DNA of 64,000 nucleotides, taken from Demequina sp. TMPB413. Its GTDB lineage: Bacteria; Actinomycetota; Actinomycetes; Actinomycetales; Demequinaceae. The DNA is taken from assembly GCF_020447105.2 (NCBI RefSeq), contig NZ_CP096184.1:1364001-1428000 (forward strand). Direction: 5' to 3'. The notes beneath the pieces are model-generated. The model searched no databases. It had not been told where the DNA came from and worked only from the letters and a program-made list of their open reading frames with translations. Below are positions 1-64,000 of the stretch, piece after piece. The first letter of the stretch is position 1, and the number at the start of each line of letters is the position of its first letter. A program made the position numbers and the translations under genes.

Positions 1-1352
1 TAGGCAGACGCCGCTTCTGGGCCGTCGGCGATGAGGTGGTAAGGCGCCCCATGGGACACGCGCACCGTCACCATGTCGCCGGGCCGTGGAACATCCGAGC
101 CCTCTGGCACGCCAAAGTGAACGAGTCGGTTGCCTGGCTCGCGTCCGCTCAACCGCGAACCGTCACCCTTACCTTTGCGGCCACCTCCGTCGAGCACCAT
201 CAACTCGACTTCGCGACCCACCATGCCCTCGGCATCGCTCAGCGAGAGACGGTCCTGAAGAGCGAGCAAGCGTTCGAACCGCTCCTGCACCACGGCCTTA
301 GGCAGCGGCTCACGGTCGAATGCAGGGGTCCCGGGACGCGGACTGTACTGGAAGGTATATGCGCTGGTAAACCGCGAAGCCTCCACAACTCGCATCGTCT
401 CGAGGAAGTCCTCCTCTGTCTCGCCAGGGAATCCCACGATGATGTCCGTCGTGATCGATGCGTCCGGCATCGCTTCCCTGACCCTGTCGAGGATCCCCAA
501 AAACTTGCTTGATCGATAGGAACGCCGCATGGCGCGCAGCACCGCATCGGAACCCGACTGGAGCGGCATGTGCAGACTAGGCATCACGTTGGGCGTCTCG
601 GCCATTGCCACGATGACATCGTCGGTGAACGCCGCAGGGTGAGGTGACGTGAATCGGACCCTCTCGAGCCCGTCGATGTTGCCACAGGCTCTGAGCAGTT
701 TCGCGAAAGCGCCGCGGTCCCCGAACTCAACCCCGTACGAGTTCACGTTCTGGCCCAGCAAGGTGACTTCAACGACTCCCTGCGCCACGAGCGCCTCGAC
801 CTCTGCCAGGATCTCGCCCGGGCGACGGTCGCGCTCTTTGCCACGCAGCGACGGGACAATGCAGAAGGTGCACGTGTTGTTGCAGCCCACCGAGATGGAC
901 ACCCACGCGGACGCGTGAGAGTCCCGCCTGCTCGGCAGCGTTGACGGGAAGACCTTGAGTGACTCTTCAATCTCGACTTGAGCCGCCGCATTGTGCCGAG
1001 CGCGCTCCAACATGGCGGGGAGTACGTCGATGTTGTGAGTGCCAAAGACGACGTCAACCCAAGGTGCCTTGGTGACGATCTCGCCACGGTCCTTCTGCGC
1101 AAGGCAGCCGCCCACTGCGATCTGCATCCCGCCAGGACGCGCTGCCTTGATGGATGCGAGCTGGCCCAGATTGCCGTAGAGCTTGTTTGCCGCGTTCTCG
1201 CGCACGGCACACGTGTTGATGACCACAACGTCGGCCTCTTCTGAACCTGCAGGAGCGGCGCGATAGCCCGCACTTTCGAGCAAACCGGCCATGTGCTCAG
1301 AATCGTGCACGTTCATTTGGCAGCCGAGCGTCTTGACGACGTAGGTCCGCAT
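1..1352 (-). CDS. miaB: tRNA-2-methylthio-N6-dimethylallyladenosine synthase MiaB (partial, 3' end outside window)
   Basis: MiaB is a radical-SAM methylthiotransferase that adds a 2-methylthio group to i6A37 in tRNAs reading UNN codons. About 450 residues are visible. The N-terminal methylthiotransferase domain has the three iron-sulfur cysteines C11 (TLGCQMN), C48 (INTCAVRE) and C83 (GGCLAQ). The radical-SAM motif is C157-x3-C161-x2-C164 (CNNTCTFC), and a TRAM-like stretch runs up to the window edge. The start is the ATG at 1352, 5 nt after the stop of rny, so the gene should be cotranscribed with rny and recX-recA. The gene is truncated only by the window. MiaB and not its paralogue RimO is favoured by the motif set and the actinobacterial recA-recX-rny-miaB order. 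Confidence 0.95.
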
Positions 1353-1357
1353 TGCTG

Positions 1358-2821
1358 TTATGCCTGTCCGGCGACGAAGTCCGCGCGAGTCTCGCGGATC
1401 ACCGTCACCTTGATCTCCCCAGCGAAGCTGAAGTCCTTCTCGATGTGCTCAGCAATGGTACGTGCTAGCGCCTTGGCTCCGTCATCATCGACGATCGCCG
1501 GCTCGACTGCGACCCGTAGTTCCCTGCCTGCCGCCATCGCATACACATGGGCCACACCCTCGTGTTCCTCCACCAGTCGCTCGAGCGATTCCATGCGCTC
1601 GACGTAGGAATCGACGTCCTCCCGTCGCGCACCAGGGCGTGACGCCGACACCGCGTCAGCAACTTGCACGATGACTGCTTCGATCGTTTCTTGGGGCACC
1701 TCGTCGTGGTGAGCCTCGATCGCGTTCACGACGTCGGCGTGCTCTCCCAACTCGCGCGCCACGCGGGCCCCAAGTTGTGCGTGCGTGCCCTCGTGGTTGC
1801 CCGTCATCGCCTTGCCGATGTCGTGGAGGAAGGCGGCTCGGCGGGCCAACGCTTCGTCGGCGCCCACAAGCTTGGCGATCTCGGCGGCCAGGTGTGCGCA
1901 CTCCACCAGGTGAGCCAGGACGTTCTGGTTGTACGAGGTGCGCAGGCGCAACGCCCCAAGCAACTCAAGGATCCCTTGGGGAACCCCCACAACACCAGCC
2001 TGCTCCACCGCCTCAAGCGCAGCGTTGAGAGCCCGACGAGGGGCATCCGCTAGCGCCTTCGCATATGCCGCCTCGACGCGCTGTGGCTGGATCCGTCCAT
2101 CCTCGATGAGGGCGGTGAGCGTCGCCTCGGCGACCTCCCGCCGCTCGACGTCAAATGACGACAGGTGCACTGCATTGACACCCTCATCCACGATGACATT
2201 GACGCCGGTCAGAGCCTCGAACGCCCGAATGTTGCGGCCCTCGCGTCCAATAATGCGCCCCTTCATCTCTTCTGAGGGCAGTTCAATCCGTGTGACCGCT
2301 CCTTGTGCGCTCGTCGACGCCGCTTGCCTCTGCATCGCTGAGACGAGGATCTGCTGTGCTTCTCGCTCAGCATTCTGGCGCGCGCGCTTCAGACGCCGGT
2401 GCGCCTCTTGGGCGATCTCGGACTCGGCCGCTGCTCGCACCCTCGCGATCAGTTGCTCCCGGGCGTCGTTCGCGCTGAGTCCGGCGAGGAAGGCTAGCTT
2501 CTCCTCGAAATCCGTAGCGAGCTGCTCACGCTCTCTGATCAAGCGCTTTTCGTCTCTAGCGATGACGTTGACGCGCTCTTCCAGACTTCGCGCGTACAGC
2601 TGAGCATTTCGTTGGTCTTCTGCCGCTTGCCTCTCGGTGAGCGCTACCCGTTCCTCTCGCCGCTGGGTATCTGCCAGTTGGTTTCGCGCTTCTTCGCGGA
2701 TCGCCTCGGCCTCGAGGCGTGCCGACTCACGTTCCTCGTTCGCCTCTTTGCGGGCGCGATTGACGACGAGCAGCGACGCCAGCAGCAGGACGAGCGTCGC
2801 AAGGGTCACGATGGTCTGCAC
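1358..2821 (-). CDS. rny: Ribonuclease Y (endoribonuclease, membrane-anchored)
   Basis: RNase Y is a membrane-anchored endoribonuclease that starts mRNA decay. The 487-residue protein shows the full family layout: an N-terminal transmembrane segment (about 4-20), a long charged coiled coil (25-165), a KH domain with [12 protein letters not shown] at 188-199, and an HD phosphohydrolase domain with the metal-binding HD pair at 333-334 (FLHDIGKA). Length is close to the Bacillus protein (about 520). It lies 11 nt after recX and 5 nt before miaB, so one transcript probably carries recX-rny-miaB. RNase J and PNPase are also encoded in this window, so the main decay enzymes are represented here. 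Confidence 0.96.
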
Positions 2822-2832
2822 GACGCTCCCTC

Positions 2833-3348
2833 CTAGTTGCCGCCGGTCTCACTATCGGCACGTTGCAAGTCTCGCACGAGAGCAAAGGCAAGCGACGCCG
2901 CGTAACCCTTGCGGGCGAGGAAAGCCACCGTGCGCCGTACGCGCGCGTCCGGGCTCGCAGCGGAGTCCTTGTGCCAACGTTTGGCGGCCAGCTCGCGAGC
3001 CCGATCCTCTTGAACCTCGGCCGTCAAAGGCTCGAGTGCGGCTTGGATGTGTTCCTCCCCAAAGCCCTTGCGGCGCAGCTCTTGGGAAATGGCGCGCGGA
3101 GCAAGTCCTCGTTCAGCGTGCCGAGTGCGTGCGATCGTCGCCGCGAGAGACTCATCGTCGAGCAGTCCGACCTCGCGGTACCGTGCGATCACTTCGTCGG
3201 CCACGTCCGGTTCGATCTCTTTGGAGATGAGCCTCTCGCGAAGATCGGCGGAGCTGCGGGGCCCCCGGGTGAGCATGGCAAGGGCCAGCTCACGCGCGCG
3301 CTCGGCGGGAGCCGTCGTGGGGGCTTCCCGCCGAGCACGCGATGTCAT
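2833..3348 (-). CDS. recX: Regulatory protein RecX
   Basis: RecX binds RecA filaments and modulates strand exchange. The 171-residue product has the helical repeats of the family, for example SSADLRERLISKEI, EVGLLDDESLAATIAR and ISQELRRKGF, with the typical alternation of basic and leucine-rich helices. It starts 17 nt after the recA stop, the usual recA-recX arrangement, and is probably read through from recA at lower level. It ends 11 nt before rny. Assignment rests on both motif pattern and position. Confidence 0.94.
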   Translation of the reverse strand: MTSRARREAPTTAPAERARELALAMLTRGPRSSADLRERLISKEIEPDVADEVIARYREVGLLDDESLAATIARTRHAERGLAPRAISQELRRKGFGEEHIQAALEPLTAEVQEDRARELAAKRWHKDSAASPDARVRRTVAFLARKGYAASLAFALVRDLQRADSETGGN

Positions 3349-3365
3349 GGTGTGAGAGTCTCCGC

Positions 3366-4451
3366 CTACAGAGCGGACTCCTCTTTGGCCAATGCGGCCT
3401 CAAGGGCCTTCGCGTCTGCCTCGACGTCGATCGCCGCCAGGTCAGCGGGAACAGGAACTCCAACGCCCAGCTTGTCCTTGACCTTCTTCTCGATCTCGTC
3501 ACGAAGAGCAGGGTTGTCCTTCAGGAACTGGCGCGAGTTCTCCTTGCCCTGACCCAACTGATCACCTTCGTAGGTGTACCAAGCACCGGACTTCTTCACG
3601 AAACCGTGCTCGACGCCCATGTCGATGATCCCGCCCTCCTTCGAGATTCCAAGGCCGTACATGATGTCGAACTCGGCCTGCTTAAACGGCGGCGCCAACT
3701 TGTTCTTGACCACCTTGATGCGCGTGCGGTTGCCGACGGGCTCTGTGCCTTCCTTGAGCGTCTCGATTCGCCGTACATCGAGGCGAACGGAAGCATAGAA
3801 CTTGAGAGCCTTACCGCCGGTGGTGGTCTCGGGCGAACCAAAGAAGACGCCGATCTTCTCTCGCAACTGGTTAATGAAGATGGCCGTGGTGCCCGTGTGC
3901 GAGATGGCGCCGGTGATCTTGCGTAGCGCCTGGGACATCAGGCGCGCCTGCAGACCGACGTGGCTGTCTCCCATCTCGCCTTCGATCTCGGCCTTCGGCA
4001 CAAGTGCTGCCACTGAGTCGATGACCAGAATGTCAACGCCGCCGGAGCGGATCAAGATGTCAGCAATCTCAAGCGCCTGCTCACCTGTGTCCGGCTGTGA
4101 CACGATCAGGTTGTCGATGTCCACGCCCAACTTCTTGGCGTACTCGGGATCAAGGGCGTGTTCGGCGTCGATGAAGGCCGCTACACCGCCAGCCGCCTGA
4201 GCATTTGCGACGGCGTGCAACGCCACCGTCGTCTTTCCGGAGGACTCAGGGCCGTAGATCTCCACGACACGACCTCGCGGGAGCCCGCCGATGCCGAGCG
4301 CGACGTCCAGAGCGATAGACCCCGTGGGGATCGTAGCGATCGCCACCCGCTCGGAGTCACCAAGGCGCATCGCCGAGCCCTTGCCGAACTGCCTATCAAT
4401 CTGCCCCAGTGCGGCCTCGAGTGCCTTGGAGCGGTCCGCTGCCTGTGCCAT
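3366..4451 (-). CDS. recA: Recombinase RecA
   Basis: RecA is the ATP-dependent strand-exchange protein of homologous recombination and the co-protease for LexA. With the ATG at 4451 the product is 361 residues. This start is preferred over an in-frame start 48 nt upstream because GAAGGA lies 7 nt before it and the family begins at this point. Walker A is GPESSGKT at 67-74. The DNA-binding loop region ([17 protein letters not shown]) and [11 protein letters not shown] are intact, and the C-terminal tail is short and acidic. The first gene of a recA-recX-rny-miaB run, it has a perfect LexA box 162 nt upstream, so SOS induction is expected. Confidence 0.98.
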
Positions 4452-4612
4452 ATGACTGTCCTTCATCGCTCGTGCCGACTGTTGCCAGCTTCGGAACACC
4501 CTGACGGTGCCTTGTCCTTCACCACGACGTTACGTCCGGGGTCTGACAAGCCGCCGTCTCAACATCCCTTGCTGGGGAAAGGCGAGAAATGTGCGCCTTG
4601 GGTACGAGTCTA

Positions 4613-4630
4613 ATCGAACGCATGTTCGAT
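4613..4630. promoter_or_regulatory. LexA SOS box upstream of recA
   Basis: The 18 bp ATCGAACGCATGTTCGAT contains TCGAAC-N4-GTTCGA, a perfect match to the actinobacterial/Gram-positive LexA operator (CGAAC-N4-GTTCG). All 18 positions are self-complementary. It lies 162 nt upstream of the recA start in a 195-bp gap that contains no other evident feature. Confidence 0.93.
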
Positions 4631-4646
4631 CGGTTGCGACACGCCG

Positions 4647-4880
4647 TTAGCGGCGGGGAGGAATGATCATCCGAGGGTCGCGGCCCGCGCGCACCGCGGC
4701 GTCAACGTCCATCTGGTCACACAGCGCATGCCATACGTCTCTAGGGGCGACGCCCCGCTCGAGCGCTTCCTGCGCCGTGAGCGAGTCAAGCGACGTGAGC
4801 GCCATCTCGCGGCACAAGGTGGGCGCATAGGACTCCCCGAACGCGGCAGCGACAGCGTCACGGAACTCGGAAAGACGCAA
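4647..4880 (-). CDS. DUF3046 family protein
   Basis: A 77-residue protein of the actinobacterial DUF3046 family, recognised from its opening (RLSEFRDAVAAAFG), the SLDSLTAQEALERGV segment and the terminal IIPPRR. Its function is unknown. Genes of this family sit between the Xre-type clgR gene and recA in many actinobacteria, as here. The start codon is TTG at 4880, with AGTAGG about 5 nt upstream. It begins 6 nt after the stop of the upstream regulator, so the two are probably cotranscribed. Confidence 0.88.
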   Translation of the reverse strand: MRLSEFRDAVAAAFGESYAPTLCREMALTSLDSLTAQEALERGVAPRDVWHALCDQMDVDAAVRAGRDPRMIIPPRR

Positions 4881-4886
4881 GCGAAC

Positions 4887-5213
4887 CTACTGCTCGATGG
4901 AGTGCAGGAGCTCTGGAACAGTGTCGGGGATCGACGGCATCATCGGCATGCGGGAGAGCGACCGGGCGTCCATGAGGCCCTCCGCCATCTCGAAGCGTTC
5001 CGACACGTCGCGAAGAATGGCCGACATCGGCACGTCAAGGGCATCGCAAATGGACGCGAGCAGTTCGCTCGACGCTTCCTTCTGGCCGCGTTCAACCTCG
5101 CTCAAGTATCCGAGGGAGACGCGCGCCTGCGAGGAAATGTCGCGGAGCGTCTTGCCCTGCCCCAGACGGGCATCACGGAGCACATCGCCGAGTTCGTTGC
5201 GCAGGACAGGCAT
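4887..5213 (-). CDS. clgR: Xre-family HTH regulator, ClgR-type
   Basis: A 108-residue DNA-binding protein with an N-terminal Cro/C1-type helix-turn-helix. [22 protein letters not shown] (about 22-43) matches ClgR, the actinobacterial activator of clp protease and other proteolysis genes. The C-terminal tail ([17 protein letters not shown]) is unstructured and may be a degradation determinant, since ClgR proteins are Clp substrates. The ATG at 5213 is chosen because AAAGGAG lies 5 nt upstream; an in-frame start 33 nt further upstream lacks support. The pgsA-cinA-clgR-DUF3046-recA order is typical of the phylum. The gene symbol rests on family likeness and position. Confidence 0.82.
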
Positions 5214-5298
5214 TCGTGCTCCTTTCATCGTGCTTGCATCGTGCATGTCTAGTCCAACGCAGACTACCGCAGGGGTGTTCCCGCCAACGCACGGGAAT

Positions 5299-5781
5299 TC
5301 AGCGGTGTGGCAACCTCGACACCATTTTCTCGAGATGCATCAGCGCCACGCCCACTGTGGCATGGCGGACTTCGTCCCTGTCGCCGTCAAGGTGGACGGT
5401 GATGACGCGTTCGCCCTGGGGCCCCACCACCGCGACGACGACGGTACCGGGAGGCTTTCCTCCATGCGGTTCTGGCCCCGCGGCTCCCGTCGTCGCCACG
5501 GCGATATCGGCGCCCGTCTGCCGACGCGCTCCACGGGCCATGGAGGCCGCCACTGCTTGGCTCACGGGACCCTCGGTTTCAAGGAGCCTTCTGCTCACGC
5601 CTAGAAGATGGTGCTTAGCGTCGAGGTCATAGGTGATGATGCCTCCCTTGACTACTCCCGATGCTCCTGGCGCTTCGATGAGCGCAGAACACACGAGGCC
5701 GCCCGTGAGGGACTCGGCGGTCGCAAGCGTCACCCCTGCGTCACGCGCAAGAGCGACCGCTCGGGCCGCTTCAGCCCACAT
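5299..5781 (-). CDS. cinA: CinA-family nicotinamide-nucleotide amidohydrolase
   Basis: The 160-residue product is the stand-alone C-terminal CinA domain, which deamidates nicotinamide mononucleotide in the pyridine-nucleotide salvage cycle. Diagnostic segments are [47 protein letters not shown] and [10 protein letters not shown]. The N-terminal COG1058 domain of full-length CinA is absent, as in other actinobacteria. The ATG at 5781 overlaps the end of pgsA by 11 nt, suggesting translational coupling. A longer reading frame upstream exists only as an alternative frame through pgsA and was not used. The gap to the downstream regulator gene is 85 bp. Confidence 0.92.
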
Positions 5782-6382
5782 GTCCGCTCGGGTCGACGGT
5801 GTCGGCGATGACTGGGCTTTGCACCGTCGGCTTCGCACCATGCCGCCTGGCCACGCCGAAGATGCGCCACCCGTAATCCAGCCCGGTGACCACGGCAGCG
5901 ACCACGGAGATGAGCAAGAGCCACCAGCCGAGGGTGTCGACCCAGGCAAACGGCGTCGGAAGCAGCAGGAAGAAGATTGCCGCTACCTGAAGCGCTGTCT
6001 TGGCCTTGCCACCGAACGAGGCGGGGATGACGACATCGCGAGCGACGGCCAGTCTCCCCAGCGTCACTCCAATTTCCCTGATGGCGATGATGATGAGCGG
6101 CCACCACGGGGTCTCGTGGTTGACCGCGAGGAAGCCAAGAGCTGCAAGGACGAGTGCCTTGTCGGCGAGCGGATCGGCCAACTTGCCAAAGGCAGTGACG
6201 GCCTGCCAGCGTCTCGCAAGGTACCCATCAAGCGCGTCGGTCGCGGCGGCGAAGACAAAGATCCCCCACCCGAGCCAGCGCCAGCCAGCCTCGGCGTCGC
6301 CTGCCTGCACCAGGCATGCGAGCATCACCGGCACCGCGATGAGCCGCAGCACGGTGAGCAGATTTGGGACCTCTCGCACCAC
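5771..6382 (-). CDS. pgsA: CDP-diacylglycerol-glycerol-3-phosphate 3-phosphatidyltransferase
   Basis: PgsA makes phosphatidylglycerophosphate from CDP-diacylglycerol and glycerol-3-phosphate in the membrane. The 203-residue protein has several hydrophobic segments and the complete CDP-alcohol phosphotransferase signature at 49-73: D-x2-DG-x2-AR-x8-G-x3-D-x3-D (from DALDGYLARR to DPLADK). The start is GTG at 6382, 6 nt after a TAGTGT hexamer, so it may have its own leaderless promoter although the c-di-GMP gene upstream is co-oriented. The 3' end overlaps cinA by 11 nt. Another CDP-alcohol transferase (such as phosphatidylinositol-phosphate synthase) is less likely given the ftsK-pgsA-cinA context. 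Confidence 0.93.
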   Translation of the reverse strand: MVREVPNLLTVLRLIAVPVMLACLVQAGDAEAGWRWLGWGIFVFAAATDALDGYLARRWQAVTAFGKLADPLADKALVLAALGFLAVNHETPWWPLIIIAIREIGVTLGRLAVARDVVIPASFGGKAKTALQVAAIFFLLLPTPFAWVDTLGWWLLLISVVAAVVTGLDYGWRIFGVARRHGAKPTVQSPVIADTVDPSGHVG

Positions 6383-6388
6383 GTCTCA

Positions 6389-6394
6389 ACACTA
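6389..6394 (-). promoter_or_regulatory. Putative leaderless -10 box of pgsA
   Basis: TAGTGT lies 6 nt before the GTG start of pgsA and there is no purine-rich ribosome binding site in between. No convincing -35 box was seen. Confidence 0.45.
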
Positions 6395-6420
6395 GCGGTG
6401 GCTAGCTCGCGCGCGCGCCG

Positions 6421-8703
6421 TTACAGATGCGGCGTGTGCAACGGAGGAAGGTCGAAGGGGTTGTCGTGCTCTTGCGGGCGCGGGTCGATCAGGCTGGCCG
6501 TGAACTCCATCCCGAGTCCAAGCACTGCGGCGGCTGGCTGGGCAACGCCAAAGAGCCAGCCCTGGCCGTATCGCCAACCGCAGCGCACGAGGAACTCGGC
6601 TTGCGACTCGGTCTCAATACCTTCCGCGATCGTCGCGAGGCCGAGTTCGCGCGCCAACGCCCCGAGCGCTCTCGATACACGGGCGCCTGCGGGGTCCTCA
6701 GGAATGCCAGCAACGAAAGACATATCCAGCTTCACCCCTGACACCGGCAAATCGCGCAAGTAACTGAGCGGTGAGACGCCAGTGCCGAAGTCGTCGAGCA
6801 AGATGGGAACCCCTGCGTTGCGCAGTTCCGTCAGTTCGTGACGAATCCGCGTGTTGGGGGCGACGAGCGACGCTTCCGTCAGCTCCACCACGAGACGCTG
6901 AGGGCTCAAGTGATGGGCGGCGATCGCGCCGAGCACCGACGTGGCGAATTCGCTATCGCCCAACTGGTCGGCGGAGACGTTGAGCGAGACCCAGGTGGCT
7001 GGGGACGGGCACTGAGTGAGGAACACAGCCGCCTGCTCCACCAGCGCCGTTCCGAGCTGGGTGGCGAGTTTGCGGTCATCGAGCAGTCCAAGGAACGCCC
7101 CAGGCAACAGCAGTCCCCTCGTGGGGTGCTGCCAACGGACGAGCGCCTCGTAGCCGACCACCGTGCGGGTCTCGAGTTCCATCACTGGTTGGTAATGGAG
7201 CACCAGGTCGCCGCGTTCAATCGCCCGCGCGAGCTCTCCCGCGAGCGCGCTCTGGTTCTCGCTCGTCGCGCGCATTGAGGGTTCGTAGACTTCAGTGCGC
7301 GACTTGCCCAGCGCCTTCGCGCGATACATCGCGGCGTCTGCGGCGCTGAGCAGGCTCGGCGCTCCGCCCTCGATCGTGTCGTCGTCAGCAATAGCGATGC
7401 CCACCGAGGCATGCAAGTTCAGTTGGTGACGCTTCACCTGCAGCGGCCTCTTCAAACCCACGTGGATCGCCGAGGCGATCTCGTAGAGGGCCTTCGAGGC
7501 ATCGGCATCCTGGACCACGATCACGAATTCGTCGCCGCCGATGCGTGCCACCGTGCCCCGCCCAGCCGTCGCCGAGCGCAGCACTCCTGCGACGTGAACC
7601 AGCGCGTTGTCGCCCGTGGCGTGACCGAAGCGGTCGTTGAGCCCTTTGAAACCGTCGAGGTCGACGGCAATGACGCCGACGCGTTGCGTCGCGTCTGGCT
7701 GCTCGAGGACGCGCTGCAACACGTCCTGCATGAGGGTCCTGTTGGCAAGCCCCGTCAGGGGGTCGTGCATCGCGCGGTGTGCCATCAGTTCGGAGTTCAG
7801 GCGGTCATCTGTTGAGTCCCGCACTTGGACGACGTAGTGGTCGGGGGCGCCGCCCGCGTAGCGCACGAGTGCCACGTCCACGACGGCCCACACCACGTTG
7901 CCGTCGGCACGCACGTAGCGCTTCTCCAGGGTGAAGCGGCTCTGAAGGCCCTCGTAAAGGCGCTGAAGCTGCTCTCTCTCCGCTTGCAGGTCATGGGGGT
8001 GCGACAGTGCACTGAAGGGGGTCCCGCGCAGCGCGGACACGGTGGAGCCCATGAGTTCGGCGAAGGCTCGGTTGACCTCCATGAGGCGCCACTCAAGGTC
8101 GACGAGCGCCATACCTACTGGCGCATTCTCCATGGCGCGGCGGAACTGCGTCTCTTCTCGACTGAGCGCCTCGGCCGCTTCTTGGAGACCTGTCGTATCC
8201 ATGAGTGTCGTGACCGTGGCGGGAGCGCCGCCCACAGCGTCGGCGACGGTACGACAGCTGACCTGCAACCACCTCAAGTCGTCCTGCCCTCGTCGGCCAG
8301 GTACTCCAAGGATGCGCGGACGCACGTCGTCGCGACCGGGAGCGAAGGCCTCGTGCGCCAAGACGGGGCGCATGTGTTCGTCCACTCCCTTGAAGGGCAA
8401 GCGGCCCAACGGCTTACCGATCGCGGCGGCTCTGTCGACGCCGATCATCTGAGCCGCCATGTCGGTGAGCACCACGATCTCACCCGTCTGCGCGGTGATC
8501 AGCACGCCGTCGCGTGCGGAAGACAGGATGGCCTCAAACTGGCGGCGGAGGCTCCGTTCGCGCTTGACCGCCTCGTCCCTTGCGCGCCGTGCCTTGCCCG
8601 ACCTCACGAATGAGAAGAAAGCGAGGGCAAAACCCACGAGGACAAGCGAAGCCGCACCAGCAGCCACGGTTGGCTGCTGGAGTAGCTCTACGAGTCCTCC
8701 CAC
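6421..8703 (-). CDS. Membrane-anchored PAS-PAS-GGDEF-EAL cyclic-di-GMP signalling protein
   Basis: A 760-residue bifunctional-type c-di-GMP enzyme. It has an N-terminal transmembrane segment (about 12-34), a short coiled coil, PAS domains near 52-175 and 185-310, a GGDEF domain with intact RIGGDEF at about 386-392 and an EAL domain beginning YEALVRW (about 516-522). The catalytic residues of the EAL domain are present (SLNVSADQL, VELTEAS, LDDFGTG, VKLDMSF, AEGIE, GQGWLFG), so both synthesis and hydrolysis look possible. The product-inhibition site RxxD before GGDEF is not conserved (AGRG). The GTG start overlaps the ftsK stop region by 16 nt, with GAGGAA 5 nt upstream, pointing to translational coupling with ftsK. 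Confidence 0.95.
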   Translation of the reverse strand: MGGLVELLQQPTVAAGAASLVLVGFALAFFSFVRSGKARRARDEAVKRERSLRRQFEAILSSARDGVLITAQTGEIVVLTDMAAQMIGVDRAAAIGKPLGRLPFKGVDEHMRPVLAHEAFAPGRDDVRPRILGVPGRRGQDDLRWLQVSCRTVADAVGGAPATVTTLMDTTGLQEAAEALSREETQFRRAMENAPVGMALVDLEWRLMEVNRAFAELMGSTVSALRGTPFSALSHPHDLQAEREQLQRLYEGLQSRFTLEKRYVRADGNVVWAVVDVALVRYAGGAPDHYVVQVRDSTDDRLNSELMAHRAMHDPLTGLANRTLMQDVLQRVLEQPDATQRVGVIAVDLDGFKGLNDRFGHATGDNALVHVAGVLRSATAGRGTVARIGGDEFVIVVQDADASKALYEIASAIHVGLKRPLQVKRHQLNLHASVGIAIADDDTIEGGAPSLLSAADAAMYRAKALGKSRTEVYEPSMRATSENQSALAGELARAIERGDLVLHYQPVMELETRTVVGYEALVRWQHPTRGLLLPGAFLGLLDDRKLATQLGTALVEQAAVFLTQCPSPATWVSLNVSADQLGDSEFATSVLGAIAAHHLSPQRLVVELTEASLVAPNTRIRHELTELRNAGVPILLDDFGTGVSPLSYLRDLPVSGVKLDMSFVAGIPEDPAGARVSRALGALARELGLATIAEGIETESQAEFLVRCGWRYGQGWLFGVAQPAAAVLGLGMEFTASLIDPRPQEHDNPFDLPPLHTPHL

Positions 8704-11360
8704 GGTGGTTCCTCGGATTCGCTAGTGGTGGTGCCCCTCACCGTATCCGAGGAGGCGCCTCGCAGAATAGCCAGTGTGGAGGCCAATTCGTCTGGAGTGA
8801 CGAAAACCTCACGCGCCTTTGAGCCTTGAGAGGGACCGACGATTTCGCGGCTTTCGAGAAGATCCATCAGGCGCCCCGCCTTGGCGAAGCCGACCCGCAG
8901 CTTGCGCTGCAGCATCGATGTGGAGCCGAGCTGCGTCGTAATGACCAGCTCGGCGGCTGCGAGCAGGTCGTCGAGGTCGTCGCCGATGTCTTCTGCCACC
9001 TTGGCCTGGTTGCCTGCCACCACCACGTCGTCCCTGAACTGCGGCTGGGCCTGCGTCTTGACGTGCTCGACCGCAGCGTGAATCTCCGACTCGGTGACCC
9101 AAGCCCCTTGGACGCGCATGGGCTTTGACTCTCCCATCGGCAGGAACAGGGCATCTCCCTGGCCAATCAACTTCTCCGCGCCGGGCATGTCGAGCACGAC
9201 GCGCGAGTCGGCGAGCGACGACGTGGCGAACGCGAGCCGCGAAGGCACGTTGGCCTTGATGGTGCCTGTCACGATGTCGACGGACGGCCGCTGAGTGGCG
9301 AGCACCAAGTGGATGCCTGCGGCGCGCGCCAATTGCGTGATGCGCTGAATCGAGTCGTCGACGTCTCGGGGCGCGACCATCATGAGGTCTGCCAGTTCGT
9401 CGACAATGACCAAGAGGTATGGATAGGTCGTGATCCTGCGCTCGGAGCCTGGAAGCGGCTTAACCTTGCCAGCGCGCACAGCCTTGTTGAAGTCGTCGAT
9501 GTGCTTGTAGCCGAACATCGCCAGGTCGTCGTACCTGGTATCCATCTCCTTCACGACCCACTCGAGGGCTTGAGCGGCCTTCTTGGGGTCGGTGATGATG
9601 GGCGTGATGAGGTGAGGGATGCCCTCGTAGATGCTCAGTTCCACCCGCTTGGGGTCCACGAGCACCATGCGCACCTCTTGAGGCGTGGCGCGCATGAGGA
9701 TCGAGGTGATCATGGAGTTCACGAAGGACGACTTACCTGCACCCGTCGCTCCAGCGACGAGCAGGTGAGGCATCTTGGCGAGGTTCGCCATGACGTATCC
9801 GCCCTCGACGTCCTTGCCGATGCCGATCGCCATGGGGTGGTCATTCTTGAACGCCACAGGGGATCGCAGCACGTCGCCCAGCGACACCGTCTCGCGGTCG
9901 GTGTTGGGAATCTCGATGCCGATCGCCATCTTGCCGGGGATGGGCGACAGGATGCGGATGTCTGGGCTGGCCACGGCGTAAGCGATGTTCTTGGACAGTT
10001 GCGTGATCTTCTCGACCTTGACGCCCTGGCCCAACTCGACCTCGTAACGCGTCACTGTCGGACCACGCATGAACCCTGTCACGGTCGCGTCGACGCCAAA
10101 CTGGTTGAGCACGCTCGTGAGCGACTCGACCACGCGATCGTTGGCGCTGGAACGGGTCTTGTGGGGCGCACCCTTCGCGAGCACCTCGAGCGCCGGCAAC
10201 ACGTAAGGGTTGGAGTTCTCCAACTGTCCTTGCTCCCCTACCGGCACCACGGTGGTGGGAGGAGCGGTGCGTTCAATCCTGGTGGTGACCTGCGCGTCGG
10301 CCGCGTCCAAGGCATCCAGTTCGGGATCCCCTGTGGGCGCGTACGGGGAGACGACGCCGTGGCTGGGCATCACGTGTCGAGGCGAACCATCGAGCGGCGT
10401 TGGCACGGTGGGATCCTCTTGAGTGGGTCCCTCCTCACGCAGCACTGTCGTCGGATTCACGAGGTTGTCGAACTCACTGTGTTCGCGGGACGCCGCAGAG
10501 GCGAAGGCCTCATCAGCCTCATAGCCGCCGTCAAGTCGCCGACGCTTCGCATCGGCTGCCCTTTGTCGCAGGCTTCCCCTCTTCTTTGGCTCGAGGGTGC
10601 CGTGCTCTGGAAGGTCAAGGTCTTGATCCTCGTCATCGTCGCCGACTGCGCGACCGGAAGCCAGCCGCCTAGCCAGTTGGACTGCGGCGGCCACGACCTC
10701 TCGTAGCGGCTTCCCAATGATGAACAACGTGAATGCGATGGCGAGCAGCACCAACACGGTGACGGCGAGCGGCGCCGTCAAGAGTTGCGCGAGCGGCGTG
10801 CCGACAAGGAATCCCAGGATGCCCCCCGCCTCTTGAACAGGAACCAGACCGTCGGACGGCGACGGCGCATCGTTGGCAATGTGAATGATGCCGCCGACCG
10901 CGAGCGCCAGGAGCACCGATCCGAATACGATCCTGTAGTTGGCGTCGCCCTCTTGAGGAGCGCGGAACAGGCGCACAGCCATCGCCACGAGCAACAGAGG
11001 TAGCACCAGCGCCATCACTCCGAAGGTGCCTGCGGCGACGCGGTGCAATGCGTGGCCAAACCAGTTGTCGAGTTGGAACCATTCACTCGCCGACACCAGG
11101 ATCGCGAGGATGATGAGGAATAGGGCCAGCCCGTCACGCCGCACGTCTTGCGGGACGTCCCGAGCTCCCTGCCCCATGCGGCGAACGCCGCCGCCCACCA
11201 TGCGCGCCGAGCCAGAGCCGAGGCCCTTGAGTGCGCGCACTGGCCACGGTGGTGGCTGTGGCTTGCGCGAGCGCGAGGCGGGGCGCGAATTGGATCGTGC
11301 TGGGGCGCGACCGCGCGACGTTGACTGCGAGCGGGTGCGCGTGGGACGAGACTGAGCCAT
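8688..11360 (-). CDS. ftsK: DNA translocase FtsK/SpoIIIE
   Basis: FtsK pumps chromosomal DNA through the division septum and supports chromosome dimer resolution. The 890-residue protein has a basic N-terminus, four hydrophobic segments (about 75-215), an acidic/proline-rich linker, and the motor domain with Walker A GATGAGKS (about 537-544) and Walker B LLVIVDELADL (about 645-655). A C-terminal winged-helix gamma domain (about 808-852, LQRKLRVGFAKAGRLMDLLE) reads chromosome polarity sequences. The ATG is at 11360. Downstream, the c-di-GMP gene overlaps it by 16 nt. The 107 bp to the convergent-side neighbour lacI hold no obvious feature. Confidence 0.97.
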   Translation of the reverse strand: MAQSRPTRTRSQSTSRGRAPARSNSRPASRSRKPQPPPWPVRALKGLGSGSARMVGGGVRRMGQGARDVPQDVRRDGLALFLIILAILVSASEWFQLDNWFGHALHRVAAGTFGVMALVLPLLLVAMAVRLFRAPQEGDANYRIVFGSVLLALAVGGIIHIANDAPSPSDGLVPVQEAGGILGFLVGTPLAQLLTAPLAVTVLVLLAIAFTLFIIGKPLREVVAAAVQLARRLASGRAVGDDDEDQDLDLPEHGTLEPKKRGSLRQRAADAKRRRLDGGYEADEAFASAASREHSEFDNLVNPTTVLREEGPTQEDPTVPTPLDGSPRHVMPSHGVVSPYAPTGDPELDALDAADAQVTTRIERTAPPTTVVPVGEQGQLENSNPYVLPALEVLAKGAPHKTRSSANDRVVESLTSVLNQFGVDATVTGFMRGPTVTRYEVELGQGVKVEKITQLSKNIAYAVASPDIRILSPIPGKMAIGIEIPNTDRETVSLGDVLRSPVAFKNDHPMAIGIGKDVEGGYVMANLAKMPHLLVAGATGAGKSSFVNSMITSILMRATPQEVRMVLVDPKRVELSIYEGIPHLITPIITDPKKAAQALEWVVKEMDTRYDDLAMFGYKHIDDFNKAVRAGKVKPLPGSERRITTYPYLLVIVDELADLMMVAPRDVDDSIQRITQLARAAGIHLVLATQRPSVDIVTGTIKANVPSRLAFATSSLADSRVVLDMPGAEKLIGQGDALFLPMGESKPMRVQGAWVTESEIHAAVEHVKTQAQPQFRDDVVVAGNQAKVAEDIGDDLDDLLAAAELVITTQLGSTSMLQRKLRVGFAKAGRLMDLLESREIVGPSQGSKAREVFVTPDELASTLAILRGASSDTVRGTTTSESEEPPWEDS

Positions 11361-11467
11361 AGTGCCCCCAGGCTACGTCGGCACACTCACATTGAGGTGG
11401 AGCCACGGCGGGCGGTGCTCACACCCGGCCCCCCGCGGGGCACTCACGCATCCATGCCCGCCCCGCT

Positions 11468-12466
11468 CTACACACTCGCGGTTGACTCCCTCGGCACCAC
11501 GCGCACCGGCAAACGGTTCACTCCCGGATGGGAAGCGCCACCAATCGCGGTCGACAACGCCCTCGCGGCGGCCCTGCCCAGCTCCTGCAACTGCATGTCG
11601 ATTGAACTGAGCGGAGGTCGCGCCGACTGAGCAAGGATGTCCCAGTTGTCCATCCCGATCACGGCGACGTCCTCTGGAACGCGCAGCCCTGCCTCGCGCA
11701 GGTAGTCAAGGACGCCTCGAGCGATCTGATCGCTCGCAGCGACGATGCCATCGAGGCGCCTGCCAGAAGCGAGCAGGGTCGCGGCGCACTGGCGGCCCCA
11801 ACTCTCCGTCCACTGGCCATAGAGCCCGTCTGATCCCTCGAGGGTGAGGCCTCTATCGGCCATGGCGTCCCTCGCGCCCGCCGCCCTGTCTGTCGCCGCC
11901 GAGTAGGACGGCTCACCATTGATGAGGGCAATCGAGGTGCGCCCCCTATCGAGCAAATGCTCCACGGCGAGGCGCCCAGCCATGTAGTTGTCGGGGGTGA
12001 AAGACGTGTCGTCAGGGGAGTCGGAAGGAGCGTACGCGTACACGACGGGAACGGGTATGCCCGCCGTAATGGACGGCCGGGGGTTGGTCGTGCGCCCCAA
12101 GACAACGATGCCGTCGACTCGACGCGCAAGAAGCGTTCTCAGGTGGTGTTGCTCGCGGACAGCATCGCCTCTCGCGTCGCACAGCAAGACCGACGTGGCG
12201 CCAGCCCCAAAGGCGTCCTCAGCGCCCAGTAGCACCGGCAGCACGAAGCGGTTGTCCAGATCGCTCGACAGCATGCCAATGGTTCCGGTGCGGCGCTCGT
12301 TGAGTGCCTTAGCGAAGGGATTCGGAGTGAAGTTGAGAGTCTGCGCGGCTGCGAAGACGCGCTCGCGAGTCGACGCCCTGACCTGATCGCGCCCGTTAAG
12401 CGCCTTCGAGGCCGTCGCGATCGACACGCCTGCGAGCTTTGCCACATCGTTGAGCGTGACAGCCAC
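11468..12466 (-). CDS. LacI-family transcriptional regulator of the sugar operon
   Basis: A LacI/GalR-type repressor (332 residues from the GTG at 12466). The N-terminal helix-turn-helix VTLNDVAKLAGVSIATASKAL and hinge segment are followed by a periplasmic-binding-protein-like effector domain (GTIGMLSSDLDNRF, RRVDGIVVLGR, RGRTSIALINGEP, DGIVAASDQIARG, VAVIGMDNWD). The GTG at 12466 is preferred because AGAGG lies 8 nt upstream; starts at 12475 (GTG) and 12472 (ATG) would place that site too close. The gene diverges from the binding-protein/permease/GH127 operon. A LacI-type palindrome sits inside that operon's promoter, so it probably represses it and responds to a sugar. Effector identity is inferred only from the linked arabinofuranosidase. 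Confidence 0.92.
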   Translation of the reverse strand: MAVTLNDVAKLAGVSIATASKALNGRDQVRASTRERVFAAAQTLNFTPNPFAKALNERRTGTIGMLSSDLDNRFVLPVLLGAEDAFGAGATSVLLCDARGDAVREQHHLRTLLARRVDGIVVLGRTTNPRPSITAGIPVPVVYAYAPSDSPDDTSFTPDNYMAGRLAVEHLLDRGRTSIALINGEPSYSAATDRAAGARDAMADRGLTLEGSDGLYGQWTESWGRQCAATLLASGRRLDGIVAASDQIARGVLDYLREAGLRVPEDVAVIGMDNWDILAQSARPPLSSIDMQLQELGRAAARALSTAIGGASHPGVNRLPVRVVPRESTASV

Positions 12467-12550
12467 GCGCATCACCTCTTTTCGTTTTCGGTGCGTTTCA
12501 GTCGGGAGTTACGCTCATATTGAAGCACGAAACGCCGAGAAAAGAAGTGT

Positions 12551-12579
12551 TTGACGAAAATACCGAAAGCGCTTAGCGT
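12551..12579 (+). promoter_or_regulatory. Promoter of the sugar ABC/GH127 operon
   Basis: TTGACG (12551-12556) and TAGCGT (12574-12579) are separated by 17 bp, a good sigma-A type pairing. The start codon of the binding-protein gene is at 12725, leaving a 5' leader of about 140 nt. The spacer carries the LacI-type operator. Confidence 0.7.
12564..12577. promoter_or_regulatory. LacI-type operator overlapping the promoter spacer
   Basis: CGAAAGCGCTTAGC contains the perfect 8-bp palindrome AAGCGCTT with the central CG step typical of LacI-family operators. It lies between the -35 and -10 boxes, where bound repressor would block RNA polymerase. Confidence 0.75.
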
Positions 12580-12607
12580 CGCTGTGCAACCTCGTTTGGT
12601 GGCGAGC

Positions 12608-12633
12608 GCTGCGCTTCGAAGGACAAGCGCAGC
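12608..12633 (+). promoter_or_regulatory. Hairpin in the 5' leader of the sugar operon
   Basis: GCTGCGCTT and AAGCGCAGC form a perfect 9-bp stem with an 8-nt loop, within the predicted untranslated leader. The arms also resemble operator half-sites (AAGCGC), so it could be either an RNA structure or a second weak repressor site. A weaker 6-bp inverted repeat (GCACCC / GGGTGC) follows at about 12667-12685. Confidence 0.5.
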
Positions 12634-12724
12634 ACCGCACACTGAAGTGCGTCGACGGACGAGGTGGCACCCCGAGCGCGGGTGCTAGACACAGCGATGC
12701 GCGACACGTTCAAGGAGGAACACA

Positions 12725-13987
12725 GTGACGACCAATCACCACCTGGCGACCCGCATCGGGATCGCCTTCACGGGCTTGACTCTTGTGGGAGTGCTGGCCG
12801 GCTGCTCCAGCGATCCTGCTGACCCAACGGTCACATCGGACGAAACGACCGCAGCAGAAACCGGGGGCACCTACACCCTGTGGGACCCGTACCCCGACCG
12901 CGACGACCAGAGCACGTGGGCACAAGCCATCGACGCTTGCGCCGCGGAACTCGGCATCACCATTGACCGCAACAGCGGCAACACCGGCGACACGGTCAAG
13001 GACCTCACCACCGCAGCTTCCAACCTCCCCGACATCGCAATGGTGGACAACCCCAAGGTGTCCACTCTTGCCGACGCAGGCCTGCTGACGACGGCGGGCG
13101 AGAACGGCCTGGATGTGTCAAACATCCAGGAGAACATTCTCAGTGCAGGCGAGATCGACGGTGAGGTGTACGGCGTGCCCGTCGGAGCGAACACGCTCGG
13201 GCTTTACTACAACCCCGAGGTACTGGCCGACGCTGGTGTAGACATCGCCTCGGTGACGGACTACGCGTCGCTCACTGCAGCCTTGCAGCAAGTCGTCGAC
13301 GCAGGCCACAAGGGCATCACCTTCTCAGCCGTCGGCACCGAGGAGGGGACGTTCCAATTCCTTCCCTGGTTCTGGGGTGCAGGGGCGGACTTGCGCGAAC
13401 TCGATGCGCCTGAGTCTGTGGCGGCCTTGACGTTGTGGACCGACTGGGTCTCCAGCGGTCTTGCTCCGCAATCGGTGCTGACGAACACGCAGGGCACCAG
13501 TTGGGACGAGTTCCTGACCGGCGAGTACGCCTTCGCGGAGAACGGTTCCTGGTTCCAGGGCGCGGCCGACGAGGCTGGCTACGACGTCATCCAGATCCCC
13601 GCGATGGACGGCGGCTCGGCCCCAGCTCCAACCGGCGGCGAGTTCATGTCCATCCCTGTCCAAAGCGACACGTCTCGGTACGCCACGTCGGCACAAATTG
13701 TGGAGTGCTTGGCCGACGGATCGGCCGGAGCCACCGCGCTTGGCTACGTCGCTCCGACGGCAGAGGGTTCCCAGGCGCAAGCGGCGGAGAACACTGCGGG
13801 AGCGACCGACTTCTGGGTCCAGGCAGTTGGGGACGCCAAGCCCCGCACGGCTGACAACCTTGGAGTTGCGTACCCGATCATCTCCGAGCAGTTGTATACC
13901 GCCATCCAGGTCGCACTGAGCGGCGGCGCTACGCCAGAAGAGGCTCTTGCGGAGGCACAGGCAGAGGCGGACTCGAGGATCAACTAA
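12725..13987 (+). CDS. Sugar ABC transporter substrate-binding lipoprotein
   Basis: A 420-residue extracellular solute-binding protein (MalE/CUT1 class) that captures a carbohydrate for the adjacent permeases. The signal peptide ends in the lipobox LAGC with the lipidated cysteine at 27. The mature protein has typical segments such as LPDIAMVDNPKVSTLADAG, YGVPVGANTLGLYYNPE, FSAVGTEEGTFQFLPWFWGAG and GEYAFAENGSWF. The GTG at 12725 follows AGGAGG by about 7 nt. It is the first gene of the operon under the LacI-regulated promoter. Substrate is unknown; the linked GH127 gene suggests an arabinose-containing oligosaccharide. No ATPase gene is present locally, so a shared MsiK-like ATPase elsewhere is expected. 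Confidence 0.93.
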   Translation: MTTNHHLATRIGIAFTGLTLVGVLAGCSSDPADPTVTSDETTAAETGGTYTLWDPYPDRDDQSTWAQAIDACAAELGITIDRNSGNTGDTVKDLTTAASNLPDIAMVDNPKVSTLADAGLLTTAGENGLDVSNIQENILSAGEIDGEVYGVPVGANTLGLYYNPEVLADAGVDIASVTDYASLTAALQQVVDAGHKGITFSAVGTEEGTFQFLPWFWGAGADLRELDAPESVAALTLWTDWVSSGLAPQSVLTNTQGTSWDEFLTGEYAFAENGSWFQGAADEAGYDVIQIPAMDGGSAPAPTGGEFMSIPVQSDTSRYATSAQIVECLADGSAGATALGYVAPTAEGSQAQAAENTAGATDFWVQAVGDAKPRTADNLGVAYPIISEQLYTAIQVALSGGATPEEALAEAQAEADSRIN

Positions 13988-14035
13988 CCTCCTCGCGTCC
14001 ACATCACCAGCCTTACGTCCGTCAAGGAGCACGTC

Positions 14036-15025
14036 ATGAAGACGAGTACGACTCACAGACACGGTGGTGTCGAGCGTCACGGCGTGCAGGAGGGGGCGGC
14101 CTCGGTCGCCCCCTCCCCCGCGCCGAAGGCGGCGCGCCGCGCCGCCGCCCGCCGACAAGTCACAGCGTGGGCCTTTCTCGCGCCGATCGTCATCTACTTG
14201 ATTCTGTTCTACGCCTACCCGCTGTACACCAACCTTGACCTCAGCTTCCGCGACTACACCCTGCGGTCGTTCATCAGCGGCGAGGCGGAGTGGGCTGGCT
14301 GGGAGAACTACCGCCAAGTCCTGTCTGACAACACGTTCCGTACGGCTTTGTCGAACACCTTCGTGTTCACCGGGGTGTCGCTGCTTTTTCAGTACGCCAT
14401 CGGTCTTGCGCTGGCGGTCTTCTTCTATCGCAAGTTCCCGTTATCGTCGACGCTTCGCGCGCTGTTCCTGGTCCCGTGGCTCTTGCCTTTGCTCGTGTCA
14501 GCCTCCACCTGGGCATGGATGCTCAACAGCGAGTCAGGCATCGTCAATGCGGCGTTGTCGTGGATCGGCGTCGACCCCGTCTTCTGGTTGACATCGCCCG
14601 ACTGGTCGCTCGTCGCGGTGCTCATCACCAACATCTGGATCGGCATCCCGTTCAACCTCGTCTTGCTGTACGCCGGACTCCAGTCCATCCCCACCGAGTT
14701 GTATGAAGCATCGTCCATTGACGGTGCGGGACCGTGGCGCAACTTCTGGTCCATCACGTTCCCGCTCCTGCGGCCCGTGAGCGCGATCACATTGCTTCTT
14801 GGGCTCGTCTACACGCTCAAGGTGTTCGACATCATCTGGGTCATGACGCGTGGCGGACCAGGCGACTCGTCAGCGACCCTCGCGATCTGGTCATACCGGC
14901 TCGGGTTTGGCGGCGGCTCGCCCCAACTGAGCCCGGCGGCCGCCGTGGCGAACATCCTCATCCTTATTGCGTTCGCCTTCGGACTCTTCTACGTTCGCGC
15001 GCAACGAAAGGCCCTCAGCCAGTGA
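14036..15025 (+). CDS. Sugar ABC transporter permease (MalF type)
   Basis: A 329-residue inner-membrane permease of the carbohydrate CUT1 family. A long basic N-terminus (1-40) precedes about six transmembrane helices. The cytoplasmic EAA loop that contacts the ATPase is EASSIDGAGPWRNFWSITFPLL (about 226-247). It lies 48 bp after the binding-protein gene, with CAAGGAG upstream of the ATG. Its stop overlaps the GTG start of the next permease by 4 nt, so the two subunits are probably translationally coupled and form the heterodimeric channel. Confidence 0.94.
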   Translation: MKTSTTHRHGGVERHGVQEGAASVAPSPAPKAARRAAARRQVTAWAFLAPIVIYLILFYAYPLYTNLDLSFRDYTLRSFISGEAEWAGWENYRQVLSDNTFRTALSNTFVFTGVSLLFQYAIGLALAVFFYRKFPLSSTLRALFLVPWLLPLLVSASTWAWMLNSESGIVNAALSWIGVDPVFWLTSPDWSLVAVLITNIWIGIPFNLVLLYAGLQSIPTELYEASSIDGAGPWRNFWSITFPLLRPVSAITLLLGLVYTLKVFDIIWVMTRGGPGDSSATLAIWSYRLGFGGGSPQLSPAAAVANILILIAFAFGLFYVRAQRKALSQ

Positions 15026-15840
15026 AAACGCCACGCAAGCTCGGCACCACCATCATCGGCGTCGTGTTGACAGCGATCATGCTTTTCCCGCTGTACTGGA
15101 TGGTCAACGTGTCGCTCACGCCGCCCGACCGCCTGCGCGCGGACCCGCCGTCGCTCTTTCCGCTGCACCCGACGTTCAGCGGTTACTCGCAAGTGCTTGA
15201 GCAGCAGTTCCCCTACCTGGGAACGAGCCTCGTCGTGGGTCTTGGCACGGTGTTACTCACGCTCGTCATTGCCGCGCCTGCTGGGTATGCACTCGCACAA
15301 TTGCGCCCCGCGGGCGGTGCAGCGCTGAACTTCGTGCTCCTGATCGCTCAGATGATCCCGGGGATCATCATGGCGATGGGCTTCTACATCCTGTTCAACA
15401 ATTGGGGTGTCCTCGACACGATCCCCGGACTCATCGTCGCCGATTCGACCCTGGCCGTACCTTTCGGCGTCCTCATCTTCACGGCGTTCATGATCGGGAT
15501 TCCTCGCGAACTGATCCAGGCCGCGCAGATCGATGGCGCGGGCGCATGGCGGACCTTCCGGTCGATCGTGCTGCCGATGAGCCGCAACTCGGTGGTGTCC
15601 GTCTCGCTCTTCACCTTCTTGTGGTCCTGGTCAGACTTCCTGTTCGCTTCGACGCTCAACAGGGGCGGCGAACACCAGCCGATCACCATCGGCATCTTCC
15701 GGTACATCGGCAACAACACTCAGGACTGGAACGCGATCATGGCGACCGCCGTCGTCGCGTCTGTGCCAGCCGCCGTCCTGCTCGTCATCGCTCAGCGCTA
15801 CGTCGCTGCCGGTGTCACTTCTGGCGCCCTCAAAGACTGA
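15022..15840 (+). CDS. Sugar ABC transporter permease (MalG type)
   Basis: A 272-residue permease, partner of the preceding gene. The N-terminus (KLGTTIIGVVLTAIMLFPLYWMV) is the first membrane helix, and the EAA loop reads QAAQIDGAGAWRTFRSIVLP. The start is GTG at 15022, overlapping the upstream TGA (GTGA). An open frame extends about 290 nt further upstream in this frame but only as an out-of-frame shadow of the first permease, so it was rejected. The gene ends 12 nt before the GH127 gene. Confidence 0.94.
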   Translation: MKTPRKLGTTIIGVVLTAIMLFPLYWMVNVSLTPPDRLRADPPSLFPLHPTFSGYSQVLEQQFPYLGTSLVVGLGTVLLTLVIAAPAGYALAQLRPAGGAALNFVLLIAQMIPGIIMAMGFYILFNNWGVLDTIPGLIVADSTLAVPFGVLIFTAFMIGIPRELIQAAQIDGAGAWRTFRSIVLPMSRNSVVSVSLFTFLWSWSDFLFASTLNRGGEHQPITIGIFRYIGNNTQDWNAIMATAVVASVPAAVLLVIAQRYVAAGVTSGALKD

Positions 15841-15851
15841 TATCGATCACC

Positions 15852-17822
15852 ATGGCAAAGGATTCCTCCGTGACCCACCCCTCCGTCCTGCGCGACGCCC
15901 GCTCCGGATCGTCAGCACGCCAACTCGGCGGGCCCGTCGTGCCCCGCTCGGGTGCGCTGACGCCCCTATCGCCCAGCGAACTGACAATGACGGGCGGCTT
16001 TTGGTACGACCTGCAACGCCTCAACGCTGCAGCCATCATTCCCCATTGCCTCACGTGGGTGGAGAGCGCCGGATGGCTCAGCAACTTTGATCGCGCGGCT
16101 GACGGCACACTAGGCGGCGAACACGCCGGGATCGAGTTTGTCGATTCGGAGGTGTACAAGCTCCTTGAGGCGATGGCGTGGGAGATCGGTTCGAGGGGCG
16201 ACAGCGAACTCGCTGAGACGTATCACTCTCTGGTTCGACGCGTGGCGGCCGCTCAGGAGCACGACGGCTATCTCCACACGTCATTTGGGCGTCCGGGGCA
16301 ACCGGCCCGCTTCAGCAACCTGGAGTGGGGCCACGAGTTGTACTGCTTCGGCCACTTGCTCCAGGCGGCGGTCGCGAGGCTTCGTACCGGATACGACGAC
16401 CAGCTGCCGGCCGTCGGGCGCCGCCTCGCCAACTTCCTCGTCGTCGAGTTTGGCGACGACGGTCGCAAGGCCATCGGCGGGCATCCCGAGATCGAGGTGG
16501 CGCTGGCGGAATTCGGCCGCGCCACCGGCACCGAGGCCTACATCGACTTGGCAGCGACGCTCGTCGAGCGACGCGGCCACGGACTCTTGAAGCCCATCGA
16601 GTATGGCCAGGACTACTTTCAAGATGACAGGCCGGTGAGGTCGGGGCACGTGCTCACCGGCCACGCAGTGCGCGCGCTGTACCTCGCCGCTGGCGCTCTC
16701 GATGTAGGACAGGAGCGCGGGGATGAAGAGCTGATCTTGGCGGTCGAGAGCCAATATGCGGCCACGCTCGCACGGCGCACCTACATCACTGGCGCAATGG
16801 GTTCCCACCACCGCGACGAGGCATTCGGAGAGGACTTCGAACTCCCTCATGACCGCGCCTATGCGGAGACGTGCGCCGCCATCGGTTCCGTGATGGTCAG
16901 TTGGCGACTCCTCCTGAAGTCAGGGGCCGCCCGGTACGGCGACGTAATGGAGCGCACGCTGTTCAACGCGGTACTCGCGAGTCCGCGGGCGGATGGCCGG
17001 GCGTTCTTCTACTCGAACACCCTGCATCAACGCGCTCCTGGCGTCCCGCCCCACGAGGACGTCACCAGCCCGCGCGCCCAATCGAGCATGCGCGCCCCAT
17101 GGTTCGACGTCTCGTGCTGCCCCACAAATGTCGCCCGCACCCTCGCATCAGCGCACTTGTATTTTGTGACTCGCACCGGCACAGGAATGCAGATCCACCA
17201 GTTTGCGAACCTCTCGGCCAGGTGCGAGTTGGACGACGGTGTGCTCGCGGTCCAAGTGGACACCGCGTACCCCTACGAAGGCCGTGTCACCGTGACCGTG
17301 GCCGCAGCGCCGCCCACGCCCATCGAGCTCGCGCTGCGTATCCCCGCGTGGGCTCAGGATGGCGCCGCATGGTCCACGGACAATCCTGGTCTAGTTGCCG
17401 AGATAGAAGGCGGCTACGTGCGTCTGCGTGGCGTCGCCAATCCCGGCGATCGCGTCACCCTTGATCTGCCTGTCACGCCTCGCGTGGTCCGCCCTGACCC
17501 TCGCATTGACGACGTACGGGGCCAGGTTGCGATTGAGCGCGGGCCCCTCGTGCTCGCACTCGAGTCGGTCGACCTGCCGTCGGGTGCTGACACGGAGTCA
17601 GTCGAGGTCGACCTAGGGGTTCCCGTCGAACTCACTCCCACGGGCGCGAGGGTCGCTCTTCGTCGGCGCCGCGATGGGGATGAGCCCTGGCCCTACTCCG
17701 AGTCTGCAGCGACCGCTTCCGGCCATGACGAGACCTTCGTCGCCGACCTGATCCCCTACCGCGATTGGGCGAATAGGGGCCCCTCGACCATGCGGATCTT
17801 CATGCCGGTGACTTCGGAGTAA
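15852..17822 (+). CDS. Glycoside hydrolase family 127, probable beta-L-arabinofuranosidase
   Basis: GH127 enzymes (Bifidobacterium HypBA1) release L-arabinose from beta-1,2-linked arabinofuranosides using a zinc-bound cysteine nucleophile. This roughly 656-residue protein has the (alpha/alpha)6-barrel family sequence with LTGHAVRALYL, TYITGAMGSHH and GEDFELPHDRAYAETC. The E-x-C of AETCAAIG and the vicinal cysteines of SCCPTNVAR correspond to the zinc ligands and nucleophile of HypBA1. There is no signal peptide, so it should be cytoplasmic and act on imported oligosaccharides. The ATG at 15852 has no ribosome binding site; an in-frame GTG at 15870 with AAAGGA 7 nt upstream is an equally good or better start. 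Confidence 0.9.
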   Translation: MAKDSSVTHPSVLRDARSGSSARQLGGPVVPRSGALTPLSPSELTMTGGFWYDLQRLNAAAIIPHCLTWVESAGWLSNFDRAADGTLGGEHAGIEFVDSEVYKLLEAMAWEIGSRGDSELAETYHSLVRRVAAAQEHDGYLHTSFGRPGQPARFSNLEWGHELYCFGHLLQAAVARLRTGYDDQLPAVGRRLANFLVVEFGDDGRKAIGGHPEIEVALAEFGRATGTEAYIDLAATLVERRGHGLLKPIEYGQDYFQDDRPVRSGHVLTGHAVRALYLAAGALDVGQERGDEELILAVESQYAATLARRTYITGAMGSHHRDEAFGEDFELPHDRAYAETCAAIGSVMVSWRLLLKSGAARYGDVMERTLFNAVLASPRADGRAFFYSNTLHQRAPGVPPHEDVTSPRAQSSMRAPWFDVSCCPTNVARTLASAHLYFVTRTGTGMQIHQFANLSARCELDDGVLAVQVDTAYPYEGRVTVTVAAAPPTPIELALRIPAWAQDGAAWSTDNPGLVAEIEGGYVRLRGVANPGDRVTLDLPVTPRVVRPDPRIDDVRGQVAIERGPLVLALESVDLPSGADTESVEVDLGVPVELTPTGARVALRRRRDGDEPWPYSESAATASGHDETFVADLIPYRDWANRGPSTMRIFMPVTSE

Positions 17823-17863
17823 CCCAGCCGCAACTCGAACCGATCGCGGGGCCGCTCGTCTTG

Positions 17864-18235
17864 TCAGCCCGCCTCTTCCTCGTGCCCGCCCGTGATTTCA
17901 AACTCCTCGCCCTCGAACTCGTACGTGAGCGTCAGGTCCTGCCATCGGAACAACCGGTCGCCACCGTTGGGCCACTGGTCGATGACGATGCCGTAGACGC
18001 CGTCGGCCTCGAAGGGGATTCCCGCCTCGTTGAGTTCCTTGACCGCGCCGTGGACGTTCATCCCTTCCACATCGGGAACCTCAACCGATCGACTCGCGTT
18101 CAGGAGCCACACCATCGCCACCAACAAGACCGCGATGCCCGCAAGGCGGAGCGCGACATCACGCCGGTCGCGCGTCCGATCCCAGGCGCGGCGGAATCGC
18201 TCCGCCCGCTCTTGGAGCGCAGTCCATTGCGGCAT
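17864..18235 (-). CDS. Single-pass membrane protein with one PASTA domain
   Basis: A 123-residue protein with a basic cytoplasmic N-terminus (1-25), one transmembrane helix (about 28-45) and a single extracytoplasmic PASTA-like domain (about 51-108: VEVPDVEGMNVHGAVKELNEAGI, then DQWPNGGDRLFRWQDLTLTYE). PASTA domains bind peptidoglycan fragments in PknB-type kinases and penicillin-binding proteins, but no kinase or transpeptidase domain is present here. The tail is acidic. It follows rnj by 21 bp on the same strand and is probably cotranscribed. Function unknown; a cell-wall sensing or anchoring role is only inference. Confidence 0.75.
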   Translation of the reverse strand: MPQWTALQERAERFRRAWDRTRDRRDVALRLAGIAVLLVAMVWLLNASRSVEVPDVEGMNVHGAVKELNEAGIPFEADGVYGIVIDQWPNGGDRLFRWQDLTLTYEFEGEEFEITGGHEEEAG

Positions 18236-18256
18236 CCGTACTCCCCCTCAAGCTGC

Positions 18257-19939
18257 TTACGCGTCGATGACGATGGGCACGATCATCGGCCTGCGGCGCA
18301 ACTTGGTGCCCACAAACCGACCCACCACCCTGCGCATGACCTGCTGCAACTGGTGGTTGTCCACCGAACCAGACTTCGCGGCCTCTTCCAGCGCCTTCTT
18401 CAGCTCTGGCATGATCGCTTCGAACACGCCGTCGTCTTCGGCGATACCCCTCGCGTGAATGTCGGGCCCCGACAACACGCGCCCATTCGACGAGTCCATC
18501 ACCACAAAGACCGAGACAAACCCCTCGTCGGCGAGGATGCGGCGATCCTTGAGCTCAGCGTCGGTGACCTCGCCCACCGAGGAACCGTCGACGTACATGT
18601 TGTGGAACTCGACGGCGCCGACCACGTTGGCCTTGCCGTTCTTCATGTCGATCACCACGCCGTTCTCGGCGAACATGACCCGCTCGCGAGGCACGCCCGT
18701 CTTGATGGCGAGGTTGCCGTTCGCGAGCAGGTGACGCACCTCACCGTGAATCGGCATGACGTTCTTGGGGCGCAGGATGTTGTAGCAATACAGAAGCTCT
18801 CCAGCAGAGGCGTGCCCCGACACGTGAACCCGCGCGGCGCCTTGGTGAATCACCGTGGCGCCCCTGCGCATCAGGCCATTGATCACGCGGAACACCGCGT
18901 TCTCATTGCCAGGAATGAGCGACGACGCGAGGATCACCAGGTCGCCCTTGCCCACCTCAACCTTGTGGTCTCCATTGGCCATCCGGCTGAGCGCCGCCAT
19001 GGGTTCGCCCTGGGAGCCGGTCGACATATAGACGACCTTCTCGGCAGGCATCTGGTCCGCCTTCTTGGGGTCGACCAGAATGCCATCGGGAACCGTGAGG
19101 TAGCCCATCTCGGCGGCGATGTTCATGTTGCGCACCATCGAGCGCCCCACAAAGGCGACGCGGCGTCCATGGCGATGCGCCGTGTCGATCACCTGCTGAA
19201 CGCGGTGCACGTGGCTCGCGAAAGAAGCCACGACGACGCGGCCGGTTGCGCTCGCGAAGAGCCGGTCGAGCGTCGGCCCAATCTCCACCTCTGACGTGGT
19301 GAAGCCGGGGTTCTCGGCGTTGGTGGAGTCCACCTGGAACAGGTCGACGCCCTCCTCGCCAAAGCGCGCGAAGGCGCGCAGATCGGTGATGCGGCCGTCG
19401 AGCGGCAACTGGTCCATCTTGAAGTCGCCGGTGTTGAGAAGGGTGCCAGCTGACGTGCGCACAAACACGGCGAGACCGTCGGGAATCGAGTGGTTCACCG
19501 CGACGAACTCGAGATCGAAGGCGTTGAGTTGCTCTCGCTGTCCCTCCTTCACGGCAAGGGTGACTGGGGTGATCCTGTGCTCGGCGAGCTTCGCTTCAAG
19601 GAACGCCAGCGTCAATTGCGAACCGATGATCGGGATGTCTTGGCGCATACGCAGCAAGAACGGCACCGCGCCGATGTGGTCCTCGTGGCCGTGCGTGAGC
19701 ACCACGGCCTCGATGTCGTCCAAGCGGTCCTCGAGGTAGCTGAGGTCGGGCAACACCAGGTCGACTCCTGGCTGGTTCTCCTCAGGGAAAAGCACGCCAC
19801 AGTCGATGATGAGCAGCTTGCCGTTGAGCTCGATGACGTGCATGTTGCGGCCCACCTCTCCCAGTCCCCCGAGCGCGACCATGCGCAAGGTGTCGGGAGC
19901 AAGCGGCGGCGGGGTGGGAAGTTCGGGGTGAAAGTTCAT
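18257..19939 (-). CDS. rnj: Ribonuclease J
   Basis: RNase J is a metallo-beta-lactamase/beta-CASP ribonuclease with 5' exonuclease and endonuclease activity in mRNA decay and rRNA maturation. The 560-residue protein carries LGGLGEVGRNM, the zinc motif HGHEDH at 83-88, the NTGDFKMD strand, the beta-CASP segment with SFASHVHRVQQVID, and the C-terminal PIHGEVRHL. Its ATG overlaps the dapA stop by 4 nt (ATGA), so dapA-rnj are translationally coupled, an order seen in many actinobacteria. Confidence 0.96.
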   Translation of the reverse strand: MNFHPELPTPPPLAPDTLRMVALGGLGEVGRNMHVIELNGKLLIIDCGVLFPEENQPGVDLVLPDLSYLEDRLDDIEAVVLTHGHEDHIGAVPFLLRMRQDIPIIGSQLTLAFLEAKLAEHRITPVTLAVKEGQREQLNAFDLEFVAVNHSIPDGLAVFVRTSAGTLLNTGDFKMDQLPLDGRITDLRAFARFGEEGVDLFQVDSTNAENPGFTTSEVEIGPTLDRLFASATGRVVVASFASHVHRVQQVIDTAHRHGRRVAFVGRSMVRNMNIAAEMGYLTVPDGILVDPKKADQMPAEKVVYMSTGSQGEPMAALSRMANGDHKVEVGKGDLVILASSLIPGNENAVFRVINGLMRRGATVIHQGAARVHVSGHASAGELLYCYNILRPKNVMPIHGEVRHLLANGNLAIKTGVPRERVMFAENGVVIDMKNGKANVVGAVEFHNMYVDGSSVGEVTDAELKDRRILADEGFVSVFVVMDSSNGRVLSGPDIHARGIAEDDGVFEAIMPELKKALEEAAKSGSVDNHQLQQVMRRVVGRFVGTKLRRRPMIVPIVIDA

Positions 19940-20820
19940 GGAGTCATTCCTGCGGCCTCCAGGGCCACTGTCAGGGCAACGTATTCGGCGTCGCTGTCGG
20001 GCAGGAGCGGCAGGCGCATGGCCCTGCTCGGTATGACTCCTGCCCAGTGCATGGCGGACTTGGCGTGTGTAGCGCCAGGCCCATTGAAGATGGCGGCGTG
20101 CACGGGCAAGAGCGCCTCGTGGATGCGCTCGGCCTCGGCAGTGTCACCGGCGTTGAAGGCCGCGATCATGGCGGCAATCTCGCGTGATGCGATGTGCGAG
20201 GAGACGGAGACGACGCCGACCGCGCCTGCGCGCAAGAAGTCGAGAGTCAGGGGGTCGTCACCTGAATACCAGGCGAGTCCGGAACGCTCGATACGCTCTT
20301 TGGCGGCGTTGGCGTTGCCGGTGGCGTCCTTCACTGCCACGACGCGGTCGTGGCCCGACAATTCATCGAGCGCCCAGTCGGACATGGCGACGGCAGTGCG
20401 GCCGGGGATGTCGTAAATCATGACGGGCAGGCTGGTCGCGCCAAGAATGGCGCGGATGTGCGCGACCACCCCCGCCTGCGTCGGCTTGGAGTAGTACGGC
20501 GTCAAGGCAAGGATGCCGTCGGCGCCATTCTCTTCGCCCTGTTCTGCCATCCGCACGGCGTGGGCGGTGTCGTTCGAACCGGCGCCTGTCAGGATCGTGA
20601 TGTCAGGTCCGACCGCCTCGCGGACCGCTCGCAGCAGGTCGACCTTTTCAGGAGCGTGCGTCGTGGGCGCCTCCCCCGTGGTGCCTGACAGCACGAGGCC
20701 GTCGCAACCGCGTGAGACGAGGTACTTGGCGAGGCGTTGAGAAGACGCGAGGTCGATGGCGCCGCCGTCGTGCATTGGCGTCACCATGGCTGTCAGCACG
20801 GTGCCAAAGGGCGTGGTCAT
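19936..20820 (-). CDS. dapA: 4-hydroxy-tetrahydrodipicolinate synthase
   Basis: DapA condenses pyruvate with aspartate semialdehyde in the first step of lysine/diaminopimelate synthesis. The 294-residue TIM-barrel protein has GTTGE (46-50), the catalytic tyrosine in YDIPGRT (Y136) and the Schiff-base lysine K164 in VAVKDATG. The ATG at 20820 gives the usual family length (about 292-300); a longer frame upstream was rejected. A TAGGTT hexamer lies 7 nt before the ATG, so translation may be leaderless. The 3' end overlaps rnj by 4 nt. dapB lies about 6 kb away on the same strand. Confidence 0.96.
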   Translation of the reverse strand: MTTPFGTVLTAMVTPMHDGGAIDLASSQRLAKYLVSRGCDGLVLSGTTGEAPTTHAPEKVDLLRAVREAVGPDITILTGAGSNDTAHAVRMAEQGEENGADGILALTPYYSKPTQAGVVAHIRAILGATSLPVMIYDIPGRTAVAMSDWALDELSGHDRVVAVKDATGNANAAKERIERSGLAWYSGDDPLTLDFLRAGAVGVVSVSSHIASREIAAMIAAFNAGDTAEAERIHEALLPVHAAIFNGPGATHAKSAMHWAGVIPSRAMRLPLLPDSDAEYVALTVALEAAGMTP

Positions 20821-20827
20821 ACCGCCT

Positions 20828-20833
20828 AACCTA
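20828..20833 (-). promoter_or_regulatory. Putative leaderless -10 box of dapA
   Basis: TAGGTT ends 7 nt before the dapA ATG. The intervening AGGCGGT could double as a weak ribosome binding site, so a very short leader is also possible. Confidence 0.45.
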
Positions 20834-20912
20834 CCGCGTCGGCGTGTCGCTGCGGTGTGTCTGGAGACCCATCGGCCCACGTTCACGGTGAGTGCACCGG
20901 TTCGATCGCGGT

Positions 20913-20999
20913 GGTCAGTTCTGACCGGGGAACCAGGCGGCACGCCGCACTGGCCGCCTCGCGACCGCGTGGTGCGCCCTCCCGCGGTCAGCACTGTTC
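20913..20999. repeat. Bipartite inverted-repeat element, copy C (87 bp)
   Basis: Outer arms GGTCAGTTCTGACCG (20913-20927) and CGGTCAGCACTGTTC (20985-20999) match in inverse at 12 of 15 positions. Ten nt further in on each side are inner arms CGGCACGC (20938-20945) and GCGTGGTG (20967-20974). The central loop is 21 bp. Same length and geometry as copy D at 31937-32023. It lies in the dapA-cupin gap, 93 bp upstream of dapA; nothing else is evident in the 215-bp gap. Confidence 0.7.
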
Positions 21000-21035
21000 A
21001 CAGCGACGACGCTGTGGCCGGGCGTTGCCTGGCTG

Positions 21036-21365
21036 CTATGCCTTCGCGACCGACAGGATCACCACGGCATCGGTGAGCGCCGAAAGCCCGTGACGCAGCG
21101 GCGGGATCTCGATGAGGCTTCCTTCGGCCAGCGTCACCGACTCTCCGCCGGCATGAAACTCGATCTGGCCCTGGAGCACCATCAACGTCGCCTCGCCTGG
21201 GCTCTCGTGGTCCTGGAGCGTAGCGCCGGCCGCGAGCGCGATGAGATTCTTGCGAAGCGTGGTGGTGTGGTCACCAACGATGCTGGTGGAACTGCGTCCG
21301 TTGGAGGCCACATGGGCGGCGGCCAGGTGCTCGGTGGCCAAGGCATTGAGGTCGAGGGCTTGCAT
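21036..21365 (-). CDS. Small cupin-domain protein
   Basis: A 109-residue single cupin. The beta-barrel core is [24 protein letters not shown] (about 36-59), then [30 protein letters not shown] and [18 protein letters not shown]. Few metal-ligand residues remain (H53, E56 and a late H), so enzymatic activity is uncertain and a small-molecule sensor or structural role is possible. The ATG at 21365 is supported by AAGGAG 4 nt upstream. A much longer frame upstream is a non-coding antisense read through thyA. The gene is bracketed by repeat elements C and B and by a 26-bp tandem repeat directly upstream. Confidence 0.82.
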
Positions 21366-21380
21366 GTGGCTCCTTGTCGG

Positions 21381-21444
21381 GGGGACTGCGAGGTGGGCAC
21401 AGCCGCGGGGACTGCGAGGTGGGCGCAGCCGCGGGGACTGCGAG
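21381..21444. repeat. 26-bp tandem repeat, about 2.5 copies
   Basis: The unit begins GGGGACTGCG at 21381, 21407 and 21433, giving an exact 26-bp period with a single base difference between the full copies. It starts 16 bp upstream of the cupin ATG, in the position of its promoter or leader. Confidence 0.85.
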
Positions 21445-21478
21445 AACTCCTTCTCCCACGCTACCGCTCGCTCGGGCA

Positions 21479-21701
21479 GGTAGGGCGGTCGGGCCCGCGC
21501 CGACCGACGCAGCAGTGCGCGCCTGTTCCGGCCCCGCCCGCCGACGCAGCAGTTCGCGCCAGTCCCACCCCACGCTCTGCCGACACTTCGAACCAGACCG
21601 CAGCGCGACACGCCGACGCGACCCTCCCCCAAGCGCCTCCCGCGGCGCGTCGTCCGGGAAGACGGTTCGTACTGTCCGCGCGGGTAGGGCGGTCGGGCCC
21701 G
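21479..21701. repeat. Direct repeats in the cupin-thyA gap
   Basis: GGTAGGGCGGTCGGGCCCG occurs exactly twice, at 21479-21497 and 21683-21701. Between these copies, CGACGCAGCAGTKCGCGCC occurs at 21505-21523 and 21542-21560, 37 bp apart. The 399-bp cupin-thyA gap therefore holds the 26-bp tandem repeat, these direct repeats, element B and the thyA promoter, but no gene. Confidence 0.8.
21582..21676. repeat. Bipartite inverted-repeat element, copy B (95 bp)
   Basis: Outer arms GACACTTCGAACCA (21582-21595) and CGGTTCGTACTGTC (21663-21676). After exactly 10 nt on each side are inner arms CGACACGC (21606-21613) and GCGCGTCG (21645-21652). The central loop is 31 bp. Geometry matches copy A at 31797-31892. 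It ends 88 bp before the thyA start. Confidence 0.7.
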
Positions 21702-21751
21702 ACGCCACCATTCCCACGCGAGCCGCACCCCGCGTCGGCGCCGCCGCGTCG

Positions 21752-21757
21752 TAGGCT
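21752..21757 (+). promoter_or_regulatory. Putative leaderless -10 box of thyA
   Basis: TAGGCT ends 7 nt before the GTG start of thyA. There is no Shine-Dalgarno-like sequence between them. Confidence 0.5.
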
Positions 21758-21764
21758 GAGCCTT

Positions 21765-22568
21765 GTGACCGCGATCCCCACTCCGTACGAGGACCTGTTG
21801 CGCGACGTTCTCGAGAACGGCGCCGTGAAGAGCGACAGGACCGGCACCGGCACGCTGTCGGTGTTTGGACGCCAGTTGCGCTACGACCTCAGCGCGGGCT
21901 TTCCCCTCATCACCACCAAGCGGGTGCACGTGCGGTCGATCGTTGGCGAACTGTTGTGGTTCTTGCGCGGCGACACGAATGTGCGCTGGCTTCAGGATCG
22001 CGGGATCACCATTTGGGATGAATGGGCGGACGCCGACGGCGAGTTGGGTCCCGTCTACGGCTACCAGTGGCGCTCGTGGCCCGCTCCAGACGGCCGCCAC
22101 ATCGATCAGATCGCGAACGTGGTCGAGTCCATCAAGAGTCACCCCGATTCGCGCCGCCACATCGTGAGCGCCTGGAATCCCGCGCTGATCGACGAGATGG
22201 CGCTGCCGCCTTGTCACGCACTGTTCCAGTTCTACGTGGCGGACGGAAAGCTCAGCTGCCAGCTCTACCAGCGCAGCGCTGACCTGTTCCTTGGGGTGCC
22301 GTTCAACATCGCCTCCTACGCCCTGCTCACTCACATGATCGCGGCGCAGACTGGCCTCGCCGTCGGAGAGTTCGTGTGGACGGGCGGAGACTGTCACATC
22401 TACGCCAACCACATCGAGCAAGCGCGACTCCAACTCAGCAGGGACCCGTACCCCTACCCCGCTCTGCAGTTGGCGCAGCGGCCGACGCTGATGGACTACG
22501 ACATCGACGACGTGGAGATCCTTGGCTACCAGCACCACCCGGGCATCAAGGCGCCCATTGCGGTCTAG
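21765..22568 (+). CDS. thyA: Thymidylate synthase ThyA
   Basis: ThyA methylates dUMP to dTMP with methylenetetrahydrofolate, producing dihydrofolate. The 267-residue protein has the conserved DRTGTGT, the active-site cysteine C150 in [35 protein letters not shown] and the C-terminal [14 protein letters not shown] ending. The start is GTG at 21765, giving the family length (E. coli 264). An open frame reaching 675 nt further upstream has no ThyA similarity and was rejected. dfrA follows after 6 bp, the usual pairing because DHFR recycles the dihydrofolate formed here. Confidence 0.97.
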
Positions 22569-22574
22569 GCGCCC

Positions 22575-23093
22575 ATGATCAAGGCCATTTGGGCCCAGGC
22601 ACGCGACGCCGCAGGCCGCCCCGTCATCGGCCTGGACGGTGGCATGCCGTGGCATCTCCCCGAGGACCTCGCCCACTTTCAGACGTCCACCACCGGCCAC
22701 GCCGTCATCATGGGCCGACGCACATGGGAGTCCCTCCCGCCCCGGTTCCGGCCGCTGACTGGCAGGGAGAACATCGTGGTGTCGCGCTCACTTGGCTCGC
22801 TGGACGGCGCCACCATTGCCTCCTCCCTTGCCGACGCCATTGACGCTGCCGCTCGCATCTCGCCTGGGACAGACGCCTGGATCATTGGCGGCGCCGGGTT
22901 GTTTGAGGACGCGGCGGCCATCCTCGACGAGGTGGTGGTCACCGAAATCGACCTCGTGACGGACGGCGACACCTTCGCCCCTGAGCTCTCCGACGAGAAC
23001 TGGCGCGCGACGTCGGCTTCCACACCCCTGGCATCTCGCACTGGCCTCGGCTACCGCATCGTGACATACCGTCGTCGCCAGGACGCGACGTAG
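22575..23093 (+). CDS. dfrA: Dihydrofolate reductase
   Basis: DHFR reduces dihydrofolate to tetrahydrofolate with NADPH. The 172-residue product shows the N-terminal IKAIWAQARD, the substrate loop GGMPWHLPEDLAHF, the NADPH-binding GRRTWESLP, NIVVSRS, the WIIGGAGLF glycine motif and VTEIDLVTDGDTFAP. It begins 6 bp after thyA, so the two are cotranscribed. The symbol folA is an equivalent name. Confidence 0.95.
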   Translation: MIKAIWAQARDAAGRPVIGLDGGMPWHLPEDLAHFQTSTTGHAVIMGRRTWESLPPRFRPLTGRENIVVSRSLGSLDGATIASSLADAIDAAARISPGTDAWIIGGAGLFEDAAAILDEVVVTEIDLVTDGDTFAPELSDENWRATSASTPLASRTGLGYRIVTYRRRQDAT

Positions 23094-23158
23094 TCAGGCC
23101 CACCGCAAGCACAAGCACGAGGTGCCACGGCGGCGAGAGCGGAACCACTGCTCCGTGC

Positions 23159-23164
23159 CAGAAT
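23159..23164 (+). promoter_or_regulatory. Putative leaderless -10 box of the acetyltransferase gene
   Basis: CAGAAT ends 6 nt before the ATG at 23171, with no ribosome binding site between. The same hexamer and spacing occurs before ribF. Confidence 0.4.
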
Positions 23165-23170
23165 CGGCGC

Positions 23171-23809
23171 ATGCCTGAGACTGCGTGGCACGTGCCCCAC
23201 CGCATCGACACCGAACGGCTCACCTTGCGCCGCTACAGGGCCGACGATGCGGAACAGATGTCCCGCGTCGCGCTCGCGAGCAAGCAACACCTCGCCACGT
23301 TCATGCCGTGGGCACGCGCGGAGCCCCTGCCGCCAGCCGACCGCGCGGAACTGCTCGAGAAGTTCATGAGCGACTTCGACGAGGGTCGCGACTTCGCCAT
23401 GGGCATCTTTGCCCGCAACACCGGCGAATACATGGGCGGGGCCGGTTTTCACACCCGCCTGGGGCCTGGAGCGCTCGAGATCGGGTACTGGGTCGCCGTC
23501 GATCATGAAGGCAAGGGATACATCACCGAAGCGGTCCTCGCCCTGACGCACGTGGCGCTCACCCTCATGTCGGCCGAGCGGGTCGAAATCCATCACGTCC
23601 CCGAGAACGTGAAGTCGCGCGCGGTGCCGCAGCGCTGCGGCTACTCGTATGACGGCCGCGAACTCACGCTCATGCCCGGTGTCGAAGGCGTCGAGCCCAC
23701 GGATATCTGGTCGGCGACTGCTGAGAACCTCACGCGGGAGCCGTTGGCGTCTGTGCAGCGCCCGCTCGCCTTTGATGCCGAGGACAACCTCATCGCATGG
23801 CCCGCCTGA
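23171..23809 (+). CDS. GNAT N-acetyltransferase, RimJ/RimL type
   Basis: A 212-residue acetyl-CoA-dependent N-acetyltransferase related to ribosomal-protein acetyltransferases. IDTERLTLRRYRADDAEQM opens the fold. The acetyl-CoA motif is the ALEIGYWVAVDHEGKGYITEAVLALTHVAL region (about 97-126), with HHVPENVKSRAVPQRCGYSYDG after it. The substrate is not predictable. It starts 77 bp after dfrA. Its end overlaps the azlC start by 13 nt, so it may be cotranscribed with azlCD. Confidence 0.88.
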   Translation: MPETAWHVPHRIDTERLTLRRYRADDAEQMSRVALASKQHLATFMPWARAEPLPPADRAELLEKFMSDFDEGRDFAMGIFARNTGEYMGGAGFHTRLGPGALEIGYWVAVDHEGKGYITEAVLALTHVALTLMSAERVEIHHVPENVKSRAVPQRCGYSYDGRELTLMPGVEGVEPTDIWSATAENLTREPLASVQRPLAFDAEDNLIAWPA

Positions 23810-24531
23810 CACGCGGTCTGCCGGGGAGGTGGAGCGACCGAGTCGGTCCGGTCCGCCAGCAGGCCCTGTCGGTCTCTCTCGCGACCGGCGCCTATGGCCT
23901 CAGCCTCGGGGCCCTTGCAGTGGCCGCGGGATTGGACTTCTGGCAGACGATGGTGCTGTCGGTGCTCGTCTTCTCGGGAGGTTCGCAGTTCGCTTTCGTC
24001 GGCGTCATCGGTGCAGGCGGAACACCGTTGGCCGCTGTCGGAACGTCGGCGCTCTTGGGCGTGCGCAACGGCTTCTATGGCGTCGCGCTTGCCCCGATCT
24101 TGCGCCCGATGCGCGGCTGGCGCTTCGCCTGGGCTGCCCAGGTCACGATCGATGAGTCGACAGCGGTCGCCTTGGCGCAACCCGAAACGGACGACGCTCG
24201 CCGGCGTGTTGGCTTCTGGTGGGCTGGCGTCGGCGTCTTCGTTGCGTGGAACGTCCTCGTCGGCGTCGGCGCCATCGCTGGTGCGTACCTTGGAGAGCCG
24301 GAGGCCTGGGGGCTCGACGCTGCCGCAGCGGCCGCGTTCCTCGGCCTCGTGTGGCCGCGCCTCGCTGCGCGCAAAGCTCAAGCAGTGGCTGCGGCCGCCG
24401 CTGTGCTGGCCCTCGCTCTCACGCCTGTTCTGCCCGCAGGGCTGCCGATCCTCGCCGCCGCAATCATCGCCATCGCTGCGGGTTGGCGGGATCCGACGGA
24501 AAGGCCTGTGCCGACGGAGGTACAGCCATGA
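23797..24531 (+). CDS. azlC: AzlC-family branched-chain amino acid exporter, large subunit
   Basis: A 244-residue polytopic membrane protein of the AzlC/LIV-E family, the large subunit of a two-component exporter of branched-chain amino acids or analogues (BrnF in Corynebacterium). Characteristic segments are LATGAYGLSLGALAVAAGL, VLVFSGGSQFAFVGVI, ALLGVRNGFYGVALAP and VTIDESTAVALAQ. The start overlaps the upstream acetyltransferase gene by 13 nt and its stop overlaps azlD by 4 nt (ATGA), so a coupled azlCD unit is clear. The transported substrate is inferred from the family only. Confidence 0.92.
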   Translation: MARLTRGLPGRWSDRVGPVRQQALSVSLATGAYGLSLGALAVAAGLDFWQTMVLSVLVFSGGSQFAFVGVIGAGGTPLAAVGTSALLGVRNGFYGVALAPILRPMRGWRFAWAAQVTIDESTAVALAQPETDDARRRVGFWWAGVGVFVAWNVLVGVGAIAGAYLGEPEAWGLDAAAAAAFLGLVWPRLAARKAQAVAAAAAVLALALTPVLPAGLPILAAAIIAIAAGWRDPTERPVPTEVQP

Positions 24532-24851
24532 GCCCCTCCGCATGGCTGTGGGTAGCGATTATCGCCGCCGGACTGGTGTCGTGGCTCACGAAGGCCGCCG
24601 GCCACCTGGTTCCTGAGCGATGGCTCGACCATCCACGCGTGCTGCGCATCGCCAGCTATCTCACCGTGGCGCTACTCTTCGCACTCTTCGCAGTGCAAGC
24701 CTTCACCACCGGCCAGTCCCTCGCGCTCGACGCGCGCGCGGTCGCCGTGGCAGTCGCTGCAGTCCTCTTGTGGCGGCGCGCGCCCTTCATCGTGGTGGTG
24801 ATCGCGGCCGCTGGCGTCGCTGCGGGACTCAGAGCGCTCGGCTGGGGCTGA
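24528..24851 (+). CDS. azlD: AzlD-family branched-chain amino acid exporter, small subunit
   Basis: A 107-residue protein with about four membrane helices, the small subunit partner of AzlC. Family features are VSWLTKAAGHLVPERWLDHPRVLRI and LYAVQ-like FALFAVQAF, then LLWRRAPFIVVVIAAAGVAAGLRAL. The ATG at 24528 overlaps the azlC TGA and has GGAGG 8 nt upstream. Its stop is followed by a short direct repeat and then the convergent ZIP-like gene. Confidence 0.92.
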   Translation: MSPSAWLWVAIIAAGLVSWLTKAAGHLVPERWLDHPRVLRIASYLTVALLFALFAVQAFTTGQSLALDARAVAVAVAAVLLWRRAPFIVVVIAAAGVAAGLRALGWG

Positions 24852-24886
24852 GGCCAAGCTCTAGCTGAGGCTGAGGCCAAGCTCTA
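24847..24886. repeat. 17-bp direct repeat between azlD and the ZIP-like gene
   Basis: GCTGAGGCCAAGCTCTA occurs at 24847-24863 and 24870-24886, spanning the convergent 3' ends of azlD and the ZIP-like gene. Each copy supplies in-frame stop codons. No terminator hairpin is obvious. Confidence 0.75.
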
Positions 24887-25639
24887 AAGGAGTTCAAACA
24901 CTGTGAAGGCGGTGAGGAAGCCCGTCGACGCGATGAGGCCTGTCGCCCAATGGTCGACATTGACGGCTTCAGGAATCATCGAGTTCACCACCATGGCCAT
25001 GAGCGCTCCAGCCGCGAAGGCGAGCGTGACGGCGCGCACTTCGCCGGAGGCTCCCGCCATGAGCGCCGCGCCTAGCACCGCGGCGATGACGGCAATACAA
25101 ACGATCCCGGCCCACAAACCAAAGACCATCCTGGGCGGCCTGCCAGCCTTCTTGAGAGGCACGGTGCCCGCGAGTCCCTCGGCGACGTTGCTCAAGCCAA
25201 TAGAGAGCACAGCGGCGGCAGGGAAGCCTCCGATGGCGGCGGAGATGCCGATCACGAGCGCCTCCGGCACCCCGTCGAGTACAGCGCCGACCGCGTACGC
25301 CACCCCTCCAGAGGAGCCCCCTCGCTTCGCGGTCGCGTTGCGCTCCTCAGGGCGGTGTTGCTCTCGCTTGGCCGCGAGGCGCTTCACCCAGGCATCGGCG
25401 CCCACATAGACCAGCGCGCCCGCCGCAAAACCTGCGACAACCGGCCAAATCCCGCCCACCTCATTCGACTGATGCACCAACTCGTAGGCGAGCGTCGCAA
25501 TCAGGGCACCGGCACCAAAAGCCATCACTCCCGCCACGACGGGCGGCCTTAACTCCCAACGCCATCCTGCCGCTGCTCCGACAAGAAGAGTCCCCACGCC
25601 CAAGAATGCTGCCAGTGCGGCGATCGCGATCGTCATCAC
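24884..25639 (-). CDS. ZIP-family-like metal transporter membrane protein
   Basis: A 251-residue membrane protein with about seven to eight hydrophobic segments and a charged cytoplasmic loop (about 88-110), the layout of ZIP zinc/iron permeases. The signature helices are recognisable (AVGAVLDGVPEALVIGIS, IGLSNVAEGLAGTV, VVNSMIPEA). However, the metal-binding histidine of the HNFPEG-type helix is Asp here (LDGVPEA) and the second helix reads SNVAEG, so metal selectivity or activity may differ. The start is GTG at 25639 or, more likely, ATG at 25636. TAACGT lies 6 nt before the ATG, another possible leaderless start. Convergent with azlD. Confidence 0.75.
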   Translation of the reverse strand: MMTIAIAALAAFLGVGTLLVGAAAGWRWELRPPVVAGVMAFGAGALIATLAYELVHQSNEVGGIWPVVAGFAAGALVYVGADAWVKRLAAKREQHRPEERNATAKRGGSSGGVAYAVGAVLDGVPEALVIGISAAIGGFPAAAVLSIGLSNVAEGLAGTVPLKKAGRPPRMVFGLWAGIVCIAVIAAVLGAALMAGASGEVRAVTLAFAAGALMAMVVNSMIPEAVNVDHWATGLIASTGFLTAFTVFELL

Positions 25640-25712
25640 TCCACGTTAACCGGCAACCGATGAACTTGCGCCACCTCGACCCAGGTCCTGTCCAAGCGAC
25701 CGCTTCACGGCG

Positions 25713-25718
25713 TAGTGT
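25713..25718 (+). promoter_or_regulatory. Putative leaderless -10 box of an acetyltransferase gene
   Basis: TAGTGT ends 7 nt before the ATG at 25726, with only CGGGGAT between. Confidence 0.45.
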
Positions 25719-25725
25719 CGGGGAT

Positions 25726-26247
25726 ATGAGCGAGTCCGCCACGCCAGATGTTTCCGTCCGTCCCGCGCGCCTAGGCGACGAGCAAGAGATCGGCCGCATC
25801 CAGGTCGACGCTTGGGTGGCGTCCCTAGGGGAACGCCTTGGTAGGCGCAGGCACGAGGCCTTCGACCAAGCGGCGATTACTCAAGGGTGGGCAGAGGCGA
25901 TCTCCCAACCGCCCACTCCAGGGCATCGAGTCTTTGTCGCGACGTGCGACGGGGACATCGTGGGCTTCACCGCGGTGGCCCCTCCGAACAGCATCGTTGC
26001 CCTTGAGGTCGACCCTGCGCGGCGCCGACGCGGCCATGGCTCGCGCTTGCTGGCCGCGGCCGCGGATCACTTGCGCAACAACGGGGGCAGCGAGATGAAG
26101 ATCTGGGCGCTCGACCGTGACGTGGTGCGCGCCAACTTCCTCGCCGACGCAGGTTTCGGCGAGGCTGGCATGCGCCGTGAGCTCGACGGACCGGGGCTCA
26201 CTATCCCAGAGAAGCTCTGGCATGCCTCTCTCGTCGACGCCTCCTGA
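25726..26247 (+). CDS. GNAT N-acetyltransferase
   Basis: A 173-residue acetyltransferase of the GNAT superfamily. VRPARLGDEQEIGRIQVDAWVASL starts the fold, VATCDGDIVGFTAVAP is the central strand pair, and the acetyl-CoA pyrophosphate loop is VDPARRRRGHGSRLLAAAADHL (about 90-111), followed by the NFLADAGFGEAGMRRE end. Substrate unknown. It is divergent from the ZIP-like gene and converges on the TPR-like gene. The ATG is chosen for domain fit and the -10-like TAGTGT upstream; an in-frame longer start would add 40 residues of no similarity. Confidence 0.88.
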   Translation: MSESATPDVSVRPARLGDEQEIGRIQVDAWVASLGERLGRRRHEAFDQAAITQGWAEAISQPPTPGHRVFVATCDGDIVGFTAVAPPNSIVALEVDPARRRRGHGSRLLAAAADHLRNNGGSEMKIWALDRDVVRANFLADAGFGEAGMRRELDGPGLTIPEKLWHASLVDAS

Positions 26248-26269
26248 AAGACCCTGCTGGGCGATGGGG

Positions 26270-26749
26270 CTAGAGCGCGCGCTGGTCTGACCGCTTTGCC
26301 CTGCGGTACAGGTCTCCTGCATGGCGCAGCGACTTGCGGGCCATGCCGCGATCCCCGCTGGCCTCGTAGGCGTAAGCGACGTGGAACCACGCAGCCCAAT
26401 CGTCGGGGTGGTCATCCACATTCCTGCGCGCCACCTCGAAGACAGCGACTTGAGCCGCCTCCGTGAGTTTGCCGCGCGCATCGGTCTCGCCGTCGTGGAT
26501 CGGTAACCGGTCTTGGCGCTCCAACTCATCGGCCATGCGCTGTACCACGGTGCCGGTGCGCCACTCGTGGATGAGCCACCACACGCCAATCGCAGGAAGC
26601 ACCAGCATCGCCACGCCAAGGACCTGCGCCACCGCGTCGTCTTGGCGAATGAACATGAAAGCCCTGCCAGCGACCAACGCGAAGTACAGTGCGACGATCG
26701 CGCAGGTGGTCGCCGCGGCCAGGAAGGCCGGGCGTCGCAACAGCCCCAC
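26270..26749 (-). CDS. Membrane protein with C-terminal TPR-like region
   Basis: A 159-residue protein of unknown function. Two transmembrane helices (about 8-30 and 41-62) are followed by a cytoplasmic part ending in a TPR-like helical pair (AAQVAVFEVARRNVDDHPDDWAAWFHVAYAYEASG). The start is GTG at 26749, whose G is the last base of the dapB stop codon, so it is translationally coupled to dapB. Proteins of this kind are found downstream of dapB in related actinobacteria, but I know no assigned role. Confidence 0.72.
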   Translation of the reverse strand: MGLLRRPAFLAAATTCAIVALYFALVAGRAFMFIRQDDAVAQVLGVAMLVLPAIGVWWLIHEWRTGTVVQRMADELERQDRLPIHDGETDARGKLTEAAQVAVFEVARRNVDDHPDDWAAWFHVAYAYEASGDRGMARKSLRHAGDLYRRAKRSDQRAL

Positions 26750-27492
26750 TACAGGTCCATGTAGTTGTCGAGCCCGACGGTCAGGCCAGGGTGGCGGTCG
26801 ACATTGCGGATGGCGAGCACCACTCCTGGCATGAAGCTGGAACGGTCGAAGCTGTCGTGGCGGATGGTGAACTGCTCTCCAGGATTGCCCATGAGGATTT
26901 CCTCATGCGCGACCAGTCCGCGCAGGCGCACCGCGTGCACGCGCACGCCCTCAACGAGCGCTCCCCTGGCGCCGTGCGGATCCTGCGTCGTGGCGTCTGG
27001 CGACGGGGGCACACCTGCCTCTGCACGCGCGGCGGCGATTCCGGCCGCCGTGTGCGTCGCGGTACCGGACGGCGCGTCGGCCTTGTCGGGGTGGTGGAGT
27101 TCCACAATCTCGACCGACTCGAAGTACTTGGCGGCCGCGGCGCTCAGGCGCATCGCCAAGACCGCGCCCAGAGCGAAGTTCGGGGCGACGAGCACCCCTA
27201 ACTCCGGGCGCTCCTTGAGGTGTTCACTCACGCGGTCGAGCGCGTCCGCGGTCCAGCCGCTGGTACCCACGACGGCGTGGAGTCCCAACTCGATGAGCGC
27301 GTGCACATTCGCTTCTGAGGCCTCCGGGACCGTGAAGTCGACGGCGACCTCCGCGTGGGCACGGGCTGCCTCCGCGAGGTCGTCGCCCGCGTCGAGTTGC
27401 GCGACGAGAGCGAGGTCCTCTGCCTCCTCGACGGCGGCCGCGACGGCCTTGCCCATGCGTCCAGATGCACCAATGACTGCGACGTTGATCAT
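26749..27492 (-). CDS. dapB: 4-hydroxy-tetrahydrodipicolinate reductase
   Basis: DapB reduces the DapA product with NAD(P)H in diaminopimelate/lysine synthesis. The 247-residue protein has the Rossmann motif VAVIGASGRMG (4-14), VDFTVPEA, GTSGW, APNFALGAVL, the catalytic ELHHPDKADAPSGTA loop and the C-terminal RHDSFDRSSFMPGVVLAIR. It lies 31 bp after the M16 peptidase gene and shares one base with the downstream membrane gene. The order rpsO-pnp-M16-dapB is standard for Micrococcales. Confidence 0.96.
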   Translation of the reverse strand: MINVAVIGASGRMGKAVAAAVEEAEDLALVAQLDAGDDLAEAARAHAEVAVDFTVPEASEANVHALIELGLHAVVGTSGWTADALDRVSEHLKERPELGVLVAPNFALGAVLAMRLSAAAAKYFESVEIVELHHPDKADAPSGTATHTAAGIAAARAEAGVPPSPDATTQDPHGARGALVEGVRVHAVRLRGLVAHEEILMGNPGEQFTIRHDSFDRSSFMPGVVLAIRNVDRHPGLTVGLDNYMDL

Positions 27493-27523
27493 GTATCGAG
27501 ACTACCCGGGACCGAGCCGTGCG

Positions 27524-28843
27524 CTACGACGCTGGGCCAACCCTGACCTCGCCGCGCGGGCGTGACGCAAGCTCTGCTGCGAGCCTGGAAACGTCGTCGG
27601 CCGTGACCGCCCGCACCTGCTCCAACGATTCGCCGATGCTCCACAACTCGCCGAAGGCCAACTCGGCCTTGCCAAGGCGCGACATGCGCGAATACGAGTC
27701 CTCGAGACGCAACACCGTGGCGCCGGCGATCTGGCCCTGCGCCCGCTCCAACTCGCCGGGAGTGATCCCCTCCGCCATGCGTTCCAACTCGTGGATCAGC
27801 AGGCCAGCCACCTCGTCGGCTTTGGCTGGACTGCAGGCCGCGTACATCCCAAAGAGCCCCGTCTCCGCGTGCGGCTGGCCGAAGGAGTAGACGGTGTACG
27901 CGAGGCCGCGCTTCTCGCGGATCTCTTGAAAGAGCCTCGAAGACATCCCGGAACCGAGAATCGTGCTCATGACGGCCAGGACATTGCGGCGTTCGTCTGC
28001 GACAGCGAGCCCGCGGTTGCCCAGCACAATGTGCGCCTGCTCAATGTCGCGAACGATCGTGAGGCGGGGCGTCAGAGTCGCCTCGACGGGCGCGGAGGCA
28101 TCGCGCTTGCCCAATGGGACGACGTCCCCCGTCGTGTCCCAGCCGCCGCGATCGAGAGCCTCCAGTACCCATTCGCACAAAGCGTCGTGGTCGACGCCGC
28201 CTGCCGCCGTGACGATGAGCCCCTCCGGCCGGTAGTGCTCGCGGTAGTGCTCCAACACCGCTTCGCGATCCACCGCCCTGATGATGTCGGGCGTGCCGCC
28301 GATAGGGCGTCCGAGCGGGTGCCGCCCGAGGACGGCCTCTGCGAAGCGGTCGTGCGCGACGTCGGCAGGGTCGTCGTCAGCCATGGCGAGTTCCTCGAGG
28401 ATGACGCCGCGCTCAAGGTCAAAATCTGCCTGCGTGAGCTTCGCGCCCGTGACCATGTCGAGGATGACCTCGACGGCCATGGGCAGGTCAACGTCGATGA
28501 TCCGCGCGTAGTAGCAGGTGTACTCCTTGGCGGTCATGGCGTTCGACTCGCCGCCCACGCGGTCGAAGGCCTCGGCGATGTCGAGGGCGCCGCGCGTAGG
28601 TGTGCCCTTGAAGAGCAAGTGCTCTAGGAAGTGGGTCGATCCGGCGTGCTCTGGCGTCTCGTCGCGCGATCCCCTGCCGATCCACGCGCCAAAGGTCGCG
28701 GACCTCAGGCCGGGGATGTGCTCGGTGAAGACGCGGACACCACCGGGAAGGATGGATCGGCGAATGACAGCGCCGTGGTCTTGTTCGAAGGTAAGGCTCG
28801 ATCCGGCAGCGGAAGCGGGAACGAGCGGAAGGTCGTGAGGCAT
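27524..28843 (-). CDS. M16-family zinc metallopeptidase (processing-peptidase type)
   Basis: A 439-residue member of the M16 (pitrilysin/mitochondrial processing peptidase) family. The inverted zinc motif HxxEH is HFLEH at 71-75, followed by LLFKGT and the distal glutamate region (FDLERGVILEELAM). The C-terminal half carries SRLFQEIREKRGLAYTVYS, which with a glycine-rich loop completes the clamshell. It has no signal peptide. The ATG at 28843 is used; TAGGCT lies 7 nt upstream, suggesting a leaderless start independent of pnp. Members next to pnp are conserved in Gram-positives, function not settled. Confidence 0.92.
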   Translation of the reverse strand: MPHDLPLVPASAAGSSLTFEQDHGAVIRRSILPGGVRVFTEHIPGLRSATFGAWIGRGSRDETPEHAGSTHFLEHLLFKGTPTRGALDIAEAFDRVGGESNAMTAKEYTCYYARIIDVDLPMAVEVILDMVTGAKLTQADFDLERGVILEELAMADDDPADVAHDRFAEAVLGRHPLGRPIGGTPDIIRAVDREAVLEHYREHYRPEGLIVTAAGGVDHDALCEWVLEALDRGGWDTTGDVVPLGKRDASAPVEATLTPRLTIVRDIEQAHIVLGNRGLAVADERRNVLAVMSTILGSGMSSRLFQEIREKRGLAYTVYSFGQPHAETGLFGMYAACSPAKADEVAGLLIHELERMAEGITPGELERAQGQIAGATVLRLEDSYSRMSRLGKAELAFGELWSIGESLEQVRAVTADDVSRLAAELASRPRGEVRVGPAS

Positions 28844-28850
28844 GTGAGCG

Positions 28851-28856
28851 AGCCTA
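28851..28856 (-). promoter_or_regulatory. Putative leaderless -10 box of the M16 peptidase gene
   Basis: TAGGCT ends 7 nt before the ATG at 28843 with no ribosome binding site. It is identical in sequence and spacing to the boxes at thyA and proS. Confidence 0.5.
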
Positions 28857-28903
28857 ACCCGCGCCACGGGAGGCCGAGCACGCCACCCGCTCGCCCTCCG
28901 TAC

Positions 28904-28954
28904 ATATGGTTGTGGCGAGCGTTTCGGCTCGCCGAACGCCCGCCACAACCATAT
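28904..28954. repeat. 51-bp near-perfect inverted repeat
   Basis: Arms of about 24 bp, beginning ATATGGTTGTGGCG and ending CGCCACAACCATAT, pair with one mismatch and one bulged base around a 2-nt loop. It lies between pnp and the M16 gene, has AT-containing ends unlike its surroundings and no T-tract. It is separate from the pnp terminator-like hairpin 26 bp away. No second copy was seen in the window. Confidence 0.85.
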
Positions 28955-28979
28955 CGGCGCCGCCACGTGGGGCGGACGC

Positions 28980-29017
28980 AGCAAGGGCGGCCCTGGTTTC
29001 CCAAGACCGCCCTTGCT
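28980..29017 (-). terminator. Terminator-like hairpin downstream of pnp
   Basis: AGCAAGGGCGG and CCGCCCTTGCT form a perfect 11-bp stem with a 16-nt loop, 43 bp after the pnp stop. No U-tract follows, so it could also be an mRNA 3'-end stabiliser. Confidence 0.7.
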
Positions 29018-29059
29018 GGCGTTCAGTCTGTGACGCGTCGTTGCCGACGCTGGTGACTG

Positions 29060-31279
29060 CTACTCGTCGTCGCCCGACTCGTCGTTGTCTGACGAGGCGT
29101 TGGCGTCTTCGACGACCTCGAGCGACAGCTTGCCGCGGGGGTCGATCTCGCCGATCTGGACCTGGACCTTCTGGCCAACCGACAGGACGTCCTCAACGTT
29201 CTCCACACGCTTGCCACCCACGAGCTTGCGGATCTGCGAGATGTGCAGCAGTCCGTCCTTGCCTGGGCTGAGGGACACGAAGGCACCGAAGGCGACCGTC
29301 TTGACGACGGTGCCGACAAAGCGCTCGCCCACCTCTGGCATGTGGGGGTTGGCGATCGCGTTGATCGCCGCGCGCGCGGCCTCTGCCGAAGGACCGTCGA
29401 CGGCGCCGATGAACACGGTGCCGTCGTCCTCGATCGAGATGTCCGCACCGGTGTCGTCTTGGATCTGGTTGATCATCTTGCCCTTCGGGCCAATGACCTC
29501 ACCGATCTTGTCGACGGGCACGCGCACCGTGATGATGCGTGGGGCGAACTCGCTCATCTCATCGGGCTCCGAGATGGCCTGAGCCATCACGTCGAGGATG
29601 TGCAGGCGAGCAGCCTTGGCCTGGTCGAGAGCGCCAGCAAGCACGGAGGCAGGGATGCCGTCGAGCTTGGTGTCCAGCTGGATTGCGGTGACGAACTCCG
29701 ACGTACCGGCGACCTTGAAGTCCATGTCGCCGAAGGCGTCTTCCGCACCGAGGATGTCGGTGAGCGCCGCGTAGCGGGTCTCTCCGTCAACGGTGTCGGA
29801 CACGAGACCCATGGCAATACCCGCAACGGGTGCGCGCAGCGGCACACCAGCGTTGAGCATCGACAGGGTCGAGGCACACACGGAACCCATAGACGTCGAG
29901 CCGTTAGATCCGAGCGCCTCAGACACCTGGCGGATGGCGTAGGGGAAGTCCTCGCGGCTCGGGAGCACGGGCACCAGGGCACGCTCGGCGAGCGCACCGT
30001 GACCGATCTCGCGACGCTTGGGGGAACCCACACGACCCGTCTCGCCCGTCGAGAACGGCGGGAAGTTGTAGTGGTGCATGTAGCGCTTCTTCTTCTCCGG
30101 GTTAAAGGAGTCGATCTGCTGCTCCATCTTGAGCATGTTGAGCGTGGTGACACCCAGGATCTGGGTCTCGCCGCGCTCGAAGATGGCCGAGCCGTGCACG
30201 CGCGGGATCGAGGCGACCTCGGCGGACAGCGGACGGATGTCTTCCAGCCCACGACCGTCAATGCGGACGCCATCCCTCAGGATGCGCTGACGGACCTGCT
30301 TCTTGGTGATCGAGCGGATCGCAGCAGAGATCTCGGCCTCGCGGCCAGGAAGCTGCTCCACCAGACGACCGTGAGTGGCCGCCTTGATCTCATCGAGTCG
30401 GTTCTCGCGGTCTTGCTTGTCCGCAATACGCAGCGCCTCGACGATGTCGGCCTCGGCGGCGTCGGCAACAGCCGCAAGCGCGTCGTCCTGGTAGTCGAGG
30501 AAGCGGGGGAACTCCTTGGGCTCCTTGGCGGACTTGCCAGCGAGTTCGATCTGCGCCTCGCACAGCGCGCGCAGGAACGGCTTGGCGGCCTCAAGACCCT
30601 CGGCAACCACTGCCTCGGTGGGCGCCTGGGCACCCTCTGAGATGAGGTTGAAGGAGTCGTCGGTGGCCTCAGCCTCGACCATCATGATGGCGACGTCGTC
30701 ACCAGCGATGCGTCCGGCAACGACCATGTCGAAGACGGCGCGCTCCTTCTGCGAGTACTTGGGGAAGGCGATCCACTGGCCGTCTACGAGCGCGATACGC
30801 ACGCCTGCGATCGGGCCGGTGAAGGGCAGTCCCGACAGTTGAGTCGACGCGGAGGCCGCGTTGATCGCCAGCGTGTCGTACGAGTCTTCAGGGTTGATCG
30901 CGAGGACGGTGATGACCACCTGAACCTCGTTGCGCAGGCCCGACACAAAGGTGGGGCGCAGCGGACGATCGATCAGGCGGCACGTCAGGATCGCGTCGGT
31001 CGAGGGGCGACCCTCGCGACGGAAGAACGAACCGGGGATCTTGCCGGCCGCGTACGAACGCTCTTCCACGTCCACCGTGAGGGGGAAGAAGTCGAAGCCT
31101 TCGCGCGGGTGCTTGCCGGCCGTGGTGGCCGACAGCAGCATCGTGTCGTTGTCGAGGTAGGCGGCGACGGTGCCAGCAGCTTGCTGGGCCAGACGGCCGG
31201 TTTCGAAACGGACGGTGCGGGTGCCGTACTTGCCGTTGTCGATGACGGCTTCGGCAGATTGGATTTCGGGACCTTCCAT
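29060..31279 (-). CDS. pnp: Polyribonucleotide nucleotidyltransferase (PNPase)
   Basis: PNPase degrades RNA 3' to 5' phosphorolytically and can also make heteropolymeric tails. The 739-residue protein has the two RNase PH domains (first with [29 protein letters not shown], second with [14 protein letters not shown] and MGLVSD plus [10 protein letters not shown]), the linking helical domain, a KH domain ([16 protein letters not shown]) and a C-terminal S1 domain ([27 protein letters not shown]), ending in an acidic tail. Upstream lies the 860-bp repeat region, so it is not tightly linked to rpsO as in many bacteria. Confidence 0.97.
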
Positions 31280-31508
31280 TAAGGTCTCACGCTCCTTGTA
31301 ATGAGGGAGCGAGCAGGCAGAACTGGGCTTTTCGGGAGCCCCGGCTGATCGTCAGTCGACATGCTCAGAACAGTTGAGGGGGGTTCTGAGAATCTCCACC
31401 GAGGACCAGCGTCCGGCCAACCCGCTCGGTATGCAGGTTGAACTCGCTCTTGCGAGTGCTTCCAGACTAGCAGAGGGCCTCTTAGCGCACCCCTGCTCCC
31501 CCCACAAA

Positions 31509-31730
31509 TGGCTTGATATGTACCGCTCAGCGCCGGTTTCCACGGTTAGTGGCTCAATCCGTACCGCTCAGCACCGGTTTCCACGGTTAGTGGCTCAATC
31601 CGTACCGCTCAGCACCGACTTCAACCGCAAATGGCTCAATCCGTACCGCTCAGCACCGGCATCAACGACAAGTGGCCTAATCCGTACCGCCTAGCACCGG
31701 TTTCCACGGTTAGTGGCTCAATCCGTACCG
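31509..31730. repeat. 41-bp tandem repeat array, five full copies plus a partial
   Basis: Copies start at 31509, 31550, 31591, 31632, 31673 and (partial) 31714, an exact 41-bp period. Each begins TGGCTCAATCCGTACCG (or a close variant) followed by CTCAGCACCG; the last 14 nt vary more between copies. The period is not a multiple of three, so it is not a coding repeat. There are no unique spacers and no cas genes, so it is not CRISPR. Confidence 0.93.
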
Positions 31731-31796
31731 TGCGAGCGAGCGGCTCGACACCGCAGCGGGGAGCTCCCATGCGCGGGACGGCCGGGTCACTTTCCA

Positions 31797-31892
31797 GACA
31801 GTGCGAACCGCACCCGCCTCCAACACTCCGCAGCACTCCGCGCGTCGGGCGTCCCCACCGGCGTGTCGAACGAAAGAACGGTTCGCACTGTC
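31797..31892. repeat. Bipartite inverted-repeat element, copy A (96 bp)
   Basis: Outer arms GACAGTGCGAACCG (31797-31810) and CGGTTCGCACTGTC (31879-31892) are perfect inverse copies. After exactly 10 nt on each side come inner arms CAACACTC (31821-31828) and GCGTGTCG (31861-31868). The central loop is 32 bp. It lies 66 bp beyond the 41-bp array. No flanking target duplication was seen. Confidence 0.75.
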
Positions 31893-31936
31893 GGGAGGGG
31901 CGGGCAGCTGCGAGCTGCGTGCCCCGAACTCGTGGA

Positions 31937-32023
31937 GAACACTTCTGACCGCTCGAGGCTCCGACACGCGGACACGTGGACCTACCTCCAGCGTGTCGCC
32001 CGCGCCGACGGTCAGAACTGTTC
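31937..32023. repeat. Bipartite inverted-repeat element, copy D (87 bp)
   Basis: Outer arms GAACACTTCTGACCG (31937-31951) and CGGTCAGAACTGTTC (32009-32023) match in inverse at 14 of 15 positions. After exactly 10 nt on each side, the inner arms CGACACGC (31962-31969) and GCGTGTCG (31991-31998) are perfect inverse copies. The central loop is 21 bp. It is the cleanest of the four copies and lies 44 bp after copy A. Confidence 0.75.
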
Positions 32024-32069
32024 GCGCCGGGCGGGTGCGACGCAACCCGGGATACGCCAACAAAGTGAA

Positions 32070-32110
32070 AGGCCCGGTCGCTCAGCCCCAAAGGGCGAGC
32101 TACCGGGCCT
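32070..32110 (-). terminator. Rho-independent-type terminator of rpsO
   Basis: AGGCCCGGT pairs with ACCGGGCCT, continued inward by GCTC/GAGC and GCCC/GGGC with one bulge, giving about 17 bp of stem. On the minus strand it is followed by TTTCACTTTG, a weak T-rich tract. It begins 33 nt after the rpsO stop. Confidence 0.85.
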
Positions 32111-32143
32111 GAGCGCGGCTTGGCGCGTCGGTCCAGTGAAGGA

Positions 32144-32413
32144 CTAGCGACGCAGGCCGAGGCGCTCAATCAACGAGCGGTAACGCTCGATGTCGACTTT
32201 CTGAAGGTAGCCAAGCAGGCGACGACGCTGGCCGACCAGCAGGAGCAGTCCACGACGCGAGTGGTGGTCGTGCTTGTGCTCCTTGAGGTGCTCGGTGAGG
32301 TCAAGGATGCGCTGCGTCAGCATCGCGATCTGAACCTCAGGCGAACCCGTGTCGCCCTCGGACGTGGCGTACTCGGTCATGATGGACTTCTTGGTAGCTG
32401 CATCGAGTGGCAC
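32144..32413 (-). CDS. rpsO: 30S ribosomal protein S15
   Basis: S15 binds the central domain of 16S rRNA early in 30S assembly. The 89-residue protein has the typical sequence [62 protein letters not shown] and ends [14 protein letters not shown]-like AGGAGAGC lies upstream of the ATG. The 243-bp gap to gluD upstream should hold its promoter and any autoregulatory S15 site; TTGACC occurs there but a matching -10 is unclear. Confidence 0.98.
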
Positions 32414-32656
32414 AGGCTCTCCTTTTCACACATCGTTGCGCGGCGCACCCAGGCTTGTTCTCTGGAGCAGTGATATCCGCGGCCGTTCTACGGCGACGGT
32501 CAAGCATAGCGGAAGGAGCGGAGCAACGCGACGTGCCGCTTCGTCGCTCAGCGCCACATACGTGTCGCGGGCCCGCGCCGACGCTGGCAATGGCCGGGCG
32601 CGCAGCGTCGCGGCTCGATACCCGCCGTTGCCACGGGCCACTTACGTCGGCGTTCC

Positions 32657-33562
32657 CTAAGCGCGCGTGTTCGCTCCCGCCCCCGCCGCCATCACTCCCC
32701 CTGGCGGCGCCACCGGCACATCGCCAACCCCAGCCGACGTGCGCGTGCGGCTGAGACGGCCCTCCAGCCAGTGCGCGAGACGGCTCACCAGCATGTTGAC
32801 GGCGATGTAGATGACGAACGCGACCGCCACGAACACGACGGTGGTCGGCTCCCCAAAGTAGTTGTAGTTGTTCTTGGTGACGGTGAGTAGTTCGGAGTAC
32901 GCGATGATGAATCCAAGGGACGTGTCCTTGAGCAGCACCACGATCTGGCTCACGAGCGCAGGGAGCATGATGCGCACGGCTTGCGGCAACTGAATCCTGA
33001 GTAGCACCGACAGGGGTCGCAGCCCAAGGCTCAGTCCCGCCTCCCGCTGGCCACGTGGCAGCGCCGCGATGCCGGCGCGCAGGATTTCGGCCACGACCGC
33101 CGTGTTGTACACCACGAGTCCCAACACCACGGATACGAGCGGCGACAGCCCCAGCGCGAGCACACCGAAGTACATAGTGAGCAGCACGGGAATCCCGCGG
33201 AAGACGTGGGTGAACAGATACGCGAGCGCTCGCATGATCGCGTTGCCAGAAGCCCGCGCGATCACGAGGACCGTCGCGGTGAGGGCGACGATCGGCACGG
33301 CGATGACGACGGCCTTGAGTGTTCCCTCGAGAAGGCCTCGCACCAGCAACGCGTGCCACACATCCCCCGCGTTCTGACTTCCCTTTTGCGGGTCCCACAA
33401 GACCTGCCAGCGGTCGTCGAAGATGCCGCGTGTGTAGGCCGAGTAGACGAGCAGCGCGAGGAGCCCGACCATGACCACTGTGAAGACGGCCGTGAACACC
33501 TTGTCCCTCAGGATCGCCTTGGGCCCTGGGACGTCGTACAAGACTTGACGCGGCGCGCTCAT
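32657..33562 (-). CDS. gluD: Glutamate-type amino acid ABC transporter permease (GluD-like)
   Basis: A 301-residue permease of the His/Glu/Gln/Arg polar amino acid family, second channel subunit. A long N-terminal part precedes the core membrane helices. The family motif reads GIAALPRGQREAGLSLGLRPLSVLLRIQLPQAVRIMLP, followed by KDTSLGFIIAYSELL. Its start overlaps the end of gluC by 4 nt (ATGA), so the two are coupled. It is the last gene of the transport operon. Glutamate specificity is inferred from likeness to the corynebacterial gluABCD order, not proven. Confidence 0.9.
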   Translation of the reverse strand: MSAPRQVLYDVPGPKAILRDKVFTAVFTVVMVGLLALLVYSAYTRGIFDDRWQVLWDPQKGSQNAGDVWHALLVRGLLEGTLKAVVIAVPIVALTATVLVIARASGNAIMRALAYLFTHVFRGIPVLLTMYFGVLALGLSPLVSVVLGLVVYNTAVVAEILRAGIAALPRGQREAGLSLGLRPLSVLLRIQLPQAVRIMLPALVSQIVVLLKDTSLGFIIAYSELLTVTKNNYNYFGEPTTVVFVAVAFVIYIAVNMLVSRLAHWLEGRLSRTRTSAGVGDVPVAPPGGVMAAGAGANTRA

Positions 33563-34248
33563 CGGGCCACCGCCACTTTCTTCTCCAGTTGTTCGGCCGC
33601 TATCGACAGCGGCACCGTGATGACGAGGTAGGCCAGCCCGATGCCCATGAAGATTCCGAACACGTCACTGGGATTCGCGTTGGACAGACGGTTCGCGACG
33701 GCGACGAGCTCTGTCGCGGCGAAGCCTGCCGCAACGGAACTGTTCTTGATGTGCGCGACGAACACGTTGATGAGCGGCGGGATCACGGACCGGAACGCTT
33801 GAGGCAAGATCACTTGCGCAAGCGTCTGCCCGAACGTCAGTCCCAGACTGCGTCCGGCTTCGGCCTGGCCGACGCTGACAGAGTTGACGCCAGAGCGCAC
33901 CACTTCGCACACAAAGGTAGCGGTGTAGAGGGTGAGCGCGACGATGGCGAAGATGATGCCGTTGTTGACGGTGACGCCAAAGTAGGTGTTTTTGGAAACG
34001 GGAATGACGATGCCCACGAGCGCAGACGTCGCGCCTCCAAGGAAGAGGAACATCAGCGTCAAGGGAGAGTTGCGCACGATATTGACGTAGGCGGCGCCAA
34101 AGGTGCGCAGTGGGCCGATGGGCGAGACCCTGAATCCCGCGAGCACGACGCCCCACACGAAGGCCAAGACGCCCGCGACCACGGAGATCAGCAGGGTCGC
34201 CGTGAAGCCCTGCCACAGCAGGTCGGCATTCTCGACGAGGGCACCCAT
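33559..34248 (-). CDS. gluC: Glutamate-type amino acid ABC transporter permease (GluC-like)
   Basis: A 229-residue permease of the same family, with five hydrophobic helices and the EAA-type loop SVGQAEAGRSLGLTFGQTLAQVILPQAFRSVIPP, then HIKNSSVAAGFAATEL. It forms the channel with the GluD-like subunit. It is separated from the binding-protein gene by 91 bp containing a strong perfect hairpin, and overlaps gluD by 4 nt. Confidence 0.91.
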   Translation of the reverse strand: MGALVENADLLWQGFTATLLISVVAGVLAFVWGVVLAGFRVSPIGPLRTFGAAYVNIVRNSPLTLMFLFLGGATSALVGIVIPVSKNTYFGVTVNNGIIFAIVALTLYTATFVCEVVRSGVNSVSVGQAEAGRSLGLTFGQTLAQVILPQAFRSVIPPLINVFVAHIKNSSVAAGFAATELVAVANRLSNANPSDVFGIFMGIGLAYLVITVPLSIAAEQLEKKVAVAR

Positions 34249-34287
34249 CGTGTGCTCGCTCCGTTTCGGTGAGGTCGTACTGGGCGG

Positions 34288-34315
34288 AGGCGCCCCGGCC
34301 TTGGCCGGGGCGCCT
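34288..34315 (-). promoter_or_regulatory. Intercistronic hairpin between gluB and gluC
   Basis: AGGCGCCCCGGCC and GGCCGGGGCGCCT form a perfect 13-bp GC stem with a 2-nt TT loop, 25 nt after the gluB stop. No U-tract follows. It probably stabilises or partially terminates the upstream message so that binding protein exceeds permease. Confidence 0.8.
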
Positions 34316-34339
34316 CGCGCTCAGAGAGTGATCGGAATC

Positions 34340-35221
34340 CTAGTAGCGGTCAACGGTGGGAACGGCGGGGTCAGGAAGGACCGTTCCTGCGGTGTCCTGC
34401 CACGCGGTCAGCCAGCGGCCGTCCTCAAAGGCCTCCTCGAGCACATCGTTGATCCACATGCGGAACTCGGTGTCCTCCAGCGCGACGCCGATGCCATACG
34501 GCTCCTCCGTGAACGGCTCACCGACGACCTTGAACTCGCCGTTCGACTCGGCCACGTAGCCAGCGAGGATCACGTTGTCGGTCGTCACGACGTCCACTTC
34601 GCCGTTTCGCAGCGGCTCGAGGCAATCCGTGTAGGCGCCGTAGAGCACCAGGTTCGCCTCAGGGTAGTTCTCGGAGATGTTCGCGGCGGGCGTGGAGCCC
34701 TCGACTGAACAGACGTTCTTTCCAGCGAGGTCATCCGGCGACGTGATGTCATCAGTGGACGACAGCGTCATCAGCGCCTGACCGGCGTTGTAGTACGGTC
34801 CGGCAAACGAGACGATCTCTTTGCGCTTGTCGTTGATCGTGTAGGTAGCCACCACCATGTCGACCTGACCAGACTCGATGAAGGGCTCGCGGTTAGCCGA
34901 AACGGTCTCGACCCACTCGATGTCGCCTTCGTCGATGCCGAGTTCGCTGGCGATCATCTTGGCGATCTCGACGTCGAAGCCTTCCGGCGTGCCGCTCGGG
35001 GCTAGCAAGCCGAACAACGGCTGGTCGAACTTGGTGCCGACGGTGATGGTGCCAGCGTCGGCGAGCGCCGCCATGGTGGAGCCCTCTGGGAACTCTGCCA
35101 TCGCGGCGTCGGTGGCGTCGGTCATGGCGTCGGTGGTGTCTGCGGGCTCGTCGCTGCCGCCACAGGCAGTCAGCGCGATTGCTGCGACGGCGCCGAGCGC
35201 CGCCCACTTCAGATTCTTCAT
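34340..35221 (-). CDS. gluB: Amino acid ABC transporter substrate-binding lipoprotein (GluB-like)
   Basis: A 293-residue solute-binding protein of family 3. The signal peptide ends in lipobox LTAC with the lipidated cysteine at 20. An acidic, Thr/Asp/Ala-rich linker is followed by the binding fold: GTITVGTKFDQPLFGLLAPSG, GFDVEIAKMIASELG, ESGQVDMVVATYTINDKR, LAGKNVCSVEGSTPAANI and VDVVTTDNVILAGYVAE. AGAGGATA lies just upstream of the ATG. It sits second in the operon, 46 bp after gluA. Confidence 0.93.
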   Translation of the reverse strand: MKNLKWAALGAVAAIALTACGGSDEPADTTDAMTDATDAAMAEFPEGSTMAALADAGTITVGTKFDQPLFGLLAPSGTPEGFDVEIAKMIASELGIDEGDIEWVETVSANREPFIESGQVDMVVATYTINDKRKEIVSFAGPYYNAGQALMTLSSTDDITSPDDLAGKNVCSVEGSTPAANISENYPEANLVLYGAYTDCLEPLRNGEVDVVTTDNVILAGYVAESNGEFKVVGEPFTEEPYGIGVALEDTEFRMWINDVLEEAFEDGRWLTAWQDTAGTVLPDPAVPTVDRY

Positions 35222-35267
35222 TTCTTATCCTCTCGCCTGGCCAAGAATCTCTTGGCCCTGGGGTTGG

Positions 35268-36035
35268 CTAATGCGTCAAAATCTTGGACAGGAAGTCCTT
35301 TGCCCTGTCGGACTGGGGGTTGGTGAAGAACTCCTCCGGAGTCGCCTCTTCGACAATCACTCCCGCGTCCATGAAGACGACGCGGTCGGCTGCTCTGCGC
35401 GCGAATCCCATTTCGTGGGTGACCACGATCATCGTCATGCCTTCCGACGCCAGGTCGGTCATGACGTCAAGGACTTCGTTGATCATCTCGGGGTCGAGTG
35501 CCGACGTCGGCTCGTCGAACAGCATCACCTTTGGCTTCATCGCGAGCGCCCTCGCGATGGCGACGCGTTGCTGCTGCCCGCCCGAGAGTTGGGCCGGGTG
35601 TTTGTCCGCCTGGCTCTCGACACCCACGCGGGTCAACAGCTGCATGGCGAAATCCTTCGCTTCTGCCTTGGGCATCTTTCGTACCTTGAGCGGCCCGAGC
35701 ATGACGTTTTCAAGCACCGTCATGTGAGCGAAAAGGTTGAAGGACTGGAAAACCATGCCGACGTCGGCGCGCAGGCGCGCGAGCGGCCTGCCCTCGGCCG
35801 GCAGATCGGTGCCATCAATCTGAATGGTGCCGTTGTCGATCGTCTCGAGCCGGTTGATTGCGCGGCACAGAGTCGACTTGCCGGAACCAGACGGACCGAT
35901 CACCACCACGACCTCGCCGGATCCCACCGTCAGGTTGATGTCCTTGAGCACGTGAAGTTCGCCGAAGTGCTTATTGACCCCCGCAAGAACCACCAGTGGT
36001 TCGTAGTGCTGGCTGGTTCCCTGGCTGCTGTCCAT
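35268..36035 (-). CDS. gluA: Amino acid ABC transporter ATP-binding protein (GluA-like)
   Basis: The 255-residue ATPase drives the polar amino acid transporter. Walker A is GPSGSGKS (47-54), the Q-loop lies in [10 protein letters not shown], the signature is LSGGQ (150-154), Walker B is VMLFDEP (170-176), with the D-loop SALDPE and the H-loop [10 protein letters not shown]. It is the first gene of the gluABCD unit. Only 40 bp separate it from ribF, and a hairpin sits in that gap, so its promoter must lie in or near the end of ribF. Confidence 0.95.
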
Positions 36036-36054
36036 CCTGGAAGAGTAGCCCGTG

Positions 36055-36076
36055 ACTCAAGGCCGGTGCCTTGAGT
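36055..36076 (-). terminator. Hairpin at the 3' end of ribF
   Basis: ACTCAAGGC and GCCTTGAGT form a perfect 9-bp stem with a 4-nt loop. Its last base overlaps the ribF stop codon. No T-tract follows and gluA starts 20 nt later, so it may attenuate rather than fully terminate. Confidence 0.65.
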
Positions 36077-37053
36077 TAACGCAGGTTTAACACGCCGCGA
36101 CACCACACGACATCTTCTCTTAGCGCATCTATCAGGCCGTTCATAGATCCAAAGTCCAGCATCGGCCGACGCCATTCGATGAGGTCCAGAGCCACCTGGG
36201 CTCCATAGAGATCGAGGTCGTTCCGGTCGATCACGTGCGCCTCGATGCGCAGTCCGTCGCTGTCGACGGTGTAGTTGAAGCCAAGGCTGATCGCGGCGGG
36301 AAGCGGCGTCCCGACCCACTGCCTCGCAGCGTCGTTGTCCTTCGGGTCAGTGACGGTCAGGACACCCGCATAGACGCCGTGGCGTGGCACGTAGCCCGCG
36401 TACACGTCCAGATTGGCGGTCGGAAACCCGATCTGGCGCCCGCGCTTATCGCCGTGCACCACGGTGCCCCGCAAGCGGTGAGGGGCGCCGAGGATCTCGG
36501 CGGCGCCGCGCAGGTCGCCGTCCTCCAAGAGTTCGCGCACCCACGTGGAGGACCACCGGCGCGCACCCTCGGTGGAACCCGCTGCATCGCCCACGATGTC
36601 GACGGAGATACCCAGCCGCTCCCCCATGTCGCGCAACGTCTCCACGTCCCCCGCATTGCCTCGTCCGAAGCGGGTATCGCGGCCCACGACGATCGCGACG
36701 GCACCGAGACCTGCCACCAAGTAGTCGGCGACGAACTGCTCTGGCGTCGCCATCGCGAAATCAAGCGTGTAATGCTGGACCACGATCCCGTCGAGGCCAG
36801 CGGCGGCCATCCGCTCAATCCGGTCTTCGATCCCCGTGATGAGCTCGGGAGTGTGATCCGGGTCATGAACGGCCTTGGGATGAGGATCAAACGTCACGGC
36901 GACTGCCTTGGCATTCGCCCCGCGTGCTGCGGCGACCACCTCGGCCAACACAGCCTGATGTCCCAAGTGGACGCCATCAAAATTGCCCACGGTCACGACC
37001 GTCGGGCCAAGGTCGTGCGGTACATCGGCGAGTGAACGCCACACGGAGGTCAT
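36076..37053 (-). CDS. ribF: Bifunctional riboflavin kinase / FAD synthetase
   Basis: RibF phosphorylates riboflavin to FMN and adenylates it to FAD. The 325-residue protein has the N-terminal nucleotidyltransferase domain (VVTVGNFDGVHLGHQAVL about 18-35, VVGRDTRFGRGNAGD, SSTWVRELLEDGD) and a C-terminal riboflavin kinase domain (RLRGTVVHGDKRGRQIGFPTANLDV, VYAGVLTV, VHVIDRN-type EAHVIDRNDLDLYG). The ATG at 37053 fits the family; an in-frame GTG 39 nt upstream is less likely. CAGAAT lies 6 nt before the ATG. ribF next to truB is conserved, here separated by one plus-strand gene. Confidence 0.95.
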   Translation of the reverse strand: MTSVWRSLADVPHDLGPTVVTVGNFDGVHLGHQAVLAEVVAAARGANAKAVAVTFDPHPKAVHDPDHTPELITGIEDRIERMAAAGLDGIVVQHYTLDFAMATPEQFVADYLVAGLGAVAIVVGRDTRFGRGNAGDVETLRDMGERLGISVDIVGDAAGSTEGARRWSSTWVRELLEDGDLRGAAEILGAPHRLRGTVVHGDKRGRQIGFPTANLDVYAGYVPRHGVYAGVLTVTDPKDNDAARQWVGTPLPAAISLGFNYTVDSDGLRIEAHVIDRNDLDLYGAQVALDLIEWRRPMLDFGSMNGLIDALREDVVWCRGVLNLR

Positions 37054-37059
37054 CCGGTC

Positions 37060-37065
37060 ATTCTG
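37060..37065 (-). promoter_or_regulatory. Putative leaderless -10 box of ribF
   Basis: CAGAAT ends 6 nt before the ATG at 37053 and no ribosome binding site intervenes. Confidence 0.4.
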
Positions 37066-37211
37066 CCGCACAGCAGGGGCTCTCCAACCCACGTGCCTAC
37101 CACCGCCTGCTCCTTCCGCGTCCGTCCATCCACCTCAGACAGCGCCGGCGCTTTCGGTTACGGTGGTGAGAGAAACGAAGGGTCACCGCAGACTCGCAGG
37201 GGGAACCACCC

Positions 37212-37781
37212 ATGGAAACGGTCTTCACCAGCTCGTCCGCCTCGCCAGACATCATGCTGATAGGCGGCCGCGAGCACGTGCTGTACCACGGGCTCTTCGA
37301 GCCCCTCAAGATCGTGGATCGACGTTTCTTGTGGGTCTACTCCGTCCTCGTGTGGATGGTCGCCCTGCTCACCGTGCTGTTCGTCTTGACACTCGACAAG
37401 GCCGGACCATGGGCCATCCTCTCAATCATCGGCACGGCGGCCGCAGCGATGGCCGTGGGCGGATGGGTCGACCGCCATTCGGGAGTGACGACGCCAGTAG
37501 CGATCAAGGAGAAGGACAGGAGCGATACGTGGTCCCGCCTGGTCGTCAACACGCGCCACCACGATCCGCTCACCGTCACTGCACACGTTGACATGGCCGA
37601 CTTTCTCCAGGCCACCATGGCGGAAGGTCACACCGGCCGGTTCATGAATCGCCCGACGATTCCCGCCGAACTGAGGCATGCTGGCATACAACGACACGTG
37701 TGGATCGTCGCCGCTGGTATGGCGATCGGAGGGCCTGCCTACGCGGTGCTGCTGTTCGCGGCCATCGCGGCACTGGTCTAG
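37212..37781 (+). CDS. Hypothetical membrane protein
   Basis: A 189-residue protein I cannot assign to a family. Two adjacent transmembrane helices (about 42-62 and 67-85) follow a cytoplasmic N-terminus. A hydrophilic middle region (about 88-160) contains RLVVNTRHHDPLTVTAHVD and ends in a third helix (about 167-189). The ATG has AGGGGGA upstream. It lies alone on the plus strand between ribF (divergent, 158 bp) and truB (convergent, 1 bp gap). Codon use looks like its neighbours, so it is probably a real gene. Confidence 0.75.
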   Translation: METVFTSSSASPDIMLIGGREHVLYHGLFEPLKIVDRRFLWVYSVLVWMVALLTVLFVLTLDKAGPWAILSIIGTAAAAMAVGGWVDRHSGVTTPVAIKEKDRSDTWSRLVVNTRHHDPLTVTAHVDMADFLQATMAEGHTGRFMNRPTIPAELRHAGIQRHVWIVAAGMAIGGPAYAVLLFAAIAALV

Positions 37782-37782
37782 A

Positions 37783-38736
37783 TCAGGACGCCCCACCACT
37801 CGGCCGGAACACCATCACCGGCTTGGCAGCTCCGCGCACTCGCCGCACGATCGCGATGACGCTGCCGTCTGGCGCGACGGCCACGGCGTCGTGCGCGAAG
37901 TCGTCGTCGTGCGCGGGCTTGGTCAGTTCGCCCTTGCGTTCTTTGAGCGGTCGGCCGTACCCCACATTGATCGCCTCTTCCGCGCTCAACTCGATGGCAG
38001 GCAAGGCCGCCTTGGCCGCGTCGTCAAGAGGGATGAGCGGGAGCGGGCGGCCCGCGTCGGCCAGTTCACCCAGCGCATCGACCGTCAGCGCGGAGGCCAC
38101 GGCAAAACGGCCGACGCTGGTACGGCGCAGCGCGGTCAGGTGCCCCCCGACGCCCAGCGCGGCGCCAACGTCGCGGGCGAGCGCGCGGATGTAGGTTCCA
38201 GACGACACGTCGATCGCGGCGTCGACGTCGACAAACCCGTCCGCCCGTCGCACGTCGAGCACCTCGAATCGCGAGACCGTCACCGGCCGGGCGGCCAGCG
38301 CCACGTCTTCGCCAGCGCGCACGCGAGCATAGGAACGTTCCCCGTTCACCTTGATCGCGCTCACCGAACTGGGGACTTGGGAAATGTCGCCCGTGAACTC
38401 GGCGACCGCCGCCGCAATGGCGTCGGCCGTCACGTGGGAAGCGTCTGTCGTCGCCGTGACCTCGCCCTCGGCGTCGTCCGTGATGGTGGACTGACCGAGG
38501 CGAATGGTCGCCGCATACGACTTGTCGTGGCCGGTGACGTAGGTGAGCAGGCGCGTCGCGCGGCCGACGCCCAACACGAGCAGGCCGGTCGCCATCGGAT
38601 CAAGCGTGCCTGCGTGCCCTACCTTGCGGGTGCCGAGTAGGCGACGAGCGCGCGCGACCACATCATGAGAGGTCCACCCTGCGGGCTTGTCGACCAGCAG
38701 CAGGCCCGGCGTGGGCTCGTCGACTCGACGGGCCAC
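37783..38736 (-). CDS. truB: tRNA pseudouridine-55 synthase TruB
   Basis: TruB makes pseudouridine 55 in the T-loop of tRNAs. The 317-residue protein opens GLLLVDKPAGWTSHDVVARARRL and has the catalytic aspartate D46 in VGHAGTLDPMATGLL, the DKSYAATIRLG strand, and RALARDVGAALG with HLTALRRTSVGRF. The C-terminus carries a PUA-like extension. It follows rbfA by 5 bp in the rimP-nusA-ylxR-infB-rbfA-truB block. Confidence 0.96.
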   Translation of the reverse strand: MARRVDEPTPGLLLVDKPAGWTSHDVVARARRLLGTRKVGHAGTLDPMATGLLVLGVGRATRLLTYVTGHDKSYAATIRLGQSTITDDAEGEVTATTDASHVTADAIAAAVAEFTGDISQVPSSVSAIKVNGERSYARVRAGEDVALAARPVTVSRFEVLDVRRADGFVDVDAAIDVSSGTYIRALARDVGAALGVGGHLTALRRTSVGRFAVASALTVDALGELADAGRPLPLIPLDDAAKAALPAIELSAEEAINVGYGRPLKERKGELTKPAHDDDFAHDAVAVAPDGSVIAIVRRVRGAAKPVMVFRPSGGAS

Positions 38737-38741
38737 TTGGG

Positions 38742-39182
38742 TCAGTCTTCCTGGTCGTCCTCGTCGGAGGGATGACGGTAGGGGTCTTCCTCTCCGGCGT
38801 AGGCCGCGCCTTCGCGCAACTTCGCGAGTTCTGCATCCCGAAGCGCGGCCTCGTGGAGAGCCTTCTCCAGCGTCGCCGCTGTCTCAGGCACCGCGTCGAG
38901 GTGGAACTCGAGGGAGGGGGTGAGCCGGATGCCCAGCTCACCTCCCACCATCGAACGCAGACGTCCCTTGGCCGACTGGAGGGCGGCGGCCGTATTGGCC
39001 CGTTCCTCTTCGCCGCCATAGACGGTGTAGAACACCGACGCTTGTTGCAGGTCGCCGGTGACACGCACGTCTGTCACGGTGACGAACCCCAAGCGCGGGT
39101 CCTTGATCTCGTTCTCCAGCGCGCGGGCGACGATCTTCTTGATCGTGCCCGCGAGCCGAAGTGCACGGGGTGAGTCGGCCAT
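38742..39182 (-). CDS. rbfA: Ribosome-binding factor A
   Basis: RbfA assists late 30S maturation near the 16S 5' helix. The 146-residue protein has the KH-like core RALRLAGTIKKIVARALENEIKDPRLGFVTVTDVRVTGDLQQASVFYTVYG and GGELGIRLTPSLEFHLD, with an acidic C-terminal tail (EEDPYRHPSDEDDQED). Its ATG shares one base with the infB stop (TGATG), so it is translationally coupled to infB. Confidence 0.96.
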   Translation of the reverse strand: MADSPRALRLAGTIKKIVARALENEIKDPRLGFVTVTDVRVTGDLQQASVFYTVYGGEEERANTAAALQSAKGRLRSMVGGELGIRLTPSLEFHLDAVPETAATLEKALHEAALRDAELAKLREGAAYAGEEDPYRHPSDEDDQED

Positions 39183-41857
39183 CAGGACCTCGGAATCTCC
39201 ACCATCTCGAAGGTTTCAATCATGTCGCCTACCTGGATGTCGTTGAACTTGCCGAGGCCAATACCGCACTCGTAGCCGTCCCTGACCTCGGTGGCGTCGT
39301 CCTTGAACCGGCGCAGCGTGTCGATGGTCGGTTCGCCAAGCACGTTGCCGCCGCGCACGACGCGCGCCTTGGCGTTGCGCTTGATGACGCCCGAGCGCAC
39401 CAAACAACCTGCGATGTTTCCGAACTTCGAGGAACGGAAGATCTCCATGATCTCGGCGGAGCCGACCTGCTTCTCTTCGAACTCGGGCTTCAGCATGCCG
39501 GTGAGCGACGCCTCGACGTCTTCGATGGCACGGTAGATGACCGAGTAGAAGCGCATGTCGACGCCTTCGCGATCGGCCAGTTCCTGCACCCGCTCGGCGG
39601 GACGCACATTGAAGCCGATGATGATGGCGTTGTCGACGGTGGCCAGGTTGACGTCGTTCTGCGTGACGGCACCCACACCACGGTGGATGACGCGCAGGTC
39701 CACGGAATCGCCCACATCGATCGCGAGCAGCGCGTCCTCGAGTGCCTCGACGGCACCGGACACATCGCCCTTGATGATGAGGTTGAGGGTGTCAACCTTG
39801 CCTTCCTCGATGGCCTTCGTGAAGTCTTCGAGGCTGATGCGCTTGCGACGCTTGGCCAACTGAGCGGCGCGCTCGGCTGCTTCGCGCTTCTCAGCGATCT
39901 GGCGTGCCGTGCGGTCGTCTTCTGCCACCAGGAACGTGTCTCCTGCGCGGGGAACCGACGTGAGTCCGATGACCATGACGGGACGTGCAGGCAGAGCCTC
40001 CGTCACCGCCTCGTCGTGCTCGTTGAACATGGCACGCACGCGACCGTAAGCCGTGCCGGCCACAATCGCGTCGCCCACCCGCAGCGTTCCGGACTGGACC
40101 AGCACCGTCGCCACAGGGCCGCGGCCCTTGTCGAGGTGAGCCTCGACTGCGACACCGCGCGCGTCCTTGTTCGGGTTCGCACGCAAGTCAAGACCAGCGT
40201 CGGCCGTCAGCAACACCGCATCGAGAAGCGCCTCGATGTTCTTGCCTTGGGTCGCGGAAACCTCGACGAACATCGTGTCGCCGCCGTATTCCTCTGCCAC
40301 CAAGTTGTACTCAGTGAGCTGCTGGCGAATCTTGTCGGGGTTCGCGCCTTCCTTGTCGATCTTGTTGATCGCCACGACGATCGGCACGTTGGCCGCCTGT
40401 GCGTGGTTCAAGGCCTCCACCGTCTGCGGCATCACGCCGTCGTCGGCCGCGACCACAAGAATGGCAACGTCGGTCACCTGTGCACCACGCGCACGCATGG
40501 CGGTAAACGCCTCGTGACCTGGGGTGTCGATAAAGGTGATGGCCCGGGTGTCGCCCTCGTGATCGCGGTGAACCTGGTAGGCACCGATGTGCTGCGTGAT
40601 GCCGCCGGCCTCACCCGACACGACGTCGGCCTTGCGGATCGAGTCGAGCAGGCGGGTCTTACCGTGGTCGACGTGACCCATGACGGTGACGACAGGGGGC
40701 CGCACCTCGAGGTCCTCATCGGTCTCCGCCTCGAGTTCTGCCTCAAGGTCGAGGCCGAAGTCCTCGAGAAGTTCGCGGTCCTCTTCTTCTGGCGACACAA
40801 TCGTGATCTTGTAGCCGAGTTCTTCACCGAGAGCCTGGAACGTGTCCTCGTCGAGCGACTGCGTGGCGGTGGCCATCTCTCCCAAGTGGAAGAGCACCGT
40901 CACGAGCGAGGCGGGGTTGACGTCAATGCGGTCGGCAAAGTCGCTCAGCGTCGCGCCGCGGCGCAACTTCAGCGGGGTGTTGCCGTCGCCACGAGGGATC
41001 TGCACGCCACCGATCGAAGGAGCCTGCTGCTGCTCGTACTCCATCCGCTTCGCGCGCTTTGACTTGCGTCCGCGCGCTGGGCGGCCTCCTTGACGTCCAA
41101 AGGCACCGGCTGTGCCGCCGCCGCGTCCGCGACCGCCTGCAGCCGGACGGCTACCTGGAGGTCCGCCGAAGCCTGGTCGCTGCGCACCAGGAGCGCCACC
41201 TGGGGCGGCTCCTGGACGTGGCGCGAAGCCGCCGGGACGTGCACCGCCTGGAGCCGGACGGCCCCCTGCGGCTGGTGCGCCTGGACGGCCAGCGGGTGCG
41301 CCGCCTGGGGCGCCGCCCGGGCGAGGACGGGGTGCTCCCGCACGTGCCGCCTGGAACGGGTTGTTGCCGCCTGGCCGAGGACGCGGAGCGCCAGGACGAG
41401 CCTGGAACGGGTTGTTCCCCCCTGGACGCGGGCGCGGGCGCGGCATGTCGCTCGGGAGCGGCGCTGACGGCTTCTTGCTTGCATCCGCTGCGGGGGCAGC
41501 GTCGGAAGTGCCCTGAGACTGTGCTGGGGCTGCTGGCGCCTCGGGCGCGGCCTGAGAAGGCGCGCTCGGTGCTGGCGCGGCGGCCTGAGGCTCTGGTGCT
41601 GCCTCTGGCTCGGGTGCAGCAGGCTTGGGTGCAGCAGGCTTGGGGGCAGGCTTGGCGGCGGCGGGCTTGGTTGCCGGGGCCGCCTTGGCTGGTGCTGCCG
41701 ATGCGGGGAAGGCCTCTTTGGCCTTGCGCACGACGGGTGCTTCAAGGGTCGAAGAAGGTCCCTTGACGTATTCGCCGAGCTCGTTCAGCTTGGCAATGAG
41801 GTCTTTGCTCGGTACTCCGAGCTCCTTCGCGATCTCGTGAACGCGGGGCTTAGCCAC
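39182..41857 (-). CDS. infB: Translation initiation factor IF-2
   Basis: IF-2 is the GTPase that brings initiator tRNA to the ribosome. The 891-residue protein has an N-terminal IF2_N module ([24 protein letters not shown]), a long Ala/Pro then Gly/Arg/Pro-rich linker to about residue 285 with repeated NPFQA-type units, and the G domain: G1 GHVDHGKT (about 392-399), DTPGHEAFT and [10 protein letters not shown]. The C-terminal domains II-IV end [12 protein letters not shown]. The start is GTG at 41857 with AGGAGA upstream. Length is usual for high-GC actinobacteria. Confidence 0.97.
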
Positions 41858-41988
41858 AATTCTCCTGTCTCGGTCCGACCAAGACAGGGTCGAACCATCG
41901 TTACTGCGGGGTACTCATTTACGGGTACTCATTGGATGACCATTGGCTTTCATCCTGTCCGGTCGATGGGTGGGCTACGGTCCGCTGT

Positions 41989-42231
41989 CTAGCGGAACGC
42001 CGGATGCTCGACGAGCCCCGACGCATCAATTGCTGCCGTGCGAAATGCGCGGCTAAATGCGTGGCGCTGTGTCGCGTGTGAGAGGCAACTTCTGTCCGGA
42101 TGGAGCCATGCTCCCCGGCCAGGCGCGACTGCTGATTCGTCGACCACTAAGCGGCCGTCGGTCAGCGCCACTCGCACTAGAACCGACCGCGCGTCTTTCC
42201 TTCGACACCCGACGCACGTTCGCACAGGCAC
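41989..42231 (-). CDS. ylxR: YlxR/RnpM family RNA-binding protein (DUF448)
   Basis: An 80-residue member of the DUF448 family, usually encoded between nusA and infB. The diagnostic start is PVRTCVGCRRKDARSVLVRV, followed by PGRGAWLHPDRSCL and RHAFSRAFR. The Bacillus homologue RnpM binds RNase P RNA. It lies 65 bp after nusA and 131 bp before infB; the latter gap has two direct copies of GGGTACTCATT (41909 and 41923) and no gene. Confidence 0.93.
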   Translation of the reverse strand: MPVRTCVGCRRKDARSVLVRVALTDGRLVVDESAVAPGRGAWLHPDRSCLSHATQRHAFSRAFRTAAIDASGLVEHPAFR

Positions 42232-42296
42232 ATGTCCTGCGGGGCGCGCGTCGAACTCAGGCTCGACGTTCGGCCCACCTAGTCTAGCGCGCTCGG

Positions 42297-43286
42297 TCAG
42301 TTCAGGTCACCCTGCTGCGTCGGCGCTTCGTCAGACTGGATATCGATACGCCAACCGGTGAGGCGCGCGGCGAGGCGCGCGTTCTGCCCCTCCTTGCCGA
42401 TCGCGAGGGACAGGTGGTAGTCGGGGACGATCACGCGGGCGGAGCGGGACTCGGCGTCGACGACGGTCACCGACACCACGCGAGAAGGCGATAAGGCATT
42501 GCCGACGAACGTGGCCGGGTCATCGTCCCAGTCCACGATGTCGATCTTTTCCCCGCGTAGTTCGCTCATGACGGCACGCACGCGTGCGCCCATGGGACCG
42601 ATGCAGGAACCCTTCGCGTTGACGCCTGGCACGGTGGCACGCACCGCCATCTTGGAGCGGTGGCCTGCCTCCCTGGCAAGGCTCATGATCTCGACGGTGC
42701 CGTCGGCAATCTCGGGCACCTCCATCTCGAAGAGCTTGCGCACCAGTCCTGGGTGCGTGCGGGACAGCGTGATCGATGGGCCCTTCGCGCCACGGGCCAC
42801 CGTCAGAACGTAACCGCGGATGCGCTGGCCGTGCTCGTACGTCTCCGTTGGCACCTGCTCGTGGCCGGGCAGGAGGGCCTCGACGTCGCCGACGTCGACG
42901 TGCACGTTTCTCGGGTCCGCGCTTTGCTGAATGACACCCGAGACCAGCATGCCTTCTTTGTCAGCGTATTGGCCAAGAACGGCGTCGTCCCCTGCCTGGC
43001 GAAGCCTCTGCACGATGACCTGCCTGGCCGTTGCGGTGGCGATCCTGCCGAAGTCATGCGGCGTGTGCTCAAACTCTGGCCCTAGCAGTCCGTCTTCTGT
43101 CTCCTCGCGCGCCTGGATCGACACCTTGCCCGTCTCGCGGTCCACGATCGCGCGTGCGTGCGCGTAGGCCCCCGGCGTCTTGTGATAGGCGCTCAAGAGT
43201 GCCTGTTCGATCGCATCGATCAGGACATCGAGCTTGAGGTCGCGCTCCTTCTCGAGTCCCTTGAGGGTCATCATGTCGATGTCCAC
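42297..43286 (-). CDS. nusA: Transcription termination/antitermination factor NusA
   Basis: NusA binds RNA polymerase and nascent RNA and tunes pausing, termination and antitermination. The 329-residue protein has the N-terminal polymerase-binding domain (LKGLEKERDLKLDVLIDAIEQAL), an S1 domain (about 108-180) and two KH domains (ending RVIVPDYHLSLAIGKEGQNARLAARLTGWRIDI). It lacks the C-terminal acidic repeats of the E. coli protein, as other actinobacterial NusA do. It follows rimP by 39 bp. Confidence 0.97.
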   Translation of the reverse strand: MDIDMMTLKGLEKERDLKLDVLIDAIEQALLSAYHKTPGAYAHARAIVDRETGKVSIQAREETEDGLLGPEFEHTPHDFGRIATATARQVIVQRLRQAGDDAVLGQYADKEGMLVSGVIQQSADPRNVHVDVGDVEALLPGHEQVPTETYEHGQRIRGYVLTVARGAKGPSITLSRTHPGLVRKLFEMEVPEIADGTVEIMSLAREAGHRSKMAVRATVPGVNAKGSCIGPMGARVRAVMSELRGEKIDIVDWDDDPATFVGNALSPSRVVSVTVVDAESRSARVIVPDYHLSLAIGKEGQNARLAARLTGWRIDIQSDEAPTQQGDLN

Positions 43287-43325
43287 GTCGTGTTCCGTCC
43301 GTTCTGTCCACTGGGCCCGTTGGCC

Positions 43326-43790
43326 TCAGTCGAGTCGTTTCATCTCCACCTGCACGCGACCCTGCTTGACGTCGGCGAGCGCCACAGTGAGCTGCTCCCC
43401 GTCGCGGTCCAGCAGCAAGTCCGTGTCGGTGACATCGGTGAGGCGTCCCGAGATCGGGTCGCCGGTGTGCACGTCGAGGGCGACGAGCCGCGTGCGCGCG
43501 CGCATGAAGTGACGGCGCAGCGTGAGAGGGCGGTCGACGCCGGGGGTCGACACCTCGAGGAGGTAGGCGCCTGACGGAACGTTGGCCTCATCGAGGGCCT
43601 CGCCGATGGCACGCGAGGCCGCGGCGACGGTGTCCAGGTCAGCGGAGCCGACGGCGTCCTCAGGGAGGTCGACGGTCACGAGCACCCTGGTGTGTTTGCC
43701 AGCGGCGCTCACCGTGACGGAGTCCACCACGAGGCCAGCGGCCTCAGCGGCCGGCGCTGCCAGGTCAGCAATGCGGTCGTCGAGTTTCAT
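43326..43790 (-). CDS. rimP: Ribosome maturation factor RimP
   Basis: RimP is needed for 30S subunit maturation. With the ATG at 43790 the product is 154 residues. This start is chosen because GGGAGG lies about 7 nt upstream; an upstream in-frame start would add 14 basic residues. Family features are LAAPAAEAAGLVVDSVTVSAAG, VDLPEDAVGSADLDTVAAASRAIGEALD, YLLEVSTPGVDRPLTLRRHF and the C-terminal SH3-like barrel. First gene of the rimP-truB block. Confidence 0.95.
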   Translation of the reverse strand: MKLDDRIADLAAPAAEAAGLVVDSVTVSAAGKHTRVLVTVDLPEDAVGSADLDTVAAASRAIGEALDEANVPSGAYLLEVSTPGVDRPLTLRRHFMRARTRLVALDVHTGDPISGRLTDVTDTDLLLDRDGEQLTVALADVKQGRVQVEMKRLD

Positions 43791-43886
43791 ACGCTGCCTC
43801 CCTGCGCGCTCGCGCGCGTTCCGTTGCTTCACTTGTACTCGCCCATGATTCTACGGCCCCGCGGCGGCACATGGGAGACTACCCGC

Positions 43887-45065
43887 ATGGCGGGTCTGGA
43901 AGAGGGCGGCGGCTCGAGGACGCGGCGGGCTCTAGCGGTAGCGTCGGCGGTGGCGATCGCCGTACTGCTGGCTGGCTGCGGCGTGCGCTGGGAGACCGAG
44001 CCTCCCGTGTTCCCTTCGCCCGATGCGGTCACACTCGAGCGGGACGCTCTCGCCCAGGCGGAGGCCGACGTCGCCGACGCCGCCGCGCGCGAAGGCGCAG
44101 CCGCTGATCCCGTCGTCGCTGGCGCGGCCGCCGCAGCCGAGGCCCACCTCGACGTCTTGGGGGGCGTCTACGTCGCCTACCCGTCGGCGAGCCCGTCCCC
44201 TGAGCCAGAGCCCACGGTCTCCCCCGCCCCGTTGCCGACGCTGGCCGAGACGATTGGCGCCGCGCGTCGCACTGCCGCAGGCGTCGCGGAGACGACGGCG
44301 GATGCCGACCTCGCTTTCCTCGCCAGATCTATCGATCTGGAGTGGGCGTTGAGGGAGTTGTGGGCAGAGCGCAAGTCAGAAGAGGAACAGCGAGAGGCGG
44401 AAGCGGCGGCCGACGCCGCGGCGGCAACTGCCTCCCCCGAACCCACGCCCACGCGCGAAGGCGAGCCAGCGGATGATTCGCCCAGCGAGGCCACGCCCGT
44501 GTGGTTTCCGCTCGCCGACGGCACGATCGACATCGACGCTGGGTTCGCCCCAGGGGCGGGCGAGGGCGTTGCGCCAACGGGGCTATCTGACGACGTGCTC
44601 ACCGAGCTCGCCATCGCTGAGGACCAAGCACGATTCGCCTACGAGACGCTGGCCGCTCAAGAGTTCGGTCCTCGCAGGGAGGATGCCCTCGACAGGGCGG
44701 CGCTGCACGAGGAGCGGTCGGACGCCTTTGCGGTCTTTCTCGAGGAGGACCCGAGGACGCCGCTCTACCAGTTGCGCGACGTGGACCTGCTCGACCCCGA
44801 GGCGCGGCGCGCGCTCGAGCGCACACTCGAGACCGATCTCGCCTTGCGCTATGCGGCGCAGCTCGACAGTGCCGCACCAGTCGATGCCGCCTGGCTCCTC
44901 AACGCTGCCTTCGACGCCTACGCGAGGGCTGTCCGCACCGACGGCTTCGCTGCGGGCGACCTCCCGACGCTTCCTGGCGTCTTGGTGACCGCGAGTGACG
45001 AGGCTCGAGTTCCCGAGCCGTCCTCGACTACCGAGGCTTCGACCGTTTCTCCGACGCAAAGCTAG
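43887..45065 (+). CDS. Lipoprotein with C-terminal ferritin-like DUF4439 domain
   Basis: A 392-residue probable lipoprotein. A basic N-terminus and hydrophobic helix lead to lipobox LLAGC with cysteine 31. The middle is Ala/Glu-rich coiled-coil-like and has two Pro/Ser/Glu low-complexity stretches (about 110-130 and 190-215). The C-terminal part (about 235-365) is the four-helix ferritin-like DUF4439 domain (LTELAIAEDQARFAYETLAAQEFG, LHEERSDAFAVFL). Family function is unknown. It is divergent from rimP, a position where actinobacteria commonly carry DUF4439 genes. The ATG at 43887 starts the signal peptide. Confidence 0.85.
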   Translation: MAGLEEGGGSRTRRALAVASAVAIAVLLAGCGVRWETEPPVFPSPDAVTLERDALAQAEADVADAAAREGAAADPVVAGAAAAAEAHLDVLGGVYVAYPSASPSPEPEPTVSPAPLPTLAETIGAARRTAAGVAETTADADLAFLARSIDLEWALRELWAERKSEEEQREAEAAADAAAATASPEPTPTREGEPADDSPSEATPVWFPLADGTIDIDAGFAPGAGEGVAPTGLSDDVLTELAIAEDQARFAYETLAAQEFGPRREDALDRAALHEERSDAFAVFLEEDPRTPLYQLRDVDLLDPEARRALERTLETDLALRYAAQLDSAAPVDAAWLLNAAFDAYARAVRTDGFAAGDLPTLPGVLVTASDEARVPEPSSTTEASTVSPTQS

Positions 45066-45092
45066 CCAGCCGCCGCCGGACACGCTCTGCCC

Positions 45093-45156
45093 CCTGGTGG
45101 CTTGATTCGTACCGTTTTTGCGGGGGTTCGGTCGCCTGGTGGCTCGATTCGTACCG
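45093..45156. repeat. Two-copy direct repeat sharing a core with the 41-bp array
   Basis: Copies at 45093-45114 and 45135-45156 match at 21 of 22 positions and are 42 bp apart. Their core TGGCTYGATTCGTACCG resembles the TGGCTCAATCCGTACCG units of the array at 31509-31730. Confidence 0.8.
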
Positions 45157-45170
45157 GGTTTCGCTGTCCG

Positions 45171-45268
45171 GGGCCGACGGTGGGGTGGGTTTCGTGCCTG
45201 CCGGGCCGACGCTGGGTTGCGTTTGCGTGCCTGCCGGGCCGACGCCGGGGTGGGTTTGGTGGGTGGGC
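45171..45268. repeat. 32-33-bp tandem repeat upstream of the HNH gene
   Basis: Three copies start with GGGCCGACG at 45171, 45203 and 45236; the first two share GCCTGCC ends. Together with the preceding repeat it fills most of the 294-bp gap between the DUF4439 and HNH genes, where no gene is seen. Confidence 0.8.
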
Positions 45269-45359
45269 GGTGTCGTGCCCAGGCCGGGGTGATGGAGCTT
45301 GTCCACAGACCATCGTGCCTGGTAGGTGGTTGTCAGGGGGTGGTGGTTGACCGTTTGTC

Positions 45360-46934
45360 ATGACCAACCAGACGGTGCTGGAGCGGGCGCAAGTGCAGCA
45401 AGTGGGCGCACTGTTGCGTGACCTGGTGCACTGTGACGTGTCCGGACTGGGTGAGGACGAGTTTCTTGCCGTGCTGGACGAGGTCGTAGCGGTCGCCCGT
45501 TTGTCCGACACGTTGCGGGCCCGGGTGGCAGGAGACCTGTCCAGGCGCTCGACCCCTGATCAGGTTGGTGGTGGATTGGCCAGGCGGCAGGGGTTTGGTA
45601 ACGCAGGGTTGATGGTCGCTTCCGTCACCGGTAGCACCACGGCGGGAGCGATGCGGACCATCGAAGCCGGAAGGGCGTTACTGCCAGAACCCGTCCTGGT
45701 CGAGGGTGTGAGCGACACATCGAGCGCGGCCGCGCCCGACGGCGACGACGGTCCTGCCACCATGATGAGCTCCACCACACCCGTGCTTGCCCCACCCGCA
45801 CCTCGGTTTCCTGCTGTTGCTCAAGCAGCCCTGGATGGGGTGTTGTCCACCGATGCGGTCGCGGTGATCACCACCGGTCTGGAACGCCTCAGCGACCGTT
45901 TAGCCGCCGTGGAGCTTCACGACTTGGAGCACCGTCTGGTGGCCAAAGCCGTCGGGTTGACACTCAAAGACGTCCGCCGGTTGGTTGAGCATGCTGTCGC
46001 CAGGGCCGACCTGCCAGGACACCAGGCCCGTGAGAGACGTCAACACGAAGACCGGTACCTCACCTGGTCGGAGGACCACACCGGGATGGTCACCCTCAAC
46101 GCCGGGCTCGACGCCGTCACCGCAGCACCAATACGCACCGTCATTGAACAAATGGTCACCCACCAGTTCCGTGGACGCCGCGACCAAGACCCTTCCGAAC
46201 GTGACCGGCGCACTCCAGGTCAAATGCGGGCCGACGCCCTACATGACCTCGCCCGCCACGCCCTGGGTTGCCAGGAGACAACAACCTCAGGGGTACGCAC
46301 CACAATGGTGGTCCGCATGAAACTGTCCGACCTGAACTCGGGAACCGGACTTGGCAGCATCGATGGCACCACCCAACCCATCTCGGTCAGTGAACTACGG
46401 CGCCTGGCCGGCGACGCAGAGATCATCCCCCAAATCCTCAGCGGTGCCAGCGAGGTATTGGACCAAGGCCGCCGGGTCCGCATGTTCACCCCAGCCCAAC
46501 GCCTCGCATTGTTGGAAAGAGACGGGGGCTGCGCAAAATGTCACGCACCACCCGAACACTGCGAAGCCCACCACATCGTCTGGTGGCGCCACGGCGGGCG
46601 AACAGACCTTTCCAACGGGATCATGCTGTGCACCAGATGCCACCACGACATCCACCGCCAACACTGGGGCATCCGCATCGACAACGGCCAACCCTTCTTC
46701 ATCCCCCCACCCACCATCGACCCCACCCAACAACCACAACCAGGCGGACTCGCCGCCCTCACCCTCGACCAGGCGGCGACAGGACCCGCAGCCCCGGGGG
46801 AGAACTCCGTCCTGCGCCAAAACCCCGCCCCGCCAAAGAACCCCGCCTCCAAGGAGAACTCGGTGTTCAGCGAAGCCGCACGGGAGAACTCTGCCATCAG
46901 CCAGAACACGCGGGAGAGTTCCGCCTCCAAGTAG
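45360..46934 (+). CDS. DUF222 / HNH endonuclease domain protein (13E12-repeat family)
   Basis: A 524-residue protein of the DUF222-HNH family (the mycobacterial 13E12 repeat family). The DUF222 region spans about 20-330. The HNH nuclease module at about 392-430 is intact: CAKCHAPPEHCEAHHIVWWRHGG, then LCTRCHHDIH, with two CxxC zinc pairs. The tail (about 470-524) is Pro/Ala-rich and repeats a short ENS-type motif four times. The family is often present in several copies per genome and its function is unresolved. The gap upstream carries two tandem-repeat sets. Base composition in the middle is somewhat less GC-rich (many CAC/ACC codons), consistent with an acquired element. Confidence 0.9.
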   Translation: MTNQTVLERAQVQQVGALLRDLVHCDVSGLGEDEFLAVLDEVVAVARLSDTLRARVAGDLSRRSTPDQVGGGLARRQGFGNAGLMVASVTGSTTAGAMRTIEAGRALLPEPVLVEGVSDTSSAAAPDGDDGPATMMSSTTPVLAPPAPRFPAVAQAALDGVLSTDAVAVITTGLERLSDRLAAVELHDLEHRLVAKAVGLTLKDVRRLVEHAVARADLPGHQARERRQHEDRYLTWSEDHTGMVTLNAGLDAVTAAPIRTVIEQMVTHQFRGRRDQDPSERDRRTPGQMRADALHDLARHALGCQETTTSGVRTTMVVRMKLSDLNSGTGLGSIDGTTQPISVSELRRLAGDAEIIPQILSGASEVLDQGRRVRMFTPAQRLALLERDGGCAKCHAPPEHCEAHHIVWWRHGGRTDLSNGIMLCTRCHHDIHRQHWGIRIDNGQPFFIPPPTIDPTQQPQPGGLAALTLDQAATGPAAPGENSVLRQNPAPPKNPASKENSVFSEAARENSAISQNTRESSASK

Positions 46935-47009
46935 AAATCCGCCCCAACATGAAGGTCCGGGCGTCAGATGGGCAATCACGAAATGGCGTGGGGCACGCAC
47001 CGAACCTGC

Positions 47010-47030
47010 CTAGATAGACAGCCAATCTAG
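47010..47030. promoter_or_regulatory. Palindrome upstream of padR, possible autoregulatory operator
   Basis: CTAGAT and ATCTAG are perfect inverse 6-mers separated by 9 bp, ending 20 bp before the padR start. A third CTAG lies at 47044-47047. PadR regulators usually bind such sites in their own promoter. Confidence 0.55.
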
Positions 47031-47035
47031 ATCGC

Positions 47036-47041
47036 GATACT
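47036..47041 (+). promoter_or_regulatory. Putative leaderless -10 box of padR
   Basis: GATACT ends 8 nt before the GTG start at 47050 and no ribosome binding site lies between. Confidence 0.45.
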
Positions 47042-47049
47042 TTCTAGGT

Positions 47050-47403
47050 GTGACCAACGAGGAACCATGGCCGAGGGACTGGCTGCGCGGAGTGCTTGAG
47101 TTGTGTGTCCTCAGAGCTATCGCCGAAGGCCCCACCTACGGATATGCCATCGCAACGAGCCTCGAAGACTCCGGCTTGGGGCATGTCAAGGGCGGCACCC
47201 TGTACCCCCTGCTAAGCCGTTTCGAGTCCGCGGGCCTCGTGTCAGTCGAGTGGCGCGCGGGTGAGGGTGGGCCCGGCCGCAAGTACTACCGGCTGACGGA
47301 AGCCGGCTACGCCGAGCTGCGCGACGGCGCCTCTCGCTGGACCCGTTTCACGCAACTGACGCGCAAGGCCATCGACACGACGACCACGGAGGACGCGATA
47401 TGA
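47050..47403 (+). CDS. PadR-family transcriptional regulator
   Basis: A 117-residue PadR winged-helix regulator, a small dimeric repressor that usually controls an adjacent membrane or transport gene. Diagnostic segments are LELCVLRAIAEGPTYGYAIATSLED, the wing VKGGTLYPLLSRFESAGLV and GPGRKYYRLTEAGYAELR. The start is GTG at 47050. Its stop overlaps the next gene's ATG by 4 nt (ATGA), so the pair is coupled. A CTAGAT-N9-ATCTAG palindrome just upstream suggests autoregulation. Confidence 0.93.
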   Translation: MTNEEPWPRDWLRGVLELCVLRAIAEGPTYGYAIATSLEDSGLGHVKGGTLYPLLSRFESAGLVSVEWRAGEGGPGRKYYRLTEAGYAELRDGASRWTRFTQLTRKAIDTTTTEDAI

Positions 47404-48167
47404 GCACCAACCCACACGGGCAATGGTCGCGGCGAGCCCTGGAACGCAGCGTCGCCCCGCACATCGATCCAGACTGGGCCGAGGCGATGCTTCTCGAACT
47501 ACGGCTACTCGGAGTGAGCGGACCCGCCATCGGTGCGGCGCTCGCGGAGGTCGACTCGCACTGCCTGGACAGCGGCCAGACAGCCCAGGAAGCCTTTGGT
47601 GATCCAGTCGCGTACGCCAAGAGCCTCGGGCTTGCTACCGAAAGTGAGGCATCACCGCACGCGCTCCTCCTGGCAGCCGCGCCCGTCCTTGTCCAAGTGC
47701 TAGGAATGCTCCTCTTGCTCCCCAGTTTCGCTGCGTGGCGCGCGGGCGCTCTCGCGCAGTTCTCGATCGGAACGCTCGTCAGCACCGGGCTGCTCTTCGC
47801 GTTCGTCGCAGTCGCGATCCGCTGGATGGACGTCTTGCTGCGCGCCGTGGCTCACTCACCGGTTGCCGCGTGGGCGATGTCACTGATACCTCTTGCGCTC
47901 TTCGCGGCCGCGCACGTGCTGTTCCCCGCGAACGCGCTCCAGTTGCCGCCTGCGTGGCCCATGACGCTCGCGCTCGCGCTCCTCGCGTGCGGCGCGGCGT
48001 GGTTTCTGGTCTCGCAACGAGACGACGCCGACGACCCGGTGACCGCGCCCCTTGCGCCAGCGAGCGGCACGGTGCAGGTGAGCGGCACGGTTCGAGTCAT
48101 GACGGCGGGATTGGTACCCCTGGCGACCTTGGCGATGCTCGCGATCTTGTGGTGGACGACCGGGTGA
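47400..48167 (+). CDS. HAAS-domain membrane protein paired with PadR
   Basis: A 255-residue protein with a cytoplasmic N-terminal helical domain (about 15-75: ALERSVAPHIDPDWAEAMLLELRLLGVSGPAIGAALAEVDSHC, GDPVAYAKSLGL) resembling the HAAS/DUF1700 module that is typically encoded beside PadR regulators. About six hydrophobic helices follow, with a threonine/valine-rich loop near 215-230. It overlaps padR by 4 nt. A signalling or membrane-stress role is likely from the pairing, but the target is unknown. Confidence 0.8.
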   Translation: MSTNPHGQWSRRALERSVAPHIDPDWAEAMLLELRLLGVSGPAIGAALAEVDSHCLDSGQTAQEAFGDPVAYAKSLGLATESEASPHALLLAAAPVLVQVLGMLLLLPSFAAWRAGALAQFSIGTLVSTGLLFAFVAVAIRWMDVLLRAVAHSPVAAWAMSLIPLALFAAAHVLFPANALQLPPAWPMTLALALLACGAAWFLVSQRDDADDPVTAPLAPASGTVQVSGTVRVMTAGLVPLATLAMLAILWWTTG

Positions 48168-48188
48168 GATGTCGAGTGCGCCGTCGTT

Positions 48189-49991
48189 CTAGCCGGCGAG
48201 CGCCTCGCGTACCGCCGTCGCCACCGCCGTCACCGCATCGCCGACGGGAATCTCCGCCGCGTCACCGGTCGCCCTGTTCTTAAACTCGACGGTGCCGTTC
48301 TCGAGCCCACGGCCAACCACCAAGATGTAGGGCGCACCCAAGAGCTCTGCGTCCTTGAACTTCACCCCAGGCGACACCTTGGGCCGATCGTCGTACAAGA
48401 CCTCCACGCCAGCCGCCTCAAGACCCGCAGCCACCTCTTGAGCCGCCGCGAACACCGCGTCGTCCTTGCCGGTGGCCATCACATGCACGTGGTACGGCGA
48501 CACGTGGATGGGCCACGCGAGGCCCAGTTCGTCGTGATAACGCTCCGCAATCAAGGCCACCGCGCGCGTCACACCGATGCCGTAAGACCCCATCGTGACG
48601 GTCACTTGCCTGCCGTTGACGTCGAGCACCTTGAGGTCGAGAGCCTCGGCGTACTTGCGGCCCAACTGGAAGATGTGACCGATCTCTACGCCACGCGCGA
48701 GTTCAAGCGGACCGGAGCCGTCTGGAGCGTCGTCGCCTGCACGCACCTCGGCGCCCTCAATCGTGCCGTCGGCGACGAAATCGCGACCCATCGTGAGGTC
48801 GAAGATGTGGCGACCGGGAGCGTCGGCGCCCGTGATCCAGCGCGTGCCGGGAACGATACGCGGGTCAACCAGGTAAGGAATCGCCGTGTCCCCATCGTCA
48901 CCACGCGAAACGCCTGCCGGGCGGGCCTGCGGGCCGAGAGCGCCAGGGCCGATGTAGCCCTTGACCAGTTCGGGATGCGCCGCGAAATCGGCATCGTTCG
49001 CCGGCTCCACCACGGCGGGCGACAGTGCGGCCTCAAGTCGCGTCATGTCGGCCTCGCGGTCGCCAGGAATCCCGACAACCAGCAGCGAACGCTCGCCAGC
49101 GGGAGAGGTGAGCGCCAAGACCACGTTCTTGAGCGTGTCAGCAGCCGTCCACTCCCTGTCCGCGCGCGGGTGCGCTGCGTTGGCGACCGCGACGAGCGTC
49201 GCGATTGTGGGGGTATCGGGAGTGTCCTCGACGTGGGCGGCGGGAGCGTCGGCGATGTCCAAGTCTGGCGGCACCGGCGTCGTCACGGCTTCGACGTTTG
49301 CCGCGTAGCCGCCGGGAGAGCGCACGTACGTGTCCTCTCCGACTTCGGTGGGCGACAGGAACTCCTCCGACTGAGAGCCTCCCATCGCGCCCGACTGGGC
49401 CTGCACGATCACGTACTCGATGCCAAGGCGCTCAAAGATCCTGATGTACGCCTCGCGCTGGATCTGGTACGACCGCTCAAGACCCTCGTCATCGATGTCG
49501 AAGCTGTACGAGTCCTTCATGATGAACTCGCGGCCGCGCAGCAGCCCCGCGCGCGGCCTGGCCTCGTCTCGGTACTTCGTCTGAATTTGGTAGATCGTGA
49601 GAGGCAAGTCCTTGTACGACGAGTACAGATCCTTGACCAGCAGCGTGAACATCTCTTCATGCGTAGGCGCCAGGAGGTAGTCGCCGCCCTTGCGATCCGC
49701 CAGGCGGAACAGGTTGGGGCCGTACTCCGTCCACCGCCCCGTCAGTTCGTACGGCTCACGCGGTAGCAGCGCGGGGAAGTGGACCTCCTGGCCGCCCGCC
49801 GCGTCCATCTCTTCGCGCACCACCGCTTCGACCTTCGCGAGCACCTTGAGGCCCAACGGGAGCCAGGTGTAGATGCCGGGCGCCGCGCGACGGATGTAGC
49901 CCGCGCGCACCAGGAGGCGATGAGAGGCAACCTCTGCATCGGCGGGGTCTTCACGGAGCGTGCGGACAAAGAGCGTGGACATGCGCAACAT
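48189..49991 (-). CDS. proS: Prolyl-tRNA synthetase (bacterial type with editing domain)
   Basis: ProS charges tRNA-Pro. The 600-residue protein is the bacterial class II form: motif 1 region [34 protein letters not shown] [16 protein letters not shown], motif 2 [29 protein letters not shown]. An editing INS domain follows (about 225-385), then motif 3 [17 protein letters not shown] and the anticodon-binding domain. Compared with E. coli (572) it has a slightly longer insertion region. TAGGCT lies 7 nt before the ATG at 49991, so a leaderless start is likely. Confidence 0.97.
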
Positions 49992-49998
49992 GACGCCA

Positions 49999-50004
49999 AG
50001 CCTA
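49999..50004 (-). promoter_or_regulatory. Putative leaderless -10 box of proS
   Basis: TAGGCT ends 7 nt before the proS ATG. A GTCGTC hexamer 17 bp further upstream is a weak -35 match. Confidence 0.5.
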
Positions 50005-50114
50005 GTTGCACGAACGACGGCGACGACGCGCCCGTGACCTCGGTCGCTGGTGACCGCACGTGGGCGCTCCTAGCGTGGTGATCACCTGGAGTGGTGAGGC
50101 GATGGGAGACGACG

Positions 50115-51167
50115 ATGGTGCGCACGATGACGTGGCTAGGCAGGATCGCCGCTGTCTGGCTCCTGGGAAGCCTCCTAGGCGCCCTCGCGGCGCTCGGTCC
50201 CGCGCGATGGGCCGACGAGGTGACCGTTGGTTCCATCGGAGCTGGCGCGGGAATCGTGGTTCTCCTTGCCACTCTCGTCTGGCTGATACGGCAGGGTGTC
50301 CGCGGGCGGTCGCGGACGATCCTCGCTGCCATCGCAGGCACGATCTTGGTGGCCGTGGCGGCCATGCCAGTGGGTGTCGCCGTATGGGCGACACACCCGC
50401 CGCACGCTGACGTGGAGGGTCCCGCACCAGAAGGGGCCCTTGAGGTCGCGATCGACGTTGACGACACCGTGACCCTCGCCGGTTGGTACTTTCCCACTAC
50501 GAGTGGCGCGGCCGTGGTCCTCAGTCACGGGGCCGGCTCAACTCGCGACGACGTGTTGCGCCAGGCTGAGGTTCTGGCCGACGCCGGCTACGGAGTGCTC
50601 GCCATCGACGCCAGGGGCCATGGGGAGTCCTCCGGCGAGGCGATGGACCTCGGTTGGTGGGGCGAGGCCGACATCTCGGCAGCCATCGACGCTCTCGTAG
50701 CGATCGACGGCGTTGACCCTGAGCGGATCGGTCTTGTGGGAATCTCCATGGGCGGCGAGGAGTCGCTCGGGGCAGCCGGGCAGGACCCGCGTGTCAAGGT
50801 CGTGGTGGCGGAGGGCGCTACACAACGCACCGCGCAAGACAAGTCCGGTTGGCTGCCCCGCCATCCGCTCGGCTGGCTACAGCGCGGGATGGATGCCGAG
50901 CGAGATGTCCTCGTGAGATGGCTCACCGAGGCGCCGCAGCCGCGCACTCTGCGCAGCTCGGCTGGGGCCAGTGACGTCCCAGTGCTGCTCATCACTGCTG
51001 GCACCGTGCCTGACGAGGCGGCGGCAGCGGCATGGATCGCGAAAGGCAACAGTCGAGTTGAGACCTGGGCTGTCGAGAACGCGCGCCACACCGGCGGCCT
51101 CGCGACGGCTCCCGAGCAGTGGCGAGAGCGCGTCGTCGGCTTCCTCGATGCGGCAATCGGCACTTAG
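50115..51167 (+). CDS. Membrane-anchored alpha/beta hydrolase
   Basis: A 350-residue protein with three N-terminal transmembrane helices (about 8-30, 38-58 and 68-92) followed by an extracytoplasmic alpha/beta hydrolase domain. The oxyanion strand is VVLSHGAGSTRDD, the DARGHGESSG loop follows, the nucleophile elbow is GISMGG with serine 211, and the catalytic histidine is in ARHTGGL. It resembles dienelactone-hydrolase/esterase-like proteins; substrate unknown. The ATG at 50115 is preferred over an in-frame GTG at 50091 because GGGAGA lies about 7 nt upstream. Divergent from proS and overlapping the convergent VanY gene by 4 nt. Confidence 0.85.
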   Translation: MVRTMTWLGRIAAVWLLGSLLGALAALGPARWADEVTVGSIGAGAGIVVLLATLVWLIRQGVRGRSRTILAAIAGTILVAVAAMPVGVAVWATHPPHADVEGPAPEGALEVAIDVDDTVTLAGWYFPTTSGAAVVLSHGAGSTRDDVLRQAEVLADAGYGVLAIDARGHGESSGEAMDLGWWGEADISAAIDALVAIDGVDPERIGLVGISMGGEESLGAAGQDPRVKVVVAEGATQRTAQDKSGWLPRHPLGWLQRGMDAERDVLVRWLTEAPQPRTLRSSAGASDVPVLLITAGTVPDEAAAAAWIAKGNSRVETWAVENARHTGGLATAPEQWRERVVGFLDAAIGT

Positions 51168-51952
51168 CCGTGATCGGGAGACGCCTCCACACCGAAGTAC
51201 TCCTGCAGCGTCGCCACGCCTGACTCATGCATGTCCATCGCGACCTCCTTGCCCACATACCGGACATGCCACGGCTCATAGACATAGCCCGTCACCGCCT
51301 GGGCACCATCGGGGTAGCTGACGATGAACCCGTACTCATGCGCGTGCTCACGGATCCAGGTCCCTGCTCCGGAGGCACCAAAGCTCGCCCTCAAGAGATT
51401 GGCGGGGGTGTCGTAGAGATCCGCGGCCAGTCCCGTCTGATGTTCCGAGTGCCCGGGCCTAGCAACCAAGCGATCCGCCGTGGCGACGCCTGATTCCCTC
51501 ACCTCGCGCTGGTACAGGTACTGCTGGAACTCGAAGTCGCGATAGGCGGTGTTGATGCGAAAGGGAACCCCTGCTTCTGTAGCGGCGGCGGACATCTCCG
51601 TCATTGCGTCAGCAGCCTCAGCCTGCATCTGCTGATCGGCCCCACCGGGCACACCGCTCAGTGTCACGAGCTCAGCGGGGACGTATGACAGCGGCGAGAG
51701 AGGCCGACGCTTTGTCACGACCACGGTGATCGACGACGCGCTTGTGTAGTCGTGCGCGACGGTCACCTCGGGCGCCGCCGACGGCACGCTGACGGAAGGA
51801 TCGGCGCTCACCTCCTCGACCACCGGCGCGGGAGGCTCGATGAGGCGTCGCTCAGGCGGCCCGGGTTCTGGGGCGCAAGAAACGAGCGCGATGAGCGCCA
51901 CCAACGCGACGCCGATGGGCGCCAGGTTCACTGCGGCGAGTACTCCACGCAT
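51164..51952 (-). CDS. VanY-type D-alanyl-D-alanine carboxypeptidase lipoprotein
   Basis: A 262-residue exported peptidase of the M15B/VanY family that trims D-Ala from peptidoglycan stems. Lipobox LVSC places the lipidated cysteine at 26, followed by a Pro/Glu-rich linker. The zinc ligands fit the family: H and D in GHSEHQTGLAADLYD, the catalytic Glu/His in the EPWHVRYVG segment, and FRINTAYRDFEFQQYLY for substrate binding. TAGGCT lies 6 nt before the ATG (with GAAGGA between), so the start is either leaderless or uses that purine tract. It converges on the hydrolase gene. Confidence 0.9.
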   Translation of the reverse strand: MRGVLAAVNLAPIGVALVALIALVSCAPEPGPPERRLIEPPAPVVEEVSADPSVSVPSAAPEVTVAHDYTSASSITVVVTKRRPLSPLSYVPAELVTLSGVPGGADQQMQAEAADAMTEMSAAATEAGVPFRINTAYRDFEFQQYLYQREVRESGVATADRLVARPGHSEHQTGLAADLYDTPANLLRASFGASGAGTWIREHAHEYGFIVSYPDGAQAVTGYVYEPWHVRYVGKEVAMDMHESGVATLQEYFGVEASPDHG

Positions 51953-51958
51953 TCCTTC

Positions 51959-51964
51959 AGCCTA
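51959..51964 (-). promoter_or_regulatory. Putative -10 box of the VanY-type gene
   Basis: TAGGCT ends 6 nt before the ATG at 51952. The GAAGGA between could act as a ribosome binding site only on a longer transcript. Confidence 0.4.
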
Positions 51965-51973
51965 CGGAGGTCC

Positions 51974-52882
51974 TCAAAACATCACGGTGGCAAAAGTGCC
52001 AACGCGTTCGAAGCCCGCGGACTCGTAGGCACCGATGGCCGCCTCATTGAAGTCGTTGACGTAGAGCGAGACCGCAGGTGCGTGGTCCTTGCGCACGCGC
52101 TCGACGAGCTGGGACATGCCGACACTTCCGTAGCCTTTCCCCCTCAGGCTCGGTTGCACCCACACTCCCTGGATCTGTGCCACTCCCCCGCCGACGACGC
52201 CCACCTCTGCCTTGAAGACGATGTCGCGCTTGCCTCCCACATCGCCGAACATGACGTAACTGCGGCCGGCCCTAATGAGGTGCGCCAAACGCTCTTCATA
52301 CGCCTCCCGGCCATGCTCGAGAGGGTCATATCCCACCTCGCCAAGAAACATGTGTGCTGCGGCCGGTAGGAGTTGCGGGTAATCGGCCATGGACGCTCGC
52401 CGCAGCGGCTCGCCCTCCCCTAAGGGTTCCTTGACGGGCTCGGGGTCTCGGCGCATCACCATCGAGACCTGGCTAGGCCGCAACTGTCTGGCTGGCCCCC
52501 ACCACTGCTCGATTCTTCCCCAGAGGTCGAGCGTCAGTTCCGCCTCGCCGACCAGCGCCGCTGGCCTGCTCAGACGACCGACGACGGCCGCGGCGACTTC
52601 CGCCCTGGCGTCGTCTTTGTGCTCCTCGGCCGTCGGAAGAACGGCCGTCAGGTTAGCCCCTGACCACAGCACGCCCGCAAGGTCCGACGAGATGCGCCCG
52701 CGCCGCCTCACTACCCACAGGCCCGTCGGCACGATTCCTGCACGCACTGCGGTCTCGAGGTGCATCGCCGGCACCACGTTCGCGACGGGGTCCGTCGCGC
52801 ACAGTTCTCGTGCGGCGCCGACATCGCGGCGTTGCGCTGGAGCCAGCGAATACTGGCCCCTGCGCAACAGCGAGTCGGTCAT
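51974..52882 (-). CDS. GNAT acetyltransferase with N-terminal DUF4081 domain
   Basis: A 302-residue protein combining an N-terminal DUF4081 region (about 15-130, [21 protein letters not shown]) with a C-terminal GNAT domain ([33 protein letters not shown], about 232-264; [26 protein letters not shown] at the end). The type is widespread in actinobacteria next to ispG. Substrate unknown. Its ATG overlaps the ispG stop by 4 nt (ATGA), so it is coupled to the MEP-pathway operon. Confidence 0.9.
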
Positions 52883-54033
52883 CCCGCCGTAACCACCTGA
52901 GGTGCACCGCCCTCAACAGGTTCCATCGTGGCTGCGATCTTCATGGCCTCTTCAATGAGTACCTCGACAATGTCTTTCTCAGGGACGGTCTTGATGACCT
53001 CCCCCTTCACAAAGATTTGGCCCTTGCCGTTCCCCGAGGCGACTCCGAGGTCTGCTTCTCGTGCCTCGCCCGGACCATTCACCACGCAGCCCATGACGGC
53101 GACGCGCAGCGGCACCTCCATGCCTTCGAGCCCTGCCGTCACCTTTTCCGCAAGTTCGTAGACGTCCACTTGCGCGCGTCCGCACGATGGGCACGAGACG
53201 ATCTCGAGTTTGCGCGGGCGCAGGTTGAGGCTCTGGAGGATCTGAATGCCCACCTTCACCTCTTCAACTGGGGGTGCGGACAGAGACACGCGAATGGTGT
53301 CGCCGATGCCCTTACTCAGCAGCGCTCCAAAGGCGGTGGCTGACTTGATCGTGCCCTGGAATGCGGGGCCTGCCTCGGTGACGCCGAGGTGCAAGGGCCA
53401 GTCGCCGCGTTCCGACAGCATCTCGTAGGCGCGCACCATCACGACGGGGTCGTTGTGCTTGACCGAGATCTTGAAGTCGTGGAAGTCATGCTCCTCGAAC
53501 AGGCTCGCTTCCCATACCGCCGACTCCACGAGGGCTTCTGGTGTGGCCTTGCCGTACTTCTTGAGCAGCCGCGGGTCGAGGGATCCTGCGTTCACGCCGA
53601 TCCGAATCGACGTCCCGTGATCTTTCGCTGCTTGAGCGATTTCCTTCACCTGGTCGTCGAACTTCTTGATGTTGCCAGGGTTCACACGTACCGCGGCACA
53701 GCCTGCTTCGATCGCCGCAAAGACGTACTTGGGTTGAAAGTGGATGTCGGCTATGACGGGGATATTCGACTTCTTCGCGATGGCGGGCAGCGCGTCGGCG
53801 TCGTCCTGCGTCGGACAGGCCACCCGCACGATGTCGCAACCAGACGCGGTGAGCTCGGCAATTTGCTGGAGCGTGGAGTTGATGTCCTCTGTCTTGGTGG
53901 TCGTCATCGACTGCACTGAGATCGGCGCGTCCCCACCCACGTAGAGGTCGCCGACTTTGATTTTGCGGGTCTTGCGGCGCGGCGCGAGGGTGGGCGCAGG
54001 CATTGCCGGCATTCCGAGTCCGATTGACGTCAT
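52879..54033 (-). CDS. ispG: 4-hydroxy-3-methylbut-2-en-1-yl diphosphate synthase IspG
   Basis: IspG converts MEcPP to HMBPP in the MEP isoprenoid pathway using a [4Fe-4S] cluster. The 384-residue protein has [30 protein letters not shown] start, the TIM-barrel core [29 protein letters not shown] and the cluster cysteines in [11 protein letters not shown] and [13 protein letters not shown]. It precedes the acetyltransferase gene with a 4-nt overlap and follows rseP by 42 bp. GATACT lies 6 nt before the ATG, so it probably also has its own leaderless promoter. Confidence 0.97.
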
Positions 54034-54039
54034 GGTTCT

Positions 54040-54045
54040 AGTATC
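54040..54045 (-). promoter_or_regulatory. Putative leaderless -10 box of ispG
   Basis: GATACT ends 6 nt before the ispG ATG, with only AGAACC between. Confidence 0.5.
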
Positions 54046-54075
54046 ACAAACCGCGGGGCAACTTCATTCCAGGCG

Positions 54076-55353
54076 CTACGTGAGACGCACCGGAGCGACG
54101 ATGTCAGCGAAGACCAGAACCAGGCTCATCACGATGAGCACTCCGAACACCGAATAGGCCAGAGGCATCATGCGGGCCACGTCGACAGGAGCTGGGTGGG
54201 CAAGGTGTCGGGAGCGCGCCCACGCGTTCTTGATGGCCTGCCAGAATGCCGACGCGATGTGGCCACCATCGAGCGGGACCAGCGGAATCATGTTGAAAAC
54301 GAACAGAGCGAGGTTCAGGCCGCCGAGTAGCAACAGCAGTTGCGCGACCTTGTCGAGGTTGGTCACGCCCTCGTTGTCGTTCGCGCCGACGTCTCCGGCC
54401 ACCCGGCCGACGCCGACCAGACCCATCACCGACTCTTGAGACCTCTCCTCGAGACGGAGCGCCGCTCGCGAGATGTGCCACAACTGCTGTGGCAACTGCG
54501 TGATCACGACCGCTGTCTGAGCGATATAGTCGCCCGTCACTTCGATGCCCGATGTGAGCGGCTGCCGCTCGCGCTGCGTCTGCGAGTACACGCCCATGTA
54601 TCCGACGGTGTCGACCGCCGCAGAGCCGTCTCCAGCAACTACCTGTCGTGGCGCTGGCGTGAGCGACAGTTCCACGGTTTCGCCGCCCCTGCTCATGGTC
54701 AGTTCGACGGGCTCGCCTGGTCGCTGGGAGACGTAGTCTGCGACGTCGGCCCAGGACTCGGTAGGGATACCGTCAACCGCGACAAAGACATCGCCCGGCT
54801 GGATCCCAGCGGTCACCGCTGGAGACTCCTCATCTCCGGGCGCGCAGTCGACGGTGCCTGCTGGCGGGACGCAAGCCACCGTGTCGCGCACGGTCAGCGT
54901 CTGCACGTGGGACCCGATTCCCGAGAAGACGACCGTGAAGAGCAGCGCGGCGAGCACAAGGTTCACCACGGGCCCGCCCGCCATGACGATCGCCTTCTTC
55001 CACCACGACAAGCGGTAGAAGGCGCGGTCTCGGTCCGCACCGATCTCTGCCTCTGAGGCGGTCCTCGCGTCATCGATGAGGTCACGCATCCAGCCGCGCA
55101 CCTTGACGGGCTTGACCGCGTCCCCCGGCGGCACCATGCCCACCAAGCGCACGTACCCACCTAGAGGGAAGGCCTTGATGCCGTAGGTGGTTTCGCCTCG
55201 CTGGCGAGAGAACAAGGTCGAGCCGAAACCGACGAAGTACTCGCTGACCTTGACGCCGAAGCGCTTGGCAGGGATGAGGTGGCCCAGTTCGTGGAGGGCG
55301 ATCGAAAGCATGAGACCGACCGCGAACAGCACGATGAAGAGCACCTGGAGCAT
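54076..55353 (-). CDS. rseP: Site-2 intramembrane metalloprotease (RseP/Rip1 type)
   Basis: An M50-family intramembrane protease that cleaves membrane-anchored anti-sigma factors or other single-pass proteins. The zinc motif HELGH is at 21-25 in the first helix, one or two PDZ-like segments occupy about 160-300 (GIQPGDVFVAVDGIPTESW), and the third zinc ligand lies in FNMIPLVPLDGGH (about 366-378). The product is 425 residues from the ATG at 55353; the long frame upstream has no similarity. The position between dxr and ispG matches the Mycobacterium Rip1 (Rv2869c) locus. Gap to dxr 26 bp. Confidence 0.95.
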   Translation of the reverse strand: MLQVLFIVLFAVGLMLSIALHELGHLIPAKRFGVKVSEYFVGFGSTLFSRQRGETTYGIKAFPLGGYVRLVGMVPPGDAVKPVKVRGWMRDLIDDARTASEAEIGADRDRAFYRLSWWKKAIVMAGGPVVNLVLAALLFTVVFSGIGSHVQTLTVRDTVACVPPAGTVDCAPGDEESPAVTAGIQPGDVFVAVDGIPTESWADVADYVSQRPGEPVELTMSRGGETVELSLTPAPRQVVAGDGSAAVDTVGYMGVYSQTQRERQPLTSGIEVTGDYIAQTAVVITQLPQQLWHISRAALRLEERSQESVMGLVGVGRVAGDVGANDNEGVTNLDKVAQLLLLLGGLNLALFVFNMIPLVPLDGGHIASAFWQAIKNAWARSRHLAHPAPVDVARMMPLAYSVFGVLIVMSLVLVFADIVAPVRLT

Positions 55354-55379
55354 GGCACCACTGTAAGCCAGCGAGAGCA

Positions 55380-56546
55380 CTACCTGGCAGCGATGAGGGC
55401 GTCGGCTCTCGCACGAGCCCAAGACTCGGCGGCATCGACGGCATCGAGCGACACCTCGCCGGGCCACACGTACTCCTCGACCACCGCGCGAACGGTGTCG
55501 ACAATCGCCAGAAAAGGCAGTCTGCCAGCCACGAAGGCCGCGACGCACTGCTCGTTGGCCGCGTTGAAGACGGCGGGATGGAGGTCGGATTCCGCCGCAG
55601 CGCTACGGGCGAGGGCTATCGCGGGAAAGGCCTCGTCATCTACCGGCTCGAAGTGCCACGCCGACGCGGTGGTCCAGTCCAGTCCGGGCGCCGCCTCGGG
55701 GACGCGGTCGGGCCAGCCGAGGCCCCAGGCGATCGGTAGCCTCATGTCGGGCGGCGAGGCCTGCGCGATCGTGGAGCCATCGACGAACTCAACCATCGAG
55801 TGGACGATCGATTGCGGGTGAATCACCACGTCGATCTGGCTGTAGGGCATGTCGAAGAGCCAGTGTGCCTCGATGACCTCGAGCGCCTTGTTGACGAGGC
55901 TCGCCGAGTTGATGGTCACGACGGGCCCCATGTCCCAATTGGGGTGCTTGAGCGCCCGCTGGACCGTGACCCCGGCCAGTTCGGCGCGGCTGAGGCCCCT
56001 GAACGCACCCCCAGAGGCCGTGAGCACGAGCCGCTTCACCTCTGAGCGCGCGCCGCCGCGCATGGCCTGCGCGAGCGCAGAATGCTCGGAGTCGACCGGC
56101 ACTATCTGATCGGGACGCTTCAACGCAGCCTTCACCAACGCACCGCCCGCCACGAGCGACTCCTTGTTGGCGAGCGCGAGCGAAGAGCCAGCCTCCAGTG
56201 CGGCGAGACTCGGGCGCAACCCCACGGAACCCGTGATGCCGTTGAGCACCACGTCGGCTCCATAGCCTGCCACTTCCACGACGGCCTGCGGCCCTCCCAC
56301 CACCTGGATATCGGAGACGCCCGCCGCGGCCATCGCGTCCCGCACGTCGGCGACTGCGCCAGCGTCGGCCACTGCGACCATCCCCGGCCGCGTGGCGGCA
56401 ACCTGGGCCGCGAGCGCCGCAGGATCACTGCCGCCAGCGGCAAGCGCGGTGACTTCAAAGCGGTCAGGATTGCGCCCGATCACGTCGAGCGCCTGAGTGC
56501 CGATGGAACCTGTCGATCCCAGCAGCGCCACAGTTCTCAGGGTCAC
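55380..56546 (-). CDS. dxr: 1-deoxy-D-xylulose 5-phosphate reductoisomerase
   Basis: Dxr converts DXP to MEP with NADPH, the first committed MEP-pathway step. The 388-residue protein has the NADPH motif [44 protein letters not shown], the metal/substrate site PVDSEHSAL and TASGGAFRG, and HPNWDMG with [19 protein letters not shown]. It overlaps the upstream DivIVA-like gene by 4 nt and lies in rlmN-divIVA-like-dxr-rseP-ispG. Confidence 0.97.
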
Positions 56547-57100
56547 TGAACACCCATCAAGACATCGACCGCGCGGGCCAAGAAGGCGTCAACCGTAGGT
56601 TCGTCATAGGCGCCTCGTTTGCCGCGGCGCTTGAATGTGACGTGGCGAAGATCCTCGGCCGTGAGGCTTGCGCCCGCGTCGAAGAAGGCGATGAGCCTCT
56701 CGATCAGTTCGTCGACCTCGCGAGCATCGTAACCGTGGCGGGACTTGACAGGAGGGCGGAAGCGCTGGCCTTTGGGGCGGCGCAAACGCGGGTACAGCAC
56801 TTGCGCGCGTTGCGCGAGCTGGCCCATCCAGGCGTCTTGGCCGTTGGCACGGACATACTGCTCACGCGCCCTGGTGGCGAAGGCTGCCTCGAGCCTGTCG
56901 AGTGCGCCGTCGACGGCAGCGGTCTTGTAGCCTCCGCGCTTCAGGTCAAAGGCGGCGCGACGCACGTCGAGGGCCGTGAGCCCGCCGTCGTCGAGCATCG
57001 GCCGCTCGTAAGCACTGCGCGCCTTGTCAAAGAACTCGTCCACCTGGCCGCGGTGGTACCCGGTCCGCAAGAATCCGGCGTGCGGAAACAGGTCCCTCAT
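56543..57100 (-). CDS. DivIVA-domain (DivI1A) repeat protein
   Basis: A 185-residue protein built of DivI1A-type motifs, the short units related to the N-terminus of DivIVA. Four copies of a GY-x(4)-VD pattern are visible: [34 protein letters not shown] and [12 protein letters not shown], arranged as two pairs. The coiled coil of true DivIVA is missing, so it is not the polar scaffold Wag31. The ATG at 57100 is chosen because AAGGAGG lies 4 nt upstream. It overlaps rlmN upstream and dxr downstream by 4 nt each. Function unknown. Confidence 0.85.
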
Positions 57101-58218
57101 GTGTCCTCCTTGATGGCCAACTGGCCGCATGCACCATCGATATCACTGCCACGAGTATCGCGGATGGTGACGGGTATTCCGTGAGCGGCGAGCGTGTCGA
57201 CGAAAGCCTGTTCGACCTTGGGGTCGGACGCCGTCCACTTGCTACCAGGGGTGGGGTTCAGCGGGATGGGGTTGACGTGGACCCAACCGGTGCCACGCGC
57301 GAGGAGCTTTCGACCCAACAGGTCAGCGCGGTGAGCTTGATCGTTGATGTCTCTGATCAGCGCGTACTCGATGCTCACGCGCCTGCCGGTGGCGTCGAAG
57401 TAGCGCCGCGCAGCGTCGAGTGCCTCGTCCACGCTCCAGCGGGTGTTGATTGGCACCAGTTCGCTGCGAAGTTCGTCGTCTGGCGCGTGGAGGGACAGCG
57501 CAAGCGTGACGGGGATGCCTTCCCTCGTGAGACGGTCCATCGCGGGAACAAGACCGACGGTCGAGACGGTCACATGGCGGGCTGACAGGCCGAAGCCTTG
57601 AGGCTGTGGTGCCACGAGCGCACGCACGGTGGCGAGCACTGCCTTATAGTTCGCGAGCGGCTCGCCCATACCCATGAAGACGACGTTCGACAGCCGCACC
57701 TCCTCGCCAAGCGCGCCATCCCGTGCGGCTCTCGCCGCAAGACGGACCTGCTCGACGATCTCGGCGGTGGACAAGTTGCGGGTCAATCCCATTTGGCCCG
57801 TCGCGCAGAACGGGCAAGCCATCCCGCATCCCGCTTGACTTGTGACGCAGAGCGTCGCGCGGCCGGGGTACTTCATCAGGACCGATTCGACCTTGACGCC
57901 GTCGTGAAGGCTCCACAGCGTCTTGACCGTGGCGCCCTTGTCGGCCTCAAGAGTGCGCACCTGTGTCATGAGGGGAGGGAACAGTGACGCCGCCATCGTG
58001 TCGCGGGCGGCCGCTGGCAAGTCGCTCATCTCGTCGGGGTCGACGGTGAGGTGCGTGAAGTAGTGCGTAGTCAGCTGCGACGCCCTGAAGGCAGGCTGCC
58101 CCAGCTCCTTGACGGCAGCGGTGCGCTCTTCAGGTACGAGATCGGCGAAGTGGGCGGGAGGCTTCCCGCGCTTGGGCGCTGCCATTTGGATGACCGGCAC
58201 GGTCGGTTCGCCCGTCAC
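57097..58218 (-). CDS. rlmN: 23S rRNA (adenine2503-C2)-methyltransferase RlmN
   Basis: RlmN is a radical-SAM dual-specificity methyltransferase acting on A2503 of 23S rRNA and A37 of some tRNAs. The 373-residue protein has the CxxxCxxC cluster motif in [28 protein letters not shown], the [10 protein letters not shown] strand, [12 protein letters not shown], and the mechanistic C-terminal cysteine in DIDGACGQL. The start is GTG at 58218, overlapping the cdsA stop (GTGA). Its 3' end overlaps the DivIVA-domain gene by 4 nt. Confidence 0.97.
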
Positions 58219-59588
58219 AGTCCGCCACCGCCTAGGGTGCCAAGGAAGATCGCGAACACGACGTAGCCCACCGGGGCGGCAAACAGCAGCGAGTCGATCC
58301 TGTCGAGGATTCCGCCATGACCCGGCAGCGCATGCGACATGTCCTTGACCCGAATGTCGCGCTTGAGCGAGCTCTCGGCGAGGTCACCGATGACGGCGGC
58401 AACAGCCGACGCTGCACCCACCGCGGCGCCGATGTACCAGCGCCCTTCAAAGAAGTACCACGCGGCGCCGGACGCGACGAGGGTGCCAAGAAGTACCCCT
58501 CCGATGGCGCCCTCCCATGTCTTGGCTGGGCTCACGCGCTCGAGAAGCTTGTGTCTGCCGAGCCACATACCCGAGACGAGAGCGCCCGTGTCATTGCCCA
58601 CGACCGCGAGCACCACGATGAAGACGCGCTGCCAGCCGTCGTCGGCAAGCTCTAGCAAGTAAAGGAACGACGCAAGGAAGGGCACCCACAACAGGGTCAA
58701 GACGCCGGCGAGGGAATCTGCCAGGGTGTTCTCGACCCGTTCATCGCCGATGCGCCACGCCACGATCCCTGCACAACCCACCAGCAGCGCCACGACGAGG
58801 CCTTCTGGTTTCGCGTAATGCGTGGCGATCCCTAGCCCCATCGTCGCCGCGATGAGCGGAACAATAGGCACCCGGCGCCCATGCCTCTCAAGCGCCCTCT
58901 TCCATTCGATCACCGCGGCGATGCAGAAGCCGTACAGCAGCACGGCGAAGGCGACCGGGTGGTACCACGCTGACACCAGTGTCACGGCGAAGAGCAACAG
59001 GCCGACGCCGGTCGCCACGACGAAGTTCCGTGAGGCCGCGACGGGCGCGACGTCGGGGATGACGCCTGCAGAGTCGTCTTGGAAGGCGGCTTCGTGTTGC
59101 GGGGCATAAGCAGAACCCTCGAGCACCTCGGTCGAGTAGCCGTCGACGACGTCGTCCACCGAGCCCGTTTGCTCCGATCCTGCCTCTGCCACAGTCCACC
59201 CGTCGCGAGCGAACTCGTCCCTGGCGCCGTCGGCATCCTCGCCGACAGTGTCAGCCTCGAGCTCGCCTGGCAAGAAGGGGACGGGCGCGAGCATGCTGCC
59301 GTAGTCGTCATGAACTGTTCCAGGAACGACCTCTCGCGCTGCTCGCGCTGCCGGCGCGTCCGACGTCAGCGGCGGATCGATGGCGTCGTCACCGGGTGCG
59401 TAGTCGGACACCTCTGGCACCCCACCGCCCTTTCGCCGCTCGAAGGCATTCAGTTGCAGGGCACGGTAACGGTGTGAAGAAAAGAGGTCGGCCGCGCGTT
59501 GCCGCTTACCGGGACGCGTCGGACCCGCCTCTGCATTCGAGTTCTCCTCGCCTGCGGGAAGCGTGGACTCGGCGTCGTCGCGAGCCAT
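58215..59588 (-). CDS. cdsA: Phosphatidate cytidylyltransferase with long N-terminal extension
   Basis: CdsA makes CDP-diacylglycerol from phosphatidate and CTP for all phospholipids, including the PgsA pathway here. The 457-residue protein has an unusual hydrophilic, acidic N-terminal region of about 185 residues, then about eight membrane helices. The catalytic signature is near the C-terminus: [14 protein letters not shown], then [20 protein letters not shown] and [10 protein letters not shown]. Typical CdsA is about 270-300 residues. It overlaps frr by one base and rlmN by 4 nt. Confidence 0.95.
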
Positions 59589-60145
59589 CAGACCTCGAGC
59601 AGCTCGCTCTCCTTGTGGGCAAGCAGAGCGTCGATCGCATCAACGTGCTTCTTGGTCAAGGAGTCAAGTTCCTTCTCTGCGCGAGAGCCCTCATCCTCGC
59701 CGATGTCTCCGTCTTTGACGGCGGCGTCGATCTGGTCCTTCGCCTTGCGGCGCATGTTGCGAACGGTCACCCGCGAGTCTTCCGCACGCTGCTTGGCGAG
59801 CTTGACGTAATCGCGACGCCGTTCCTCCGTGAGCGCCGGCATGTTGATGCGCAACACCTGACCATCATCTGACGGGTTCACTCCGAGGTCGGACTTGCGC
59901 AGAGCCGACTCGATGTCCTTCTTTGACGTGGCGTCGTAGGGACCAATCACCACCGTGCGCGGCTCGGGAATCGTGATCGACGCCAACTGCTGCAGCGGCG
60001 TGGGCGCCCCGTAGTACTCGACGGCGATGTTGGCGAACATGGCGGTCGAGGCATGACCAGTGCGAATGCCAGCCATGTTGTCCTTCGCGACTTCCACCGC
60101 GTTGTCCATGTTCTCCTCAGCGTCAAGGAGGATCTCGTCAATCAC
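59588..60145 (-). CDS. frr: Ribosome recycling factor
   Basis: RRF splits post-termination ribosomes together with EF-G. The 185-residue protein has the standard sequence (ENMDNAVEVAKDNMAGIRTGHAS, YYGAPTPLQQLASITIPEPRTVVI, RINMPALTEERRRDYVKLAK). The start is GTG at 60145, with GGAAGGA upstream. It lies 24 bp after pyrH and its stop shares a base with the cdsA start. Confidence 0.97.
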   Translation of the reverse strand: MIDEILLDAEENMDNAVEVAKDNMAGIRTGHASTAMFANIAVEYYGAPTPLQQLASITIPEPRTVVIGPYDATSKKDIESALRKSDLGVNPSDDGQVLRINMPALTEERRRDYVKLAKQRAEDSRVTVRNMRRKAKDQIDAAVKDGDIGEDEGSRAEKELDSLTKKHVDAIDALLAHKESELLEV

Positions 60146-60169
60146 GTGTATTCCTTCCGGCCGGCGACC

Positions 60170-60913
60170 CTAGGGGGTGACCAGCGTGCCAATTCTCTCA
60201 CCGGTCAGCGCCCGCGTGACATTGCCAGGCTCTTCAAGCCCGAACACCACCATCGGCAGACCGTTCTCCATCCCTAGGCTAAACGCCGCAGAATCCAGAA
60301 CGTTCAAACGCTGTTGGAGCGCGTCCCGGTAGGTCACGTGCTCAAGTCGCACTGCGTTGGCGTCCTGACGCGGGTCGGCCGAGTACACGGCGTCCACGCC
60401 GTTCTTGCCCACAATCACTTCAGTGCAACCGGTCTCGAGCGCCCTTTGCACCGACACGGTGTCGGTCGAGAAGTACGGCATGCCCGCACCGGCTGCAAAA
60501 ATCACGACGCGGCCCTTTTGCAGGTGCCTAATCGCGCGCAATGGGATGTAGGGCTCGGCGACTTGACCCATGGTGATGGCCGTCTGCACACGCGTGGCGA
60601 CACCCGCTTGCTCCAAGAAGTCCTGGAGCGCGAGAGCGTTCATCACCGTGCCCAACATGCCCATGTAGTCGGCGCGCGCCCGTTCCATGCCGGAGGCGCT
60701 CAGCTCTGCGCCACGGAAGAAGTTTCCGCCGCCGACGACGATGGCGACTTCTACACCCTCGCGCACCGCGACAGCGATCTCTTCTGCAACACGTCGCACG
60801 ACGATCGGGTCGAGACCGACTGCGCCGCCACCGAACATCTCGCCAGAGAGCTTCAGCAGAACGCGCCGCGCCGCGGGAGGGACGGAGCCCGACTCATCGG
60901 TGACATCGGGCAT
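60170..60913 (-). CDS. pyrH: Uridylate kinase
   Basis: PyrH phosphorylates UMP to UDP. The 247-residue amino-acid-kinase-fold protein has [60 protein letters not shown] and [13 protein letters not shown]. The ATG at 60913 has GAGGAGG 5 nt upstream and is preferred over an in-frame ATG at 60970 that would overlap tsf. It is 43 bp after tsf and 24 bp before frr. Confidence 0.97.
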
Positions 60914-60956
60914 CAGAACCTCCTCGCGGCGTACGGGCTGTTGGCTGTGTTGAGTC

Positions 60957-61796
60957 TTAGGCTCCCACACGGAAACGGGCGAAGGCGACTACCTCGCCGC
61001 CCGCTGCCTCAACGACCTTACCGACCGTGGTCTTGGGGTCCTTGGCAAATGCCTGCTCAACAAGCACGTTCTCCTTGTAGAAGCCGTTCATGCGGCCCTC
61101 GACGATCTTAGGCAGAGCCGCCTCCGGCTTGCCCTCGTTCCGCGAGGTCTCTTCCGCGACACGGCGCTCGTTGTCCACGACGTCGCCGGGAACCTCGTCG
61201 CGCGTCAAGTAGAGCGGCGAGTACGCAGCGATGTGCATCGCAATGTCGCGTGCCACGTCGCCAGCCTTCGCGTCAGAGCCGACCAAGACGCCGACCTGCG
61301 CGGGAAGGTCCTTGTTGGTCTTGTGGAGATAGTCAACGACCACGGGAGCTTCGATGCGTGCCACGCGACGCAGCACGATCTTCTCGCCAAGCACGCCAGC
61401 GTTCTCGTCTACGAACTCCTTGACGGTCTTGCCATCGATCGGAGCCGCAAGAGCGGCATCAAGGTCGGCTGCGCCAGCGTCGACGACGGCCTTCAGCACG
61501 GCGTCCGCCAGCGACACGAACTTGTCGTTCTTGGCGACGAAGTCTGTCTCGGAGTTGATCTCGATGAGTGTCCCCACCTGGCCAGCACCGCCCTCTGCGA
61601 TGTGGGTGGCGACCAAGCCCTCTGAGGCCGAACGCCCTTCGCGCTTGCTCACGCCCTTGAGGCCCTTGATGCGCAAGACGTCAACGGCGGCGTCGAGGTT
61701 GCCGTCAGCTTCGTCGAGCGCCTTCTTCACGTCGAGCATTCCAGCGCCAGTGCGCTCACGCAGGGTCTGGATGTCGGCAACGGTGTAGTTCGCCAT
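60957..61796 (-). CDS. tsf: Elongation factor Ts
   Basis: EF-Ts is the nucleotide exchange factor for EF-Tu. The 279-residue protein has the N-terminal UBA-like domain ([25 protein letters not shown]), the EF-Tu contact motif ETDFVAKN, and the two-part core with [28 protein letters not shown]. It starts 8 bp after rpsB, the conserved rpsB-tsf pair. Confidence 0.98.
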
Positions 61797-61804
61797 GTCG
61801 ATCC

Positions 61805-62956
61805 TTACTTCTCGTCGGCTTTGGCAGCCGCAGGCTTCTTGGTGGCCGGCTTGGCAGCAGCCTTCTTCTCGGTGTCAGGAACGTTCTCGGCCGCAGGCTT
61901 CTTGTCGGCGTCGGTGCTCACTGCTTCTTCAGCCTCAGGGTTCTTCGCTGCCTTGTCGGCGGCCGCTGCTGCCTTCTTGGCAGCGGCGGGCGCTGGCACG
62001 CCTTCGGCGGCCTTCTTCTGAGCGGGCTTGACGGTCTGGGCCGTGGTGTCGTCTCCGTCGACAGCGGCCAGGACTTCGGAGGTCTCTGCCTCGTCCATGA
62101 TCGGCTGTGCCGTCTTGGCGACGATGTCCGTGTCGGAGACGCCTTCGGTCGGGGCGTCAGCGGTCTTCTCCTCGGCCTTTTCCGCTCCATCGAGCAGTTC
62201 CTGCTCCCACTCGGCGAGAGGCTCTGTTGCTGCGGTGGGCTCGGCTCCGTCGCCAGCCTTGACGGCGTGGCGCTGCTTGATGCCCTCGGCAATCGCGTCG
62301 GAGATCACACGGGTCAGCAGGCCGACAGAGCGGATCGCGTCGTCGTTACCGGGGATGCCGTACTGCACCGAGTCGGGGTCGCAGTTGGAGTCGAGGATGC
62401 CGACGATCGGGATGCCAAGCTTCTTGGCCTCGTCAACCGCGAGGTGCTCCTTGTTCGTGTCGACAATCCACACGATGGAAGGCGTCTTGGACATGTCGCG
62501 GATGCCACTAAGAACCTTGGACAACTTGTCCTTCTCACGACGAAGGATCAACAGTTCCTTCTTGGTGTGACCGGAGCCGGCGACGTCGTCGAAGTCGACC
62601 TCTTCAAGTTCCTTGAGGCGCGCGACGCGCTTGCTAACCGTCTGGAAGTTGGTCAGCATGCCGCCGAGCCAACGCTCGTTCACGTAGGGCATGCCGACGC
62701 GGGCCGCCTGCTCGGCGATGGTCGACTGCGCCTGACGCTTGGTGCCGACGAACAGCACCGTGCCACCGTGAGCGACGGTTTCGCGTACGAACTCATACGC
62801 GGCATCGATCTTCGCAAGCGACTGCTGCAGGTCAATGATGTAGTTGCCGTTGCGCTCGGTGAGGATGAATCGCTTCATCTTGGGGTTCCAGCGGCTGGTC
62901 TGGTGTCCAAAGTGCACACCGGCGTCCAGCATTTCGCGCATCGTGACGACTGCCAT
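61805..62956 (-). CDS. rpsB: 30S ribosomal protein S2 with long Ala/Lys-rich C-terminal extension
   Basis: S2 completes the 30S head/back and is needed for S1 binding. Residues 1-235 are the canonical S2 ([96 protein letters not shown]). The remaining roughly 145 residues are an acidic then Ala/Lys/Pro-rich tail. Total 383 residues against about 240-300 for most S2 proteins. AAGGA lies upstream of the ATG, and two hairpins occur in the leader. Confidence 0.97.
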
Positions 62957-62972
62957 GGCAGATCCTTATTCC

Positions 62973-62989
62973 GCGCGCGGTGAGCGCGC
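62973..62989 (-). promoter_or_regulatory. Small hairpin near the rpsB start
   Basis: GCGCGC, a 5-nt loop and GCGCGC form a perfect 6-bp stem whose near edge is 16 nt upstream of the rpsB ATG, close to the ribosome binding site. Confidence 0.5.
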
Positions 62990-62999
62990 ATGTGTGTGG

Positions 63000-63019
63000 G
63001 GAGCGGGCGAGCCCGCTCC
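63000..63019 (-). promoter_or_regulatory. Hairpin in the rpsB leader
   Basis: GGAGCGGGC and GCCCGCTCC form a perfect 9-bp stem with a 2-nt loop, about 43 nt upstream of the rpsB ATG. It could be part of an S2 autoregulatory leader; no known consensus was recognised. The remaining 280 bp to the M23 gene hold no other gene. Confidence 0.6.
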
Positions 63020-63301
63020 GAGTTTTCGGTTGATGGCCGCCTTGAAGCAGGTGGCCCCTAGCACCAACGCGGTTCAGCACCGGGTTTCCCCGGACCATCG
63101 CTGTCCCGGCGCCTTGACTCATCGGCTTGACGATGTGACAGGGCGAATGGCGCGCGTCGTCACCTTCGGCATGAAGGTGCGGGACTATGGTAGCCGATTC
63201 GGCCCACTCTTGGCGTCGTACCCAGGTCGGGCAAGCGAGCGAAGTCCCCGAGACCGTTGCGCCACATGGCGCGCCAGCCCGGCGCGTCATTGACTGAGGT
63301 C

Positions 63302-63877
63302 ATGCCTCTACCGCACTCGAGTTTACGCCGGGCGGCCGTCTCCTTCTCCTTGACTCTCGCCGTGCTAGGGGCCGCGCCCGCGTCGGCCACCGCCACTGGG
63401 CCCGCGACCGCGCCCGTCACTGGTTCCCCTGAAGCGACGAGCGAGCGCACCACCGCACCGCTGCTCAATCCACCGGTCGAGCCGTTCACCGTGACCCACC
63501 TTGCCTCTTTGCCTCAGCACGATTGGCTGCCGGGGCATCGCGGCATCGACCTCGTCGCGTCGGTGGGCGAACCGGTCGGTGCGCCTGGCGCCGGGGAGGT
63601 GTCCTTCGTTGGAATCGTGGTCGACAGACCCATCGTGTCCGTTCGGCACCAAGGAGGGTTCGTCTCGTCTTTCGAGCCGGTGGATCCGACTGTCGCTGTC
63701 GGAGACGCCGTCGAGACGGGCACCCCTATCGGCACCGTCGCGGCCGCGCCAGGTCATTGTGCGCCAGACACGTGCGTGCACTGGGGCCTGCGGCGCGACG
63801 GTCGCTACGTCGATCCGCTCGACTACGTGCGCGGTTTCGGACGGATCCAACTGCTCCCGCTCGCTGGCGCGGGCTAG
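63302..63877 (+). CDS. Secreted M23-type (LytM-like) peptidoglycan-binding/peptidase protein
   Basis: A 191-residue exported protein. The signal peptide (SLRRAAVSFSLTLAVLGAAPASATA, cleavage after about 30) is followed by a Thr/Ala/Pro-rich linker and an M23 domain: HRGIDLVASVGEPVGAPGAGEVSFVG carries the H-x3-D zinc ligands. The usual H-x-H motif appears as CVHWGLRRDG, with Cys in place of the first His, a variant common in actinobacterial proteins at this locus. Catalytic activity is therefore uncertain. The ATG at 63302 is chosen to start the signal peptide. It lies between rpsB (divergent) and whiG (convergent), a conserved position. Confidence 0.85.
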   Translation: MPLPHSSLRRAAVSFSLTLAVLGAAPASATATGPATAPVTGSPEATSERTTAPLLNPPVEPFTVTHLASLPQHDWLPGHRGIDLVASVGEPVGAPGAGEVSFVGIVVDRPIVSVRHQGGFVSSFEPVDPTVAVGDAVETGTPIGTVAAAPGHCAPDTCVHWGLRRDGRYVDPLDYVRGFGRIQLLPLAGAG

Positions 63878-63929
63878 AGGTACTTCTCAGGCAAGGCGGC
63901 GCGGGCTAGAGGTCGCTCTAGGCAAAGGC
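63866..63929. repeat. 32-bp tandem duplication at convergent gene ends
   Basis: GGCGCGGGCTAGAGGT begins at 63866 and again at 63898, a 32-bp period with several differences later in the unit. The first copy holds the stop of the M23 gene and the second the stop of the sigma-factor gene on the other strand. Confidence 0.75.
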
Positions 63930-64000
63930 GCCCGTCTGCTCGAGGCTTTCGCGCAGTTTCTTGACGGCAGCCGAGTGGATCTGGGAGACCCGAGACTCCG
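63918..64000 (-). CDS. whiG: WhiG/FliA-type RNA polymerase sigma factor (partial, 3' end only)
   Basis: The last 27 codons of a minus-strand gene are visible. They read ESRVSQIHSAAVKKLRESL, then EQTGAFA and a TAG stop. ESRVSQIHSxAVxxLR is the recognition helix of sigma region 4 in the sigma-28 family (FliA/WhiG), which directs motility or sporulation genes. The location next to the M23 gene and rpsB is where actinobacterial whiG lies. Too little is visible to separate WhiG from FliA function. Confidence 0.85.
   Translation of the reverse strand, partial: ESRVSQIHSAAVKKLRESLEQTGAFA

Follow-up and report, generated by a model that had tools for sequence, protein, structure and literature searches.

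We lean towards reading four intergenic elements, E1 to E4, as dispersed copies of two bipartite palindromic families, each of which would be the cognate site of one nuclease that joins an AbiEi-type winged helix to a Vsr-like domain and whose gene sits between two palindromes of its own. The elements lie in a 64,000-nucleotide stretch of DNA from Demequina sp. TMPB413 (the window), and they were delimited in a copy scan that covered the window plus 24 stretches around arm hits.

Positions 20913-20999, no strand assigned: E1 (type I, 87 bp long), with outer arms at 20913-20927 and 20985-20999 and inner arms at 20938-20945 and 20967-20974 around a centre of 21 bp
Positions 21582-21676, no strand assigned: E2 (type II, 95 bp long), with outer arms at 21582-21595 and 21663-21676 and inner arms at 21606-21615 and 21643-21652 around a centre of 27 bp
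Positions 31797-31892, no strand assigned: E3 (type II, 96 bp long), with outer arms at 31797-31810 and 31879-31892 and inner arms at 31821-31830 and 31859-31868 around a centre of 28 bp
Positions 31937-32023, no strand assigned: E4 (type I, 87 bp long), with outer arms at 31937-31951 and 32009-32023 and inner arms at 31962-31969 and 31991-31998 around a centre of 21 bp

The four elements, whose coordinates and parts had been described in a first-pass annotation of the window and were borne out here, are far from chance. The genome-wide search which that annotation had proposed did return further copies: an exact two-arm pattern matched the 2.92 Mb genome (G000, genus Demequina) 6 times forward and 5 times in reverse, against 0 and 0 for a reversed-pattern control, and the full count came to at least 31 copies, 9 of type I (E1 and E4 among them) and 22 of type II (E2 and E3 among them). 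The arms start 71 apart in type I and 81 or 82 apart in type II, so the two lengths do lie roughly one helical turn apart, as had been suggested. Loosely scored arm pairs in the scan fell mainly at these distances (10 at 71, one of them spurious, 15 at 81 and 7 at 82, with at most 3 at any other). Because each spacing class has its own outer-arm sequence, we rejected the single broad family with a variable loop that had been proposed at first and recognize two families instead. E1 aligns with the 8 other type I copies; it and E4 are matches of model R2, built from the type I copies themselves (G000:C1:1384913-1384999 and G000:C1:1395937-1396023, the latter at E 2e-19), and E2 and E3 are matches of model R1, built likewise from the type II copies (G000:C1:1385582-1385676, E 4e-16, and G000:C1:1395797-1395892, E 2e-16). 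R1, a sequence-only model made from the 22 type II copies, recovers all 22 at E 3e-13 or better on the better strand, as expected for its own training set, and a genome search with it gave no further full type II copy.

Two details of the original description needed revision. Inner arms of 8 bp are correct for type I, but those of type II measure 10 bp (CGACACGCCG / CGGCGTGTCG). The 10-nt gaps are indeed fixed in length, but they are not entirely unconserved, since their pairwise identity among 28 copies of genome G021 is 0.46 vs 0.27 after shuffling; the centres of the G021 copies are only weakly alike (0.40 vs 0.32 shuffled), and recent copying is therefore not visible there. Our catalogue holds 78 copies, 31 from G000 and 47 from relatives (one a half element). 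Copies are mostly intergenic, the exceptions being 6 of the 78 that fall within predicted reading frames. Elements lie between convergent genes in 34/78 cases and between divergent genes in 6/78, vs 6/118 and 44/118 for element-free gaps of the same loci, a background of gene pairs taken from loci chosen around elements.

The link to an enzyme comes from the position of the palindromes. Fifty-three of 86 Demequina nuclease genes sit between two palindromes whose arms are specific to the gene (50 scoring 40.5 or more and 3 through a family-specific detector) and 33 were not called bracketed, while none of 202 control genes passed the 40.5 threshold (top score 39.5) and 86 shuffled flanks reached 37.0 at most, in a test that gave nuclease genes flanks of 360 bases (30 inside the gene) and controls and shuffles 300, a small advantage to the tested genes. 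The 86 are the nuclease hits whose E was 1.2e-25 or lower; we omitted 13 weaker, partial ones, and 3 fragments belong to counted genes. Although differences of up to 12 bp were allowed, the two palindromes agree in length within 1 bp in 49 of the 50 bracketing pairs. The median distance from the 5′ palindrome to the gene's matched region is 124.5 bp, and a matched palindrome is also found downstream of the gene. Beyond Demequina, 6 of 9 nuclease genes from other genera of the family and order score 40 or more, and among 27 further genes across the class 17 do so and 13 reach 40.5, with 0 of 135 shuffles reaching the score; the controls in these tests were shuffles only, and the flanks were longer (330 or 600, and 400). 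The first detector that we used had a cut-off of 27 vs a shuffled maximum of 27.7, and it left L269 (27.1) and L290 (27.9) marginal on one side; later bracket scoring places both above the controls. Several arm sets can occur within one genome, each specific to its nuclease gene. Mere presence of the nuclease family was discarded as a partner signal: PF18741 was found in each of the 23 genomes searched, whether or not they hold elements, so that presence is uninformative and bracketing is what informs.

The bracketed genes encode proteins of about 300 residues with an AbiEi-type winged helix and a Vsr-like nuclease. Pfam assigned AbiEi_4 to 19, MTES_1575 to 18 and DUF559 to 17 of 20 members (the AbiEi match of the G000 protein itself falls below the cut-off), and no Y1 or other transposase domain to any of the 20. 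Ten residues are invariant in 20 proteins (E198, Q215, D225, E235, D237, H242, D251, R254, D255 and R267), and the nuclease profile matches PDB 3HRL at 7e-7.

The G000 gene, which encodes 302 residues, lies outside the window at G000:C1:1974849-1975757, between neighbours that look like hpt and ftsH, and it is bracketed by type I elements. Only G000 and G053 have strong type I matches; both carry type I beside the gene, and their hpt–ftsH nucleases form a clade of their own (100/100) in a tree that kept 82 of the 86 genes (4 short or broken rows dropped). Another 18 hpt–ftsH genes, which have long elements by the first detector, fall into two supported clades of 7 (100/99) and 11 (99/95) rows. 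In other Demequina it is type II-like elements that bracket the gene at this locus; in G000 type II looks orphaned, and two half-arm remnants lie beside the nuclease gene. In G016 and G041 the dispersed copies follow the arm variant of the nuclease. Matches to the type II model are also more numerous (median 42) in the 20 genomes whose nuclease sits between elements of the long family or of type I than in the 24 without (median 6.5; p 5e-5). The correspondence has exceptions: G003, G010, G014, G042, G012 and G023, among others, are rich in type II-model matches yet show no matching hpt–ftsH bracket by the first detector, which we explain as orphan copies; elements with GCTC(A/C)GCACGG occur also in G044, G024, G049 and G005, and the called brackets in the first three have other arms; and in G002 the bracketing arms are unlike the best-scoring dispersed copy. 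Taken together, a cognate relation between element and nuclease is well supported, and we infer binding, cutting and mobilization.

In 38 of the 44 Demequina genomes the type II model finds matches, whose arms are altered; the arm tips are diverse (GACAST, GAACAST, TTCGCT, GTTGCT and others). The model gave no match in the other 6 Demequina genomes or in any of 3 genomes drawn from two further genera of this family. The exact type II pattern matched a single record among genome contigs, Demequina sp. BWSM_2, in a set that may omit records near the G000 genome; it was absent from viral contigs, and a phage origin was rejected. A 41-bp tandem array at window positions 31520-31730 resembles the arms of another Demequina family, a link that we dropped when shuffled arrays scored equally (13).

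Across the 22 type II copies of G000, arm position 5 is complementary in 6 vs 11.1 expected and position 7 in 8 vs 6.7 expected, with a slight excess at position 4 (17 vs 14.8 expected). In a mixed-species set, from which 4 low-scoring copies out of 68 were dropped and in which imperfect anchoring of some arms blurs the tip positions, inner-arm position 29 is complementary in 36/64 vs 36.6 expected, and pairing is in excess at positions 8, 11, 15, 20 and 31. We attribute this excess to arm variants that change in parallel on both sides between species, which is compatible with either a hairpin or a DNA site. Within G000 the left and right arms lack base-pair covariation, so a protein-binding, double-stranded DNA site, as the first-pass annotation had proposed, is a better fit than an RNA hairpin. 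Structured RNA in 3′ regions, or terminators that act in both directions, would account for the bias towards convergent 3′ ends and for the excess pairing in the mixed-species set; given the unpaired positions 5, 7 and 29, the absence of any T-run by eye and the lack of Rfam matches in the window at gathering scores, we regard them as highly improbable, and RNA structure was rejected on the blank Rfam search and on positions 5 and 7.

Other explanations accept a DNA site but assign it a different purpose. Promoters of AbiEi antitoxins contain inverted repeats that the proteins themselves bind, and the winged helix might similarly repress its own gene from the flanking sites, with the dispersed copies as its regulon; the distance of the 5′ palindrome from the gene suits an operator, but the matched palindrome 3′ of the gene does not, and a regulon would favor promoters rather than the convergent gaps in which the elements accumulate. 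We consider this unlikely, though worth keeping in mind. Sites for a chromosome-organizing or nucleoid protein, for which matS, SlmA and Noc sites offer a comparable use, would explain the constant spacing near whole helical turns and the strongly constrained arms with freer centers. They would also suit the neighboring genes that are common to G000 copies and those of relatives at about 10 G000 loci, a sharing that speaks for long residence. On this account nuclease genes would merely carry some of the sites, which is difficult to square with arms specific to each nuclease gene, with several arm sets per genome, and with the Demequina and related genomes that lack a type II match; we judge it improbable.

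If the elements were ordinary MITEs, or the ends of insertion sequences, and owed their movement to a conventional transposase encoded elsewhere in the genome (Y1, or RAYT, included), they would have inverted-repeat ends and dispersed copies, could land occasionally in reading frames, and could differ between species at one site, as is the case for a site that holds different element families in different species. Against this are centers that are nearly free although their length is fixed, and a bracketed gene whose Pfam domains are nuclease and winged helix rather than transposase, and we doubt this explanation strongly. When one intergenic spot of G024 was set beside those of 5 relatives, neither a clean empty site nor a duplicated target was seen, the flanks being too diverged. 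The earlier argument against a mobile element is not supported in the form given, in view of the exchange of families at one site and a bracketed nuclease gene reminiscent of REPINs and RAYTs.

REPINs and their RAYTs are the best-known case in which a single, vertically inherited enzyme goes with a population of bacterial repeats, and they raise the question of why hosts retain them. A REPIN/RAYT-like system with an unrelated enzyme would be the best reading of our elements. The winged helix would bind the arms from one face of the double helix, as a dimer or a dimer of dimers, and the nuclease would nick or cut at the palindrome; rare copying or repair after the cut could then seed new copies, and over long times the population of sites might be maintained close to the 3′ ends of genes, much as RAYT proteins maintain REPINs. 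For type I, the presumptive enzyme is the one encoded in the same genome at the hpt–ftsH locus; for type II, the enzyme at that locus was apparently replaced by the type I allele, which would have left the orphan copies and the two half-arm remnants. More tentatively, and with somewhat less confidence than we attach to the reading of E1 to E4 themselves, the bracketed genes may represent a previously undescribed class: sequence-specific Vsr-like nucleases with their own double-stranded palindromic sites on both flanks, which in some lineages seed and maintain tens of sites per chromosome, with arms that change genome-wide along with the enzyme and orphan sets left by allele replacement.

REPINs are described as pairs of inverted repeats around a spacer that are scattered through extragenic DNA (PMC3116915), RAYT genes as flanked by the repeats (PMC3733652), and the RAYT as a single-copy, vertically inherited enzyme gene, with more elements where it is present (PMC8049555). 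Our elements share the two inverted units at fixed spacing (31 dispersed copies, at 71 or 81-82) and the bracketed enzyme gene (53/86). They differ in the enzyme, which for REPINs is a Y1 HUH tyrosine transposase, in arm tips without the constant GTAG tag that ends REPIN units, and apparently in lacking hairpin-forming units: the variable arm positions in G000 are unpaired, which makes hairpin recognition unlikely. CGTC-tagged palindromic repeats, stated to lack a dedicated transposase (PMC3733652, whose main text does not contain the word "actinobacteria"), are likewise short dispersed palindromes, but our arm tips have no constant CGTC. If our reading is true, the question of host retention could be approached independently in a second system, one that shares the genomic logic of REPINs but uses an unrelated enzyme and recognizes DNA in another way, and a common small actinobacterial nuclease family of unknown function would gain its first biological role. 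The bracketed nuclease genes point to repeat-plus-enzyme systems as a class that has drawn little notice in Actinomycetes. Since a candidate target is present on both flanks of each bracketed gene, binding and cutting are directly testable.

In the open-licence literature we found no paper joining DUF559 and AbiEi, and searches for DUF559 with palindromes, Demequina with palindromic repeats, and nuclease genes flanked by palindromes gave nothing relevant by title among the papers listed. The N-terminal AbiEi_4 winged helix is a likeness to AbiE type IV toxin–antitoxin systems, from which our proteins differ in having a Vsr-like nuclease as their C-terminal part. The DUF559 / REase_MTES_1575 domain is called a Vsr REase in passages of PMC3710099 that mention no palindromes; the nuclease domain family is the same, but the protein named there is of a giant helicase type.

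The first-pass annotation had placed four inverted-repeat elements in the window and suggested a search for more copies beyond it. All four sets of coordinates proved right on the window sequence (contig positions 1364001-1428000), and the two-arm pattern has 6 forward and 5 reverse matches in the 2,920,349-base single contig, versus 0 in the same genome for a control pattern read backward. Single-arm searches allowing one mismatch gave at least 49 and at least 54 matches, versus at least 28 and at least 21 for the control, and among the exact single-arm matches listed, the majority pair at constant distances. A scan script covering the window and 24 fetched stretches around arm matches yielded 22 type II and 9 type I elements, two palindrome families distinguished by arm spacing; a whole-genome run of the type II model found no extra full copy. 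Inner arms in both types resemble CGACACGCCG / CGGCGTGTCG and lie approximately 10 nt inward of the outer arms.

Palindrome families, window elements and single-arm arrays in Demequina sp. TMPB413
Type II (n = 22): arms GACASTnCGAACCG / CGGTTCGnASTGTC, start-to-start distance 81 or 82
Type I (n = 9): arms GAACASTTCTGACCG / CGGTCAGAASTGTTC, start-to-start distance 71
Window 20913-20999 (E1): type I
Window 21582-21676 (E2): type II
Window 31797-31892 (E3): type II
Window 31937-32023 (E4): type I
Locus L045 2979-3051 (G000:C1:378678-378750): single-arm array, direct orientation
Locus L048 3198-3266 (G000:C1:525697-525765): single-arm array, direct orientation

The direct-orientation arrays adjoin full elements and are built of single type II outer arms that recur roughly every 27 to 30 nt. 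Directly before E3, window 31520-31730 is made up of five tandem 41-bp units (GTACCGCTCAGCACCGG...), whose likeness to the family arms of two relatives (G051 and G023) is no better than that of shuffled sequence.

Two type I copies also bracket a gene at 1974849-1975757, whose neighbors look from their sequences like hpt and ftsH. Pfam matches to its 302-residue product were DUF559 (1e-8, above the cut-off), REase_MTES_1575 (2.4e-9, just below it) and AbiEi_4 (3e-4, below it). A profile of 20 nuclease proteins of this family matches PDB 3HRL, an endonuclease-like protein (7e-7), and E198, Q215, D225, E235, D237, H242, D251, R254, D255 and R267 are invariant in 20 proteins. For five proteins, PADLOC returned AbiEi matches in the N-terminal part (best 3e-8) and, in two of the five, a weak PDC-S37 match; NCBIfam gave nothing convincing for the same five. 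Relatives of the gene are present in 44 of 44 Demequina genomes, and the 86 genes with E values of 1.2e-25 or better were examined for flanking palindromes.

A detector targeting the long (type II-like) and type I families, with a score cut-off of 27 (shuffled maximum 27.7), found 20 of the 86 genes bracketed on both sides at 27 or more: 19 come from the hpt-ftsH locus, each in a different genome, and the twentieth is a different paralogue, found in G023. In G053 an element flanks the gene on one side, while the contig stops on the opposite side. In a protein tree of 82 rows, the 18 hpt-ftsH genes bracketed by long elements split into supported clades of 7 and 11 members; the type I genes of our genome and G053 form their own clade (100/100). 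A general detector, which is given no arm sequence and needs only that a gene be flanked on each side by matched inverted repeats similar in length, gave 50 of the 86 genes a score of at least 40.5, versus maxima of 39.5 for 202 control genes and 37.0 for 86 shuffles. The bracketing arms vary from gene to gene and the palindromes range from 68 to 116 bp, but the two members of a pair are equal in length to within 1 bp in 49 of the 50 genes, where 12 was allowed. The two detectors combined find 53 of 86 genes bracketed, including 31 of the 36 hpt-ftsH locus genes, and a stricter version of the general detector finds 45 of 86 versus 0 of 172 shuffles. A further paralogue in G023 (L304 2006-2854, G023:C16) lies between two paired 87-bp palindromes whose arms are GTGACGGTGAT.

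The bracketing rule extends outside Demequina. Elsewhere in the family and order, 8 of 17 genomes carry the nuclease, in 9 genes, 6 of which score at least 40, although one reaches 40 only with 600-base flanks and another scores 42 where its own shuffles reach 40.0. The nuclease is present in 39 of 148 genomes of the class; among 27 new loci, one each from 27 genomes, 17 score at least 40 and 13 at least 40.5, with none of 135 shuffles reaching 40 (maximum 39.0).

If an element type belongs to its nuclease, type I should occur only where its nuclease clade does, and this held: among the 44 Demequina genomes, strong matches to the type I model occur only in G053, with 5 elements at 1e-7 or better, and in our genome, where 9 elements are accompanied by weaker hits on type II copies (4e-11 at best); 7 others have one or two matches each, none better than 2e-5. 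Arms of the form GCTC(A/C)GCACGG bracket the nuclease in G016, G041 and G002, where the pattern has 19+15, 6+8 and 4+5 matches (strands separate, flanking pairs counted); it has 0 in the 11 genomes of the AACC-arm clade and single matches in G019, G021 and G008. It also occurs in G044 (5+4), G024 (5+6), G049 (6+5) and G005 (2+2), and the brackets called in the first three of these carry other arms. We read these extra sets as orphans, and they count against a strict one-to-one link between element and enzyme. In G002, the best dispersed copy found by the type II model has a CAACGG core, unlike the bracketing pair. Genomes with a long- or type I-bracketed nuclease have a median of 42 type II-model matches versus 6.5 in those without (20 versus 24 genomes; Mann-Whitney p 5e-5, with a model that favors GAACC arms). 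The amplified copies follow the enzyme, with exceptions.

E1 and E4 have a putative enzyme encoded in this genome. For E2 and E3, the likely picture is one of orphans left by an earlier allele of the hpt-ftsH nuclease locus; half-arms of type II at 1974614 and 1974661, beside the present gene, support this. An intergenic spot in G024 is occupied by a 2.25-kb block that contains a second nuclease gene and, by eye, four copies of its palindrome. One palindrome family in this block (L394 15458-17713, G024:C7) brackets both the nuclease gene and, next to it, two small genes that look by eye like a toxin-antitoxin pair. The corresponding spot holds a different palindrome in G044, two others in G049 and, by eye, a CAACGG-type one in G010; G022 has weak repeats only and G005 none. 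The flanks are too diverged among the relatives compared for a target duplication to be readable at the G024 spot.

The first-pass annotation had favored a protein-binding DNA site over an RNA hairpin. With a hairpin function, the variable positions of both arms would be expected to pair. Among our 22 type II copies, the two arms are complementary at position 5 (G or C) in 6 versus 11.1 expected from random pairing, at position 7 in 8 versus 6.7, and at position 4, with a slight excess, in 17 versus 14.8. In a set from several genomes (64 of 68 copies used), inner-arm position 29 pairs in 36 of 64 versus 36.6 expected; positions 8, 11, 15, 20 and 31 pair above expectation, and our interpretation is that arm variants shifted in step on the left and right from one species to another. 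Among 28 copies in G021, pairwise identity falls from 0.97 for the outer arms to 0.91 to 0.92 for the inner arms, then to 0.46 for the gaps between arms (0.27 shuffled) and 0.40 for the center (0.32 shuffled): constraint sits in the arms and the center is nearly free of it. This supports a protein that recognizes the site as double-stranded DNA, at a constant helical phase. In the simplest scheme, the winged helix would bind the palindrome arms and the nuclease would act there; it could move the palindromes, much as RAYTs do REPINs, or use them in another way. REPIN/RAYT, as described in PMC3116915, PMC8049555 and PMC3733652, follows the same genomic logic, but three of its defining features that we tested (a Y1 enzyme, a GTAG tag and hairpin units) are lacking here, and we therefore do not class our system with it. 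The open-licence papers searched contain no description of such a system, although this is no proof of novelty.

The exact type II pattern matched one record among genome contigs, a Demequina metagenome-assembled genome, and none among viral contigs. At E 0.001, the type II model matches 38 of the 44 Demequina genomes and none of the 3 from two other genera of the family; a first search of relatives had given one weak match (E 0.0015) among 14 other-family genomes. Arm cores vary between species in parallel on both sides (GAACCG, GAACCA, GCACGG and CAACGG, for example), while length and architecture are conserved. Of 78 catalogued copies, 34 lie in convergent, 30 in tandem and 6 in divergent gaps, 6 in predicted frames, and 2 are undecided; element-free gaps of at least 95 bp at the same loci number 6, 68 and 44, respectively, by our own simple codon-usage gene finder. 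For the 70 copies between two genes, convergent gaps are over-represented (Fisher p 3e-12) and divergent ones under-represented (1e-5), and this bias toward convergent genes disfavors a promoter regulon. Nearest or next-nearest genes are common to genomes in at least 38 protein pairs at about 10 of our loci, a figure based on incomplete sampling of copies in the relatives. In two species a type II element lies within the same gene (L062 3094-3189 and L119 5021-5116), which from its sequence looks like a dihydrolipoamide acyltransferase with the element in the linker after the first domain; in G001 (L113) and G023 (L111), a further element interrupts the frame of an ABC-type ATPase-like gene. 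Two identical copies 300 bp apart in G017 (L108 11691-12083, G017:C1) are apparently a tandem duplication.
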